NCBI GenBank assembly: GCA_033032175.1
Contig: CM065320.1
Coordinates: 15,395,413 to 15,459,412 of the forward strand
Direction of reading: 5' to 3'
Length of the DNA stretch: 64,000 nt
From: Saturnia japonica
Taxonomy: Eukaryota; Arthropoda; Insecta; Lepidoptera; Saturniidae
Below the pieces are notes generated by a model. The model did not search any database, had not been told where the DNA came from, and saw only the letters and a program-made list of their open reading frames with translations. Shown in pieces: positions 1 to 64,000 of this stretch. Each line of letters begins with the position of its first letter. Within the stretch, counting starts at the first letter, position 1. Position numbers and translations under genes: made by a program.

Positions 1-785
1 TAAAATGATTACACCTTTTTAAGCCTATTTAGACTAGCACAAATAAAAAGGTTAATAAACTGGCACTCATATCCAACTGCTAGAACAAATGAATTATACA
101 AGTTAGGCGATACACATAAGGTTGAAAAGTTGTGATTACAAAGACCGAGTTAGATAAACGTGGTCATATTAATATCCATACCATACCATATTAAAAAACC
201 GAATTATTTATACTTGAAGTTAGTTTGGGCAGACTCTCAACATAGATTCTCAAGAAGAACCAGTAGCTTTGTGCTTATTACTCCGAAGCACAGATCCATG
301 GCTTTCCGAGGTCCATTTAAGTTTGCAGCTTCACGGTGCTGGAATGATTTACCGCCGCCACTTAGTGCTTTAAAAACAGTTCGAACCTGTAGAACAACTC
401 TTAAAAAACTTTTGTTACAGGACCAGAGTTGTAGTTTAGCGTGACCTTAAAGGTGTGAACTCCTCACACACAGTTTTAATTGCTCTTTGTCTAATTTATT
501 TTTTATACATTGTTAGTATGTATTATAATATTCATTTATTTCATTTACTATTTGTTTTTATTTTTATTTATTGATGTCCGTGATGTATGTTAATGTGGCC
601 CAGTCACAATACCAGCGCTGCACTGATTCAGTGTAGCAATTATGCTGAGACTGCGACTTGTTTATTCCCACACGGCACGTTACTGGTTATTGTTATTATT
701 TTTTACTTGTGTTGTTTTTAATGGTTTTAATTTTATAATTTTATTTGTTTTTGATGTGTTATGTGATAAATAAATAAACTTTTTC
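1..785 (+). pseudogene. 3' end of a truncated non-LTR retrotransposon (LINE)
   Basis: A 94-codon open frame at 160-444 reads as the C-terminal tail of a LINE ORF2: it holds the pattern AFRGPFKFAASRCWNDLPPP, a hallmark of the end of CR1/Jockey/L2-type reverse transcriptase proteins. After the stop, an AT-rich 3' UTR runs to a short A-rich repeat tail (aaataaataaact) near 765-780. The 5' limit is outside or at the window edge. Clade assignment is by pattern recall only. The fragment has no catalytic domain and is a dead copy. Confidence 0.65.
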
Positions 786-1540
786 TTTCTTTTTTCTTTC
801 ATATAATGTTATTTTAATCTCCGACACAAAAATAGGGGTTTTATAAATTTTACGTATGTCTCCGTGTGGCCTCGTAGCTAACAAGCGGTTGAACCGATTT
901 TGATCTAGTTTTTTTATATGATTAGATCGAGAGTATTCTTTGCCATGATCCAAATAGATCTGTCCATCTATTTGAAGATTATCAGCTCTTTTTTAGATCA
1001 TAATACGAGCATTTTCCGCAGGTCTGGTCGAGTTGAAATTTGATATTCTGTTACGTGAATGATGAAGAACATGGAAACCTTGACCTAATGCAGTATCATC
1101 TGTAATCTGCATGATACCTAACTTCTCACCAGCTGATATATCGTATTTATGCTCATTGAAATGTTCTTAGTGAATACGCAACTTGTGTTGAGGCTTTATT
1201 AAATTTTAAATTTAGTTTGTGTATAAACCAAATTTTATTTGCAATTGGCACGATTAGGAATATCGCATTCCGGGATCAGCTGGAGTTTATCCAGTTTCCA
1301 CCTACGTAGACGAGTATCGTAGAAGTGATTGGCGATGAATACCACCTACCTGTTAAAAAAAAAAAACACCAATGTCAGCTTTTCACATCAAGGTTCATAG
1401 AATCTTAATAACGTATTAAATCATAAAACAGGCGTGAGGTCTTTACGACCTCTCACCACGTTAGGAAACTCTACAAAGCATTCGTCCCAAACGTAATAAT
1501 AATGTAACATAAATGTTTTAATAAAGTTTATCTTCCATAG

Positions 1541-1641
1541 TAACACAACAAGAGAGCTACAAAAACAATCACATTGGTATGATTAAGAGTAACTCCACAG
1601 AACTTTGCTGCAAGAAGTGGAACGCGAAGAAGTTTAATCGG
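1541..1641 (+). CDS. Tentative GPCR exon (intracellular loop 3)
   Basis: An open frame of 33 codons lies between a pyrimidine-rich acceptor (tcttccatag) and a strong donor (CGG|GTAAGT). It is entered with two bases and left in phase 0, which suits the next exon at 6782. The translation is hydrophilic and basic (for example [12 protein letters not shown]), as expected for a cytoplasmic loop, but no family motif is present, so it could be chance. Confidence 0.4.
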
Positions 1642-4600
1642 GTAAGTAATTTTTGTATAAATTACATACATACAGTCATGTTTAATTGATTGAGAGGAGA
1701 TCGCTAGCTAGTAAATATTAATTGATATTACAGACCCACATTTTGAAGCCAAACTAGTATAAAAATATCCTTAACTTTAATCAAAAAGCTAAATTATTAA
1801 AAAAGAAACAAAAAACTCGACATCAAAAAACACTGGACTATAATTATTTTTTTTCGCTTTTTATTTGATTCTCAGACGTCGTTCTTAAATCTTATATAGC
1901 CCATGTCATTCCCACGACGACACCTCGTAAGCTATAATCCATCAAGCCGTTTAGGCTACACAGCGTGCCAAAGAAATAAACATACATACGGTAAAAAAAT
2001 ATAACCTTCCTTTTCGCAGTCGGGTAAAAAGAAAACCCACTTCAATTATTTTGAGGAGCTCCTAGGTAAAACTTCTAAGTGATAGACCCAATGCCAATGA
2101 AATTAATTAGGAATTAATTAAATAGGACCATCCTTGAGGTATCCCCTCTCCAACTCAAAAGGAATTCGACGCCCTCAACGTCAACAATTAGGTGGATCTT
2201 TTTTATATATTACTTCATATGATTAACTTTCTTTAACTGACTTCTTTTGTTTTATTATTGTTTAAAGGCGATCTGAATTCACGCTAAATTGTACTAACAA
2301 AAATTATACATTACATAATTTTAGTTTAGATCAGAAGTATGTAACCGAAATCATATTTATTTTTTAAATAATGTTAATTTTTAAAACGATAAAAATTGAG
2401 ATAATTTTTTTTTTTTTTTTTACTAAGGCTAGGCTTCCTTTGCCCACTATCTTGCCTAATCGTAAGTGATGATGTGGTCTACGATGGAGCACGTTTGCCT
2501 AGAAGGTACCTATTCACTCGAGACTTGAAGAAACCCAGGTTATATATAATTATCGGGAAATACAAAATCCGGCAGTGTTCAACTCTTTAACGGTGCGCAT
2601 TATAAATATGCTAACAAAACGCTTTGTACGCACTGGTAGAATATTTACTATATTAATCTATCTATTGAATATTTTACATTTACTAATAGGTAATTATTCA
2701 TTTAAATCCAATTCTACGGATATTAATGTTTGTCTGCACAGGTGAGTCCAAATTACACTGGATGTTTGTTGATTCTAATAATTTTTAACTGATTTCAAAA
2801 GTAGTAGGAGGTTCTCAATTCGACTGTAAATTTTTTTTATGGATGTTCATACACAACTTATTTGTTTATTAACCGATTTAGATGATTCTTTTTTGTTGGA
2901 AATGGTACATCAAGGGTGATCCGATTTAATTTTAATGTCATTGGACTTTCAACTTCGAAAGTACAACAGGGAACTCCTCAAAATTATTGAAGTTTGTTTT
3001 CATTTTTGTTCAAAATTTTCATATTCATAAATAGCGCTATAAACTGTGTTAGTTTTAATCACGCATTAAAATTATCACTAATTGGCTTCATTTTTATTGT
3101 CACACTTAGGTATATTTTCTGTAAGCACATGTATTAATAATTTAAGGCTGGTCTTATTTATATTTTAGATTTTAATATTGTTTTTAATTTTGTAAAATTG
3201 TCAAATATTTAGTTCTAAGTTTCTATTTTACTATTATTTCTGTTTTACACTATTTTTGGAAGATTTTGATTAAATTATACTAAACAGACATTCTATAATG
3301 TTTCGTTATTCGGTGGGTATCAACGGTTAATAAAAATAAAATTATTAAATAAACTTAGCTTCTCTTATAGGATTGCAAAAAAAAGTAATCGAACTAGTCA
3401 GCCCTTACGTCTTCTGGGTAATATAGGTAAATATTTAAAATGATTTTACTTTTTTATTGATTTTACTCTCAAAACGCTTTTGATTCATTGTGTTTTTACG
3501 ATTTGGATTAAACTTAAATTAAAATGCCCAATAGAATGTGGACGGAATTTCTCGTTTCTCGGAGTTTTTCGTTGCTCTAGAAAATAAAACTCGGAAATAC
3601 CGTCAAGTGAGACTTTCCGCTGAACGAGATACCAAAAACCTGTAAGGAATGACGTATTAGGTTATATTCACAGCATGGATATATAGCAAAATTTCGATAT
3701 ATCGAAAATAGTGAATATGAGGCAAGGCCGACAGCTAAACGTGAGTACCATGGTGCGTCTCAAAGATCCGAGACATTTACAAAGCATGAAACACGGTTAA
3801 AGCGCCGATGTTGAATTTCAGAACACCTACGTATCTTTTATTTTTATAGCTGTTTTTCATATACGAAATTCCACGCGGGCGAAATCGCAGCCAGTTTAGG
3901 GCTGGAAAGCCTCTTCACACCCAACGACACGTGACAGTTTAATTACTTCCGCGTAAACATAAACTAACATTAATCTTCCTATTTGATCCCTTTATCTCTA
4001 AACGAGTTTCCGTGTTCACTATAATTTAGTTACAACCCAAACTATACTATATAATAATTTGTTGGATATTTGATTTGTTTGTTGGATTTGTTCGTTGATG
4101 GATTTGATGTTTGTTGGATTCCTTTTTTAATTAAAAATTATATTTTGTATTGAGGTATTAAAGTTTTAAGACGTACTAAAAATGCGTAATACCTATATAT
4201 ATATATATGTGTTTTTCCGATTCTACTACGTAATATAATATCAAAGCTTCAATAAAGAGAGCGTAGATTGGATAGAATATATTATCAAATAATATCAAGA
4301 TCAAAAAATAACCGAATTCGAATTAGAGCTGACGGTAGACACGTTTGTCGTGTGCAACATGAAAAGTAGACAAATTGGGATCCAAAAAAATCCCTTAAAA
4401 CATTATGCGTCGAAGGTGAGAAAAGAAAAACGGCGATAAAACCTTGACGTTTCGAACAACCAGTTAGGATGTGGGGAGTAAAAAAGTTGTAAAGAATAGA
4501 AAATCACGTGAAACAAGTACACGTGATTGAAGTGAAATTGAGCAATATCACACTTTGTCTTTTTTTTAACTGACTTCAACAAATGACGGGACTCAATTCG

Positions 4601-7600
4601 AATGTATATATTTTTTTATGCTTCTTATGTCATAACTTCTTTGTTTAAGAACCGATTTGGATGTTTCTTTATCTGTAGGATAGGGGATACTTTAGAATGG
4701 TACAAAAATTTAATTTCATTGGCACTGGACATTCAGCTTCGATGAACTCAAAATTCTTCAAAATTATTGAAGTCGGTTTCCTTTTTTCTTAAGTATTGTC
4801 TTGTTTAATTTTTTATTTGCACACGTGTTTTTACTTGTCTTGTTCTTTTGCGCTTATCTAGGTCTTTTTAAGTTTATATCATATTTCTTTATTTTTTTAC
4901 TTTATAGCTCTATCCAAGTAGGGTTAGAAACGTTGCGTTGCATAAAGTTGCTATAAAATTCTAGTTTAGTGTGTATTTTAAACTCATTGCGCCCAAAGAA
5001 TTAAGAAGGACGAATTAGTTTCGAGTGGAATGTATAGGCAAATTACAAGACATTTTTTAACAAAAAAGAAAACCAGCTTTAATGATTTTCAAGAGCTCCC
5101 TTGTTTATCTTCGAAGTTATTTGTCCAATGCCAATGAAATTTAAATGGACCCACCCTTGAGGCATTCCCTATCCAACAATTTTTTTTTATCTAAATCGGT
5201 TTACAAACAAAGAAGTTATTGCATAACATACATTAAATAAAAATACACATTCGAATTGAGTAGCTTCCCGTCTTTTGTTGAAGTCTGTTAAATATATTAC
5301 CAAATATGAATAATTAGTACGACAAGATAATTTAAACTCGTCAAACTTTATTCAACGTAAATATTCTATCGAACAACTCCTATAATATCAAGTGGCCCCT
5401 TACATAAATGTTACGCTTTATATCGACTTTTGATAATGCTACTAATGAGATTTTGATGTTCCTAAGTTCGTTTTGATTAAATCCTTTCTTGTTTACGCAC
5501 GAACTTTACCGTTAATAAAATATAACAGTTTGGCGTTACTTGAAAATGTCACGAGACGTCACAGGTCGGGAGTTAATAATACGGGGAAAATTCTAAAGAT
5601 TAATTTTATTGATATTACGGTAATATAATTAGCATATATTTAAGAAAACGGCAGTTGGAAACTTCGGAACTAGAACTCTTTTATGAACTTTTTTTATATT
5701 GTGGCGGCTGAATACAGCAAAAAATTTTATTCAGCTACGATCTTTTTACTATAATTCTGTAATGTCACTCAATTCAAATTAATAATCAAATTAGTTAGAA
5801 ATGCTAAATACACATAAAATACTTAGCAATAATACGGGTGTTGAGCTGCATTTTTATGTAATAATAGATCAGCTAAATATCCTATGTGCATTTACTTTTC
5901 ATACAATTTGCCATTGCAACTACATTCCATCATTTACTTATAATATCATTGATCTACTAATAAATGGTGTTCCCAATAATTAATCTGTACATCTTAAATT
6001 TGTTTATACAAATCGATAGCTAAAGGATTAAATAATTTGTTTTTTAAAGTGAAGACTGTCACTCATTAAGCACTGTACCCCACATATCGCTACTTTAAGG
6101 TCGTTTACCGTTATTATAACTCTGAGAAGCTACGACGCTCGTTTTAGATTAATCTATGTTGCTAAAGTTAAAAACTTCATACAATGTCGGCTTTTACTCG
6201 TCATAACCCAAATCAAAATATAGGAATCATGTACCTACATGGTTACCGCAACACTTCCTAGAGTTGTAGTATAAAGTTATAATATATCCTTAACTTATCC
6301 CAATAAATAGTGCATAGAGAAATAAATAAAATGTATAAAAACTTATTAAATTCAACTGGTACATTCAGAGTTTAACGCGTTCAAACAAACTAACAAACAA
6401 TTTCTTAAGCTTCATAATATTACTAAGTGTTCCCGTGGACTACAGAATGCCGTCGACTGGGCACAAGCGTAAATCGTGCTACCCCGCTTCCGGTTATTTT
6501 AAAGACAAAAATACTTATTGTGGGTGATCCTGAAGATAGCCATATGCTCTTTTTGGCTTTTTTGGAGGTCTTTTTAATGTTTACAATTATGTAGCAAATT
6601 AATTTGATATACCTGTTAAAGTTTACTCAGCGTAAACCATTTCAGCACCGTAATTGATTCACCATGAACAGTTTTTTTTTTTTTTAATCTAAATGAAATT
6701 CGTGAATCAATTGACACTTTTTCTCAAATCTGTGAATATACTTTTACTCGTAGACAATTATCAAGTTATTTTTGTCTACAGGAAACGGAAACATTAGATT
6801 CGGAGTTAAAAAGCAACCAGTCCTACTGTATGCACGCAGTCGACAAGGATTTCAGACACGTCGTCAGATCAACGCACATTGACAAAAGTATAGAAGCTAA
6901 ACGTAAGGTATAAATATGTGATTTAGCATATTGTAATATAAATATGTAAAAAAAACTCACTACTTGTCGTTATAAGAGAGGAATTCCTTACGCTATATAT
7001 ACCCATATATTACTACGTGAAGCAAAAGCTTTCTACCCCTTTCGAATCGTGTTGCGTGCATGGAAGACTGTGAGATTTGGCATGGTTAAAGTTTATATGG
7101 AGAAGGAGTGCAGAAAGCTAAAATTTATCTATAATATCCGTTACTAATATATTAAATTAAATTAAATTAATTAATACTGCGAATCCTAACCCGACCATTG
7201 CCATTGAACTTAGACCCCCCAAAAAAATTGACATTGTCACTCAACGAAAAGTGACAGCAAGTGATATAGATAATACTCATTGTTTAGGTTCATGAAAACT
7301 GCAAATGTCATACAGAAAATGTAGACTATTTATCTATAAGTATAGACTATCAAAAAGTTGCTGGTCGAATTTCGACCTTAAGACCATCGCTAGTATATAT
7401 TATTATGTATTCAGGAATAGTAGACAGTCGCCCAATAATACTGGTACAAGTGTCGCTAAAAGTTGGTATTAAAATAAAATCTGGTATCATTAAACAAATA
7501 CCAGGGGCTTAGTACCGTTGTCCACCCCGGAGAAACTTTTTTTAGCTTGTCGTTGCCCAAAATTTTGCAAACATTAGGGGCCTTTTTCCGTCTTCCCGCC

Positions 7601-10600
7601 GTCTAGAGACCTTTTTTTAGCTCCTTGGGGAACCAAAAATCATGGGGCCGTGATCGATATTGAAAAGTTGTTAATTTGGTTGTAAGTTGGTAAGTAATTT
7701 CGTTTCAATGACAATAAAATATATCAATGCTAATTAATTATTTTATTTTTATATACATATTTACAAAACAAATATATTCCAATAATGTATTATAAGTTTA
7801 AATTTAAACTATAGGGGTAGCATAGGAAACCGAGCTGATACACCAACACGCATGTAAAGTGGTGGGTTTAATAGAGAGAGAAGCGTTCAGTTCGGTTTAA
7901 ATGTCGAGAGTGGAACTCTAGGTGGAACAAGCTGACCAGACGCAGTACTGGCCTAATGGCACGTATCGACGTCCCATCAGAACGTATTTACTCCCATTCA
8001 GATGTACCAGTAAATGTTTCACATCTAAATATCACCTAATATTTCTGCTCCAGTCGCCACTAGACAGAAATGCGATTTACCACTCAGTGTACCACCCATG
8101 GATCCTTTCTCATCCTCCCTACGTCACTGGATAGGGAGGTTCGTCCAGATTTCTAATATTGTTTGGAACTGAACGGACAAAAATTAAGATCCAGATGGAT
8201 AATATAATATAAACAGCCAAGATCTAAAAACGAATCGCGATAATTGATTTTTGTCTTGGTAGACACGAATGCTATTCTATCAGAAAGAAATGGACTTCTC
8301 AAGGATGTCTTTTTTTGTACCTTTTTTATGTCAAAAATGGTATTAATTGTAAAAAATATTCCAGGTAATAAGAATGCTGTTCGTTATCATACTGGAGTTC
8401 TTCGTATGCTGGACGCCTTTGCATGTCATAAACACGGTAAGATTTTATAAGACATTAAAACTAAGACTATTAATTATAATATTAAAAACATACATTAGAT
8501 GATTTGCTATTACTGATAACCAACTGTGAAGTGGTAATTATGAAAATTTATATTATGTGTTCTGCCATCTTGGTGATCTTAGTTATTTTTAGATAATACT
8601 ATACTGTCGTAATAAGTCAAAAGTATCCAGGTTATTTTAAAGAGATTGTTTAAAGAAGGCATATTATTATATTACTTCCAGTAATTATTACATGCGACAA
8701 TAAATTGATTGTTTGAAATATATGAAAAATTATTTGTACCTGTATAAAAGTACCTGTTAGACTAACATTTGTACAGTTGACAGAAAAAAGATAAACCCGA
8801 TTGAGTTTCTTACCGGTTCTTCTCGATGTTTTCCAAACCGGCAGTAGTGTTTTGACGTTAATAAGTGCCTCTTAAGGCCTAAGTTGAATAAAGATTATTT
8901 TGATATAATATATAGGTTATATGCCATTCTTTTTGGAATAAGAATAACTTTGAACAAAATCAAAATCGTGTCGCGTTACGGAATTAGCCAGTCTTTATCC
9001 GGCTGATTAGCAACTACCACACACTTGGCGGTATGCCTGCTAATTTGCCTTCTTTTTGGTTTGTCACGTTTTGGGATTAGCCAGGGTATACCCAGTTGCA
9101 GGCTGGCCGTGACAACCGATGGATTGCTGATTTATCGGTAGTTGCTGTTGATTTTGAATTATACTGTTGCACATCAGTTACAGTGAAATCATTTAGCCGT
9201 GGTACTTTAAAAATAAGTTATTTTTATTTTAGCAACTGGCCAACTGTCGATATTCCTTCAAGTATTCGCTACGTAGATTTTACTTGGAGCAATTGAATAT
9301 TGACTAGGTTTATCTTCTTTTTTTACAAAATATTATGCACACCTTGCTTACACATTTCTCTTGCTCCATTGGAAGACTGGTAGAGAATGCTTTTTACCAT
9401 TAAGTCCTCCATTAGTAATGTTTCTGTGCAATAAAGAATATATATATATGTATAACTTAGATCTTTATTGTTCCTGATGTGTATAATAAACAAGAAAGTT
9501 ATAATACGATAGAGTTTATTGGAAATAAGTACAAATTCAATAGTGAAGATTGAGATCAAATACAGACGACAAAGCACTTGAAAATTTAATGTATTACACC
9601 AACATAGACAATCAAATCATATTCTTAACCTATCTATACAACGTACAAGGCAATGACTTAATTGACTTATCATCGCTCAAACCAAGTTACTAAGGTTTGA
9701 AATTTGAAGAGGATGTTGACTTTATAGTATGAGCATCGTTTGAGAAGATATTTGTTGAAATTCAACAGAGCCCGAAAAGAAAGAGTAATTTGAAAAATAA
9801 TTTTTGATATAGGGCCTCGGGTCTCTCTACTACAAAAATTGATGAATTTAATCATGTACGTTTGCAAAGCTTAGACTAAGTAAAACAAAAATTACTTAGG
9901 TAATAATGTTCAACGTTTAGCTATACACTTCCTAAACACGTTACCGATCTGCCGGTTAATGGGTTCAAGGACCATATAAATCGGGTTTTACTGTCAAAAG
10001 GTTATAATAAAATGGATGTATGTAAATGAGTGATGTCTGGAATTGACTCCTTTACATAAATTAATTTAATTATAGCAATAGAGTTATATATATATTACAT
10101 AATATAATTTTAATGGAATTTTAAATACTAACGTATATTTTTTCATTATTTTCGGCTTACTAATATATCACCTATGTAATATAACCTTTACAAGTAAATC
10201 ACCTTTCTTGTGCACCCCTGAAAGACTTGTAGGGAATACTTTTAAACAATAAGTCCTCCAATTGTACACGTACGTGCAATAAATCTATACCAATATTATA
10301 AAGAGGAAAAATTTGAATTTTGTCTTTTATTCTTTGTAAAGGATAAACTCAAAAACTACTCGACCGATTTCAAAAATTATTTTACTAATATAAAGCTACA
10401 GTATCAACGAGTAACATAGACTATATTATAATTAGGAAAGTTTATTTATTCCTAATTAAAATGTCGATAGTTTCACGCAAAGTGTAAAAAACTGCCTACA
10501 CGGTTGCGTTGGCGTGGTTTATCGTATAAAATTAACACGGGTGAAACCGTGGGGAACAGCTAGTCATTAAATAAAACAAACAAAAAAAATGTATTCTGTG

Positions 10601-13600
10601 ACTATATTTAGCACTAATGTATTTCAGCTTGCACCGGAAGCTATATAGCGTGATATCAGATTATTATGAATATTATTGAGGTTATGTAAGTTGATTCACA
10701 TAAAACTTTCGATACAAACTAAAAGCGTAGGCTTTCGGTCACGCAACATCCTAAGTAGTCAAATGGCGCTGTGTGTACCGTATACAGAGTGTGTAACCTT
10801 TACTTGCAATTAAGGTAAATCGACAAAGATATGTAAATTTTATCCGAAAATATTCCAGTGTCTATTGTAAAGATTTGTCAAAACCAGAAACTAAAGCATT
10901 TTTTTGTGAATTTTATGATTTTTATAAAAATTACTAGTGAAAAACATGAATTTGTTAAACGAACTAACGCCAACTACGTGACCTCAGAATATGATACTGC
11001 AGAATTATCGCTTCTAACTTCGTCTAGGTCTAAAATAGTCAAAGTAAAATATATACGTCATCGTTTACTTTGAGGAGTGCAGTAATTAAATATTATTACG
11101 ACTAAATCAGAATAATAATTAATCCAACCATGGCCATATCACACCAGTTACAGAATCACTTTTCTATGATTGACATCTCCGTTATTTTAGTACCTATATC
11201 TGTGCGAACGAGTTTTACTCGGTGTTTAAAAAAACACATATCTAGATAAACATAGAAAGTAAAATATAATCGAAATATAAAAATATATCCAAATGTTTAG
11301 AGCCATTTCCGATAAACCTACGTATATAATTATGAATTGCTAACCTAAATAGTATTAAATATTGAATTACAAAAGCGTTCGCAAGTTCACATAAAAAGAA
11401 TTCCAAATAAATTTTGTGTCATAAAAATCAAATACCTTTATTAACTACAATAAGGGAAAACCTAAAAATAAGCCACTCAGTAATAAAATACAACCTTGTG
11501 AATAGTAAGAACTACCATTTCTATGTTAAATATTTCTGATTCATGGAATTATGTATAAAGTCTAATTGAAGGGCCCAGTCCCAAAAGTTTCTAAGTACAC
11601 AGAGACTTTTTGATCATTGACGTGTAGACAACATGTGTGAGGTTTCACGAATATAGACACGTGTGTAATTAGGTATGTGATATCAGATAATATTGTACAA
11701 ACCTAACGTTTATAATCAATCTAGTGAGATTGTAAACTATCGATAAATTTTGAATGGAACAAAGTGTTTGAGGCTATGTCTATAGTCTAAAGCTATGACT
11801 ATGTCTAAAGTCATGATACTAGGACTAACAATATGTAAGGTTTCAAAGGTTAATTTATTTCTGGCCCTTGCCGGCAGCTATGGCCCGCTAGCCTCGCTCA
11901 CTCGGCTCGTGTATTTTGAATTATGATCGCAATTGAAACCTAACCTAACGAATCCATTGCGCTATTAACTAGATATTTAAGAGAGGTAAATAATTTCTTT
12001 AGAGATACCTATCTCTCTACTTGGGGCAGCCCGACTAGTTAAATTCCTCCACCCTGAAGAAGATCGCAGCCAAATAACCGTGTGTTATGTTCCCACGTTT
12101 TCTAGAGCTTCTTGGGGTATTGGGGTAGGGGGTTCAAGGTCGGCAACGCGCTAGTGACTCCTATGTTATTAAAGCGTCCATAGGCTACGGTAGCCGCTTA
12201 CCATCAGGCGGGCCGTATGCTTATTTTCCACTTTTTTAGTATATAAAATACGCTTAGGTTTTGTATAATTTTTCATTTAAAAATAGAAGGTAATTTTTTT
12301 CTAATATAGAAATTTAATTTTCTTTTCTCTTAAAAATATCTCCAGTCTAATTTTGATTAATATAACTTTACTTCAAAATTCGTGATCTTGTAGGCACTTT
12401 TTAGGGACTTTTGTATCTAGGTTTTCTAATAATTATAATATTATACCTATAACACAATAATAATGTAGTTACACCAAAATCAAAATAAAACAATTAGCTC
12501 ACTTTGAAAATAATTACTTGAGCGGTAGTATCCATTAAATTTTATGATGGACAGACTTACACTTGACCTCATTTTAAGTGAAGAGGAAGATGACGCTGAA
12601 ACATGCCCAGTAACAAATCCATTCTTAACATGAAAGCGACAGAGGGAGTAAATTCACTAAAGCGTAGTAATTATATAATACTGTTAAGTGAGTTATATAA
12701 GCAATTGTTTTCTCGGAAACTTCTCTAACAATTTCGGAGTTTATTTAGATAGATGTTTTTTTTCTTGCAATATGATAGCTATAAAGTGGACTTTCAGTAT
12801 TGATTACTAATATTGCAATATTTATTATTAAAAAATATATACATTATGCTCGTTATATGTAATATCCTTAGTCCAAAAAAAATTACTAGGGTATTTAAAT
12901 TAACTGGGGTGGCAACCATCACTCCCACACCGGGTGTGACAGTCTACTTCTGTAGATTGAGTGGACTGTATTTGAAAATTGGCTGGAAGTAGATACCACA
13001 CAAAATAACCGCTAAATATGGTATACTATAACCAGGATGAAGGCTCACTTACATTTCGCCAACGAGCCGGCCGATGGTGTTTATTCGAATGTTCAAGTAT
13101 CTGAATGAATTTACTCCAAACGCCAAGACATATGTACAGCACCTCTACGTATGTAGGTACAATAGTGCTGAAACTTAAAAACACTGTCGTGTGACGTTAG
13201 CTGCCGCGCTCATGTCCGTTGGAATCCTATGACCGGTCATCTCCGATTTTAATTGTAAGGGTAATATAAAAAACAAAATAATTTTTCATACTCCCAACCA
13301 CTTTATGAGTCCGAACAGTAATAACCCTCAAAATGTATCTGATAAACGTAGCTAACTTGCAAAAAAATCCTGATAGAGTTTATTTACGGTTCATCCTAAT
13401 AACGATTTCAGAAAAAGCGGTAGAGTATTTGATATACGCGAATATAATACTCAGGACCTAAATTGATTAATGTAGGTAGGTACGTATGAATTTTTTGATT
13501 AAATGTAGGCGACTCTACTTCCACCAACTAGGTACAGTAATTTCCCCTTTATTAGTGCTTTACCGCCTTCAGCGGACCAGCTGTTTCGGGAGATTTATCT

Positions 13601-16600
13601 TTATAGCTATATTTAGTTATCACAAGTAATAAATAAAATCTGGGAGAATATCTTACAAAAAAACACCTATCTCCTAAATATAAAGTTTCATCCAAATCAT
13701 GGGAACCGTTTCCAAAAAATTAACTACATACCTACATATGTACAAGAATTTCTCAGTCAATAGTCTTATATAGATTAGATTAATTGGGGCCATGGGTAAT
13801 GTTGGAAATGTAATTTTATTTAGCTCGGTCGCTAAAATTGCTTAATGAGGGCAAGGGCGGTTGAGTCACTGGGGGTTGCACATTGGGAGGAGGTGCGCTG
13901 GCGCACGTCCCCGGCAACCTAGTCGGCGCTTTCGCCGGTCAGTCGGTTGTACGCTGCCACTGAGCGTCCCGCGTTATGTTTGTTGAGCGCCACATAATTG
14001 CGTAATTGGGAATTGTTGGTGTTATTCAGTCTGTGTTTTCGTTGTATTGTATAACTTTGAGTTGTGTCTCGGGAGTTTTGCTGAGCTGTTGGTTACGGTA
14101 ACTAGCTGCGGTTCCAGTGCCAGGGAAGCTAGGACTATCTTGTGCGATTTGAGGCTGTAACACACACATACAGTTCACTCTACCCACATACTTCACAATT
14201 TACACAGTCTAGGTCGACGGGGTTGCGGCCAGGAATACCGCCCGCGCCTGGTGAAGGTAAGTCATCCTTTGTAATTATAGTTCTGCTGCGTATCGTAGTT
14301 TATATTACGTCCGGGTAAGCACGACACGTGAGTTGGTAATTTGTAGGGCCCAGCACCAAAGCTTTTGTCGTCGTAAATATTCTCGAATAAGTAGTGTTGG
14401 ACATATTCGTATTATTATATGGAAGACCAGAGTAATAATGATCCAATCGTTCTGTGTTTCATATAATTTTTTTTTTTTTTTTTATAAAGTTTTGGTTTAT
14501 ACATTTAAGGTAATAGAGAACTTGGGTTGTATTGGACATACTCGTATGATTATTTGGTAGACCAAAGTAATATTGATCTAATCATTTTGAGTTTCAAAAA
14601 AATTTTTTTTTTTTTTATAAAGTTTTGGTATAAACATTTAAGGTGACAAACAAGCGTACGGCCTACCTAATGATAAGCGACTATCTAAGCCTATATACGC
14701 TTGTTAAACCAGAAGTATCACTGGCGTCTTGCAAACTTTTGATCTCCTTTCCCCAAGTAGCTCTGGAAACCCTACTCTTCGCAGAAATAAAACTCAAGAT
14801 TATTTGGCTGCAATTTTAGAGATAAGCACCAAAAAGATTTCTCTGTGACTTACCTCCCTCAAAAGTAAATAAAGTTTGTCGACTATTTTAACAGATGTCA
14901 AGTAACGATTTGGTAACATGCTAAGCTATAAAAGCAAGAGTTCAAGCGCAGCTGCCGGAAAACACCGTTAAGTGTTCGGAGATAAGTTTTTAATAAAACA
15001 CTGTTTTATAACAAAACTTTTCTACCGCTTTTTAAGCGTATTGCGTGCAAGGAAGACTGTGAAATTTGGCATGGTTAAAGTTTATATGGAGAAGAGTGTA
15101 GATAGCTAAAATTGATCAATAATATATGTTAATAATATATTGAATTAAATAAATTAATACATAATAAATAATTTAATATATTTAATACATAATACATAAT
15201 ACATAATAAATAAACTAATAATAATTAATTAATTATTCTCCGACATAATTATATTAAACTGTATTGTATTTAATATGACATGTTGGCTGGGGGAAGCGGA
15301 CCTTTTAACAAGGGTTCATTCATTTTTACTAATTTGAGTATAATAGTATCATCATCAATTGTCAATAAATACAATCGTCGTGAGGAAACACGTACGTTCA
15401 TGGAATATACTTATAGTATTTGAACCAAGTACTTCGCTCGTGAGAAGGTATTTGCATATAAAGAGAAACTAGCTGCTATTTACAACAATTACAGTCGCCA
15501 AACCTGCGTCAATCATGAAACATGGTGAACCGAAACAATATGTTGTGTGATGCCGAAAGCGCCATTATAATATTGTCATAAATAGATAATGGGTTATTGT
15601 ATAAAATATGTATGAGCATACGTCCATCTTTAGCATACGTCACGCCATAGAAACATTATTATAAATAATTAATAATTTCAACAGTGAAGCATTGAACAAA
15701 TAAAATAAATAATTTGGCATAATTCTAAGAAGAAGTTGTTGTACTTGTCCCTTTAATACGTTATGGTTTGATAAACACGAATAATTAACGTACCGCCTAT
15801 GTGGGCGTATGAGCCACCTATCAACATTACGCGTGAATTACTTGGCCTAATATGGACTTGTCGTCAGTTTATATACCACGAGAAAGATATTAGACAAGGC
15901 TTTTATAGGAAATGCTGATGAAATACGGTTCAATGATGTTCAGTGAATATATTTTATATAATATTATATAATGGTATTATGAAATACATTATAGATTTAT
16001 TTAAAGGCGGTATACGTTGAATAGGTTTTTGTATTTCTGAAAAAATATTTTTTATATTTAAGTATATCATAATCAAATACAGTTATAAGGATAATAATGC
16101 TTACGAAAATTAAATGAATTAAAATAAAATGAATAAACTTAAATTAATAATAAATAAGAGTTTCGTAATATAATACACTAGGAGCCGGGACAACAGACAT
16201 TGTTACGCTTTTTCTGTTAGTTAATAGCTCGACCACAGCACCACCTATAGAATTCTAACATTCATCTGGGGGGGTTCGGACTGCAGGGTTTTAATTGAGG
16301 CACACTTTTATTGTTCTTTTGTTATTTACGTTGAACTGTTCTCTTAAACAATTATATTGTCACTTACTTATATTTAATGTTCTTGTTAGTAATTTAAACA
16401 TTTTGTTCTGTTGTGGCAGTCAAGTACCGCCCGATGGTCCCGTTTGAGGCGTTTGTTGAAGTACGACTACATCGACAACGACGAAGCAGTCGTCTGCTTG
16501 TCGCAAGTTTGTTGAGAGTTCGATCTTCAGTTTTATTACACCGAACAATATCTATAAAACATCGACTTAATAAAACAAATATATTATATGAATATGAATC

Positions 16601-19600
16601 GCTAACACATCTAATTTAATAACTCAAGTGATATTTTTTTATACAGATCTACCTGTTCTACCCTGAAGAGTTGTACCAATATATCGGGTCCAAAGGGATT
16701 GTTTCTCTCCAACTCCTCGCGTACTGCTCGTCGTGCTGCAATCCCATCATCTACTGCATCATGAATCGCAAATTTAGGCAGGCGTTCATCAGCCTCTTCA
16801 AAAACTGCAAGTTGTTTAGGTAAAACCACTTCAAAAATTTCATAATTTTTGCCACCTATGCTAAAGTACAAATAGACAGGTAGACTGCTCTGGCTGACTT
16901 TGAATAAAGTTCGATCTACACTCAACTGCCGTTTAGTAAGGGGCTGTGGCAGATACAATATTTTTTTGTAAATATCGATTTGAGAATTTCAATCATCATC
17001 ATCATTTTGATTTAATGTAGTACTTATACAAAGAAATACAAAAGTTTGTACATTGTCAATTCAGAACATAGCGCAATACAATACAAACGAAACAAAGCAC
17101 GTATACTCGTACACGTTATCTTTGAATGGAACCTCCTTTCTGTATTTATTTATTTTGTAACTTGGGCCAACACTTACTAATAATACAAAAATCATAGTTC
17201 AAAATATTTTTAAAGTATTTTAGTAAATAATGTTAAGCTAGCCTACTATCTATCATCTTCAAGTAGAAAATTTGTTATCAGCTGCATTTGGGGTAATAAC
17301 AATTCGCCTTATAGAAAGAATTTATCTTTAATATACACAACCTAGTCTCCACTCCCTTTCATAAATGTATGTACATACCAAAAAGAATAAAATAAACATT
17401 TTTCCATTTCATCATCAATACATACCTTATATCACTTATTATATTATTTATTTACCATATTTCATTTGGCAGATATGCGATTATAATGTAATGAATAAGA
17501 TTATGAAGGATTATATCAAACTAAGCTTGAAAATAGTACCAGTAACAGACAATCAGAGGAGTAATAGGTTCATACCACGTACATGTCATAAAAGGGATGA
17601 AAGTGATATAACTAGAATAGTATTAAGTAAAAAGTGACCCACCCCAGCTAAAAAGTGTATAAAGTCATGTTTGATTGATTTAGAGCATATCGTTTTAGTA
17701 TTGATAGTTCATTGTTAGAAAAAGTGTGCTTAGCTCATGGCGCGCAATTTGTAGTCTATAAGTAAGCCGTAACGGACTGCTGCCCAACCGTTTTGCTGCG
17801 AGTAATTTCATTGGTTGCGCGTAATTTTAAATCCGTAATAACTTCTACGGTATTCATTTAAATGATTTAATGTAAAAGTCAGTTTTAATCTAAATTAAAT
17901 GCCCAAGTTGACTAACATTTGTCTGGTTATGGGTTAATATTAAATTCCCTAATCTAATAATGTAATATTTTTAATTATTATGTTGAAGATAAAAATGGTT
18001 AAGGTGAGTCATCCTTAGGATATTGGCATCGAGGACTTTTCTCTAGGCTTTTTGAAAAACTTCAACTCTTTAGTATATCACCTTGATATATCTTTTAACT
18101 TAAGTTATAGCCAGCGTAAGCCATGTAAGTGCCTAAAAATCGATTTATTGACGACTTGATTACAAAACATTGAATTTTCTCTACTATACAAAAATGTAAC
18201 TCGAATGAATTGTATATACTAATCTTCCGCTAAAAAATCTCTAAGTATTAATCTTTTCTAAAAAAGATCTAAATGATAGTGAAAACCGAATAAATATCCG
18301 TTGCGTGGTTTAGAAAAAGTAAGCGGGCAAACATACAAATGCGTATAGGGACCTTCTTTTCATACTATGTATAGATGAAGGAAGGCTGATGAAGGCCTTG
18401 ATGGATTTTGTGAAGAATGATATGTGTGTAAAAGGTCTGAATACTGAGATGCAAATTAATAGCGCAAAGTGGAAGAGGAAAACATATTTTGTTGAACCTG
18501 GTAAGAAAAAGAAGAATGAGACAAGAGTTATGTAAATTTCATCATAGTGGCACCTACATATTGTACATCAGAACATTCTATACAAATATACCTACTAATA
18601 CATGATGTGGTAATACTATGTAAATCTTATCTTGAAGGAACTTATTTTAAATATTTAATACTTTTAATCGAATGTACAAACTTATAACATAAGTGAGTTT
18701 TTGAAGTGAAGGGTCATAAAGGATTTCAAGTTAAAAATGTTTACTTACTTTTGTTTGTTAAAATTCTATTGCTAGAAAACTTGTATTTATATGTCATAGT
18801 CGCCAACGCGGATTTGCCATCAATGGGCTTAAATGAAATCAACGAGACTGGGAGGGTTTACTCCTAAGAGACAATTTCATTGAATTAAAATGTAAATAGA
18901 CCTAGAGTTAATTAATTTGCCAATAATTGAGTTTAAACACCAACACAAGACGCAGTCTATAATAATACCACAATAAATATTAAGATTAGTCTTATTATCT
19001 TAACATATAGGTTTTAATTAGTTAAAACTTCAGTATATTCGTATGGTTTTATCAATATTCTCGCCAGATATGTTTGTTCAAATTTTAGTAGGTAAATATG
19101 GTGAAGATGAAATATACAGATTTTGTTTAATGCTTGACATATTATGTAGGTACTATAAATGTTGATCATTAGTGATTTAAGCTAGCATGGTAGACGCACT
19201 TTTTATAGTTTGAGAAGTTCTATGGCTAAAAATCAAAAGTAAAATAAAACGTAAAGAGACTGATCACTAACAGCGTAACAAGAAGGTAGCCTAGATCATT
19301 GTTTTTTTATACTAGCTTGCTAAAATATTTGTACAGCACTTGATGTAAAGTGCGGTACAATCCACAAACAACGGCAACCATCGGTGATGCAAATTTCATC
19401 GGCAGTTGTCGATGTCCTACCAGCCTGCTAAAATGCCTCTTCACGCCTCGTTTGAAGGACCCAATATCATAGGAAGGAGCAAACACACTGACTGTAAGAT
19501 TATTCCACATCTGTACTGTACGGCAAAGGTAAGAATCAGCGAACCTCCTTGTTCATGCCATGACGGGCGCTATCGTGCAGCAGTGGCTTTGTAGACAAGT

Positions 19601-22600
19601 CCGCGTGGCTCTGAAGTGGAAGGGAAAGGACACGATAAGGTTAAAAAATTCTTCAGAACATTCACCATAATACAAACGATAAAACACGCTTAGGGATGCT
19701 ATATCTCTTCGCAGCTGAAGCGGTTCTAAATACTTAGTTACGTCTACATAATTCACAATACGTACTGCCCGTCGCTGCAACCTGTGCAGAGCATCGAGAA
19801 GGTTTTTGGTGGATGTCCCAGAGATGCAAACAATATTCCTTGCACGGCCGAATATGTAATGAGCCTTTTGTGCGTTGTGATGTGGCATACATTTTCTTTA
19901 AGTTCATCGGCAAAGTGACTGCACTGTGCCTGATGGTAAGTACTGTACAATCTAAAAACAATGGCGACCACCAGTAGCCACTCTCATGTCAATCTACATA
20001 AATAAAAAACGGGTTATGAACTGCTGATCTCGAAACACGACGCGCATAAGTAAATTATTATAACAGGCTTTCACCAGATATTAGTGATCACGGTCCAGTC
20101 GCGTTGTGTAAGTCTACCGTCCCGCTATTGCAATTTCTTCACTCGTTACTCAACAGAGTTCACTGTGTGTTAGTTTGGATATCTCAAGTCTTAAGATACT
20201 ATTGTATTTGACTTTCTTTATACTCCTTACACTGATGACTCACTGATAGCGTGTACTGGCATCTTGTTGATCGAATCCATGTAATAGGGCTCAACTTTCA
20301 ATGAAGTAAAGACGAAACTTTAGCATTGGTGGTAGAACATTCTATTATGCCCGTCTGTCTAAGTTACCATCCCCCAAATACCTATAGGTGCATTCCCGCT
20401 GCTGCACTGGAGTCAGTCCTCCCAGTACGCTTACCGTGTTACCATCTTGAGTCAAATCATGATATAATATTCAGATGAATATGTGGCCAACAGCTAAATT
20501 ATAAAAAATAAGTGCTAGCAAGCACGAGTGACTTTTGTCACCGTGGCTATTTCGTCACCCTTGTCCGTTCCTATGGATATATACGGAGGTGCGCGCACGC
20601 TACGACGTGACAAAATAGTCTTATCCATAGAATTGACAAGAATGACGAAACAGTCAAAGTGACAAAAGTCACACGTACGCGCGTGCTGTGAAAACTAAAC
20701 TCTTAGGATGAGCATTGACCCGAAACCTTAATTGCATTGTAAAGCAACTTTGACTTTGTGAAGGCCCTTTTCACTGAATAATAATCAGAGAACATGAGTC
20801 TACGTAGTAATAGTATATCAATGAAAACCATTTTATTTATTGACTTTTTACAGTGTACTCTAAACTCAAGCCGTTAATACTAATTATTAAAAAAGGCAAA
20901 ACAAAAAGATTAGCTTTACTGTTTTCAAATTGCAATGCAAACATTGCAACTCGCCAAGTATTATAATTAATAAAAAAAACTTAAGGCCTTTTGGAATAAG
21001 GATACACATACTCTGCTGATATGCGTTATATAAAAGAAAACTAAAATAGAATATAAATATATCGCATTTATGATATATTTTATTTCAAATTTATGTTCAC
21101 AAAATATTGTGTCATTTTTTAATTAAATTCTTGTACAAATATAGAATTATTTATTAACCCATGGAAATATGTTGTACATTATAGAATGTACACAATCTAA
21201 CAGGTGTCATGTTAGTTGACTATATTTTCAGGATGGCATTTCTAATCAGAAGTTTTTTTTAATTTTTTTTACGAAAATATTAACTTTTATTTCATTTCAT
21301 CGTCAATAACGCCGAACATAAGATTTAAAATCATGTTTGAATAATTAAATTTGATAAATAATTAATGAAGATATGGCAATGCCATAAAAAAACATTTTAA
21401 GAAAAAAAGTGTGTGCATGTAACCTTTACGCGCGATTGAAGTAAAACTTCTTTGGCGTTGACGGCATATATCACTGAAATGATTAAATTTTATTATTGAA
21501 TATTATAGAATGTCACAATCGTCAGAAAATTTATTAATAATTTATTTATTACAAAAGTAATCAATAAACAATTATATTTAGAGATTTTCAAAAAACTTTG
21601 TATTTTAAAATATTTTTTTAAGAATATTGAATTTTTATTCACCTTGCTATTCACAATTGATCCGTTTGAAAATATTGGAAATAAATAACCCTAATTGATT
21701 ATGATATTTGCCACTAGCTGGCGTATAAGTCAAGAAGCGTATAAGTCGAGAAGACATATACTTACGACCAATCCAAATTATTATTTTTGAATACCGGAAA
21801 CTAAGTAAGCGTTACTTCCGTCAAAAAAAAATCTGTGTTACTCCCTAGTCGCGCCTAAAGAAGTTTTACTTCAAAAATAATAAATAGAAATATTAACTGC
21901 TACGGTACATACAGGAAAATGGATAATCATACCTTTTTGTTCTTCTCTTTTAAAACTTTGTTTTAATATACTAGCTTGACAAAATAACCGTACAGAACTG
22001 ATTTGTAAGTACGATACAGTCCATAAACAACGGCGACCGTCGGTGACACAAATTTCAGGTCATTATCATGCCAGGCTGCTGAAATGTCTCTTCATGCCTT
22101 GTCTGAAGCATCCAATATCATCACATCTGCACGGTAAGGCAAAGATAAGGAGTAGAAAACTTCTTTGTTAGTACCATGATGAACGCTACCGTATATCTGT
22201 GGCTTCGTAGACCAGTTTGACGTACGTATGTCGTTTGTGTAGACGATTAAATAAGGTCAAACAACCCTTCAGAACATTTAGCACGATAAAGATGGTAAAA
22301 CACGCTCAGTGAGGCAATGTATTCTAATGGGAATGATATATTGTACAGGACATGTTTTCGTGAGAAGTCTGAAGGTGGTAAACAAGCTACTCCGCCACCG
22401 GTGAGCTCAAGCCAAGAGGTCACTGCCTGTATCTTACGCGGAAGTCACACTGGACGTACAGGTAAGGGATAAAAAATTTCTGTTTATAAATGAGTTTTCA
22501 ACTTTACAAGTCTTAGTTTAGTGCGTTTATTACGTAGTAATTATTTTCAGTCCCTTATTTTATTTTTACAATTCATTAAAGTCAATCAATTGAGGAATAA

Positions 22601-25600
22601 CATGTACTTCCCGTGTACAAACTTTATCAAAACCAGTTGTTTCTTTTACGAATTCTAAAAGCATTATTGACGATTCTTATAACCTATCAATTGGAGAAAG
22701 ACATGTAGGTACTTCCAGTATAAAAAATTTCAGGTACGTATAGGTACGTTATTAGTCTCCTATAAATTAGATGCCTATTTACAGACAGAACTACATGTTT
22801 GTTAAAATAGGCATACAGGCTAAAAAAGTAATCTACATTCTGTAGGTATCTATAAAATAAATCGTTATTTTAAATTTTTTTGAATTCAATTTCTACATAA
22901 ATTATTTCAAACGAACGAAAGTTAGATATTTATATTAAGGAAAGTAGAAAACAAACTTTCTTATTGAAGAAACAAATTGAAAGATATATAAAAATAGAAC
23001 TGACGAAAATTCAATTATAAATAAATATTCATTTCAAAACTCAGTTGTAATTTCAATGTTCTGTTTGTAAAGCCGTCATCTAAATGTTTCTAATTTTGAA
23101 GCAGTTTTCACTAATTACACAAGGTAAAGTCTCGGAAGACTGAATATTCGATGTGGTATGTGAATTTTCGTGTGATGTTATGTCTGGCTTTATATGTTAA
23201 ACAAGACTTACAAGTCAGTGGAATTAATTATTAGTATAAGCCCGTTTAGGTATATTACGAGATTTCAAACATATTATATGAACACGTAGGAAGTTTATGG
23301 GTTTTTACAAGCACTGGTACATTTACTTTAGAGAGTTTATTTTAAAGTCATTTTTTAGTAATGTTTTTTATAGTAGCACAGCAAAGTGTTCTTGAAGGTG
23401 AGAGCGCAGTATAATCCAAAAAGAAATACGATGTCTGAGATATCAGTGATCTGCCGATGTTAATCGCTGTCGTCTAAACCTCAAGGCAGCTTGATATACA
23501 CGAGCCGATCCCGAAATGAGAGACGGCTAAGCGTGCATTCATGGTAGGTGATACACCTGGTATATGATGATCGAGATCCAGTGTCGTACCATCTAGCTAG
23601 TATCTTTTTGTATAACAAAGTAGATGTTCTAATACCGTACTGTTCCCGGATATAGTAGTAGTAGAAGTATTAGTAGTATATTGTGGTCAGCTCCAGTAGC
23701 CATGGGCTGAAATCACTAGTTAACATTAATTAAGATAGAAAGGCACAGAGATACTTCTTTGGAGAGTTATCTCTACTTGAGGCAGTCCAACTATTGGTTT
23801 TTTTTTTTTTTTTTTAATGTGGAGGGAAAACCCATCATGGGTACACACTCGCCCGGGGGGACGAGTGGTTATGTGAGACTCCTACTCACTAAAAAACTCC
23901 ACGGTGTACCATCCGCCGCCATACTGGGGTGACGCGGGCACTGCGCTGGCATACAGCCGCGCCGCCCCGGCGGCCGGCCCGGCTAACCGGGCCCCGGCCT
24001 AATTAGGAGACAGCTAAGTACACGATAGCCGTCTCCTACGTCCGCCGAACCTGTGCAATGAGGAGACGGGCCCCCCGACCCATCTCCTCTGGTTCAGCTA
24101 GGGTGGCGGGAGTTGGCGGATGAACCGCCTCCTCTTGCCACCCGTTCGTCTTTGGCGGAGAGGGCCGCTCAGGGGATCCCCCTCGCGTACCCTCTCCGCA
24201 GCCTCCTTCTGCGAGATGACTTCCTCGCAGAAGGAGGCCATTGCCTTCCATGCAGTCTCGCTGTCGAGCATGGCTCTCACCACACTCGGCAGCGAGAGGT
24301 CTCCTCCAACAGCTACGGCCAGAGTGCGGCGCTGCTCCACCCACGCAGCACACTCAGACACAGTGTGCTGCGAGCACCTCCGCCTCCAGCTCCCACGGCG
24401 GAGAGCCGGCAAGAGCACAGGCCGCCCCCGCAGACACCGATCGGTACCCACGAATGACCCTCAGCGCCACGACCCGCTGCGTAGCACGCAACACGCGTCG
24501 ATTCGTGGCGCTAAGGGCATCCGACCAGATCGGTGCCCCGTAGACGGCCATGCTCCGCACTACTCCAGAAAATAAGCGGCGACAGCTCGTGCCCGGCCCC
24601 CCCGAGTTTGGAAGAAGCCGGCCGAGAGCCGCCGCCGCTCCCACTATCCGCGGTTCGAGTCCCTTAAAATGGGACTCGAACCGCCAACGACCGTCCAGGA
24701 TGAGGCCCAAATATTTCATCTGGGCCCCAACCCGGACCCTTATACCCTCTACATATATGTGGGCCCCAGGAGGCGGCCCACACCGAGGCCCATGGAAGAG
24801 AAGGGCCTCGGTCTTCTCACCCGCCACCCTAAGGCCCAACGACTTTATGCGCCTGACCACAAGGGCAGTGCCCTCTGTGGCCAGGCGCGCCACCTCCTCA
24901 AAACTTCCTCCCCGGGCTACAACCAGGGTGTCGTCCGCGTAGCACAGCACCCGAATCCCCGAAGGGAGCGCTACGCGTAGCACCCAGTCGTAGCCCATGT
25001 TCCACAGGAGCGGCCCCAGAACCGACCCCTGTGGAACACCACACCCAACGCGACACTGGACCACAGCCCCCCTTCCGTCCACGAAGGCGACCTACCTGTC
25101 CTGGAGGTAGTCCCCCAACAGCCGCCGCAGGTACGAGGGCACTCCGAAAAACCGGAGCGCCTCCCGTATAACACCATGCGGCAGACTGTTGAAGGCGTTG
25201 GCGATGTCAATCGACACCGCCAACAGCCTACCTCCTCCCTCGGTCGCCTCCGCAGACCACTCCTTCAGGGTGGAGAGGGCGTCCAAGGTTGAACGCCCCC
25301 TCCGGAAGCCGAACTGCCGGTCTGATAGTACCGGCCCAATTTCCTCCATGTGCCGGACGACACGAGACGCCAGAATGCGCTCCAGCATCTTTCCCGTGTC
25401 GTCCAGCAGCACAAGGGGCCGGTACGATGACGGGCAGCCCGGGGGGCGACCCTCCTTCGCCAGAAGGCAGAGTCGCCCCACCTTCCAGAGCTTCGGGAAC
25501 CGTCCAGCTGACAAACAACGGTTGAACTGCTCCCGAAGCTCTCCCCCCATGTGCTCCAACGCCACACTTAGAAGCCGGCCCGGACGTCCGTCCGGGCCAG

Positions 25601-28600
25601 GTGCCCTCCGCTTGTTGCGGAGGCGCTCCACCACCGACCCCATCTCCTCCTCGGTGACAGGGGGGGTGGTAATAGCTCCTCCGCAACAACACTCCCATCA
25701 GTCATGGGAGGCGGGAGGAGCTCCGGAGGGTCAGGCAGCAACGTGGCTACGACCCTCGCCAGGACCTCTGAGTCCAGGGACTCCGTTAACGGGGGCGCCT
25801 GCCCCCGGAACTTCTTCCGGGCCACCCGGTATGGGCGCCCCCACGGGTCCCTGTCTAGAGTCCTGAGGAGCTCCTCCCACTGCTCATCCTTTGCCTGGCT
25901 GATGGCCACCTGCAGGGACTTCCTGGCTTCCCTGTAGTGGCCAAGCAGCCTGGCCTCCTCTCCCACTACCTGTGTTTGCCACCGGCGGCAGCGTTGAAGC
26001 TGCCGCCGCGCCGCGGAGCAGGCCACCCGGAGATCGACAATCTCCGGGGACCACCAATACACCGCCCACCTGTTGTGCGGGCGGTTGTGGCCCGGGCATC
26101 GACGCGTCGCAGACCGCCGTAAGGGCCCTACGGAAACGGTCCGCGATCGCGTCAATCTCTTCGTCACTAGGAGCCGGCGCGCGCCAGCTCTGGACTATTG
26201 CCGCCTCTTCAGCAAGCTGCCGATTGAGGCGGCTCACCACCCATCGGAGGAAGTTAGCCTCCCCCCGAGCCCGGCGCGCCAGCTCCCCTGAGGAGGTGGA
26301 GACCCAAAACCAGATATACCGGTAGTCTGAGAAGGTCTCCACCTCCTCCAGCACCCTCCAATCCTGCACACGGCGTGCGACAGACGGTGTGGCGAAGGAG
26401 ACGTCCACCACGGACCCTCCGTTCTGTCGCACGCACGTGTGCACAGCCCCTCGGTTGAGGAGGGACAGCCCAACCTGGACTGCCCACTCCTCCACCACTG
26501 CCCCTCGGGGGTTCGTGACCACCGCTCCCCATGCCCTCGACTTGGCGTTCAGATCGCCAAGCAGGACAACGGGGAGCGGTGACAGCCGCCTAACCACCGG
26601 TCCCAAACTATTGGATTACCTCAACCCAATACAAGATCGCAGTCAAATATCATTGTGTTTTGTTCCTGCGGTAAGTAGTTTCCAGAGCTTCTTAGGGAAT
26701 AGAAGGTTTAAAGGGAGCTAGAACACAGAAATTTATTTGGAGATTTCTCTTTACTTGGGGCAGTCCAAATAGCGGATTACCTGCACTCTATAAGATATCG
26801 CAGCCAAATAACCTTGTATTATGTTCCTGTGGTGAGTAGGATTTCCAGAGCTCCTTGGAGTTTAGCTCCTTGTAGGAGCTACGCCTTAGTTACACCTATG
26901 GTATTGCGTCCGTAGGCTACGATAGCTGCTTAATATCAAACTGGACGTATGCTTGTTGACCACCTTAGTTATATTTTTAAAAACTACATAGCCGTACACT
27001 TTATCACTTCATAAAAAAATTGAATAATGAATCCATTATGGTTGACAGAGTTGGATGGTCTGGATGGCGAGGATTGTGTTTAGCAGCGGATCACAAAGCA
27101 CTGCTTTGGGAAGCGGCGTGCACCCGGCGTTGCCCGCACCGGTCGTCGCACGGCCCATAACACAGGTAAACTTATTTAGTATCAACCTCGTGGACTATGC
27201 GAACAATGAAGTTCGCAAATTCTTTACCGTACCGAGTAGATGTGGAATAGCCTCTCAGCCAACATGTTCCCTCCTACCTATGATATTGGATCCTTCATAG
27301 GAGGCTTACAAAGGTATTTCAGCAAGTTGGTATGACTGCCAATGTTAGTGTTAGCGATGGTTGCTGTTGTTTGTGGACTTAGCATCACGTTCTGTACAAT
27401 CATTTTGCAGAACTAATAGGAAAAAAGCTAAATTTAGTACATATCACAAGGTTAAATGAGATAAATGACCATTGTACCATTTTAGATGTTATATTTGTAA
27501 TACAAGAAGCAAACGCGAAATATTTCTTTCTAACTTTAGGTTATCTATGTAACCTATGCTTATATTTCAGCAAATTTATATATACTAATGGCCTACTATA
27601 CTAGAAGTGTCACATGCGCATTGCCAACCCTTGAAAAACCTGTTCATTTCCCAGTCAAAGACCCTCATATTGTATTACTCTATAAACTATAGTAACCCTC
27701 AGCAGGCAGCTTATTCCACAATTAAAGCCTTCGTGAAAGGAAATTCCTCTGAAACTGCATTATCTAAAACCATTTAAGAACTAAAAAAAAAAACATTTCA
27801 AAACTTAAGAGTATTAAATTGGAATATTTTAATGTGATAAGCCTAAAAGAGAGGCGAAATGTAGCTGCCTTACTCATCTATACAAGATTGTAAATGATTC
27901 TATAGATTCGTTCCTTATCAATTACTCCTACTTTCGATTAAATTCCCGTGCGGTGCGCAACACAAATATATTTTTCATTCCGACTGCAACATTGAATTCA
28001 ATGTATGGCAAGGTTGTATAATGACTTAATGAGAGATCAGGCAACATAAATATATTTTCTCAAGCATTTAGGTCTTTCAAGCATTCGCTATTTAATAATT
28101 CAATATAATTTTATTTTAACGTATAACTTTAATGCAATTTGTTCTGTAATGTGGTTTGGATAACTTTTTTGAAATTTGATGTATTTATATGTCATGCAGG
28201 TCTATTATCTGAAAGATTACACTGAATTTCAATGGAAATGATAATATGTACTTATGCCTTTTTGTAATTACTCTGATGGCGTGCTAAATGTATAAAATCC
28301 ACATATTTCCTTATTAAAAGATGTAAAGCCCAACATGTTCCACTAAAGGACAACTAGACTTAGTGAGAGATTCGATGAGTTCGTTCATTATGCGAACAGC
28401 TAAGGAATGGGGTTTAATCCAAGCTGACTCTTGTTCAAACGGAGGTGAATAGACATCTCATAGGTAAGCGCGATCAAGTCATCGGCCTCGTCTTTACTTA
28501 TCATCACGTAAGATCGAAAGCAAGCGCATACCTACACACCATTGAAAAACAACAAAATTAACGCTTAATTATTTTACCAGGTAATAGAAACAGGAGACGA

Positions 28601-28681
28601 AGGAAGCCAGTTCCTGTACCGAATCACTTGGCCAAGAACAGGTCCTTCCAAAGGAACGGGACCAACACGGCCACTTTATGA
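1541..28681 (+). CDS. Class A GPCR, cholecystokinin/sulfakinin receptor-like (3' part of gene)
   Basis: This is a G-protein-coupled receptor of the plasma membrane; CCK/sulfakinin receptors bind sulfated neuropeptides that signal satiety in insects. Exons: 1541-1641 (tentative), 6782-6907, 8365-8436, 16647-16819, 22349-22461, 28581-28681. Visible are the end of intracellular loop 3, TM6 with CWTP, the third extracellular loop, TM7 with [10 protein letters not shown] and the following MNRKFRQAF, then a basic C-tail ending TATL. Splice phases agree at every junction (0, 0, 0, 2, 1), which supports one gene even though the introns reach about 8 kb. TM1-5 and the start codon are not in the window and should lie upstream. 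Subfamily is inferred from the TM7 and post-TM7 pattern; another peptide receptor class is possible. Introns hold LINE, SINE and MITE debris. Confidence 0.78.
1800..2030. repeat. Dispersed repeat family H
   Basis: Shares phrases such as ccatcaagccgtttaggct, gcgtgccaaagaaata and tcgcagtcgggtaa with copies at about 57,840-58,235 and 54,785-55,370; a related piece is at 13,655-13,770. No coding frame is kept. Class unresolved. Confidence 0.55.
2030..2240 (-). repeat. Dispersed repeat family A (MITE-like), reverse copy
   Basis: Reverse orientation copy of a ~230-bp repeat with recognisable blocks (caatgccaatgaaatt, accgatttagatgattctt in complement). Full copies end in short inverted repeats of the type ACYGACTTCAA. 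Confidence 0.6.
2790..3010 (+). repeat. Dispersed repeat family A, forward copy
   Basis: Begins aactgatttcaaaagtaggagg-like and ends attattgaagtttgttttc; internal blocks match the copies at 4,565 and 30,148. Confidence 0.65.
3010..4560. other. AT-rich intronic DNA without recognised gene
   Basis: Only short frames are present. A GC-richer stretch at about 3,540-3,960 has no consistent reading frame or domain. A short TA repeat lies near 4,196-4,208. Confidence 0.5.
4565..4795 (+). repeat. Dispersed repeat family A, near-complete copy
   Basis: Starts ttaactgacttcaacaaatg and ends attattgaagtcggtttcc, so the ends form an 11-bp imperfect inverted repeat. Nearby copies at 2,790 (+) and 5,065 (-) show that the family inserts in both orientations. 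Confidence 0.7.
5065..5295 (-). repeat. Dispersed repeat family A, reverse copy
   Basis: Reverse copy beginning aaaagaaaaccagctttaatg and ending tgttgaagtctgttaa. It forms an inverted pair with the copy at 4,565. Confidence 0.65.
5300..6430. other. AT-rich intronic DNA, no gene seen
   Basis: Frames are short and lack splice context; about 6,370-6,430 carries a fragment of the common lepidopteran repeat that ends in gcgttcaaacaaac and ataatattactaag. Confidence 0.4.
6440..6660 (+). repeat. Dispersed repeat family C, fragment
   Basis: Contains gattattttaaagayaaaaa and tattgtgggtgat blocks and the tttactcagcgtaaa block shared with 39,110-39,535 and with reverse copies at 43,205, 47,920 and 63,365. 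Confidence 0.6.
6782..6907 (+). CDS. GPCR exon: end of intracellular loop 3
   Basis: The exon is 42 codons in phase 0, between tttttgtctacag and AAG|GTATAA. It is hydrophilic and ends SIEAKRK, the basic run that normally precedes TM6 in peptide receptors. The next exon begins VIRMLFV, so the junction reconstructs a typical loop-to-TM6 boundary. The donor GTATAA is weaker than consensus. Confidence 0.8.
7018..7400 (+). repeat. Dispersed repeat family D
   Basis: Shares gaagcaaaagctttctaccc, ggaagactgtgagatttggc and the ending ttaagaccatcgctagtata with copies at 15,005-15,150 and 35,585-35,880. Contains a C6 run where the 35.6-kb copy has C22. Confidence 0.7.
7400..8364. other. Intronic DNA with an unassigned GC-richer block
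   Basis: About 7,800-8,165 is richer in GC and contains a 70-codon frame without recognisable domain or splice context. It may be an old repeat. Confidence 0.3.
8365..8436 (+). CDS. GPCR exon: transmembrane helix 6
   Basis: The exon is 24 codons in phase 0, bounded by aaaaatattccag and ACG|GTAAGA. The translation [20 protein letters not shown] is a membrane helix with the class A toggle motif CWxP, followed by VINT. Isolated in AT-rich DNA, it would be missed without the motif. Confidence 0.9.
8760..8915 (+). repeat. LINE 3' tail fragment (CR1-like family E)
   Basis: Matches 40,190-40,345 almost word for word (acagttgacaaaaaaaagat, accggttcttctcgatg, gaataaagattattttgat), the 3' UTR of the LINE fragment described there. 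Confidence 0.65.
8960..9290 (+). repeat. Dispersed repeat family F
   Basis: Shares the order of blocks (accacacac, gtttaagataaacca-like, acccagttgc/acc, gccgtgaca, cgatggatt) with 38,620-38,870. Non-coding. Confidence 0.45.
9340..10290 (+). repeat. Decayed LINE 3' end pieces
   Basis: Bases 9,900-10,025 encode a remnant of the LINE C-terminus seen whole at 39,860 (the stretch [17 protein letters not shown]). Two related tails, at about 9,345-9,435 and 10,205-10,280, share the blocks aagactkgtagrgaat, taagtcctcca and gtgcaataaa. No intact coding frame remains. Confidence 0.5.
10290..10568 (+). repeat. Common lepidopteran interspersed repeat
   Basis: Starts near ataccaatattataaagagg, contains tactcgaccgatttcaaaaa and ends acgggtgaaaccgtgggg followed by aacagctagt. 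Similar ends occur at 34,262-34,945 and 41,645-41,865. Class (Helitron-like or LINE tail) unresolved. Confidence 0.5.
10570..11985. other. AT-rich intronic DNA, no gene seen
   Basis: A 71-codon frame at 10,858-11,073 has no domain or splice context. Confidence 0.4.
11990..12240 (+). repeat. SINE-like family B, forward copy
   Basis: About 250 bp, starting near tacttggggcagcccgacta and running through atcgcagccaaataac, agagcttcttgggg, caacgcgctagtgac and taccatcaggcgggccgtat. Other copies lie at 14,640 (-), 23,748 and 26,606 (one copy split by a LINE), 26,725 (+), 36,930 (-), 44,900 (+) and 62,035 (-). Confidence 0.7.
12240..13830. other. Intronic DNA without supported gene
   Basis: A 29-codon acidic frame at 12,544-12,633 (MMDRLTLDL...) is the only notable short ORF. 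Bases 12,900-13,250 are GC-richer but have no kept frame. A family H piece is at about 13,655-13,770. Confidence 0.4.
13838..14256 (+). other. GC-rich island, candidate untranslated exon
   Basis: A GC-rich block of ~420 bp stands out in the 8-kb GPCR intron. It holds an arthropod-type initiator (attcagt at about 14,018-14,024) and ends at a strong donor, GTGAAG|GTAAGTC (14,256/14,257). It has no long frame. It could be a 5' untranslated exon of an alternative or nested transcript, or the 5' UTR of an unrecognised retroelement. Confidence 0.3.
14396..14641 (+). repeat. Imperfect tandem duplication, unit ~135 bp
   Basis: Unit 1 (14,396-14,530) and unit 2 (14,531-14,641) share ttggacatayTCGTATkATT, gacca.agtaata.tgatc, a T-run, and tataaagttttggt followed by acatttaaggt. 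The copies differ by scattered substitutions, so the duplication is not recent. Confidence 0.8.
14642..14880 (-). repeat. SINE-like family B, reverse copy
   Basis: Reads ggtgacaaacaagcgtacgg, agctctggaaaccctactc and ttatttggctgcaat, the complement of the family B blocks. It directly follows the tandem duplication. Confidence 0.65.
15005..15150 (+). repeat. Dispersed repeat family D, short copy
   Basis: Contains gcgtgcaaggaagactgtga, atttggcatggttaaagttt and aggagtgtagatagctaaa-like blocks. Followed by A/T-rich degenerate repeats to about 15,240. Confidence 0.6.
15150..16640. other. AT-rich intronic DNA, no gene seen
   Basis: Bases 16,413-16,530 are locally GC-rich with several open frames but no domain, and their splice phases do not connect TM6 to TM7. 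They remain unexplained. Confidence 0.35.
16647..16819 (+). CDS. GPCR exon: extracellular loop 3, TM7 and helix 8
   Basis: The acceptor is ttttttatacag. The translation starts [17 protein letters not shown], passes through TM7 ([15 protein letters not shown], the NPxxY motif) and ends in [16 protein letters not shown], typical of helix 8. The frame would stop at TAA 16821-16823, but AG|GTAAAA gives a donor at 16820 that leaves two bases and fits the exon at 22349. Read-through of this donor would give a receptor ending in KLFR, so a short-tail isoform is possible. Confidence 0.92.
17470..17640 (+). pseudogene. Decayed LINE fragment, RTE-like C-terminus
   Basis: The frame ending ...[22 protein letters not shown] then VLSKK resembles the region after the reverse transcriptase in RTE-type ORF2 (reporter phrases around KIVPVTD). 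Related decayed pieces lie at 18,370 and 46,085. Weak by itself. Confidence 0.35.
18140..18375 (+). repeat. Dispersed repeat family I
   Basis: Shares ttctc.actatacaaaaa, gacagtgaaaa.cg.ataaa, agygagcggacaaac and catactatgtatagat with 40,610-40,775. Confidence 0.5.
18370..18530 (+). pseudogene. RTE-like LINE ORF2 C-terminal remnant
   Basis: Translation contains [17 protein letters not shown] and [12 protein letters not shown], close to the conserved end of lepidopteran RTE-type ORF2 proteins, which have DDM..KGV...M...WKKKT. Frame is open but lacks all catalytic domains: a 5'-truncated copy. Confidence 0.65.
19300..19980 (-). pseudogene. Truncated LINE ORF2 C-terminus with frameshifts (family L)
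   Basis: Three overlapping - strand frames together read the last part of a LINE ORF2: [43 protein letters not shown], then [17 protein letters not shown]. This is the carboxy-terminal domain common in lepidopteran CR1/Jockey-like LINEs. Frames change at least twice, so the copy is inactive. The same tail recurs at 21,970-22,330 (-) and 27,180-27,420 (+). Confidence 0.75.
20340..20465 (+). repeat. SINE tail fragment (same tail as the tRNA-like SINE at 42 kb)
   Basis: Carries gctgcactggagtcagtcct, cagtacgcttaccgtgttac and a gagtcaaatcat block, matching 42,285-42,370 and 58,480-58,625. Confidence 0.5.
20521..20687. mobile_element. Foldback MITE, 167 bp
   Basis: The two halves are inverted repeats of about 55-60 bp: the left arm starts agcacgagtgacttttgtca and continues through ctatttcgtca and ccttgtc to ctatgga; the right arm is its imperfect complement, ending ttgtca-complement blocks gacaaaagtcac and gcgtgct. 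No coding capacity. Target duplication not clear. Confidence 0.75.
21437..21873. mobile_element. Candidate MITE with ~21-bp terminal inverted repeats
   Basis: Left end tgaagtaaaacttctttggcg (21,437-21,457) is matched in complement by cgcctaaagaagttttactt (21,852-21,871) with one extra base. Each end is itself a small palindrome (GAAGTaaaACTTC). About 395 bp of AT-rich DNA without ORF lies between. Confidence 0.6.
21970..22335 (-). pseudogene. Decayed LINE family L copy
   Basis: Reverse copy of the tail at 19,300: actagcttgacaaaataacc, gcgaccgtcggtgac and ccaggctgctgaaatgtctc align with actagcttgctaaaat..., caaccatcggtgatgc and ccagcctgctaaaatgcctc. It ends a few tens of bases before the GPCR acceptor at 22,348. 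Confidence 0.6.
22349..22461 (+). CDS. GPCR exon: cytoplasmic tail, part 1
   Basis: The exon lies between atatattgtacag and ACAG|GTAAGG. Entered with two bases from the TM7 exon, it stays open for 37 codons; the other frame inspected stops early. It is rich in Ser, Thr and Pro ([15 protein letters not shown]), a plausible phosphorylation-rich receptor tail, with two cysteines that could be lipidated. It leaves one base, matching the last exon. A decayed LINE fragment ends only tens of bases upstream of its acceptor. Confidence 0.7.
22470..23745. other. AT-rich intronic DNA, no gene seen
   Basis: About 23,400-23,620 is a GC-richer block of likely old repeat origin without a kept frame. Confidence 0.4.
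23798..26605 (-). mobile_element. 5'-truncated R1-clade non-LTR retrotransposon
   Basis: A 2,808-bp GC-rich insertion on the - strand. It ends with a poly(A) tail (the T-run beginning at 23,798 on +) and is flanked by a 9-bp duplication, aactattgg (23,789-23,797 and 26,606-26,614). It is truncated inside the endonuclease domain. Its GC content and codon use are far from the AT-rich host. Its 3' UTR recurs at 57,062-57,390 and at 59,686-60,155, so the family has been repeatedly active here. Confidence 0.9.
24098..26605 (-). pseudogene. R1-clade ORF2 (endonuclease remnant, reverse transcriptase, C-terminal domain), inactivated
   Basis: ORF2 proteins of this clade nick target DNA and reverse transcribe the element RNA from the nick. 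Reading - strand: endonuclease end ([16 protein letters not shown], about 26,560), linker, reverse transcriptase palm ([58 protein letters not shown] at about 24,940) and the C-terminal segment with CAAWVEQRR. The reading frame breaks at about 26,070, 25,640 and 24,360, and a TAG at 25,089-25,091 interrupts the DR*VAFVDG region where the family has a sense codon. The copy therefore cannot make full protein, although most motifs are preserved, so the family was recently active. Confidence 0.88.
26725..26985 (+). repeat. SINE-like family B, full copy
   Basis: Runs from atttctctttacttggggca to ggacgtatgcttgttgacca, directly behind the split copy, so the LINE landed in a tandem or clustered pair. 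Confidence 0.65.
27049..27165 (+). other. Candidate alternative exon, unassigned
   Basis: A GC-rich 117-bp block lies between ggttgacag and ACACAG|GTAAAC. Two frames are open over most of it. Entered in the phase left by the GPCR exon at 22,349, it gives 11 residues ([11 protein letters not shown]) and a TAG, which would make an alternative receptor end. Frame 0 is open throughout (39 codons, Ser/Ala/Pro/Gly rich). It may instead be part of a repeat. Confidence 0.3.
27180..27420 (+). pseudogene. LINE family L 3' fragment
   Basis: Contains cctcctacctatgatattgg and aggtatttcagcaagttggt, matching the PTYDIGSF and YFSKLV end of family L at 19.3 kb, then the shared 3' UTR gttgctgttgtttgtggact. 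Confidence 0.65.
27420..28580. other. AT-rich intronic DNA, no gene seen
   Basis: No domain-bearing frame or splice-bounded open stretch was found before the last GPCR exon. Confidence 0.4.
28581..28681 (+). CDS. GPCR last coding exon
   Basis: The acceptor is attattttaccag. Completed by one base from the previous exon, it reads a basic stretch ([16 protein letters not shown]) and ends RNGTNTATL followed by TGA at 28679-28681. A second frame is also open here (starting VIETGDEG), but only the stated frame agrees in phase with the exon at 22349. ATTAAA at 28897-28902 with a GT-rich stretch after it is a candidate polyadenylation signal. Confidence 0.7.
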
Positions 28682-28915
28682 ATGAAATCCTTTTGCTAAA
28701 GTAAAGGTGTTGACTAAAACATTGATGTATTACTCGTATGTACTTGCATATTAGAATATCTACTTCAAATACAAGCTGTAGTAAAGAGATGACACGGAGA
28801 ATCTGCTCCTTTTTCCAATTTTTCAGTTGTGGTCCATAGGAGCATAATATAGAGTTATTATTGCGCCTATGGGTACTTGAAATTGCCAGGTATTGCATTA
28901 AAATGTGACCATCTG
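28682..28915 (+). other. Likely 3' UTR of the GPCR gene
   Basis: Non-coding AT-rich DNA follows the stop codon up to a candidate ATTAAA signal at 28897-28902 with downstream tgtgaccatctgtggt. The end point is inferred. Confidence 0.35.
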
Positions 28916-29194
28916 TGGTCCGTTTATATACCCCTTATAAAGTAAGTTTGTGAGGTAAATATGTCTTGTCTTATTTCAGTAGCTGTATTGTTTGTTTGTT
29001 TCGTTCTACTTAATTACGTTATTATACCACTCGTCGGTCTATCCATTGTTCCCGGTTTGAAACTCTTTTATAAAGTACCTAACAAAACAAGCATTATAAC
29101 TTTGTGAGAACTGTGGTTAGACACGTGGTGGCGGGTCTTGAAACTTCTAGTAATCTGCAATGTACTGGTAGGCAACAATATGCGCTCCTTTGAA

Positions 29195-29400
29195 CGACTT
29201 AAAAAAAAGTAGGAGGTTTGCAATTCGACTGTATACTTTTCATGTTCATGTTCGATGTTCAGGCGTACTTTCATTGTTTAGATGATTATTTTTTTGTTGG
29301 AACGGGGATACCTCAATGGTGGTCCCATTTAATTGTATTGGCATTGGTTTTCGTATTCGAAGAAACGCCAGGGAGTTTTCTAAAGAAAATTATCATTTTC
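29195..29400 (+). repeat. Dispersed repeat family A, forward copy
   Basis: Starts cgacttaaaaaaaagtagga and contains gatgattatttttttgttgg, ggatacctcaatggtggtcc and ttcgaagaaacgccaggga. Confidence 0.6.
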
Positions 29401-30145
29401 TAACGTATGATAAAATTAACATTGTTATTACAATATTTTTTTTTTTATTTGTCTGGATTTTATTCATTTTATAAATAGAGAATACATAAAAAAAAGTTAT
29501 TCATTTCTTCTTTTCTTTGTTCAAAATGTACAGGGTATCGATTACCCGCTCTAGTTTACAGGGTTACAGAATTGTGTTATTAATTTAAGCGCTAAATAAT
29601 TATATAAAAGGCACCAAAATAATGAATAAAATGCAACTTAATTAATTTAATAAATACAGTGGTATTTGTAATGAGCTTAGTTTCCGTTTAATTAAATACA
29701 TAACAGTTTAAACCAATAAAATGAATTTAGTATGTATGGTTGTGAACTCAACTATAGAAACACTTTTAATAATTATCATAACAAAAAACAAATCAATGTC
29801 TTAAAATTACATCTTAATTAAATGTAAAAAAGTGTGTATATACTATTAGTGTTAAGCTAAAACATAAGATTTTAGAGAATTAAATCTATAATTTAATTTG
29901 AATGATAAATCTAATACAATTATATTTTTTTACTTAGTTAATGTAATTTTGGTTAAATGTTGATATGTTATTTTGATAAATCTGTGATAAATAACTATTA
30001 GTTCTATTGGAACATTAACATATCTACGATTTGAAATAAGTACAATATTCTTGTAATAAAAAATCTTATGTACCTGAGTCTGTTATTTATCGTATAACTT
30101 CTAAACGATTTGACTAATTAAGTTCGTATTTATATGACATTTTAA
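29400..30145. other. AT-rich DNA, no gene seen
   Basis: Low-complexity AT-rich sequence with no supportable frame. Confidence 0.4.
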
Positions 30146-30147
30146 AA

Positions 30148-30375
30148 CGACTTCAATAAAAGGAGGAGTTTACTCAATTTGAATGTATATTCTTTTAAGG
30201 ATGATCAGCGATAACTTCTTTGTTTGTGAACCAATTTAGATGATATTTTTTTCGTTGGAAACGGGATACCTCAAGGGCGGTCCCATTTCAATTTAATTGG
30301 CATTGGACCTTCCAATTCGAAGATACACTACGCAACTCCTCAAAATCTTTGAAGTTCGTTTTCTTTTTTTGATAA
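30148..30375 (+). repeat. Dispersed repeat family A, complete forward copy
   Basis: Starts acgacttcaataaaaggagg and ends tctttgaagttcgttttc; the best preserved copy in the window. Confidence 0.7.
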
Positions 30376-30689
30376 AAATTGTCTTGTTGTTTTATCGCGA
30401 CAATTCATAGCTATATTAAGATCTGATAGGTGAAGAAAGGAAAAATATTATTTTTATATTAAGTAAAAATAAATAAGATGATTATGTTTTGCAGTATCAA
30501 CATTGGTATTATTCCAGTGCACTTGATCAATAAATGTTACTTGTTATTGTGTGCTCAATAATAATTATAAAAAGTTATTCTAAAATTAAAAGTAAAGTTA
30601 AAACTATATGTCCATTTACTGATGTTCGTTATTTTTTTGTAAATAAATATTAATAAAAACACCATGTATAATTTTTACTTTTTTTTAGC

Positions 30690-30800
30690 AAACCCTGTAT
30701 TTTTGAATTCCGAAATGACATAACCCTATTGCCATTAATCGGACACAAAGCCAAATTCCGTGTTGCTACTGAGAATTTCACAGAAAGAGCCATTCGAATT
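30690..30800 (-). repeat. Partial tRNA-derived SINE (family T)
   Basis: Carries ctattgccattaatcggaca and caaagccaaattccgtgttg, the complement of the body at 31,985-32,045. Confidence 0.6.
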
Positions 30801-31889
30801 GAGTACATACCTCCGCCTATTTTGGAAGTAGGTAAAAAAAAACAGATACCCTTGACATAATCCGAACTTTCAACATACCTCAATACAGTCTTATTATATT
30901 CCATGTCTAAAAATAATGCTTATAAATCACTTTTTCATTACATTTTCACCTTATTGACTTTTTTTCGATATACTAAGGACCAATATTAATTATTATTAGA
31001 ACATTATATTTCCCTATCATTAGCGATTGCGCCAGCGCAGGCGATTAGCGCAGCAGTTCAGGTGGGCCTCGACTTCCGACTTACGTAGCAAAAGTTACAA
31101 ATAAATATGTAAAATGATCTGAGAGTCGTAGCCTAATCTTAAATAACCTATATTACTTAACGAGGGTCTGACTATCATATAAAAAAAATAATTTTTCGAA
31201 TCCGACTGGTAGTTTCAGAGATTAGCGTGTTTAAACAAAGAAAAAACAAAAAACTTTTCCGCTATATTATATTAGTATAAAATATAGATTTAGTAAAAAT
31301 TTGCTATTTTGACATTACAAACAGACACTTCAAATTTATTTAATTGTAGATATAGATAAAAAAAATTTTTTTAATAATTTCCCTATAAAAACGGAAGATT
31401 CTTAAACGCTATTTAAAAAAAATATGTTTATAATATTTTTGTTGACTACTCCAATATACTTTAGTCTTTCCCTTAGAATGACACTTGGACGGACCAAGTT
31501 TCTCATAGGGCTTTTACGATAACTAGATAGGTTTTCTGAACCGGTTACGGTAAGCTACCTTTTCACGAGCTAAATCAAGCCATATGTGTTTAGGTGCTAA
31601 GGTGACAGAGCTAACTAAATTAATGGAAGACGTTGGTAAAGTTACGTACATAATCTTTTTCAGTCATGAAATTAAAAATAAAGCTAAAGTTGCAAAAACG
31701 CTTATATGATAATATTATATATAACCAAGACGCCCGAGTCAACCCCACTTGAACGTGGTGTGCCCCACTGAGTAACGAACGAGGAAATGGCGATAAGGTT
31801 GTAGGGCTGTATTATTTATTTATTATATTTGGACCGCCGCGCTGGTGGTGAGTGCACTAAACACAATTACAAAAAAATACAGTTTAATC

Positions 31890-32150
31890 TACCTCATTAG
31901 CCTAATGTTCGTACTGCTAATGCTATGATCGAGGTCCTGGTTTCGATTCCCAGGTCGAGCAAAATGTTATTGGTTTTTTTCTACGAAATTCTCAGTAGCA
32001 ACTCGGAGTTTGACTTTGTGCCCGATTAATGGCAATAGGCTCGCCCCCAATTACACGGGACCTAATAAACATACACGGCGAACTGTGGGTGTACTTAGTA
32101 CACCTCTGTCTAACCCTTCGGGGATACAGGCGTGATGGTATGTTATGTTA
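31890..32150 (+). repeat. tRNA-derived SINE (family T)
   Basis: The 5' part has a B-box-like stretch (ggtttcgattcccaggtcga) after tgatcgaggtcctggt; the body reads ttctcagtagcaactcggag, ttgtgcccgattaatggcaa and ggcgaactgtgggtgtac, ending ggcgtgatggtatgttatgt. Copies: 44,490-44,760 (-), 30,690-30,800 (-) and a tail fragment at 32,575-32,620. Confidence 0.7.
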
Positions 32151-32574
32151 AAGAGGAGAAAATGCACTAGACCTTTTAAGGCAATCACAACATGCTCGTG
32201 TAGATATAAATATTTGAAAACAATTTCAGGTAAACACAATTATTAAAGCAAACACTAAATTTTAAGTGAAGCTTACCACACTATATTAGTGAAAACCGCA
32301 ACCAAATCGGTTAAGCCGTGTCTGAGATTAATGCGCACAAACCCAATCAAACAGACAAACAGATGAACAGACAAAAATCTAACAATCATTGTTTTGAGTT
32401 CTACTGCGTTGATAAAGGCCCCCAATAACGATCAGTTACGTTTTTATTATATGTATAGAATATGTCAACGAATAAGTATTAAAAAATATAAAAGGTATAA
32501 AAATCTTCAATACCAAAACGTAAAAAAATTTCAAGGACCACCAAAGCATGTAGTGAAATGTCCGTCATAGTGAC

Positions 32575-32620
32575 CACCTCTGCCTAACCCTTCGGGGAAT
32601 ACAGACGATGGTATGGATGG
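32575..32620 (+). repeat. Family T SINE tail fragment
   Basis: Contains ctctgcctaacccttcgggg and acgatggtatgg, matching the 3' end of the copy at 31.9 kb. Confidence 0.5.
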
Positions 32621-32639
32621 AAAGAACCATTCTAAAGTC

Positions 32640-34260
32640 AAAACAGACAAAATCACGGGTAGAAGCTAGTTTCATATAGAAATTTTGTAGTTTAATAATC
32701 ATTTTCATGTAACTTTGTCATGCAAGCATGAGAAAGTTGACAAAATTGGTTATAAGAAAAAGCTTTCATGTGCGAAGACCAACTCATGCGTGTATGCTTG
32801 TTAAATTGTAAGTTCTATATAAGAAATATTTTAGAAATTGGTGATATATTTTTTTTAAATACTTGAGGCCCAAATAACCGATACTTACTTAAATTTATCA
32901 GTGCAAAAGTAATTTAATAAGAAAGATTTCATATACAACTTTACATCGCAGTAAATTAAAAAAAAAATTGAGTACCTACCTATTTTTATTTGAAAGCATT
33001 AAGTACGTTCTAGGCCAATTTAAATAAGACCGTATTTAAGGCAGTGTTTGAAATATTATATACTTTTTAATTGTAATTTTATGTAAAATGTTATGTGGTT
33101 TTTTTTCGATCTGACTAATAAATACTGTTAGTCATAAGCATTCTGAAGAGTGAAACGGCTTTTACAGCTTCACCTGGCTTCGGGACGAGCGCCGAAGGCA
33201 CTGAGCCGCTAAAATATAGGTATTAGTTGATAATTCTCAAAGGGATTTCGGAGAACAGATGCTTTGATATTGATATTATAAATGTATGTGGGAACCAGAA
33301 CGTAGTGGAAAAGTATAGAATGTGTATTTTGCTCTGTCTATTATATATTTTTTGACTTAAAAGTAAGATGGCGTACAGAAGTTGCTTAACCGGGTGTCTT
33401 TTGTATGTCGAAGAAAAATAAATAAGTTTAAAGTAATTTTGAATTTTATTTCGCTAAGCACGGCCTCTCACATGTATAAGACAAGAAATGAATTTTTCTT
33501 TTACAATACCAGTTCAAAGATCTTTGTACTCGCAAAGCCGAGTAAGAAATTATGTAATTTAGTTAGGTACTTTAGTTCCGACGAAACTATTTCGTGAACA
33601 AAGCATGATGTTATAGTAAAATAAATATATTTATACATTACTCCATTTCTTTTGAAAGCATATTAAAATTGATATATAGATTCTTAGTTATTTTTATATT
33701 TACTTGCAATCTAACATCACTGCTCACTACTGGAATAATTAGAATTAAAATAAATTATTGGTATCATATCATCAATTTACGGATTTTTATGTGTAATTCA
33801 CAATATAAAATTTTGATTCTATTTTTCGAGCCGTTTTTTGCGTTTTTAATTAAATCTACGTATAACGAACACGTCAGCCCCATGTTGAAAAGCCATCAAT
33901 TAATGTGGGAAGCATGAAATTTAAATAAAAATCCAATTTCGGAAAATTACGTGCAAGTTATTAAATGCAATATTTTTTAAAATAATAATAAGCATTTTAC
34001 TAAACATAAATACCAGTTCAAAAATTAAAAAAAGTTTACCGTGATAAAGGTATAATCTCTATAAAAATGATGTATGTAACATATGTAGTACATCTGTGTA
34101 AAACAAGAATATATTTTTGTCCTTGTTTTTAATAATTGCCCTACGTGAAATAATATTTATTTAAGCGACATTTGAAAATATTCAACTAATGATATTTAAA
34201 AATATTTTAAATGTACAATTGTATTACACTTTTTTCGAATAATTCAAACAGTTTACCTAT
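32640..34260. other. AT-rich DNA, no gene seen
   Basis: Frames at 33,382-33,597 and 33,669-33,917 are AT-driven and lack domains. A fragment of repeat family G (cacctggcttcgggacgagc) lies at about 33,130-33,240. Confidence 0.4.
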
Positions 34261-34261
34261 A

Positions 34262-34945
34262 ACTAGCTGACCCGCACAATTTCGTCAGCGTCACATAAGG
34301 GAGAGAGCGAGAGAAGGTTAAAGGGAGTTAGTCTTAGGCACCTATTATTGAAAGGAGATGAAACTTTCCTTTTTTTAACTACGAACCATTTGATCACCAT
34401 GCGACCCGCCCGCTACTACATAATTTCGCATAATAAAAATGCGCCCGCGGTTCTTGATCATTATTTTGCTGCGGAGTTATTTCAAAACTTTGATATCTCC
34501 TAAGCTATACACTGAAATCAAATGATATGAAGGGCAATTCAGTTTAAAACTGAATACTTGTGATGATTAATGTATTTATTTCGATAAGGATTAATATCAT
34601 TTTTATAAAAAGACCTTCGTAAATAATGCATTATTTTAGAACAAATTTTGTTATCAAAAAATTTTATATCATTTTAAGAGAAACAATTCCGTCACACATG
34701 ACTGTTGCGTAACTTTAACCATTTACGCAGCGCACGCAATGGAAGTTCTCAAAAGGAATAAATTTTGCCCGTTTTCGCAACATTTTTCTTTGTTGCTCCA
34801 CTCCTATTGGTCGTAGCGTGGTTGGTCGATAAATGGGCTATCCAACACTAAAATATTTTTTCCATTTGAATGAATAGTTCCAGAGATTAGCGCGTTCAAC
34901 CAAACAAACAAACAAACTCTTCAGCTTTATAATATTAGTATCGAT
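34262..34945 (+). repeat. Full-length common lepidopteran interspersed repeat (~680 bp)
   Basis: Starts taactagctgacccgcacaa and ends gcgttcaaccaaacaaacaa, aactcttcagctttataata, ttagta. Contains the block cactcctattggtcgtagcg. Partial copies: 6,370-6,430 and 31,195-31,275. No ORF; non-autonomous. Confidence 0.6.
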
Positions 34946-35580
34946 TTATAATAACCAAGTGACGGTGAACATTTCACACATTATGCAATGCAAACAATCA
35001 ATCAGCTATCATGTTCATTAGATAAATTGTGAACAGATGGCGCCTCCCACGCGTTTTTGAATATATCATTAATAAGTTTTTTGAATCAATTTAAAAAAAA
35101 TATTATAAATCGATTTATCTCTTTTTCGTCAATAGCCGGGTATATAGGCTTTGAAATTATGTTTAAATCATTAATTTTGATGAATGAGGTAAACTTCAAA
35201 ATTATGTCTTAAAAGATAATTTTGATGAATAATTAAGGAAGATATTGCTTTACCACAAAAAACAAACACATTTGACAAATAATATACGAATTTGTACGGA
35301 CAATTTAATTTCCTGACAGATTTAGTCCGGATTTGAACGTAATAAGGGTTCACTACTACCTCCCTAAACTCGTGTATTTATGAAGGTATGGGATAATCCG
35401 GATTTCCGTATCTGGAAAATAGTGCTAAATTCAGAAACTTTTAAAGTTATTATTATAAGCTATTAATTAAACAATAGTTATTATTCTGATTTTATCGTTT
35501 CTAAGAAAATAAAAAATCTATTACCAATTATATTTATGTATTGGCAATACTCGATTTTTATTGGTGCAATTTTATTTATC
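34945..35580. other. AT-rich DNA, no gene seen
   Basis: Nothing recognised. Confidence 0.35.
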
Positions 35581-35584
35581 TATA

Positions 35585-35880
35585 CGTGAAGCAAAAGCTT
35601 TTGGTAACTTTTTAAGTGTATTGCGTGCACGGAAGACTGTGAGATTTGGCATGTTTAAAGTTTATATTGAGAAGGAGTGCAGAAAGCTAAAATTTATCTA
35701 TAATATCTGTTACTAATATATTAAATAAAATAAATTGATACTGCGAATCTTAACCCTACCAGTGCTATTGTTCTTAGACCCCCCCCCCCCCCCCCCCCCC
35801 AACAAATGTCAAACAGAAAATAGTCTATGATCAAAAAGTCGCAAGTCGAATTTCAAGCTTAGGGCGATCGCTAGTATTAT
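35585..35880 (+). repeat. Dispersed repeat family D with long poly(C) tract
   Basis: Same body as the 7,018 copy. At 35,779-35,800 it carries an uninterrupted run of 22 C, expanded from six in the other copy. Confidence 0.7.
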
Positions 35881-36199
35881 ATAATTAACTAATTATTATA
35901 ACTTAAAATTACATTGTACATTGTACAGTTTATACTTTAAAAATGGTGCCCAACCAAACTAGGTAAGCCTGTATCTATGATATTCTTTCGTTTAATCGTA
36001 GTTTCATCGGGAATGGTTATTTACTATAGTGCGTTTTTTATTCCCACGAAGTAAATTGATAAATAATCACTAATGTTACACTTGAAAATAATGTTGCTAC
36101 ACACATTTTTGTAGTGTTATACTAACGTATATTTTATCGTAAGATTCAAAACACTGAACTAAGTTTTTTATTTATTAACTAAAATATTTTGTCAACTTA

Positions 36200-36310
36200 C
36201 AATAGGACAACCCTTGAGGTATCAACGAAAATAGAATCATCCAAAACAGTTATGTCTGAACTCCACAAAAAAATATACATTCGAATTGAGTAACTTCCAC
36301 TTTTTTTTTA
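36200..36310 (-). repeat. Dispersed repeat family A, partial reverse copy
   Basis: Contains aggacaacccttgaggtat, aatcatccaaaacag and catTCGAATTGAGTaacttcc, the complement of family A blocks. Confidence 0.55.
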
Positions 36311-36929
36311 TAGTTGGAAAAAATCCTTTATCGGCCGGACTCGGACTATAGATCACAGTGCGTACAAGTCTGGTCGTCAGACCGCTAGACAAATTTGACG
36401 ATAATCAAAGTCGTGTAAATCAGGACTTGCATTAACCGTGTATAATGTATTTAATCCTATACTCTCTCAGACTAAATCTTATAGATGTATCTGTTTATCT
36501 TTTTTTACTGTTGCTTCCTTGTTTCATCGTGTTTAAATCACAACGATATTTAAAGAAGGTTTCGCATTAAAAACTATAAAAAACAACGCTTCGGATGGCC
36601 CACGATAGACGCGATTTTGTGTACTTTATTCGGCCTTCACCTTTGGACGGTTCAATGTTTTTTTTCTGCAGAAAAACCTATCAATAGGAAAAATATCTCA
36701 TACGGTTTTACGATTAGTTCGGATTGGTGTCATAATTATTTAAAAAATACAATTAACTAACAACACATGAAAGTCAATTTTTTTATGAGAATAAAAAACG
36801 CACTTTAGGATATTTATGATTTTGTACTATTGTTTTATTTAAAGCATTAGATCTGAGGACTGTACATATTCTGTGTTGGCTCTGACGACATGATTCTAAG
36901 ACCCCAAATTTTGCTGTTTTTTTTTTATA

Positions 36930-37200
36930 CAAAGAAGGTGGCAAACAAGCGTACGTTCCGCCTACAGGTAAGCGGCTACCGTAGCCTTTGGACGCTATTA
37001 ATACCATATTTATGAATAGTGCTTTGCCGACCCTACCTCAAAGAACTCTAGAAACCATACTCACCGCAGGACCATAACACAAGGTTATTTGGCTGTGATC
37101 TTCTGTATCGTGGTGTTCTAGAAGTCGGATTGACATAAGTAAAGAGAATCCAAAGAAATATTTGTGTGCACTACCTCTCTTAAAAATGACAATGGTGGTA
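36930..37200 (-). repeat. SINE-like family B, reverse full copy
   Basis: Reads aaggtggcaaacaagcgtac, ctaccgtagcctttggacg, agaactctagaaaccatac and acacaaggttatttggctgt. Confidence 0.7.
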
Positions 37201-37950
37201 GGAAAGGACAATTGTATCCGAGTAGATAATACCACCAAACACCAGTATAACACGCCCTAGCTGCACCCTTTGGCTATTCGCGTCGAGGGACCAGCCCATG
37301 TATCCCGGTTTTAGTTAAGGCTACGGAGTTTCTTAACAGCTCGAGTTAATACGTATCAAAAAGTATGCTGCACTTACTTTAATCTCCATTTTATTTATGG
37401 ACATTTTTCATTAAGGATATGCCAGTCCCATCATAACTGATACCTGTAACATCATTACTATACGTGTGGCAACACGAGTGATTTGTCAATCTCTCTATTG
37501 CCTACAACGTCCGCCAGCAATAACGGGTTCTGTTTATTTGTCTGATAATAAAGTGCCCACAAGTCTAAATAGTCGTCTTAATAATTATTGCAACAAAAAA
37601 ATTGTCGAAAAATAATAAAAAACCTGAGCCATGTCAATGGCGTCGAAACAAGAAAAAGCTGCATAAAGTGCGAATATTATGCGTCTAAACAATACCTACT
37701 ATTTAAACAAAAAATGTAATGTGTGGTTTTATGAAACCACGGTAAAAGTGAACCTTTTTTTCACATTACATAACAAAAACAAACGAAATAGCGAGCGCCT
37801 TTCACTTTATCCCTACTCCGCGGCCGACCGTCACGCGACATGCAACACACGGACCAAAAAGTTTGAGACGATCTAATAAAAGTTTCACTTTATTATGTAC
37901 TAAAAATTAAAAAAAAAAACATATCAATAAGACTATATAAATTTCTCAGG
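37200..37950. other. Mixed AT-rich DNA, no supported gene
   Basis: A 65-codon frame at 37,679-37,876 ends in a GC-richer patch (ccgcggccgaccgtcacgcg) but has no domain. Confidence 0.3.
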
Positions 37951-37959
37951 AAGAATACT

Positions 37960-38545
37960 TAAACAAGACAATAACAAGAGAACTTAAAATAACCACATAG
38001 CATTCTAGAAGCATCCGATCTCGGTTGTGCCAGAATACTGTGATACAAACTCATATCACATACATTAATTTTATATTTATTATTACTGGAACATTCCATC
38101 AGGAAATTGATGGATATTGTCCATCTTACCACACTGGTTGCAAAATGGTGAATCAACTATTTTCATGAGATATCCAAATTTTCTTGATATAATATCTCCA
38201 GACCTTAACCTAAAAGGTTCTGACAAGGAGGCTGACATTGTATTGTTCGGTACCAAATTCCTTTCTCTTTTGAAACTAGAACAAAATATTTATTCCACTT
38301 GTGATGACATTTCCTCTTAAATTTACCTAAAACTTCTGAATAATAAGGTGGAATACCTTCAATTAACACTCGCTTGGCTAAACTATCAACTTTCTCATTT
38401 CCTTTTAGCCCTATATGAGATGGAACCCATTTACTTATTTTACATAGTTATATGCGTACATATTTGTCTACAGCTTGCCATATTGCTTGGCGTTCGTGGA
38501 AATAATAAAGCCTTAAAACCTTCCTCAGTAGAACGTAGACCAACA
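37960..38545 (-). pseudogene. Degraded non-LTR ORF2 end with RNase H remnant
   Basis: On the - strand, about 38,450-38,335 reads KWVPSHIGLKGNEKVDSLAK, the C-terminal motif of the RNase H domain (H...GNE..D.LA) present in I/LOA/R1-like LINE proteins. It is followed by KRKCHHKWNKYF and a region with broken frames and a zinc-ribbon-like remnant (FCNQCGK at about 38,140). Stops and shifts make it inactive. Confidence 0.65.
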
Positions 38546-38619
38546 TTCCATAGACTATACTAATATTATATAAATAAATTCTAGGTATATACTACTAACT
38601 AATATAACCAGTAATCAAG

Positions 38620-38870
38620 CGATAAGAGGGCTTTGTATCCGAATGGTTCGCGACCGCCACACACACGTTACCTATTACAGTGACAATTTAGGTTTATCGC
38701 GTTTTAAGATAAACCAAAGTGTACCCAGTTACCGAGAGGTTAGCAGGCCGCCATGACAGCGACTGCCGTCGATGGATCATTGATCTATCGATGGTCACCT
38801 GTTTCTGGATTGTACTTTGCTTACCATTAGCAACAGAGCCTTCGTTTTACTGTTATTCATTGCAAATTCA
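38620..38870 (+). repeat. Dispersed repeat family F
   Basis: Second copy of the block order described at 8,960-9,290. Confidence 0.45.
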
Positions 38871-39109
38871 AATTACTAAGATTATATTAAACGTATATAT
38901 TTTAATTAAAATAAAACCCGTTTACATTTTATATAAGTCTTTACGACTAACTAAACCCCAGTGCAAAATTAATAAGTTTATGATAGTTTTTTTATTACTT
39001 TGTAAAAATATTTCAGTATTTTCCTAAGGAATAATAATTCCACAGGGCTAGATTAAACTCTTAACAATAGACCAGGGATTATTAGTGAATTTATATTGTA
39101 AAGATTTTA

Positions 39110-39535
39110 TAACTAGCTGTGCCCGCGGCTGCGCTCGCGTAGACATAATGCCATCGATCGGGCATACGCCCTTGTTCCCGATTATTTTAAAGATAAAAAT
39201 GCTTATTGTGGGTGATTCTTAGAAGATAGATATATACTCTTGCTGACTTTTTTTTAGTTCCTTTTAATTGTCTATAATTATGGAGTACATTCATTTGATA
39301 TAACTCTTATAGTTTACTCAGCGTAAATCATTTAAGCGCCCGAATTGATTCTTCATAACCATTTTTTTTATTTGCGCGGAACCGTAATTATTTTTCTAAA
39401 ATAAAAAAGAGGCTAAATTACTCAATATGACATTAACTATATACCAGTGAAAGTCTGGTCAAAATAGGTCCAACCATTTCGGTGGTTAGCCAGAATAAAC
39501 AGACAGAAAGACAAAGTTTTTAAAAATTGTTGTTT
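39110..39535 (+). repeat. Dispersed repeat family C, long copy
   Basis: Starts ctagctgtgcccgcggctgc, contains gattattttaaagataaaaa, cttattgtgggtgattctta, agtttactcagcgtaaatca and ccatttcggtggttagccag, and ends aacagacagaaagacaaag. This layout is shared by very abundant lepidopteran repeats. No ORF. Confidence 0.65.
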
Positions 39536-39844
39536 TGTTATAAGTACCGTTATATAATTTCGTATTCCTTTAGTAAAAAGCTATTTATTTATTATTTTTA
39601 CTTTACCAAAAGACTCTTGAATTTTATTAATTGTGTAGACTACGAAAACGTTTTTCAAGCATTTTGGTTGCCTCATGTTGCTATCCTTCGCTGTCGTCCG
39701 ATTATGTAACGAATTATATTCATACGACAATTAATGTGATTTAAGGTTCTTGCAATCGTTATCTAGTAAATGTAGATACCGCAGTTTTTAAAAACAGTCT
39801 TATTTTCCTATTTTTCAATTTTTTTAAAGAATAAGTTCCAGGAA

Positions 39845-40350
39845 TTTCGTATTTTAACTTTGCCTTTCCAATACATCTTTGATAACTTAATATATGTTCG
39901 TGTAAACTTAGACAAGATGGATTTTGTCAAAGATCAGCACAATGTTAATACTAGAAATAGAGATAAATCAGTTGTACCGTGTTTTACACTCAGTAAGACT
40001 AATAAAAGTTTTTTAGGTAATAGTGTTAGGTTCTTTAACAAGATCCCGATGCACATTACTGATTTGCCGGACAACAAGTTCAAGGACCATATCAAGCGGG
40101 TTTTACTGTCAAAAGAATCATTATGTGAATGATAGTGATGTCTGGAAGTGACTCCCTCTCTGTGTCCACTAAATTGCTATTATTGTACCTGTTATATTAA
40201 CATTCGTACAGTTGACAAAAAAAAGATAAACCCGATCGAGTTTCTTACCGGTTCTTCTCGATGTGTGGGACGTTTTCCGAACCGGTAGTAGTATTTGACG
40301 TTCATAAGTGCCTTCTTAGGCCTAAATTGAATAAAGATTATTTTGATTTT
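39845..40350 (+). pseudogene. 5'-truncated LINE 3' end (CR1-like family E) with C-terminal ORF and 3' UTR
   Basis: A 90-codon frame (39,860-40,132) reads DFVKDQHNVNTRNRDKSVVP then SVRFFNKIPMHITDLPDNKF and IKRVLLSK, the conserved end of CR1/Daphne-like ORF2. The 3' UTR ends tgaataaagattattttgat with a short TTTTGAT repeat tail. No catalytic domain is retained. A tail-only copy is at 8,760-8,915. Confidence 0.7.
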
Positions 40351-40609
40351 GATTTCATGTTTCAATGTAAGCATGATGTAAGCCGTATTTATAATAGGTA
40401 ACAATTTATAAATGGTGCAAACTATTGTAACTAATATTATATTTGTCTTAAGTTCCGCAGTCAACTATATAATGACATGTATTTATGGTAGAATAAACTA
40501 AATGATTTTTAAAGCTTCAAGATCATGGGCGTTGTTAAAGAGGGCAACATTTTACTTTAGCAAGTACATTATTTTGGCGTGTTTCATAAGGTTTCTTCAT
40601 AAGTCGTGT

Positions 40610-40775
40610 AAGCGATTCGAATTTTCTCAACTATACAAAAACTTTGGAATGTATTGTATGTAAAAAAATATCTAAATGACAGTGAAAAATGTATAAAAAT
40701 CCATTGAGTGCTTTAGAAGTAGTGAGCGGACAAACGGACAGACGCGGAAAGAGACTTTGTTTTATACTATGTAAG
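40610..40775 (+). repeat. Dispersed repeat family I
   Basis: Second copy of the repeat at 18,140-18,375, ending ttttatactatgtaagtata. Confidence 0.5.
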
Positions 40776-40779
40776 TATA

Positions 40780-41640
40780 GATATATTGTAAATGTAGTGG
40801 GCACCTCTAACGGGTTCACATAATTATCTGAAGTAGACTTTTCACTTTTAGTGTTTTGTAAATGTACTTTATGCTATATTATTATGTATGAACTTTTAAA
40901 AAAAAAATGTGGTCGAAGTTAGTCAAATTATTGTTATTGTTATTTTAAAAAATAACAGGAAAATTGCTATGTAATATGCTACTTTTATTATATTATTGTA
41001 AATTTATTCAAATCGAAAAACTACTTCCAAAAAATATGAATTTCAATTCCGATTAATCTTTAGGAGCCAATAACTTGATAAATAAACCTAATACAAAAAT
41101 ATATTTGTGTCATACGTTCTATATTATGTACAGTTATGTCGAATATGAACGAATTACAGAATCTTACCTTTTGAAGTGAAAACTATTTTAACCGCGTTAA
41201 ACGATATTTTGTAGGCGAAAACTTTTGAGTTCGCGTGACCTTGGCGTCACCGATTACCTCGACATGCTCGTGACGTACTGCGCTTACGTCAGACTTACGA
41301 CGCATAGTATAACGGCCTGTGTACATGTACACTAATACATTGTATATACTCGACTGTATCATATTATGCGTGCTTGTGATTGTGATTTCGCGTCAATGAT
41401 ATGCCCTACAATAATTCAAACTATAGTTGATTTAAAAATTCTAAGTTGAGTTTTCACTCCTATCGGCAGTCCTTATGAGTTTTGAGTTTTTTTTTCTTTG
41501 TCTGCTTCACGTGAAATGCCTCGTTTTGTAAAGAAATAGTTTAGAACTAGTATTAACACATACAATACTTTTTACTCCGGCAAATTACTTGGCTTAACGA
41601 CTGTTAACAATTTATAATGTTTTTTGATATCCATGCAACC
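40780..41640. other. AT-rich DNA, no gene seen
   Basis: About 41,200-41,400 is GC-richer (gacgcatagtataacggcct) without a kept frame. Confidence 0.35.
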
Positions 41641-41644
41641 GAAG

Positions 41645-41865
41645 TCGTGGGTACAGCTAGTTTATAATACTACAAATAATATGAAAATGTATTTGTTTGG
41701 ATATTTGTCACTCAATTACGCAATAACGGCTGAACAGATTTGGATGCAAAATAGACACACAGATATTTTATAACCTAGGTTAACACATAGGTTACTTTTT
41801 ATCCTGGTAAAGACCAAATCCTGGAGACCAAATAGACGAAGTCGAGGGTAGGAGCTAGTTTACTA
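41645..41865 (+). repeat. Common lepidopteran interspersed repeat, short copy
   Basis: From cgtgggtacagctagtttat to gaagtcgagggtaggagcta, with the ttacgcaataacggctgaac block typical of this repeat class. Confidence 0.5.
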
Positions 41866-42079
41866 TAAACATTAAAATAAGTAAAGTGTAATATGTATAT
41901 CATATGGTAGGTATCGTAGTTCGCTTAAATTTCTCATTCACCGTCATGTAATGTCTAGGTTTCTGTCAACTCAGATTAATTTAACCCACAAGGTTAATTT
42001 ATGTTAGTGATTTATCTTCTTGCCTTCATATATGTTTCTTGAACACTTAATGAGATCCTTTAAATATCTCAATTTGACA

Positions 42080-42395
42080 CAATGATGGCTCAGTTGGTAG
42101 CGTGTAAGGAAACAACATCGATCGATGCGAGTTCGAATCCCTACAATGAGCCTGAGCTTCGATGTGAAGGAAAACATCGTGATGAAACCATAGATAGCAT
42201 GGTGGTAGGGCTCTTTCCAATGCCCGCCTGGCTAGCTACCAACCTCAAGTTGAAAATCTGTCGCCAAGCACCAATTGGCGTGTTCCAGCAACTGCACTTG
42301 AGAGTCAGTCTTCCACTATGCTTATCGTGCTATCTTGGGCCACATCGTCACTTAAAATTAGGTGAGATTTTGATCACAACGCTAAGCCCATAATT
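42080..42395 (+). repeat. tRNA-derived SINE with clear A and B boxes
   Basis: The head is tRNA-like: A box tggctcagttggtagcgtg (42,085-42,103) and B box gagttcgaatccc (about 42,128-42,140). The body has atcgtgatgaaacc and ccgcctggctagctacc; the tail has gcactTGAGAGTCAGTcttc and gggccacatcgtcacttaa. A 103-codon frame across it is incidental. Tail-only copies are at 20,340 and 58,480. Confidence 0.75.
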
Positions 42396-42399
42396 AAAA

Positions 42400-43200
42400 A
42401 AAATTGTCGCCAAAAGCATTATAAAAACTACATATACTACTACCATAAGAAAATTAATTTTCCTAACTGACAAATTCCTTACAAACAATCAAAAATATTC
42501 AGATATTAATTATGGTAAGAAATAATAACCTAATAAGTAATACTATACGGTGATGATACAGCAAAAAATTCTATAATAATTGACTATAGCATCCTGTGCT
42601 AAATGCGAAGTACAACAGCTGATGTTGCCATGACTTGGACTTCCTTTATGAAAAAATTATTTATTGCCATTTTCTAGTTGACATAAATACTATGTGATAT
42701 TTAATTATCATTTATAATCACAGTAAAAAGTAATTTAAGGAAAACCAATTCAAGCAATATCTGTCAAATTTAGCCATAAAAAAAAACAGTCAAATGACTC
42801 GCACCGGTTGTGACGTCACGACAAATTTCCTGGGGAAATCCTTTAAATACACAAGGAATTCGTATATGGGATTAGTCTACTACACGTTATAGAAGGAAAT
42901 ACATATACTAAACAATTGACTAGTCTCTTTTTTTTTAAGTGCCAATTATTATTTCACGATATTTCCTGTTCTTACTACGCCTGTTTTACACTCTAAAATA
43001 TATTCATCCAAAGCATGCCTGGAAGGTATTGCTTCCAGCAATAAGACGCCCCTTGTACTTGTCATATAATTTCAATGTTTGGTTGTTTAAGTAACTAGGG
43101 GTGTACAATAAATATTTATCTATACAATTAATAAAATTGAAGTGTCTGTTTGTAATGTCAAAATATCGGCTTTTTACTAAATTCATATGAAAGTATATAC
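42400..43200. other. AT-rich DNA, no gene seen
   Basis: Nothing recognised; frames are short. Confidence 0.35.
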
Positions 43201-43204
43201 GATA

Positions 43205-43480
43205 CCTATATCAAAAAACCATTTGTTTTGTCCGTTTGTCTGTTTATTCTGGGTAAAAAACTGGTTATAGTGAACCAATTCGGGCGCTTGAATGGCTTAC
43301 GCAGAGTAAACCCCTAAGATATAATTAATTGTAGCCATTAAAAGTACGTACAAAAAAGTCATCTTCTAAGGGGCACCCACAATAAACATTTTAGTCGTGA
43401 GCGGAGGAGCAAGATTCGCGCGTGTGCCCGATCGATGGCGTTCTGTATTCTACGTGAGCGAAGCCACGGGCACAGCTAGT
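43205..43480 (-). repeat. Dispersed repeat family C, reverse copy
   Basis: Complement of the 39.1-kb copy: gtctgtttattctgg, gaatggcttacgcagagtaa, ggcacccacaataaacattt and gaagccacgggcacagctag. Confidence 0.65.
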
Positions 43481-43849
43481 AAGTAAATAAAATTCCAGCT
43501 GCTTTGTCCAGCAAAATATTGAAATATAATTTACACCACGAACAATATTTTTGAAGCGATGATAACTAAGCAGTAATATGCTCAAATACCGTGTCGTTGC
43601 TGAAACTATTTCCTTCATTATTTCTGAAGCAGTCTTTAAATAAGTTGAAAAGGTTGTCCGTTTTAAAACACGTATTAGGTAAATAAAATCTTAAAAGTTT
43701 ATACTTGTTATACAAGGAATACATAATTTCGTTTATTTCCGAATTTGGCTGACATACTGTCATATCTCTAAAATACACAAGAAATATAATATAATTTAAT
43801 TTAAATAAAGAGATAGAATAAGGATTACAATATCTAATATGATAGCAAA

Positions 43850-44002
43850 TTACAAGCCAGTATGTTCTTTAATAAAATCTCGTATAGTAGGTGAGGAGAT
43901 TTTAGCGAGGACACTGGGCGACAAGGGTTGGCCACAACCTCGACCAAACGAAACAATACCGACCGCCATACCATCTTGTACCGCCGTACCTCCAGAATCA
44001 CC
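43850..44002 (-). CDS. Serine protease 1, exon 5 (catalytic Ser, stop)
   Basis: 153 bp starting GDSGGTAVQDGMAVGIVSFG and ending IKEHTGL with TAA at 43,850-43,852. Acceptor ttttctcag. Confidence 0.92.
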   Translation of the reverse strand, partial: GDSGGTAVQDGMAVGIVSFGRGCGQPLSPSVLAKISSPTIRDFIKEHTGL

Positions 44003-47000
44003 CTGAGAAAAAAATTACAAATATATATAAATAATGTAACTATTAATTAATATACGATTATCTTATATTAGGTTGTTAATGCATGGCACTTCCTACATGC
44101 TAGTTGATTATATTTTCATTTGGAATGCCATCGAAATATCCCAATCCCAAGATTTACCGGCTGGAGCTGGACAGGATAGGGTAGGGTAGGTCACAAGCGG
44201 CTTGATAAATAGGTAACCATCATATCCAGTACAGCCAATCCTCACAGCCAGACAGCTTCAACGACAATGACCTTCTCTCATCGTGTTCTAAGAGAAGACC
44301 TCACTATTCGACGGCTCGAGCGAACTGTTTCTTAAAGCCGTCAAGCCGGTAGTCACCTACTTATATGATGCGTGCGAACACAGAGCATACTATGTCCCCC
44401 AATCAATAGTACGAATACTAGGTCATTAGTACAGTTTCAATAATCTCATCGTCACGATTTTCCGACATATATTATTACAGTAAAGAAATATATAACATAA
44501 CATACCATCACGCCTGTAACTCCGAAGGCAATAATGTACACCCACAGTTCGCCGTGTATGTTTTTTAGGTCCCATATAATAGGGGGCGAGCCTATTGCCA
44601 TTAATCGGGCACAAAGCCAAACTCCGAGCTTCTACTGAGACCTTCATAGAAAAACCTAATAGCACTTTGCTCGATCTGAGAATTAAACCCAGGACCTCGA
44701 TCATAGCAGTCGCGCTTACGACCACCAGGCTAATGAGGCAGTTAAGAGGTAAAGTTTGTAAATATGTTTTTAGCAGGTAATTAATATATTAAACTACTGA
44801 TTCTATTAAAAAATATATTTCATTGACAGAAAGCTACGAGAATATTCTCCCTGGGGGATATAGAAAAACAGACTCGAGCGATTACGTTAGTCGTTTTAAG
44901 AATTTTGAGACAGGCAGTCCGATTGGTAGAATACTTCCAACCTACAGGAGTCAAATAACCAATAACCTTCGCTGAGTAGTGTTTCCAGAGCTTCTTGGGG
45001 TGGGGAAATTTAAAGTCGGCAACACGTTAGTGATACCTATGGTATGTTATGTTATATGGGTTATGTTATTTTGGTCACTTATTTGTATAAAAAGAGTAGT
45101 TAATAATAAAAATGCCAACCTGACAAGTTCCCTCTTCTCCGAACCAAAAATTTCCAACGCAAACCATATTTTCAGTCTTTACACCCAGGTAAGATGCCCT
45201 GCATTGATATTCTGGCACTACCTCTGTTTCTACATCCATTAAATGTTCAGGAATCGAGCTGGCACCTTGCTAGAATTTTAGTACAAATAATAATAATAAG
45301 TTAATCAATATTTCGACAGATATCGCAATGTTTTTACATAAATGAGCGCTTAGACGTGCAAAATGCAAAATGGGGCAGAGCATTACACTATGGATTTAAA
45401 AAGAAAAAACTTCTTAGATATAATTTTCAATTTTCTGGAAATTCACAATCGTAACTTTTATTTTATGTTGTATAGGCACAATGCACCGCAGATATCTACT
45501 CATATAAATATTTTAATAGAAGATAAAGAATTAGGCTAAATATATTTTTCCGATTAAGAAAATTGATAAATATCTTTAGGTGTTCGATAAATTTAAGGGT
45601 CAGTGTAAAAGACATACGTTTAAATCATTTTATTCCGTAATTACTGGTCAAGTGTATTTAAAAAGCATATTCTTTTATGGGTTGAACCGGTATAAAGATA
45701 TTGTTCGTAATATGAAAAAATACCCTAGTGCCTCTCTTTGGGACGCCAAGGACTTACCATAGTTCTTCCCCAGCCACTGATATTAACTTTACTGCGTCCT
45801 TTCAAAATTCGATTGATGGGTGGTAGTTTAATAGGTTTAATCGTGTCTGTGAAATTAATAGGCTCTGCTATCCTCATAACAGCTACATCCTTATCGAAAC
45901 TAGGATTATCGTATTCAGGGTGTGGTATCACTTCTGATATTGGTATCACCGTCCCATTTTTACGCCAGCTACTGCCGGCTCGAAGGACAACAGTTGAGGG
46001 ATCAACGCTGTAATAATATTTTTGCTTGATACTTACTTACATTGTGTTTTAAAATAAATAAATAGATTTATATTAGATCAGATATGAATAAATTAGAGGA
46101 GAAGGTGAAGGAGAGTGTGAAAATAGTATCAGTCACAGAAAAGATGACAGGTTTTAGGATAGCGTGGTATGAACATATAGGCAAGTAGGATGAAAGTTAC
46201 ATATTCATAACTAGAAGAAGTTTCATAAAGGATTGGATATAAGAGTCCCTAGGAAGACCGAAGAAGGAATAGTTTAATTTTGTGATGAATGATATGGACA
46301 TAAAAGGTAAAGACGCTTGATAGAGGAAAGTGAAAGAAGAAAAGATGTTATCAGTCTGTGAAAAGATTTCAACCTACTTTTGAGCGCAATGTGCAGCTGT
46401 TATGATCGAACTATCACTTACAATGAAACCGCCACAAAAATAAGAGTCATTAACAATAAATGATACTTGGTGCGGGTAATTTTCTATCATAGCTTCCTTT
46501 CCACCAACAATTCTACTGAGATCGACCATAGGCTCCATTAATGATTCTTCTAGTAAAGGCGTTTTAGCGACGTTAAAAGCATAGTACGTTGCTGAAAATA
46601 TAAGACCACTTATTTTATTATCTTCAAAAAATTTCTTGCAAAAAGGATATTGAAAAATTACTATTTTTGTATATACCACATAATACACCGTATCAGATCG
46701 GTTTGATAGTCTACCCATTTTTCGATCTTTTTTAAACGAAATAAACCATGTCAAAGTTTAATTGTAACTTACACTTTGAAGGACTGTATTTTAAAAATAT
46801 TTATCTTAATTAAAAAAGTATAGAAGTAAATAACCTTTAAAATGTTCAATAATTATATTTATGTTCTGAACCCTCGTATTTCATGATTATTAAAGAAAAA
46901 ACTTTTTCCTTTAACCATGATGAAACAAAACTTTATAAAACATCGTCAAAGTTTTCACTTTACCGAAGTTGTTTTTAATAATCTATGAAAGTAAGTTACA

Positions 47001-47684
47001 AATGATACTAAAACAGACATTACTTTTTTGAATAAAAATTAAATCATGATCTGGCAAATATTTATTTACTAACCGATTTCAAAATAGGCGGTAAATATGT
47101 TATATTATTGGAACTGCAATATATTCACATAATTATGATAATCTATTAGGGCTTCCAAACAAATATACATATTTTTAAATGTGTATGTGCTTATTTTAAG
47201 AGCTGTCACCGAATTGAAATAGAAATTAAGGCCTCAAATTTGTTTTGTACCTACTTATGATTTCGTTTTGTTGGTTAATTATAAGTTTTTAAAAGAATAT
47301 TATTTCATAATTTTGAGTTTTTTTTTAAAGTCAATTTACTTTTTTAATGACTTTTATTTATTAAATTTTTTTGGGCACCGACAATTGTCATTCTCGTGTA
47401 CTTGCACAATTAATTGTACTAATCAAAGGGTGGTCTTATTATTAATAGTAATTTCTTCTAGGCAACCCCTACTTCTACTGAAACTACTAAGGCGTCAATA
47501 ATCGGTGTTAATTTTCAAACACTATTAAAAGTATTACGATCAATAAAGAAAATATAATATGTATACACTAGATAAAGTACTGAAAGAACTGGTTGTAGTA
47601 AACTATTAATAGGAAAAGTTATAACTTACAACATATAAACAACACAGTCAAATATAAAACAGACAAATTAAAGACTAATTCCAT
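43850..47684 (-). CDS. S1-family serine protease 1 (secreted zymogen, atypical specificity)
   Basis: A secreted chymotrypsin-fold endopeptidase. Five exons (5' to 3' on -): 47630-47684, 46378-46591, 45758-46007, 45120-45269, 43850-44002; 822 nt, 273 residues, all GT/AG and in phase. Signal peptide about residues 1-19 (MELVFNLSVLYLTVLFIC), propeptide, activation site R45|IVGG, catalytic His86 (TAAHC), Asp130 (DKDVAV), Ser226 (GDSGG). Six cysteines fit the three usual invertebrate disulfides. The residue six before the catalytic Ser is Gly (GTCQGDSGG), not the Asp of trypsin, and the PGV(Y) position reads PSV, so cleavage after Lys/Arg is unlikely; chymotrypsin- or elastase-like, or restricted, specificity is inferred. 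A candidate ATTAAA follows the stop (43,795-43,800 on +). It is the tandem duplicate of the gene at 48,354-58,724. Confidence 0.9.
44490..44760 (-). repeat. tRNA-derived SINE family T in protease 1 intron 4
   Basis: Complement of the 31.9-kb copy (gccattaatcgggcacaaag, aaacccaggacctcgatcat). It is in the same orientation as the gene. Confidence 0.7.
44900..45045 (+). repeat. SINE-like family B, partial, in protease 1 intron 4
   Basis: Contains gacaggcagtccgattggta, agagcttcttggggtgggg and aagtcggcaacacgttagtg. Confidence 0.6.
45120..45269 (-). CDS. Serine protease 1, exon 4
   Basis: 150 bp: QGASSIPEHL through YQCRASY and MVCVGNFW to EEGTCQ, between acceptor aattctag and donor CAG|GTTGGC. 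Confidence 0.9.
45758..46007 (-). CDS. Serine protease 1, exon 3 (catalytic Asp)
   Basis: 250 bp, exactly as in the sister gene. Contains VDPSTVVLRAGS, IPHPEYDN, DKDVAVMR and SGWGRTM; donor ATG|GTAAGT. Confidence 0.92.
46085..46330 (+). pseudogene. Decayed RTE-like LINE remnant in protease 1 intron 2
   Basis: Broken frames recover phrases such as KVKESVKIVSVTEKM, GRPKKE and FVMNDMDIKGKDA, matching the RTE-type C-terminus pattern seen at 18,370. Several in-frame stops. Confidence 0.5.
46378..46591 (-). CDS. Serine protease 1, exon 2 (propeptide, activation site, catalytic His)
   Basis: Acceptor tattttcag; reads through DLSRIVGGKEA, FCGGFIVSD and TAAHCAQ; donor AAAA|GTAGGT, leaving two bases. 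Confidence 0.9.
46770..47610. other. Protease 1 intron 1, AT-rich
   Basis: No repeat family or additional exon recognised. Confidence 0.4.
47630..47684 (-). CDS. Serine protease 1, exon 1 (signal peptide)
   Basis: ATG at 47,684. Eighteen codons plus one base give a hydrophobic signal peptide, followed by donor T|GTAAGT. Too short to stand out as an ORF, but its position and phase match exon 1 of the sister gene. Confidence 0.85.
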
Positions 47685-47710
47685 TTTGTTAAATTATAAC
47701 AGAATGAATG

Positions 47711-47740
47711 CAATCACTGATAGACTTGGGTCTATATATG
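47711..47740 (-). promoter_or_regulatory. Candidate core promoter of serine protease 1
   Basis: On the - strand a TATA-like catatatag (47,732-47,740) lies about 20 nt upstream of an arthropod initiator match tcagt (47,716-47,720), some 30 nt before the ATG. The spacing is shorter than the usual 25-30 nt, so the precise start is uncertain. Confidence 0.4.
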
Positions 47741-47919
47741 AGTGGTTATGAATATATTACACAAATCACCCGCATACTATAATTGAAAGCAAATAGTTTC
47801 GATAAACGTATGATGAGATGGCAAATATAAACCTTAGATGATAAGGAGCGAGGTAACTCAGAAGGTTGAAGGATTTCACGGATTATTAAATAAAATTACC
47901 ACACGTAACCTTAATGTAT

Positions 47920-48065
47920 GCTCTTGAGGATTGATTTTCCAAGGATCACCCATAATAAGCATTTTTTTTTGTCTTTAAAATAGCGAGGGTAACATGTTAC
48001 ACGCCTGTGTCCGATCGACATCATTCTGTATTCCGCGCAAGCGCTGCCGCGAGCACAGCTACTAT
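47920..48065 (-). repeat. Dispersed repeat family C, reverse fragment
   Basis: Contains ggatcacccataataagcat, gtgtccgatcgacatc and gccgcgagcacagcta. Confidence 0.6.
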
Positions 48066-48353
48066 TAATATAAGTACCATATAACTTTGGTAGCTTTACT
48101 TTCAGATTACTCATTAATCTAAAATTTAAAAAAACTACCTACTAATTAGTAAATGGTATTAAGAATCAAGTAACGTGGTAATACACAATTCAGTGTCAGG
48201 GCCATATTAAAAATTAACTATGTATTTGCTTTCAAGCACAAATGCAATCCAAGTTTTAGGAAGTACGCGCAGTAGATATCTAAAATACGTATCTATATAA
48301 TTGCAAAAAAAAAGAAAAACAAATGAAGAATATATAAATTATATTTTATTATT

Positions 48354-48506
48354 TTACAAGCCAGTATGCTTTTTGATGAACTCCCTGATATCTGAAGATG
48401 CGATGTCAGCGAAAACACTCGGTGATAAGCTCTGACCACAACCACGACCGTAGGACACGATCCCAACAGCCATTCCATCTTGAATAGCAGCACCACCAGA
48501 ATCACC
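48354..48506 (-). CDS. Serine protease 2, exon 5 (catalytic Ser, stop)
   Basis: GDSGGAAIQDGMAVGIVSYG to IKKHTGL and TAA (48,354-48,356); 153 bp; very similar to exon 5 of protease 1. Confidence 0.92.
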   Translation of the reverse strand, partial: GDSGGAAIQDGMAVGIVSYGRGCGQSLSPSVFADIASSDIREFIKKHTGL

Positions 48507-49257
48507 CTGTGTAAAATCAATAACAGTATAGGACCAATACATATTGGAATATATGCAAGTGTTGACAGTTTGAACAGCGTTGCATACTTTCAGAAACTAT
48601 ATAGGTGCATGTAGGTGAATAACAAACTTGATCAGCTAATTTAACCTCGGACTACCGTTATATTATTATTTTTTTAATGTGATCTTAATTTAGAATATTT
48701 GTTTCCGCACTATATTTAGTCATAAATACGATCCGCGGGCCAACTCCGATCTGCCAATGTCCCTTCTAAAGTAGGAGTTTTATCAAACACCGCCAAATGA
48801 TCATTACCAAACATTATTCCTAATGTCCGGAATACTATGACAATGTTTGCGTCAACATATGTGTGTCAACACACGTTTTCTACCATGAAGACACGAAAGA
48901 ACTGTTTTCGAAGCAGACTAATTGACAAATGCCTTTTTTCGCTGTTGAACACCGTCCAAAAATACCACGGCTTGGCCTTCAAACAAAAGTATTCGTGTTT
49001 ATTTATAAATACTTAAGTTTGTAACTTTAACATTAATGATTAAATTTGAAACATTCCACAATATTTTATTGATATTTCTGGCCGCTCCTGAAATTCTTTA
49101 ATTTTTCTGGTCCCTAATGGAAAAAGTCTTTCCAACCCTGGTCCATACCATACCTATGTTCGAGACACGAATCCATAATTGTTAATGGGATCTATCTATC
49201 TACATCTACAGTCACATTAATTTTAGTCACTTATACTCCCTTAAAATGTTAAAATAT

Positions 49258-49297
<40 letters not shown>

Positions 49298-52200
49298 AAG
49301 AAAATATATTTCTTTAATTCTAATTTAAGTTTTGTAGGTTTAATATGTTTAGTAATGTAGGTTGTATATAGTTTATCTATTATTAAAAAGAATATTGTAA
49401 CATACAAAAGGTGACAGATGTGTCAAATATTAAAATGAATTGTAAAACTAAAGAAAGGACATGTAACTAGGAAATATAAACTTTTAATGTCGTTTCTTTG
49501 TTTACAGGTTGGTTTTAACATGATATTATTATTTAGTGTATATTAGTATAAAATATTAATTAATTATTAAATTTAATGAAATAAAACTTTGTTTACAGAG
49601 CAACGCTTACAGTTTATTTTACATGCCAAAACTATAGTCGTCTTATAAAACGACATTATTGTTTATAAAAATCGAATAAACGAAAGTTAATTATCCTGTT
49701 TAAAATGGAGAAACTTCGTTTTGAATTCACATTATTACCTGGAACTGATGGTAAATCAAATATTTGCTCTATAACTTCGATAGCCACAAATGATAATAAA
49801 GTATACGCTGTACCAGAAGCTCTACAAGCAGTTAGTCATCACAAGGAAATAATCAAATCATCTGTTTATAATAAAGTTACCAATAGCTTAAGAAAAAGGT
49901 ATCAGGTAAGAAGAGTTTGGATAACTATGACAGAGGAACTTAGAAGAACTTACATAGATGAGGATGATAATTTACAATTTGGGGATCAATTTTTAGAAGA
50001 ACTGAATTGTGAACAACTTGTCACTACATTCGAAAAAGAAAGTACATTGGAAAAATTATTTGAGAAATTAGTAGAAAATACACATATAATTAAACCACAT
50101 AATTTAAAAAACATTGCAGAGAAGTTTGTCATTGAAAAATTTACAACCAAAAATTCTAATCCAAACCAGTGGATTGAAATTTTTGAACAAGAATGCCTAC
50201 GATTTGATTTGATAACGGACGAAAAGAAAATTGAAATTCTCAGACTGTTTTTGGATGGGAGTTGTACAGATTGGTACAACTCAATGATTATAAAATTAAC
50301 AATGAACTCGGAATGGTCAACCTGGAAAAACAAATTTTGTGCATCATTTGCAAATAAGGGATGGAACCCAGTAACTCATGCACTATTCTTTAAATACAAA
50401 AACGGTTCACTGTTAGATTATGCTATAAGAAAAGAAAAACTTTTATTGGATATGAGAAGATCAATTGACGCAGGTACTTTAGTGGATCTTGTTGCTGCTG
50501 GTTTACCAGAATTTGTACTTAATAAGATTGATAGAGAAGCCGTAAAAGATACAGTGGATTTGTTTAATGAAGTGACTAAGTATGAACATATGGTGAACAA
50601 AGTAATTTTTTTAGCTAAGAAAAAATGTAGTAATCCAAGACCTAATGGGAAAAATGAAGATCAAGATTTATGTGAAACATGTGAAAAGTTAAATAAAGGC
50701 CCTCGGTACCACTCAAAATCTAAGTGCTGGTTTAGGACAAAAGAAGATGATACATTAAAGAAAAATACCATTAAACATATCAATAATTCAGTGATAGAAG
50801 CTGAGTTAAACGAAATGGATCAAAAAAACGAATAGTAACACCATTAATAAATGTCAAACTACTAATAGACAATAAATTAAAAATATATGGGGTTTATGAT
50901 TCGGGTTCGAATGTTTCTTTGATCAACTCTAAGTTATTGAAACTAAGCAGAAAAGAAAATCATTTGAACGTAGCAAATTTAATTACGATTAATGGTGTTA
51001 TAAAGACAAGTGGTTTGACAACGTTGAAAATAAAAATCTTTGAATTGGAAAAAAGTGTTGATGTATACATTATTAATGAACAAAATTTCAAATATGATTT
51101 TTTGATTGGATTGGACTTGATTAAAGAGTTCAAACTGATCCAAAATGAAGACTTACAGATAACTCAGAAACAGAGTATAAATAATGAAAATGAAGAAGTT
51201 ATTACAAAAGATGAAGAAGAATTCAAAATAAATTTTAACGAACATGTAAAAGAAGAAGATTTTGAAATAAAAATAGATCATTTAAATGAGTACCAAAAGT
51301 CAGAAATAAACACATTAATTAGCAAATATAAATCAATTTTTGCCAAAAATAAATTTGATATCGGTACTGTTAATGGATATGAAGCGAGGATAGACTTGTT
51401 GGTAGATAAATATTGTTGTAAAAGGCCCTATAGATGCACTGTAGAAGATAAAAAAGAGATAGGAGAACAAATAGCAAAGTTACTGGATAATAAGTTGATA
51501 GAAGAATCCTACAGTCCATTTGCAGCACCCGTTACACTGGCATTTAAGAAAGAAGATAACAAGAAATCAAGACTATGTATAGACTTTAGGGATTTAAATA
51601 AAATAGTGGTGCCACAAGCGCAACCATTTCCGTTAATCGAAGATTTAATATTAAAAACTAGAAATTGTAATTTTTTCTCAAGCCTTGACATAAATTCTGC
51701 ATTTTGGTCTATTCCATTAAGAATAGAAGATAAACAAAAGACAGGATTCATAACACAGGAAGGTCATTTCCAATGGACATGCCTACCTTTTGGCCTAAAG
51801 ACCTCGCCTGCTATTTTCCAGCGGATTTTAAGTAATATATTGAGAAAATATAAACTTACTAATTTTACTGTTAATTATATAGATGACATACTTATTTTTT
51901 CTAAAACGTTTGCTGATCATATTATTCATCTGACACTGTTGCTAGATGCGATCAAAACAGAAGGTTTCAGGTTAAAATTAACAAAATGCACATTTGCATC
52001 AAACTCTGTAAAATATCTGGGTTATATAATTCAGAACAATTCTATCACACCATTAAAGGATAATTTGGTTTCGATAAAGAATTTTCCTGTACCAAAAACG
52101 CAGAAGAATGTAAGACAATTTCTAGGAAAAATAAATTTTTATCGTGAGTATATACCAAGGAGTACAATAATATTGGATCCGTTACATAATTTATTAAGGA

Positions 52201-55200
52201 AAAATACAAAATTTATTTGGTCTGAAAAATGTAAAAAAGCATTTGAAATGATAAAAACCTTGTTATGCACCCAACCAATTCTTGAAGTTTTTGATCCAGA
52301 ATTACCCATTAATATTTATACAGATGCTTCCATAGAAGGTGTTGGCGCCATTTTAAAACAAACACAGTCTGATGGAAAAGAAAAACCAGTAGCTTACTTT
52401 TCTAAAAAACTTAATGAAGCCCAAAAGAAAAAAAAGGCAATATACTTAGAATGTTTAGCTATCAAAGAAGCGGTGAAATACTGGCAATACTGGTTGATAG
52501 GTAAATATTTTACAGTTTATTCAGACCACAAGCCACTAGAGAATATGAATCTGAAATCTAGAACCGATGAAGAGCTGGGTGACTTAACATATTATTTATC
52601 GCAATATGACTTTAAAGTAAAATATGCTCCAGGAAAACAAAATTTGGAAGCAGACTGTCTAAGCAGGAATCCAGTATTGGAGTCGTATGAAAATACAGAT
52701 GAACAATTAAAGGTAGTAAATTTAATTAAAATAGAAGAAATTATAATAGACCAAAGTAAAAATGTGGAAATACAAAATAACAAAAATAAATTGGTTGAAA
52801 AACACAATATATATTTTAAAAAAATCAAAAGAAAGGAAAAAATTATTATATCAGAAGAGTTAAGTATCAAACTTTTAAAAGATATACATGAAAACTTTTG
52901 CCATATTGGAGTTGGACAAATGCAAAAAACGATAAGCTCACTCTACACAGCGAAAAATTTGATGAAAAACATAAAAAAAGTTTGTAAAAACTGTGAGGTT
53001 TGTATTAAAAATAAGTCAAGAGGACACGACAAATTTGGCTTTATGTCTCATCTAGGTCCCGCCACAAGCCCTTTCGAAATAATATCTATAGATACAATAG
53101 GGGGTTTTGGAGGTTCAAGATCAACAAAAAAATATCTACATCTGTTAGTAGATCACTTTACTAGATACGCATTTATTCTCACTTCAAAAACTCAAAATGC
53201 AAATGATTATATAAAACTAGTGATGAATGTTGCAGAAACTGAGGATATCGGTATGCTTCTCACCGATCAATATCCCGGAATCAATTCAAAAGAATTTAAA
53301 AAATTCTTACATGAAAAGAAAGTAACAATGATCTTTACAGCAGTAAATACACCATTCTCAAATGGCCTAAATGAAAGGCTGAACCAAACATTAGTGAACA
53401 AAATGAGATGCAAAATAAATGAAAAAGAAAAAAAGAGAGCCTGGGCATCAGTAGCTCAAGAATGCGTAAATAAATATAATGATACGATTCATTCAGTCAC
53501 TGTTTTTGCACCAAGTTATCTTTTATACGGTACAGATGTAACATTCATACCAAACGAACTAAAACAAGGAGAATCAAATAAAAATTGGATAAGAGACAGA
53601 AAAACAGCGCTTGAAAATACAATAAAGTCACATAATTACAATAAAATACTTTTCGATAAAAATCGAAAACACTGTGAATTTAATTTAGGAGACATGGTAT
53701 ATGTGGAAAATGGAAATAAATTGAACAGAAAAAAATTAGATGAACTGAAAATTGGACCCTATAAGATTGTTGAAAAAATTTCAAATTCAATATATAAAAT
53801 AGATACAGGACACAGAAAAATAGAGTCTAACCTTTTTCATATCACGAAACTTATTCCAGTCCCTACAACAAAAAATAACGAGATATGATGAAGAGTATGA
53901 GTAAAATTAACGAAAATTTTCTTGTAAATTTTCTTCCAAAGGGGGGAGATGTAAAGAAAATATATTTCTTTAATTCTAATTTAAGTTTTGTAGGTTTAAT
54001 ATGTTTAGTAATGTAGGTTGTATATAGTTTATCTATTATTAAAAAGAATATTGTAACATACAAAAGGTGACAGATGTGTCAAATATTAAAATGAATTGTA
54101 AAACTAAAGAAAGGACATGTAACTAGGAAATATAAACTTTTAATGTCGTTTCTTTGTTTACAGGTTGGTTTTAACATGATATTATTATTTAGTGTATATT
54201 AGTATAAAATATTAATTAATTATTAAATTTAATGAAATAAAACTTTGTTTACAGAGCAACGCTTACAGTTTATTTTACATGCCAAAACTATAGTCGTCTT
54301 ATATATATATATATATATATATATATCTTCTTTAGTTTATATCTATATTTAAGTTTACAATACACCATCTCCTTTAAACAATATTATTACCAACATATAA
54401 TCTCAGTTTAATATTCAACATAAAATTCCAAATACACATTACCGAATGTAACATTGAATTTTTGACAATATCTAAACACAAAACTACTATTGTAAATTTT
54501 TATAGTATTATAAGAAAAACTAACTTGGCAAGTCCCTTGACCTCCCAAATAGAAATTGCCACCGCACCACATGTTCCTGGTCATAACACTGTAGTAACTC
54601 AACCAGCATTGAGAGTAAGGTATCACCGGTATTCGGACTACCATTAGCCTGTCAGGAATAGAGCTGGCTCCTTGCTGGAAAAACAGCTAGACATTATAAA
54701 CTGTGATAAAACAAGTTAAATTATTAAAAAGGAAATATAAAATCCGACTACAAGTAACAACGCAATTAAAACGAATTTAACAACACCTCGAATGCTGAAA
54801 TCCATCAAGCCTTTTAGGCTACAGAACATGCCATACACCGCCGCGACCTCCCTCTCTCACGGCAACTCAAGCATAAGTCCATGCCTCGGTGTGGAACCCT
54901 TGAGTCTGACAGCTGCCCGCACGATACAGATGACACTGCACTTGCAATCACTTAGCTACCCACGCACACTACACACAATATGTTCATACATGCGTGCAGA
55001 CCAGTGCGAGTTAGTGTAGACCATATTTCAGATCAGTAAAAACATATACACTTGTTCCTTTCTTCCTCTCAGGAGGCAGGGACACGTATATATTAGTTTA
55101 GCTCGAATTTTACGAAACGGGAATTAGTCAGATCGCGACTTCTTTGCAATTGCGGCAACAGCCCAAGCCGAAGTCCAGCCACTTTGACATCCTTACGCGC

Positions 55201-58200
55201 TTGTTGCTCACGTTTTCGCGGCTAAGTGCCTTAAGCGCTCGCCCCCAAGCCCCAAGGCTCTATTTTTGGATAGGGCCCCTAAGGCTAACAGTAAGGTCAT
55301 ATCCGAAAAAAAGGCATGTCAAAAAATAAAAACATACCTTCCTTTTTCGCAGTTGGGTAACCACATGATTAATCAGAAAAAGTTTATAACATTTAAAAAG
55401 AAGTACTAAATGAAAAATCAGTAATTAATATTCATCCATTATGAAAATAATAAATACCATTTCTTGTTAGGTCTTGACAATAGCATAATATGCTGATGTT
55501 AAATATGTTCATAAATTAATATTTATTTCTGTCTCTCCATACGTCTGATACCTCAATTATGTTGGTTTTACAAACTTTCTCCAGTATTTTATAGACATCA
55601 AATCTGAAGTAATAAATTTAAAAATGTAGATTAAATATTTACCACGGTCCTACCCCAACCGCTAACTACCACTTCAGTGCCACCCTCCATCGCTCTACCT
55701 ATTGGCGGTAAGTCAATAGGCTGTACTAGTTCTGTGAACTCAATAGGTTTCTCTGTTTGCATAACAGCAACGTCCTTGTCATATTTGGGGTTGTCCCATT
55801 CAGGGTGCGGAATTACTTTGGCTATAGGTATCTGGGTACCGTTCTTACGCCATGAACTGCCGACTCTTAGTACTACTGTTGAAGGGTCCACGCTGAAATA
55901 AATATTCATTGTATATTAGTCCTGTTAACCACATATTATTGTATCTACTTTAAAAATCAGTCCTTATATAGATACCACTTTTAACAAAATACTCATAAAG
56001 AATATTCTAATTTCCTATCCAAATAATAATTAATTATATTTCATTATATATAACTAATTAATACTAACTTATTAGTACATCTAAATAATGTAAAATTACT
56101 ACAAATGTTGGATGCCATGCAAATCACCGCCAGAAGGAAAAGTACCAAGAAGACTGGCCACATTACCTCGTTGTATAGCAATGCTTATTCGTTAACCGAG
56201 GTATTGGCCAGCCCTCTGGTCTCGAGATGTGTCAACCAATCGACTTGCGAATTCTTTAATGAGGCTGCGTGCACTTGGTCAACATGGACCTAGGGTTTCG
56301 ACTCCGGGGCACTATGTCTGGAACCTCCTCGTGGTGTGCCCCGGGCAACGGCGGCCGCTTCACGGCCGACGGCTAATACCAGACCGACGGCGTTTCTCCC
56401 CTGTACCCCTCTGCTCATCAGAGGAGACAGGGGATGGGGCAAGAGTGGACCTGCTTCGGCTCGTCCACTACGGACGGACTCGTCGTTGACGGCGGAGGAG
56501 GAAGAAAACCTCCTTAAAAAATTGAGAGGATTCAACCTCTTTAAAAAATCGCTGACGGCGGTGGAGTAAACCACCTTAAAAAACCTTAGACGGACTGTGG
56601 TGGAGTAAACCACCCTTTAAAAAATCACGGACGGACGGTGGAAGACAACCACCTTAAAAAATTACTGGCCGGAGGTGGAGAAAACCACCAGCATAAAAAA
56701 TCAAGGACGGGTAGTGGAAGGAAACCACTTAAAAAAATAACCAGAGGGTTGAGGATGAGCACCTCGTTAAAAAATCAAAGCCGGATTTGTCGACGACGGA
56801 TGGGACTTTAATGACGGAAGAGGAGGAAACCTCTATAAAAAACCAACGACGGACTGGTGGGGGAGGGGGTGCGTTCATTCGCCTCCTTCTCCTGCCGTTT
56901 CATGGACGGCAGAGGAGAAAACCTCGGTAAAAAATCATAGCCGGGCTAGCGGGGTGGGGGTGCTTTCATTCGCCCCTTACCCCCGCCACATGCTAAACAT
57001 TATGGCAGAGACAGAGGAGAAAACCTCTATAAAAAACCCAACGACGGGTGGGTGGGGGACAGGTGGTGGTTCATCCGCCTCCTTCTCCTGCCAGGCCGAA
57101 CCAAGGGGAGATGGGTCGGGGGGCCTGTCTTCCCATTGCACTGGTTTGGCGGACGGGGAGACAGTTCGTCACCGGGCTGTCTCCGTCAGCGGGCGGCCCT
57201 TCGGGGCCTTGCCGCCGGGGCGGCGCGGCTGAATGCCAGCGCAGTGCCCGCGTCGCCCCAGTATGGCGGCGGACGGCGCACCGTGGAGTTTTTTAGTGAG
57301 TAGGAGTCTCACATACCACTCGTTCCCCCGGGCGAGTGTGTACCCATGACGGGTTTTCCCTCCACGTTAACAAAAAAAAAAAAAAAAAAAAGGGTTTCGA
57401 CTCCAAATAATTTTAAATTCAATTTTATAAATTACTCTACTTGTACAACTCTATACAATTACTGTTCTATTGCAATAGCTGTTTTTATTAACTGTTATTG
57501 TATTTTTAAATCCCTTACTTTTGAGCACAATGAGCGGCCGTCACGAGCCAGTTCTGACTGATGATGAAACATCCACAGAAAAACGAGTTATTGACAACCA
57601 TCGAAGCTTGGTAAGGATGGTTCTCTATAACAGCCTCTTCACCGCCAACGATTCTGTCATCATTCACCACTGGGTCCTGGAGAAATTCTTCGATTGTTGG
57701 AAAGTTTGCAAAGTTCAACCCATACGCTATATAAAATAAAAAAGTATTTTTAGTGCTAAATATAATCGATAATACGATTATGCTTTAAATCAATTGATTG
57801 GTGTGTAAGCTGTGGAAATGAAATTACAAAAACAAGCTAAATTATAAAAACACTTGACTAAGAAAATATGTTTTTCTCTTTTTGCATTTTATTTGATTAC
57901 CAGACGTCGCTTTGCTCGGTATTAAAAAAAAAACACCTATATACTTGAACTTGGAATGTAAAACATTATCTAAATACGAAATTTCATCCAAATCGTTAGA
58001 GCCGTTTTCGAGAAACCAATTACATATATATGTATATACAAGAATTGCTCACTTAATATAATGAAATATAGCCTTTGTCACTCCCACAATTAAGTCGAAT
58101 CTAACGACACCTCGTATGCTAAAATTCATCAAGCCGTTTAGACTACAGAGCGTGCCAAAGAAATAGATATACACACATACGCTACAAAAACAATATCCTT

Positions 58201-58724
58201 CTTTTTCGCACTCTGGTAATAACATTGATTCTTACTCGATATTATCTTACATACATCTTATCTATATTAAAAAATCTATAGTTCTGTTTATTTGTACATG
58301 TATTTATCCCCAAACACGAATATGACATTTATTTGTCTTTTTGTATATCTGTTGAATCTCAACCGATTTTGCTGAAATTCATGTAATTTCTCAATTGATA
58401 TGCTGTAGGAATTGTCCATAATTGTTTAGGTACCTTAATTAGTTGGGATAAACGACGCTAATGTCATCAATCATGCACTTGGAAATGTACCGCCAGGTAT
58501 CTATAGTTTTGTTCCGGCAGCTGCACTTGAGAGCCAATTACCCAACTAGGCTTAGCGTGTTACCATTTCGGATCACATAATCACTTAACATCAGATGATA
58601 TTGCAGCCAAACACTAAACAAATAAACAATTTAAAAACTCTGAATTATTCTAATTAAAAAACTTACCGCCAATCACCAACACCAAAACCCACTGTATAAC
58701 CACAAAACGCAAAAGTACTCGCAT
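48354..58724 (-). CDS. S1-family serine protease 2 (secreted zymogen), introns full of mobile DNA
   Basis: Paralogue of protease 1. Exons: 58667-58724, 57519-57726, 55643-55892, 54525-54674, 48354-48506; 819 nt, 272 residues, all in phase with GT/AG borders and no internal stop. Signal peptide starts MRVLLRFVVIQWVLVLVIGA; activation at R44|IVGG; His85, Asp129, Ser225. Exon 3, 4 and 5 lengths equal those of protease 1. Gly again sits six residues before the catalytic Ser. An extra Cys replaces Gly in FCGCFII. Intron 4 is 6.0 kb because a 5-kb LTR retrotransposon lies in it (opposite strand); intron 2 holds the ribozyme-bearing retroelement; intron 3 holds a further insertion. AATAAA begins three bases after the stop (48,345-48,350). 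The coding sequence is intact, so the gene may still work if splicing tolerates the insertions. Confidence 0.88.
49257..49293. repeat. (TA)n microsatellite, left part, target of the LTR element
   Basis: Uninterrupted AT/TA repeats run to the left LTR; the tract resumes at 54,301-54,326 beyond the right LTR. The original tract was split by the insertion. Confidence 0.9.
49294..49647 (+). repeat. 5' LTR
   Basis: About 351-354 bp, starting TGTAAAG. The right boundary is blurred because the shared cttata merges with the TA target. It contains ataaaac-type polyadenylation signals near its end (gaaataaaac) and a tataaa at about 49,474-49,480. By the self-priming hypothesis, U3 is 49,294-49,484 and R begins at about 49,485. 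Confidence 0.92.
49648..49658 (+). promoter_or_regulatory. Primer-binding site, apparently self-complementary (Tf1-like)
   Basis: Directly after the LTR, aaacgacatta is the exact complement of taatgtcgttt inside the LTR (49,485-49,495). No TGG-initiated tRNA match is seen. In the Tf1 retrotransposon the 5' end of the element's own RNA folds back on such a site to prime reverse transcription. Confidence 0.6.
49705..50835 (+). CDS. gag: Gag polyprotein of the LTR element
   Basis: 376 residues; forms the particle that packages element RNA. The central part (about residues 130-290; for example NQWIEIFEQECLRFDLITDE and FLDGSCTDWY) has the helical capsid-like pattern of Ty3/Gypsy Gag. Near the C-terminus a zinc-knuckle-like motif reads C-x2-C-x9-H-x4-C (about residues 324-342), with longer C-H spacing than the standard CCHC knuckle (x4). 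The frame ends in a slippery heptamer two codons before TAG. ATG at 49,705 is the first in frame after the primer-binding site. Confidence 0.88.
   Translation: MEKLRFEFTLLPGTDGKSNICSITSIATNDNKVYAVPEALQAVSHHKEIIKSSVYNKVTNSLRKRYQVRRVWITMTEELRRTYIDEDDNLQFGDQFLEELNCEQLVTTFEKESTLEKLFEKLVENTHIIKPHNLKNIAEKFVIEKFTTKNSNPNQWIEIFEQECLRFDLITDEKKIEILRLFLDGSCTDWYNSMIIKLTMNSEWSTWKNKFCASFANKGWNPVTHALFFKYKNGSLLDYAIRKEKLLLDMRRSIDAGTLVDLVAAGLPEFVLNKIDREAVKDTVDLFNEVTKYEHMVNKVIFLAKKKCSNPRPNGKNEDQDLCETCEKLNKGPRYHSKSKCWFRTKEDDTLKKNTIKHINNSVIEAELNEMDQKNE
50823..50829 (+). promoter_or_regulatory. Programmed -1 ribosomal frameshift site
   Basis: A AAA AAC in the gag frame, exactly the X XXY YYZ heptamer used by many retroelements. 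Slipping one base back at this point enters the pol frame, which is open from here through the DSG protease motif. A weak 5-bp pairing (tagta with tacta about 25 nt on) may help; no strong pseudoknot was found by eye. Confidence 0.8.
50823..53888 (+). CDS. pol: Pol polyprotein (protease, reverse transcriptase, RNase H, integrase)
   Basis: About 1,020 residues made as a Gag-Pol fusion. The frame has no ATG before the protease, so initiation by frameshift is required. Aspartic protease DSG at 50,898-50,906; reverse transcriptase with YIDD at 51,876-51,887 and WTCLPFGLKTSPAIFQ before it; RNase H with TDAS at about 52,320 and YSDHKPL; integrase zinc domain H-x4-H...C-x2-C (52,887-53,003); catalytic core D-x57-D-x35-E (53,091, 53,265, 53,373); C-terminal GPY module at about 53,756. 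All catalytic residues are present and no stop interrupts, so the enzyme set looks functional. Confidence 0.92.
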   Translation, partial: KKRIVTPLINVKLLIDNKLKIYGVYDSGSNVSLINSKLLKLSRKENHLNVANLITINGVIKTSGLTTLKIKIFELEKSVDVYIINEQNFKYDFLIGLDLIKEFKLIQNEDLQITQKQSINNENEEVITKDEEEFKINFNEHVKEEDFEIKIDHLNEYQKSEINTLISKYKSIFAKNKFDIGTVNGYEARIDLLVDKYCCKRPYRCTVEDKKEIGEQIAKLLDNKLIEESYSPFAAPVTLAFKKEDNKKSRLCIDFRDLNKIVVPQAQPFPLIEDLILKTRNCNFFSSLDINSAFWSIPLRIEDKQKTGFITQEGHFQWTCLPFGLKTSPAIFQRILSNILRKYKLTNFTVNYIDDILIFSKTFADHIIHLTLLLDAIKTEGFRLKLTKCTFASNSVKYLGYIIQNNSITPLKDNLVSIKNFPVPKTQKNVRQFLGKINFYREYIPRSTIILDPLHNLLRKNTKFIWSEKCKKAFEMIKTLLCTQPILEVFDPELPINIYTDASIEGVGAILKQTQSDGKEKPVAYFSKKLNEAQKKKKAIYLECLAIKEAVKYWQYWLIGKYFTVYSDHKPLENMNLKSRTDEELGDLTYYLSQYDFKVKYAPGKQNLEADCLSRNPVLESYENTDEQLKVVNLIKIEEIIIDQSKNVEIQNNKNKLVEKHNIYFKKIKRKEKIIISEELSIKLLKDIHENFCHIGVGQMQKTISSLYTAKNLMKNIKKVCKNCEVCIKNKSRGHDKFGFMSHLGPATSPFEIISIDTIGGFGGSRSTKKYLHLLVDHFTRYAFILTSKTQNANDYIKLVMNVAETEDIGMLLTDQYPGINSKEFKKFLHEKKVTMIFTAVNTPFSNGLNERLNQTLVNKMRCKINEKEKKRAWASVAQECVNKYNDTIHSVTVFAPSYLLYGTDVTFIPNELKQGESNKNWIRDRKTALENTIKSHNYNKILFDKNRKHCEFNLGDMVYVENGNKLNRKKLDELKIGPYKIVEKISNSIYKIDTGHRKIESNLFHITKLIPVPTTKNNEI
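53938..53949 (+). promoter_or_regulatory. Polypurine tract
   Basis: aaaggggggaga lies directly before the 3' LTR (TGTAAAG at 53,950), the usual plus-strand primer. Confidence 0.88.
53950..54303 (+). repeat. 3' LTR
   Basis: Matches the 5' LTR over its full length by eye, offset 4,656 bp, and runs into the (TA)n tract. Confidence 0.92.
54525..54674 (-). CDS. Serine protease 2, exon 4
   Basis: QGASSIPDRLMVVRIPVIPY to GGQGTCQ; 150 bp; acceptor tttttccag, donor CAA|GTTAGT. Only about 200 bp from the right end of the LTR element. Confidence 0.9.
54785..55370. repeat. Family H repeat split by a ~480-bp insertion, protease 2 intron 3
   Basis: The left part ends tttaggctacagaacatgcc, and the family sequence resumes at about 55,313 (gcatgtcaaaaaataaaaac, cttcctttttcgcagttggg). 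Between them lies an unrelated GC-richer block. Confidence 0.55.
54832..55313. mobile_element. Unidentified insertion in a family H repeat
   Basis: About 480 bp with no ORF, bordered by catgcca and catgtca, a possible 7-bp target duplication with one mismatch. The ends TGCC...GGCA could be those of a solo LTR. Identity unknown. Confidence 0.4.
55643..55892 (-). CDS. Serine protease 2, exon 3 (catalytic Asp)
   Basis: VDPSTVVLRVGSSWRKNGTQ to SGWGRTV, with DKDVAVM; 250 bp; donor GTG|GTAAAT. Confidence 0.92.
56105..56291 (-). pseudogene. Degraded transposon coding fragment
   Basis: On the - strand a broken frame reads LIKEFASRLVDTSRDQRAGQ, then ISIAIQRGNVASLLGT, a pattern I know from repeated proteins of lepidopteran mobile elements but cannot assign to a family. 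Confidence 0.35.
56292..56305. repeat. Target-site duplication, left copy
   Basis: agggtttcgactcc, repeated exactly at 57,391-57,404 after the poly(A) tail. Confidence 0.9.
56306..56384 (+). ncRNA. HDV-like self-cleaving ribozyme
   Basis: The double-pseudoknot fold fits at all helices: P1 GGGGCAC (56,306-56,312) with GTGCCCC (56,336-56,342), 7 bp; P2 GTCTGG (56,316-56,321) with CCAGAC (56,379-56,384), 6 bp; P3 ACC (56,323-56,325) with GGT (56,333-56,335), closing loop TCCTCGT; P1.1 CC in that loop with GG at 56,343-56,344; then GGGCAAC; P4 GGCCG with CGGCC (56,353-56,357, 56,363-56,367); J4/2 with the expected catalytic C at 56,373 followed by TAA. Cleavage would fall just before 56,306, the element's first base. 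Such ribozymes free the 5' ends of R2 and several other non-LTR elements. Confidence 0.85.
56398..56469 (+). ncRNA. Two stable hairpins after the ribozyme
   Basis: Hairpin 1: CCCCTGT (56,398-56,404) with ACAGGGG (56,427-56,433), enclosing CCTCTG (56,408-56,413) with CAGAGG (56,419-56,424). Hairpin 2: AGTGGAC (56,444-56,450) with GTCCACT (56,463-56,469). Stems are perfect, so selection on RNA structure is likely. Confidence 0.7.
56497..57037 (+). repeat. Array of 11 small hairpins, each followed by an A-tract
   Basis: Each unit is a 4-6 bp stem with a purine-rich loop, then TTAAAAAA-like sequence and usually GACGG. Stems vary but stay paired: GGAGG/CCTCC, AGAGG/CCTCT (three times), GGTGG/CCACC (four times), AGTGG/CCACT, GAGG/CCTC (twice). 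Spacing is about 35-75 bp. Frames across it contain stops, so it is not coding. Confidence 0.8.
57391..57404. repeat. Target-site duplication, right copy
   Basis: Exact repeat of 56,292-56,305, directly after an A-run of about 19. Confidence 0.9.
57519..57726 (-). CDS. Serine protease 2, exon 2 (propeptide, activation site, catalytic His)
   Basis: Acceptor ttttatatag; contains FLQDPVVNDDRIVGGEEA and WLVTAAHCAQ; donor AAAA|GTAAGG. Confidence 0.9.
57840..58235. repeat. Dispersed repeat family H, long copy, protease 2 intron 1
   Basis: Contains attaccagacgtcgctttgc, aatttcatccaaatcgttag, gacacctcgtatgctaaaat and gagcgtgccaaagaaataga. Confidence 0.55.
58480..58625 (+). repeat. SINE tail fragment (42-kb family), protease 2 intron 1
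   Basis: Contains cagctgcacttgagagccaa, ggcttagcgtgttaccattt and gatattgcagccaaacacta. Confidence 0.55.
58667..58724 (-). CDS. Serine protease 2, exon 1 (signal peptide)
   Basis: ATG at 58,724; nineteen codons plus one base; donor GGCG|GTAAGT. Same phase as exon 1 of protease 1. Confidence 0.85.
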
Positions 58725-58768
58725 TTTGTGATAAGTTTGTAAAATTAATATCGAAACAACACAGTGAT

Positions 58769-58778
58769 GTATATAAAG
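58769..58778 (-). promoter_or_regulatory. Candidate TATA box of serine protease 2
   Basis: Complement reads ctttatatac about 50 nt upstream of the ATG, a usual position for a short 5' UTR gene of this family. Confidence 0.4.
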
Positions 58779-58979
58779 ATGTCGGTGAATGTATTACACC
58801 AATCGTCTAATTGAAATTTTGTATTATAGGCGGAGATAAAGCGGCAAAAAGGTGTTAAAGACAATTTCAACGTCTTTTCAAACTCAGCAGGCGACAACTT
58901 CTGTAGTGAATGAACGGTCTTAAAAACTTTCCTTATCGCGATTGACTTGCAACATTTCGTAGTCAAAACATAAAGGAGA

Positions 58980-59225
58980 CGGATAACCTTGAACCTGAGT
59001 CAAAAGAGATGTCAAAATATGAAAAAAGGTGTCAATTAATATAACTAATAATTTCGTTAAAGTGAGGTCATGTAATAAACTAGAATTGTTTTAGTTCATA
59101 AGACTATTTTTGAAGTATGCTTGATATTGTCTATTATAAAGCTGCCTTTATAATATTTTTAAAGTACGAGTGATTTTAAAAACCTATAAATTATATAGGT
59201 AACTTATCTATATTACCTTTTTTAA
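58980..59225. other. AT-rich region upstream of protease 2
   Basis: No regulatory motif beyond the TATA candidate could be supported. Confidence 0.35.
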
Positions 59226-59430
59226 CTGATTTTGATTAGCCGTAAGGATCCCGGAGCCTCAGAAGGCTTTTATAATTTCACCAAGCTTGGGTGCGAGCGC
59301 TGAAAGCACTCAGGGTAACAAGTAAGCAACAAGCTCATGGGTGCGAAAATCGCCGAATCTCGGCTTGGACTATTGCCGTAGATGCAATTAAGTCGCTAGC
59401 TAAAATTCGATCTAAATAACTAAATTTGTT
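59225..59430 (+). repeat. Dispersed repeat family G
   Basis: Shares ggcttttaYa..ttcacc..gcttSGGKRCGAGCGC and aagcact.ag with about 33,130-33,240. Confidence 0.4.
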
Positions 59431-59685
59431 TCTGCCTTCTGAAAGGAAGGAAGAAATATGCGTATACTTATACATTTAGTAACCTCTGACAATTTTTAGT
59501 CTAAAACTAACTAACTAGCCAACCCTACAGAACCTGTGTACCGAAGTGATGTGCATGTGTGAAGTGCAGTGTAATGGTTATATGTATTGTCGCTAGCTAG
59601 TGATTACAGTGTTGCATGACAGAGGAATGGACCTAGACTTAAGTTGCCATGCGTGCGGGGACTCTGGAAGATCTCTCTCTCTCTC

Positions 59686-60155
59686 TCTGAGTGTGCTGCG
59701 TGGGAGGAGCAGCGCTGCACTATGGCCGCAGTGCTCGGAGAAGATCTCTCACTGTCGAGCGTGGTGCCGCGAAGAGAGTTCGCGAGGGGGATCCTCTGAG
59801 CGGCCCTCTCCATCAGAGACGAACGGGTGGCTGAAGGAGGCGATTTATCCACCAACTCCCGCCACCTTAGCCGAACCAGGGGAGACGGGTCGGGGGCCCG
59901 TCTTTCCATTGGATAGGTTCGGCGGACGGAGGAGACAGCTAGGGTGTACTGAGTTGTCTCCTACTTAGCCCGGGGCCTGTAAATGCCGGGCCGGCCGTCG
60001 GGGCGACGCGGTTGTATGCTACCGCAGGTCCCGCGTCGCCCCATCGAGGCGGCGGATAGTACACCATGGAGTTTTAGTGAGTAGGAGTCTCACATAACCA
60101 CTCGTCCCACCGAGCGAGTGTGTACCCATGACGGGTTTCTCCACGTTAAAAAAAA
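59686..60155 (+). mobile_element. Truncated R1-clade LINE 3' end
   Basis: Starts inside the C-terminal codons (gtgtgctgcgtgggaggagc, agcgctgcactatggccgc), with an internal deletion relative to the 23.8-kb copy, then the shared 3' UTR (ggagacgggtcgg, gagtaggagtctcacataac, cgggtttctccacgtt) and a short A-run. A (CT)n stretch borders the 5' end. Confidence 0.8.
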
Positions 60156-60159
60156 GGAG

Positions 60160-61010
60160 AGAGTGGTCGTGGCGGGTAATTACATTACGAAAAGAATAAT
60201 CTACAAGGGTACATGAGTATCGGAGTTCTGAGTTGTCAGTTGCCAGCACTGAGCATAAACTATTTAAAAACAGCTCCGATTAAAAGATAACCATTGAACT
60301 GATTTCGATGGAAATACCCGTCTACTTTATTATACGAATTTTACTTACAAGGCATTAATGGAAAATAGGAATCAGAATGATGTCTTCTTGAATAAACGCA
60401 GTAGTTGTGTATTGCAATATGCATAAAAGAATGGTATCGTTACTTACTAAGAAAGAAAGAGACGTACGATTGGTGTCAATCGCTAACCTATAACTGGACA
60501 AAATTATTTTGCACTTACCGCAATAAATCGACACATAGCAGGTAAGTTACCGGGAAAATCAATAGTAATACTATGATAAAATAAAACAAATTATACTCAT
60601 TTGAAATAGAAAATTGTAGACTTCTATACGTAATGGAACCAGATATGAGAAAATTGACAGAAGGACCAAAGTCACCGACATAGCGCTAAGATATACTTTA
60701 GTATATCATGTTTACATAATGGCAATTGGCGAGGTAAATTATCGACTGCATTAATCGACGTGGGTTCATCATAGGATGAACTATAGAGTAACACATATAA
60801 ATACATTTTATATGAATTTAAAATGAACCTTAAAAGAAATATACGTTACGAGTCAATTCTTACCGTCCCTTCCGTTATAAGGAAATGGAGTGATTAATAT
60901 GGCAAACGTCGAATCTTCGCTGCCGTTTGAGAATACGTTGTGAATGAGAAACAGCATAAAGGTTTAGACATCATAGGTATATACAAACAATTGTTTCATT
61001 ATTTATTAAC
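60160..61010. other. AT-rich DNA, no gene seen
   Basis: Nothing recognised. Confidence 0.35.
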
Positions 61011-61011
61011 C

Positions 61012-61630
61012 GACTTCAAACAAGACAGTTTTTTTACAAAAAAGAAAACCAGCCTCAATGATTTTGATGTGATCCCTGATGTATTTGGTATAAGGTACTA
61101 CCCGTGCGCGATAAGTTGAGACTCGCCTGGAATGCAACTCTCCGCCCACTACCCCTATAACTTCCCCTCAAGCTCCCATGTTGTACTGTAGGCAACGCCA
61201 CTTTTTAACATCTTAGTCTCGTACTGGCTTACGTCTCGTAACGACGACGCGCTCCGGTTTTGTAATCTTATCTTGATACTGTTCCGCTAATAATTATTAG
61301 AGTTACCGCTATATTTTATTGTTATTTTTGTGTTTATTATTATAATAAAGGGTAAAACTTTACATAGTGGAGAGAGTAATCTCGTGTTAAAAATGTTGGA
61401 CTTTTTGGAAAACGAAAACCGGTGCACAGTACAACCATGCGTCTGTGGCGTCACCGCCTCCAGGTCTCAACTTATTGCGCACGGGTAGTACAATGCCAAT
61501 AAAATTACAATGGTGGTATTCCCCTTCCGATAAAAAAGAATCATCTAAATCAGTTCATAAACAAAGAAGTTATGGCTGAACATCCATAAAAATATACATT
61601 AAAATTGATAAATTCGTCGTTTAAAATTTA
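61012..61630 (-). repeat. Dispersed repeat family A, reverse copy interrupted by a MITE
   Basis: Starts aaccgacttcaaacaag and aagaaaaccagcctcaatga; resumes after the MITE with caatgccaataaaattacaa and catccataaaaatatacatt. Confidence 0.65.
61095..61491. mobile_element. MITE / non-autonomous DNA transposon with ~29-bp TIRs
   Basis: Left end gtactacccgtgcgcgataa + gttgagac; right end is its complement (gtctcaacttattgcgcacg + ggtagtac) with one or two differences. 397 bp, no transposase. It is nested in family A. Target duplication not resolved. Confidence 0.8.
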
Positions 61631-61634
61631 AAAT

Positions 61635-61795
61635 TCATCATTCAATTCGAATGTATATAATGGGTTTTTTTTTATGGATGTTCAGCCATAGCTTCTTTGT
61701 TGAGGAACCGATTTGGATTTTTTTTGGGCTTCGAAGTTACACAAGAGAACTCCTAAAAATAATTGAAATTGTTTTTCTTTTTTGTTAAAAATTAT
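61635..61795 (+). repeat. Dispersed repeat family A, forward copy
   Basis: Contains cattcaattcgaatgtatat, ggatgttcagccatagcttc and aactcctaaaaataattgaa; it forms an inverted pair with the previous copy. Confidence 0.6.
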
Positions 61796-62034
61796 CAATA
61801 TTTATTGTATTATATTTTTAGCCCTGTATATCAGGCAAGCATTGATGCAAAAAAACCTAATGTGATATAGAATAACTATCTATGAATGAATATCGCAGAT
61901 AGGAAACAACAGTTTTCGCTTTAACCGTACATGTAAATGTATCTCGAACAATTCTTAGAATTACTTTCAGCAGTTTATTTGAAAACACCTGTAAATTCCA
62001 TACAAATATTTGTTTAATTTTTTTTTAATACAAA

Positions 62035-62290
62035 TAAGGCGACAAACAAGTATACGGCCCGCCTAACGCTGAGCGGTTACCATAGCCTACGAAGGCTTGT
62101 AGGACCATATAAACCACTAGCTGGTTCCGACCTTGAATCCCCCTTCCTCAAGGAGCTCTGGAATCCCTACTTACCACAGGAACACAACACAAGGTTATTT
62201 AGCTGCGATCTTCTGTAGGGCGGAGGCATTCCACCAGTCGGACTGCCACAAACAGAGAGAAATATCCAAAGAAAATTTCTCTGTGCCTTA
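62035..62290 (-). repeat. SINE-like family B, full reverse copy
   Basis: Runs aaggcgacaaacaagtatac to aatttctctgtgccttaact, with ggagctctggaatccctact and ggttatttagctgcgatctt. Confidence 0.7.
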
Positions 62291-63360
62291 ACTCTCAAAA
62301 TATAATGTTATAAATTATATCAGAAATAAGATAAATAAAAAATTGAAAAGAACAATTGAAATACAATATGCACACACCCTAATATCTATTTACAATACAT
62401 CAAACCCCATTTGGTTAATTCATTACTTTTCTAAGTTCAAACAATCTACATACCAAGGTATATAATTTTACTACTGCCTTTCGACTTTCACTTGAAGTGA
62501 TTTCATATATATATGCAGTTTCGAGTATTACTAAATTATTATTTTCTTTGAAAGAAATGCTCAACTAGTAGGTAAAGGGGACTAACAGGGGAAGAAAATG
62601 GCTCACGGGATGGTTTGAATTTTGTTTAAGACTGAAATTTCGGATAGTCTTTTCCTTTATTCTCACTCGAAAGTTTTACCAAAGGTTTTGAATGATACTA
62701 TCAGTCTACACCAACGATATTTTATAAGTAGATACGGCATTGACTCTCTTTGCATGGCATCGTGAATGAGCGGCATTTGCCCTCAGTTCACTTTCGACTA
62801 GATACCGGTGTGAGCGAAGAGAAATTTTTATCCTTTTTTGTCAACAGAGTTTCCGCCTTACGCTTTGATTTGCTATCCCTTTTATTACAACATGCTGATA
62901 ACAATATTTATGCCGTTTTAAAATTGCTTTTAGTGAGAGTATAATGCGTCTATTTGTATAACGTCGTTGGTCTACACGCTGTTTTCCTCTTTAGGGTATG
63001 GTAGGTAACAAGCACGCACTGTCACATTTGTACGACAGACTCTTTCTCCAAGTGTGACACATACGTTCAAACAAGAGTTTGAGGCTTGTTTTTGACTGCA
63101 GTTCAGTACCTTAACACATAACATCATGTGGACTACAAGATATTTACATGTCACATCTGTATATTATACATATTACAAAAGTCAACATTTCTCTGTAAGT
63201 GTTTCCTTTTATTTTCTTTTCACATGAGAACAACTTCTACGATTTAAATGTTCTCTTTTAAATAGCTAGTTTATCTGGCTAAATTATAGGATATATTTTG
63301 TTTGATAAAGTAACATACTAAATAAACAGTGGCGATAATGGTGAGTCAGTTCCCTGTAAA
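62290..63360. other. AT-rich DNA, no supported gene
   Basis: Frames at 62,750-62,944 (+) and 62,972-63,154 (-) have no recognisable domain or splice context. Confidence 0.35.
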
Positions 63361-63364
63361 AACG

Positions 63365-63545
63365 CTTTTGGGGCGCTTAAATAGCTTACGCTGAGTAAAC
63401 CATAAGAGATGTATGAAATTAATGTATGACATAATTGTACATCTTTAAAAGACCTATAAAAAAATCTGCAACAGCATTTATCTACCTCTCAAGAATCACT
63501 CACAATAAGTGTTTTTAACTTTAAAATAACAAGCGGGTGACCGCC
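63365..63545 (-). repeat. Dispersed repeat family C, reverse fragment
   Basis: Contains cgcttaaatagcttacgctg and actcacaataagtgttttta. Confidence 0.55.
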
Positions 63546-64000
63546 ATGGGGGGCGGGTGGGAGCGGGTCAGCTGAAATATATGAATAAAAAAATTATTAA
63601 AATAAAGTCGAGAGGCAAAAAAAGATTACAAACATAATTGAAAAAAAAATACATACGATCAGTTTGACTATGCAATAATTAGCTACGTTTTACTATAATT
63701 TTTGAATTATTCATAATCTTCCTGTAATTTTAGACGTTATTATGATAATTTCGAATATGTTCATTGTTCGCGGTGACATATTTAAACGGCTTTGCTTCTA
63801 TAATACGTATAGCTTGTATTTGAATAACCAAAGCTAAAACGACGCCAGCCACGTAGCTAAAATGCCACGTATGATTGACTTTTATGCCAGGCGTACCGTA
63901 TCTTTCACAATACTTAACGCTGTAGTAAAAACAACGTCAACTTAATAATAAAAGTATTTGAAATAACAATGAACTATTAACATATACCGTCGTATGTATA

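Follow-up and report, generated by a model that had tools for sequence, protein, structure and literature searches.

A putative HDV-like ribozyme at the exact 5' end of a non-autonomous retroelement (SIDE) of Saturnia japonica and of its likely R1-clade LINE partner

Among the retrotransposons, SART is a member of the R1 clade. The telomere-specific SART is listed with an HDV-like ribozyme in PMC11620745, which cites Ruminski 2011 and Weinberg 2019, and it inserts into (TTAGG)n repeats in the TTAGG-sense orientation (PMC7265360). HDV-like ribozymes are also located at or near the 5' end of R2, R4, Dong, Baggins, L1Tc and RTE, with cleavage at the element start in several of these (PMC3774820). 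The preliminary description of the present locus had called the class established for R2 and some other non-LTR elements. The R2/R1 hybrid SIDEs of Drosophila, which are thought to use the proteins of R1, carry an HDV-like ribozyme for which cleavage was shown in vitro (PMC3414825).

The SIDE described here was found in a 64,000-nucleotide stretch of Saturnia japonica DNA (contig CM065320.1, positions 15,395,413 to 15,459,412 of the forward strand), referred to below as the window. Like the Drosophila R2/R1 SIDEs it is non-autonomous and combines a 5' HDV-like ribozyme with an R1-type 3' end and a 14-bp target-site duplication; the Drosophila elements occupy the R1 site of the 28S rDNA and have an R2-derived ribozyme, whereas the present family is dispersed over degenerate TTAGG-like sites and has an R1-clade LINE with a homologous ribozyme (PMC3414825). 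R2, R4, Dong, Baggins, L1Tc and RTE are other elements and are autonomous, unlike the SIDE (PMC3774820). SART is autonomous and telomeric, whereas the SIDE is a small, non-coding derivative spread over the chromosomes, with a SART-like partner. A lepidopteran SIDE with both ends in common with its LINE is known in Persaeus, whose partner belongs to CR1/Zenon and not, as here, to the R1 clade (PMC6740152). The features of the window are summarized in Table 1.

Table 1. Features of the SIDE, its putative ribozyme and the related LINE sequences in the window (positions of the window)
Feature	Position	Strand	Basis
HDV-like ribozyme, putative; predicted cut before 56306	56306..56384	+	Rfam models, own covariance model, covariation
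P1 5' strand GGGGCAC, 7 bp with 56336-56342	56306..56312	+	sequence, 29-row alignment
P2 5' strand GTCTGG, 6 bp with 56379-56384	56316..56321	+	sequence, 29-row alignment
P3 ACC/GGT, 3 bp (56323-56325/56333-56335), closing L3 TCCTCGT	56323..56335	+	sequence
P1.1 CC/GG, the CC from L3	56327-56328/56343-56344	+	sequence
P1 3' strand GTGCCCC	56336..56342	+	sequence, 29-row alignment
GGGCAAC joint	56343..56349	+	sequence; identical in 25/29 rows of alignment A4
P4 stem-loop, 56349-56357/56363-56371, one G.A mismatch	56349..56371	+	sequence, 29-row alignment
Putative catalytic C in J4/2, followed by TAA	56373	+	sequence; C in 29/29 rows of A4
P2 3' strand CCAGAC	56379..56384	+	sequence, 29-row alignment
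Left target-site duplication AGGGTTTCGACTCC, 14 nt	56292..56305	+	abuts 56306
Non-autonomous retroelement (SIDE), 1086 bp including 20-nt poly(A)	56306..57391	+	ends and genome copies
Hairpin array, each small hairpin followed by A6-A7, 11 A-runs	56495..57036	+	sequence
3' region common to SIDE and R1-clade LINEs	57061..57371	+	84% identity to window LINE 23798-24133
Poly(A) tail, A20	57372..57391	+	sequence
Right target-site duplication, leading A merged with poly(A)	57392..57404	+	sequence
R1-clade LINE remnant (endonuclease and reverse transcriptase, broken frames)	23798..26615	-	3' end as in SIDE, 84% identical
Second piece of the common 3' end	59870..60155	+	79% identical

The element had been described as non-autonomous, and its coding content agrees: a reverse transcriptase frame is absent, the longest frame has 107 aa from an ATG/GTG/TTG start and 153 codons from stop to stop, and a Pfam scan of the six frames of the SIDE returned 0 families. 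A tRNA-derived SINE was considered and rejected, as ARAGORN detected 0 tRNA-like heads in the SIDE. A hairpin of 4-7 bp, with G-U pairs admitted in the scoring, stands before each of the 11 A-runs at 56516-57036; the array is possibly protein-binding or an A-rich spacer. Two trypsin-domain exons (PF00089) flank the SIDE on the minus strand (55631-55912 and 57515-57784). The SIDE thus seems to lie, in antisense orientation, within an intron of a trypsin-like gene, whose own transcript would then lack the sense SIDE RNA that could be cut out.

The nested double pseudoknot P1-P2-P3-P1.1-P4 is complete in the window copy by sequence, Rfam, descriptor and alignment, and every helix drawn in the preliminary description is present. 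The active-site letters of the Rfam consensus, i.e. a pyrimidine-rich L3, a GGGCAAC-type joint and a C in J4/2 before TAA, were likewise found as described there. The C at 56373 is what we take to be the equivalent of C75. The start of the fold coincides with a boundary that is set independently by the target duplication.

The covariance check that had been proposed gave a graded answer. The Rfam scan of the window at the default gathering threshold listed nothing. Below that threshold, RF02682 aligns end to end with 56306-56383 (37.9 bits, E 0.0019 for the 64-kb window; gathering 44), and RF00094 aligns end to end with 56304-56387 (37.8 bits, E 0.074 for the 64-kb window; gathering 50). In the genome, RF02682 was scored on 62 of 20514 candidates and yielded 57 matches with an E value of at most 10; 25 of these, all outside the window, exceed the cut-off of 44. 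As a control, the same model had matches in 6 of 14 well-known genomes, none of them above the cut-off. With an own covariance model the window copy scores 100.3 bits, the window sequence itself being among the members of the model. A descriptor of the pairing topology alone gave 21 matches in 40 locally shuffled strands; when the P1.1 bases were required, the two strands of the window together gave a single match, at 56306, and 400 shuffled strands gave 0. The descriptor was composed with the candidate already known, so that these counts check frequency and do not amount to a blind prediction. Plain MFE folding did not set the window copy apart from shuffled sequences (z -0.55), the MFE program being unable to draw pseudoknots.

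Among 1668 candidates for SIDE copies in the 580-Mb genome of the same organism, 40 were scored, with identities of 97-100%, and 30 of the 40 were read. All 30 start at the same base as the window copy, so that the placement of the ribozyme at the exact junction of duplication and element, first noted in the window, extends to other copies. L003 has GAAG for GGGG at its start, and its P1 and P1.1 pairings are broken. A duplication of 12-17 nt is present in 25 of the 30 copies; in 23 of them it lies directly at the start and in 2 it is 2-3 nt away, with 2 extra nucleotides between duplication and start in L004 and 3 in L013. No duplication of that length was found for L014, L015, L018, L020 and L029. 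Because the query began at base 1 of the SIDE and the best scores were kept, the sample is biased toward full-length, young copies; the adjacency of the duplication to the start is evidence free of this query bias. L010 and L011, which agree in duplication and flanks, probably represent a single insertion. The left flanks of the 30 copies, compared pairwise with the low-complexity filter on, gave no match at E 1e-5, and a common 28S rDNA R1 site was not found, as flanks and duplications differ among the 30 copies (L010 and L011 alike). Among the 30, mean pairwise identity reaches 98.8% for the ribozyme and 98.0% for the 410 nt that follow it, which indicates that the copies are recent. The catalytic C is replaced by T in 2 of the 30, L018 and L024.

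Ribozymes were fetched for 20 of the 57 RF02682 matches, and revealed further SIDE subfamilies with a different P4, plus a third, LINE-like 5' end. The resulting alignment A4 comprises 29 rows, including 5 of the 30 SIDE copies (L018 and L024 are both outside it) and 4 of the 9 ribozyme-bearing LINE copies treated below; damaged copies, e.g. L107 and L113, were kept. In A4, 95.0% of the cells are paired, versus 30-45% when the partners are slid by 1-3 columns, and two-sided changes occupy 49 cells, versus 14.5 in shuffles (reached in 0 of 500); such cell and score measures are open to inflation by relatedness, and since the rows are related the cell counts overstate the number of events. The structure had been drawn on one of the rows. 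Counted by pair, seven changed on both sides (two in P1, two in P2, three in P4), versus 5.5 expected, and 104 of 500 shuffles reach seven. Further pair types are fewer than expected, below most shuffles. P2 pair 15-75 is broken in 7 of the 29 rows, and P3 is invariant in all 29. In each of two other alignments three pairs have two-sided change, a number reached by 19 of 500 shuffles for A2 (15 rows) and by 91 of 500 for A3 (4 rows). The compensatory changes in P1 and P2 that the preliminary description had asked for in other copies were thus seen, in A2 and A4.

The fold could instead be a conserved relic, or a promoter or RNA-binding element comparable to the Pr77 hallmark of L1Tc, kept for reasons other than cutting of RNA. 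A promoter role of Pr77 is named in the title of PMC4748587, and the MFE fold of the window copy is not unusual. On the other hand, the two-sided changes in P1, P2 and P4 across subfamilies suggest that pairing, and not sequence, was kept, and the letters of the core are retained in most rows of A4 (L3 in 27 of 29, the joint in 25, J4/2 in 29). A role unconnected with cleavage is accordingly judged improbable, and the reading as a self-cleaving ribozyme is preferred.

The LINE partner was identified by its 3' end and its proteins. In the PDB, the endonuclease of the window LINE and that of a fuller copy match chains of TRAS1 and R1 and no others; the best match is TRAS1 of Bombyx, an element with a telomere-repeat endonuclease (PMC7265360). 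The partner thus has an APE endonuclease and a reverse transcriptase of the R1 clade, the clade being read from the best PDB matches. Of 9548 candidates from a protein search, 150 were scored, and their open frames reach 1188 aa. Among 30 LINE loci that were retrieved, one of them in the window, 27 contain part of the SIDE 3' region at 76-86% identity. The second piece of this 3' end in the window, preceded by a frame that has no Pfam match, probably stems from a LINE copy truncated at its 5' end.

The 5' regions of 24 LINEs were read, 4 over 7 kb and 20 over 0.9 kb. Nine begin with an HDV-like ribozyme (L061, L062, L067, L075, L078-L081 and L085), which led to rejection of the idea that the ribozyme is peculiar to the small element. 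In 8 of these nine the target-site duplication adjoins the ribozyme, directly or at a distance of 1 nt; for the ninth, L078, the script finds no adjoining duplication, and by eye AGGATCGAACCTT is seen 10 nt upstream of the start. L078 and L080 have flanks in common, and the first frame of L061 is split. No ribozyme was found in the stretch read for the remaining 15 of 24, some of which are truncated or represented by a reading that stops short; L064 looks 5'-truncated, and several lie behind the poly(A) of another element. In L069, L074, L076 and L083 a poly(A) and a GGTTA-type motif precede the LINE, with no HDV-like match at the start; they may represent a second type of 5' end or truncation. 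Two Rfam microRNA families match the window opposite the coding strand of the R1-clade LINE, mir-3389 at 24984-25052 (+) with 55.5 bits (E 6e-08, gathering 75) and mir-9242 at 24200-24239 (+) with 29.1 bits (E 0.61); weak mir-9242-like matches recur in L069. These families may be retrotransposon fragments.

Similarity between the 5' ends of SIDE and LINE covers SIDE bases 1-79 (11-79 with L061) and stops at the end of the ribozyme; it amounts to 87% over 79 nt with L062. Between the ends only the hairpin units match, one small hairpin and A-run unit of the LINE 5' region being multiplied in the SIDE. At both ends, the SIDE thus agrees with a LINE of this genome that is likely autonomous. The likely dependence on the R1 clade, which the preliminary description had proposed, gains from the LINE-type 3' end of the SIDE and from the R1-clade LINEs of the same genome with a homologous ribozyme. 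As this partner, likely autonomous, also begins with the ribozyme, the SIDE probably inherited it by internal deletion. Acquisition from R2 by recombination, for which the Drosophila hybrid SIDEs are a precedent (PMC3414825), would not involve the R1-clade partner as the source; the homologous ribozyme at the 5' ends of these LINEs, together with the 5' hairpin that they too have in common with the SIDE, makes such an origin very unlikely, and inheritance from the R1-clade LINE is retained as the probable origin. Chance resemblance within a GC-rich repeat, which the frequency of the bare topology in shuffled strands and the window score under the Rfam gathering threshold might suggest, was rejected as practically negligible in view of the shuffled-strand counts with P1.1, the coincidence with the duplication junction, the 25 genome matches above the RF02682 cut-off and the pairing kept across the subfamilies of A4.

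Twenty-one SIDE copies with a clear duplication, aligned on its first G, have G(13)T(18)T(14) at positions -9 to -7 and A(19)G(21)G(18) at -1 to +1, the G at 0 being partly forced by the anchoring. This context has the register of GTTAGGTTAGG. In SIDE and LINE alike, the duplications mostly start with AG or GG. Twenty upstream stretches of 94 nt were read in addition, from 15 RF02682 matches and 5 LINE 5' ends, a sample biased to small contigs and chromosome ends. At least two tandem TTAGG units are present in 9 of the 20, and a poly(A) run precedes 13 of the 20 copies. Ribozyme-bearing copies thus occur within (TTAGG)n arrays, and the notion of telomeric LINEs without and dispersed LINEs with a ribozyme was dropped. 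Insertion of the SART type, sense along TTAGG, was found in these 9 of 20 of the biased sample, other LINE copies being dispersed; SART has been described in this orientation, and TRAS inserts into TTAGG arrays the other way round (PMC7265360). A lepidopteran host is in keeping with TTAGG arrays that contain stacked R1-clade elements and with contigs of chromosome scale. On contigs C321 and C39 a reverse-transcriptase match lies about 3.8 kb downstream of the LINE 5' end, the spacing of a full LINE. In L117, L118, L121 and L123 (and L119, with two more bases) the letters just upstream close with GGGGTGCGAT, with which the element itself begins; we infer a 15-nt duplication that arose by insertion of a new copy at the border of an older one.

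The core GGAACCTCCNCGTGGTGNNNCCCGGGCAACG has 484 + 523 = 1007 exact occurrences genome-wide, SIDE and LINE forms together. The reversed core pattern, used as a control, occurs 0 times genome-wide, and a scan of viral contigs for the core gave 0. At C1:4441721-4533572, a stretch of about 92 kb, the plus strand contains eleven cores, perhaps an interstitial telomere-type array.

Taken together, 56306-56384 is very probably an HDV-like ribozyme fold at the exact 5' end of the SIDE, likely cutting the SIDE RNA from read-through transcripts for copying by a SART-like R1-clade LINE. According to the mechanism proposed, the SIDE arose from a ribozyme-bearing LINE by internal deletion, with the ribozyme retained. 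Its RNA would cleave itself out of a co-transcript between 56305 and 56306, leaving, by analogy with R2, a 5' hydroxyl; as the SIDE has no need of translation, the missing cap would cost little. The freed RNA, by way of its LINE-type 3' end and poly(A), would be bound in trans by the LINE reverse transcriptase, the LINE endonuclease would nick degenerate telomere-repeat-like sites of about GTTnnnnYAGG, and reverse transcription would proceed to the 5' end defined by the ribozyme. The extra nucleotides at the junctions of L004, L013, L078 and L079 would fit end-joining after full-length reverse transcription.

According to the preliminary description, a ribozyme is not known to have been reported for a non-autonomous, R1-clade-dependent element in Lepidoptera. 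For R1-clade elements in general such ribozymes are not new, as SART (PMC11620745) and the Drosophila R2/R1 SIDEs (PMC3414825) were already reported; with R2 they make the ribozyme class a known one, of which the SIDE family is a further member. For a lepidopteran SIDE the statement holds within the literature search, which found no paper on one with a ribozyme and covered few of the subscription journals; the word ribozyme is absent from the main text of PMC6740152, PMC4016481 and PMC7265360. The SIDE family appears to be a new member, set apart by its R1-clade partner with its own ribozyme, its dispersal over telomere-like sites, its hairpin array and its copy number.

The analysis thus yields a computationally well-supported putative ribozyme at the 5' end of both a telomere-repeat-inserting R1-clade LINE and its non-autonomous derivative. 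In a bolder proposal, to which limited credence is given, a retrotransposon that builds telomeres and its runaway non-coding rider would have one and the same catalytic RNA as their 5' module. Where (TTAGG)n stretches and elements are stacked head to tail, this RNA would cut read-through transcripts of the telomere into templates of unit length, so that processing of telomere transcripts and retrotransposon-based telomere extension would depend on RNA self-cleavage. The rider, which needs neither cap nor translation, would have exploited such cutting to hitch-hike in any transcript and to settle at hundreds of host loci. With 1007 exact copies of the core, a single genome provides a large natural set of variants for linking self-cleavage, full-length insertion and parasitism. 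If the mechanism is true, a promoterless small retroelement can spread by excision from other transcripts.
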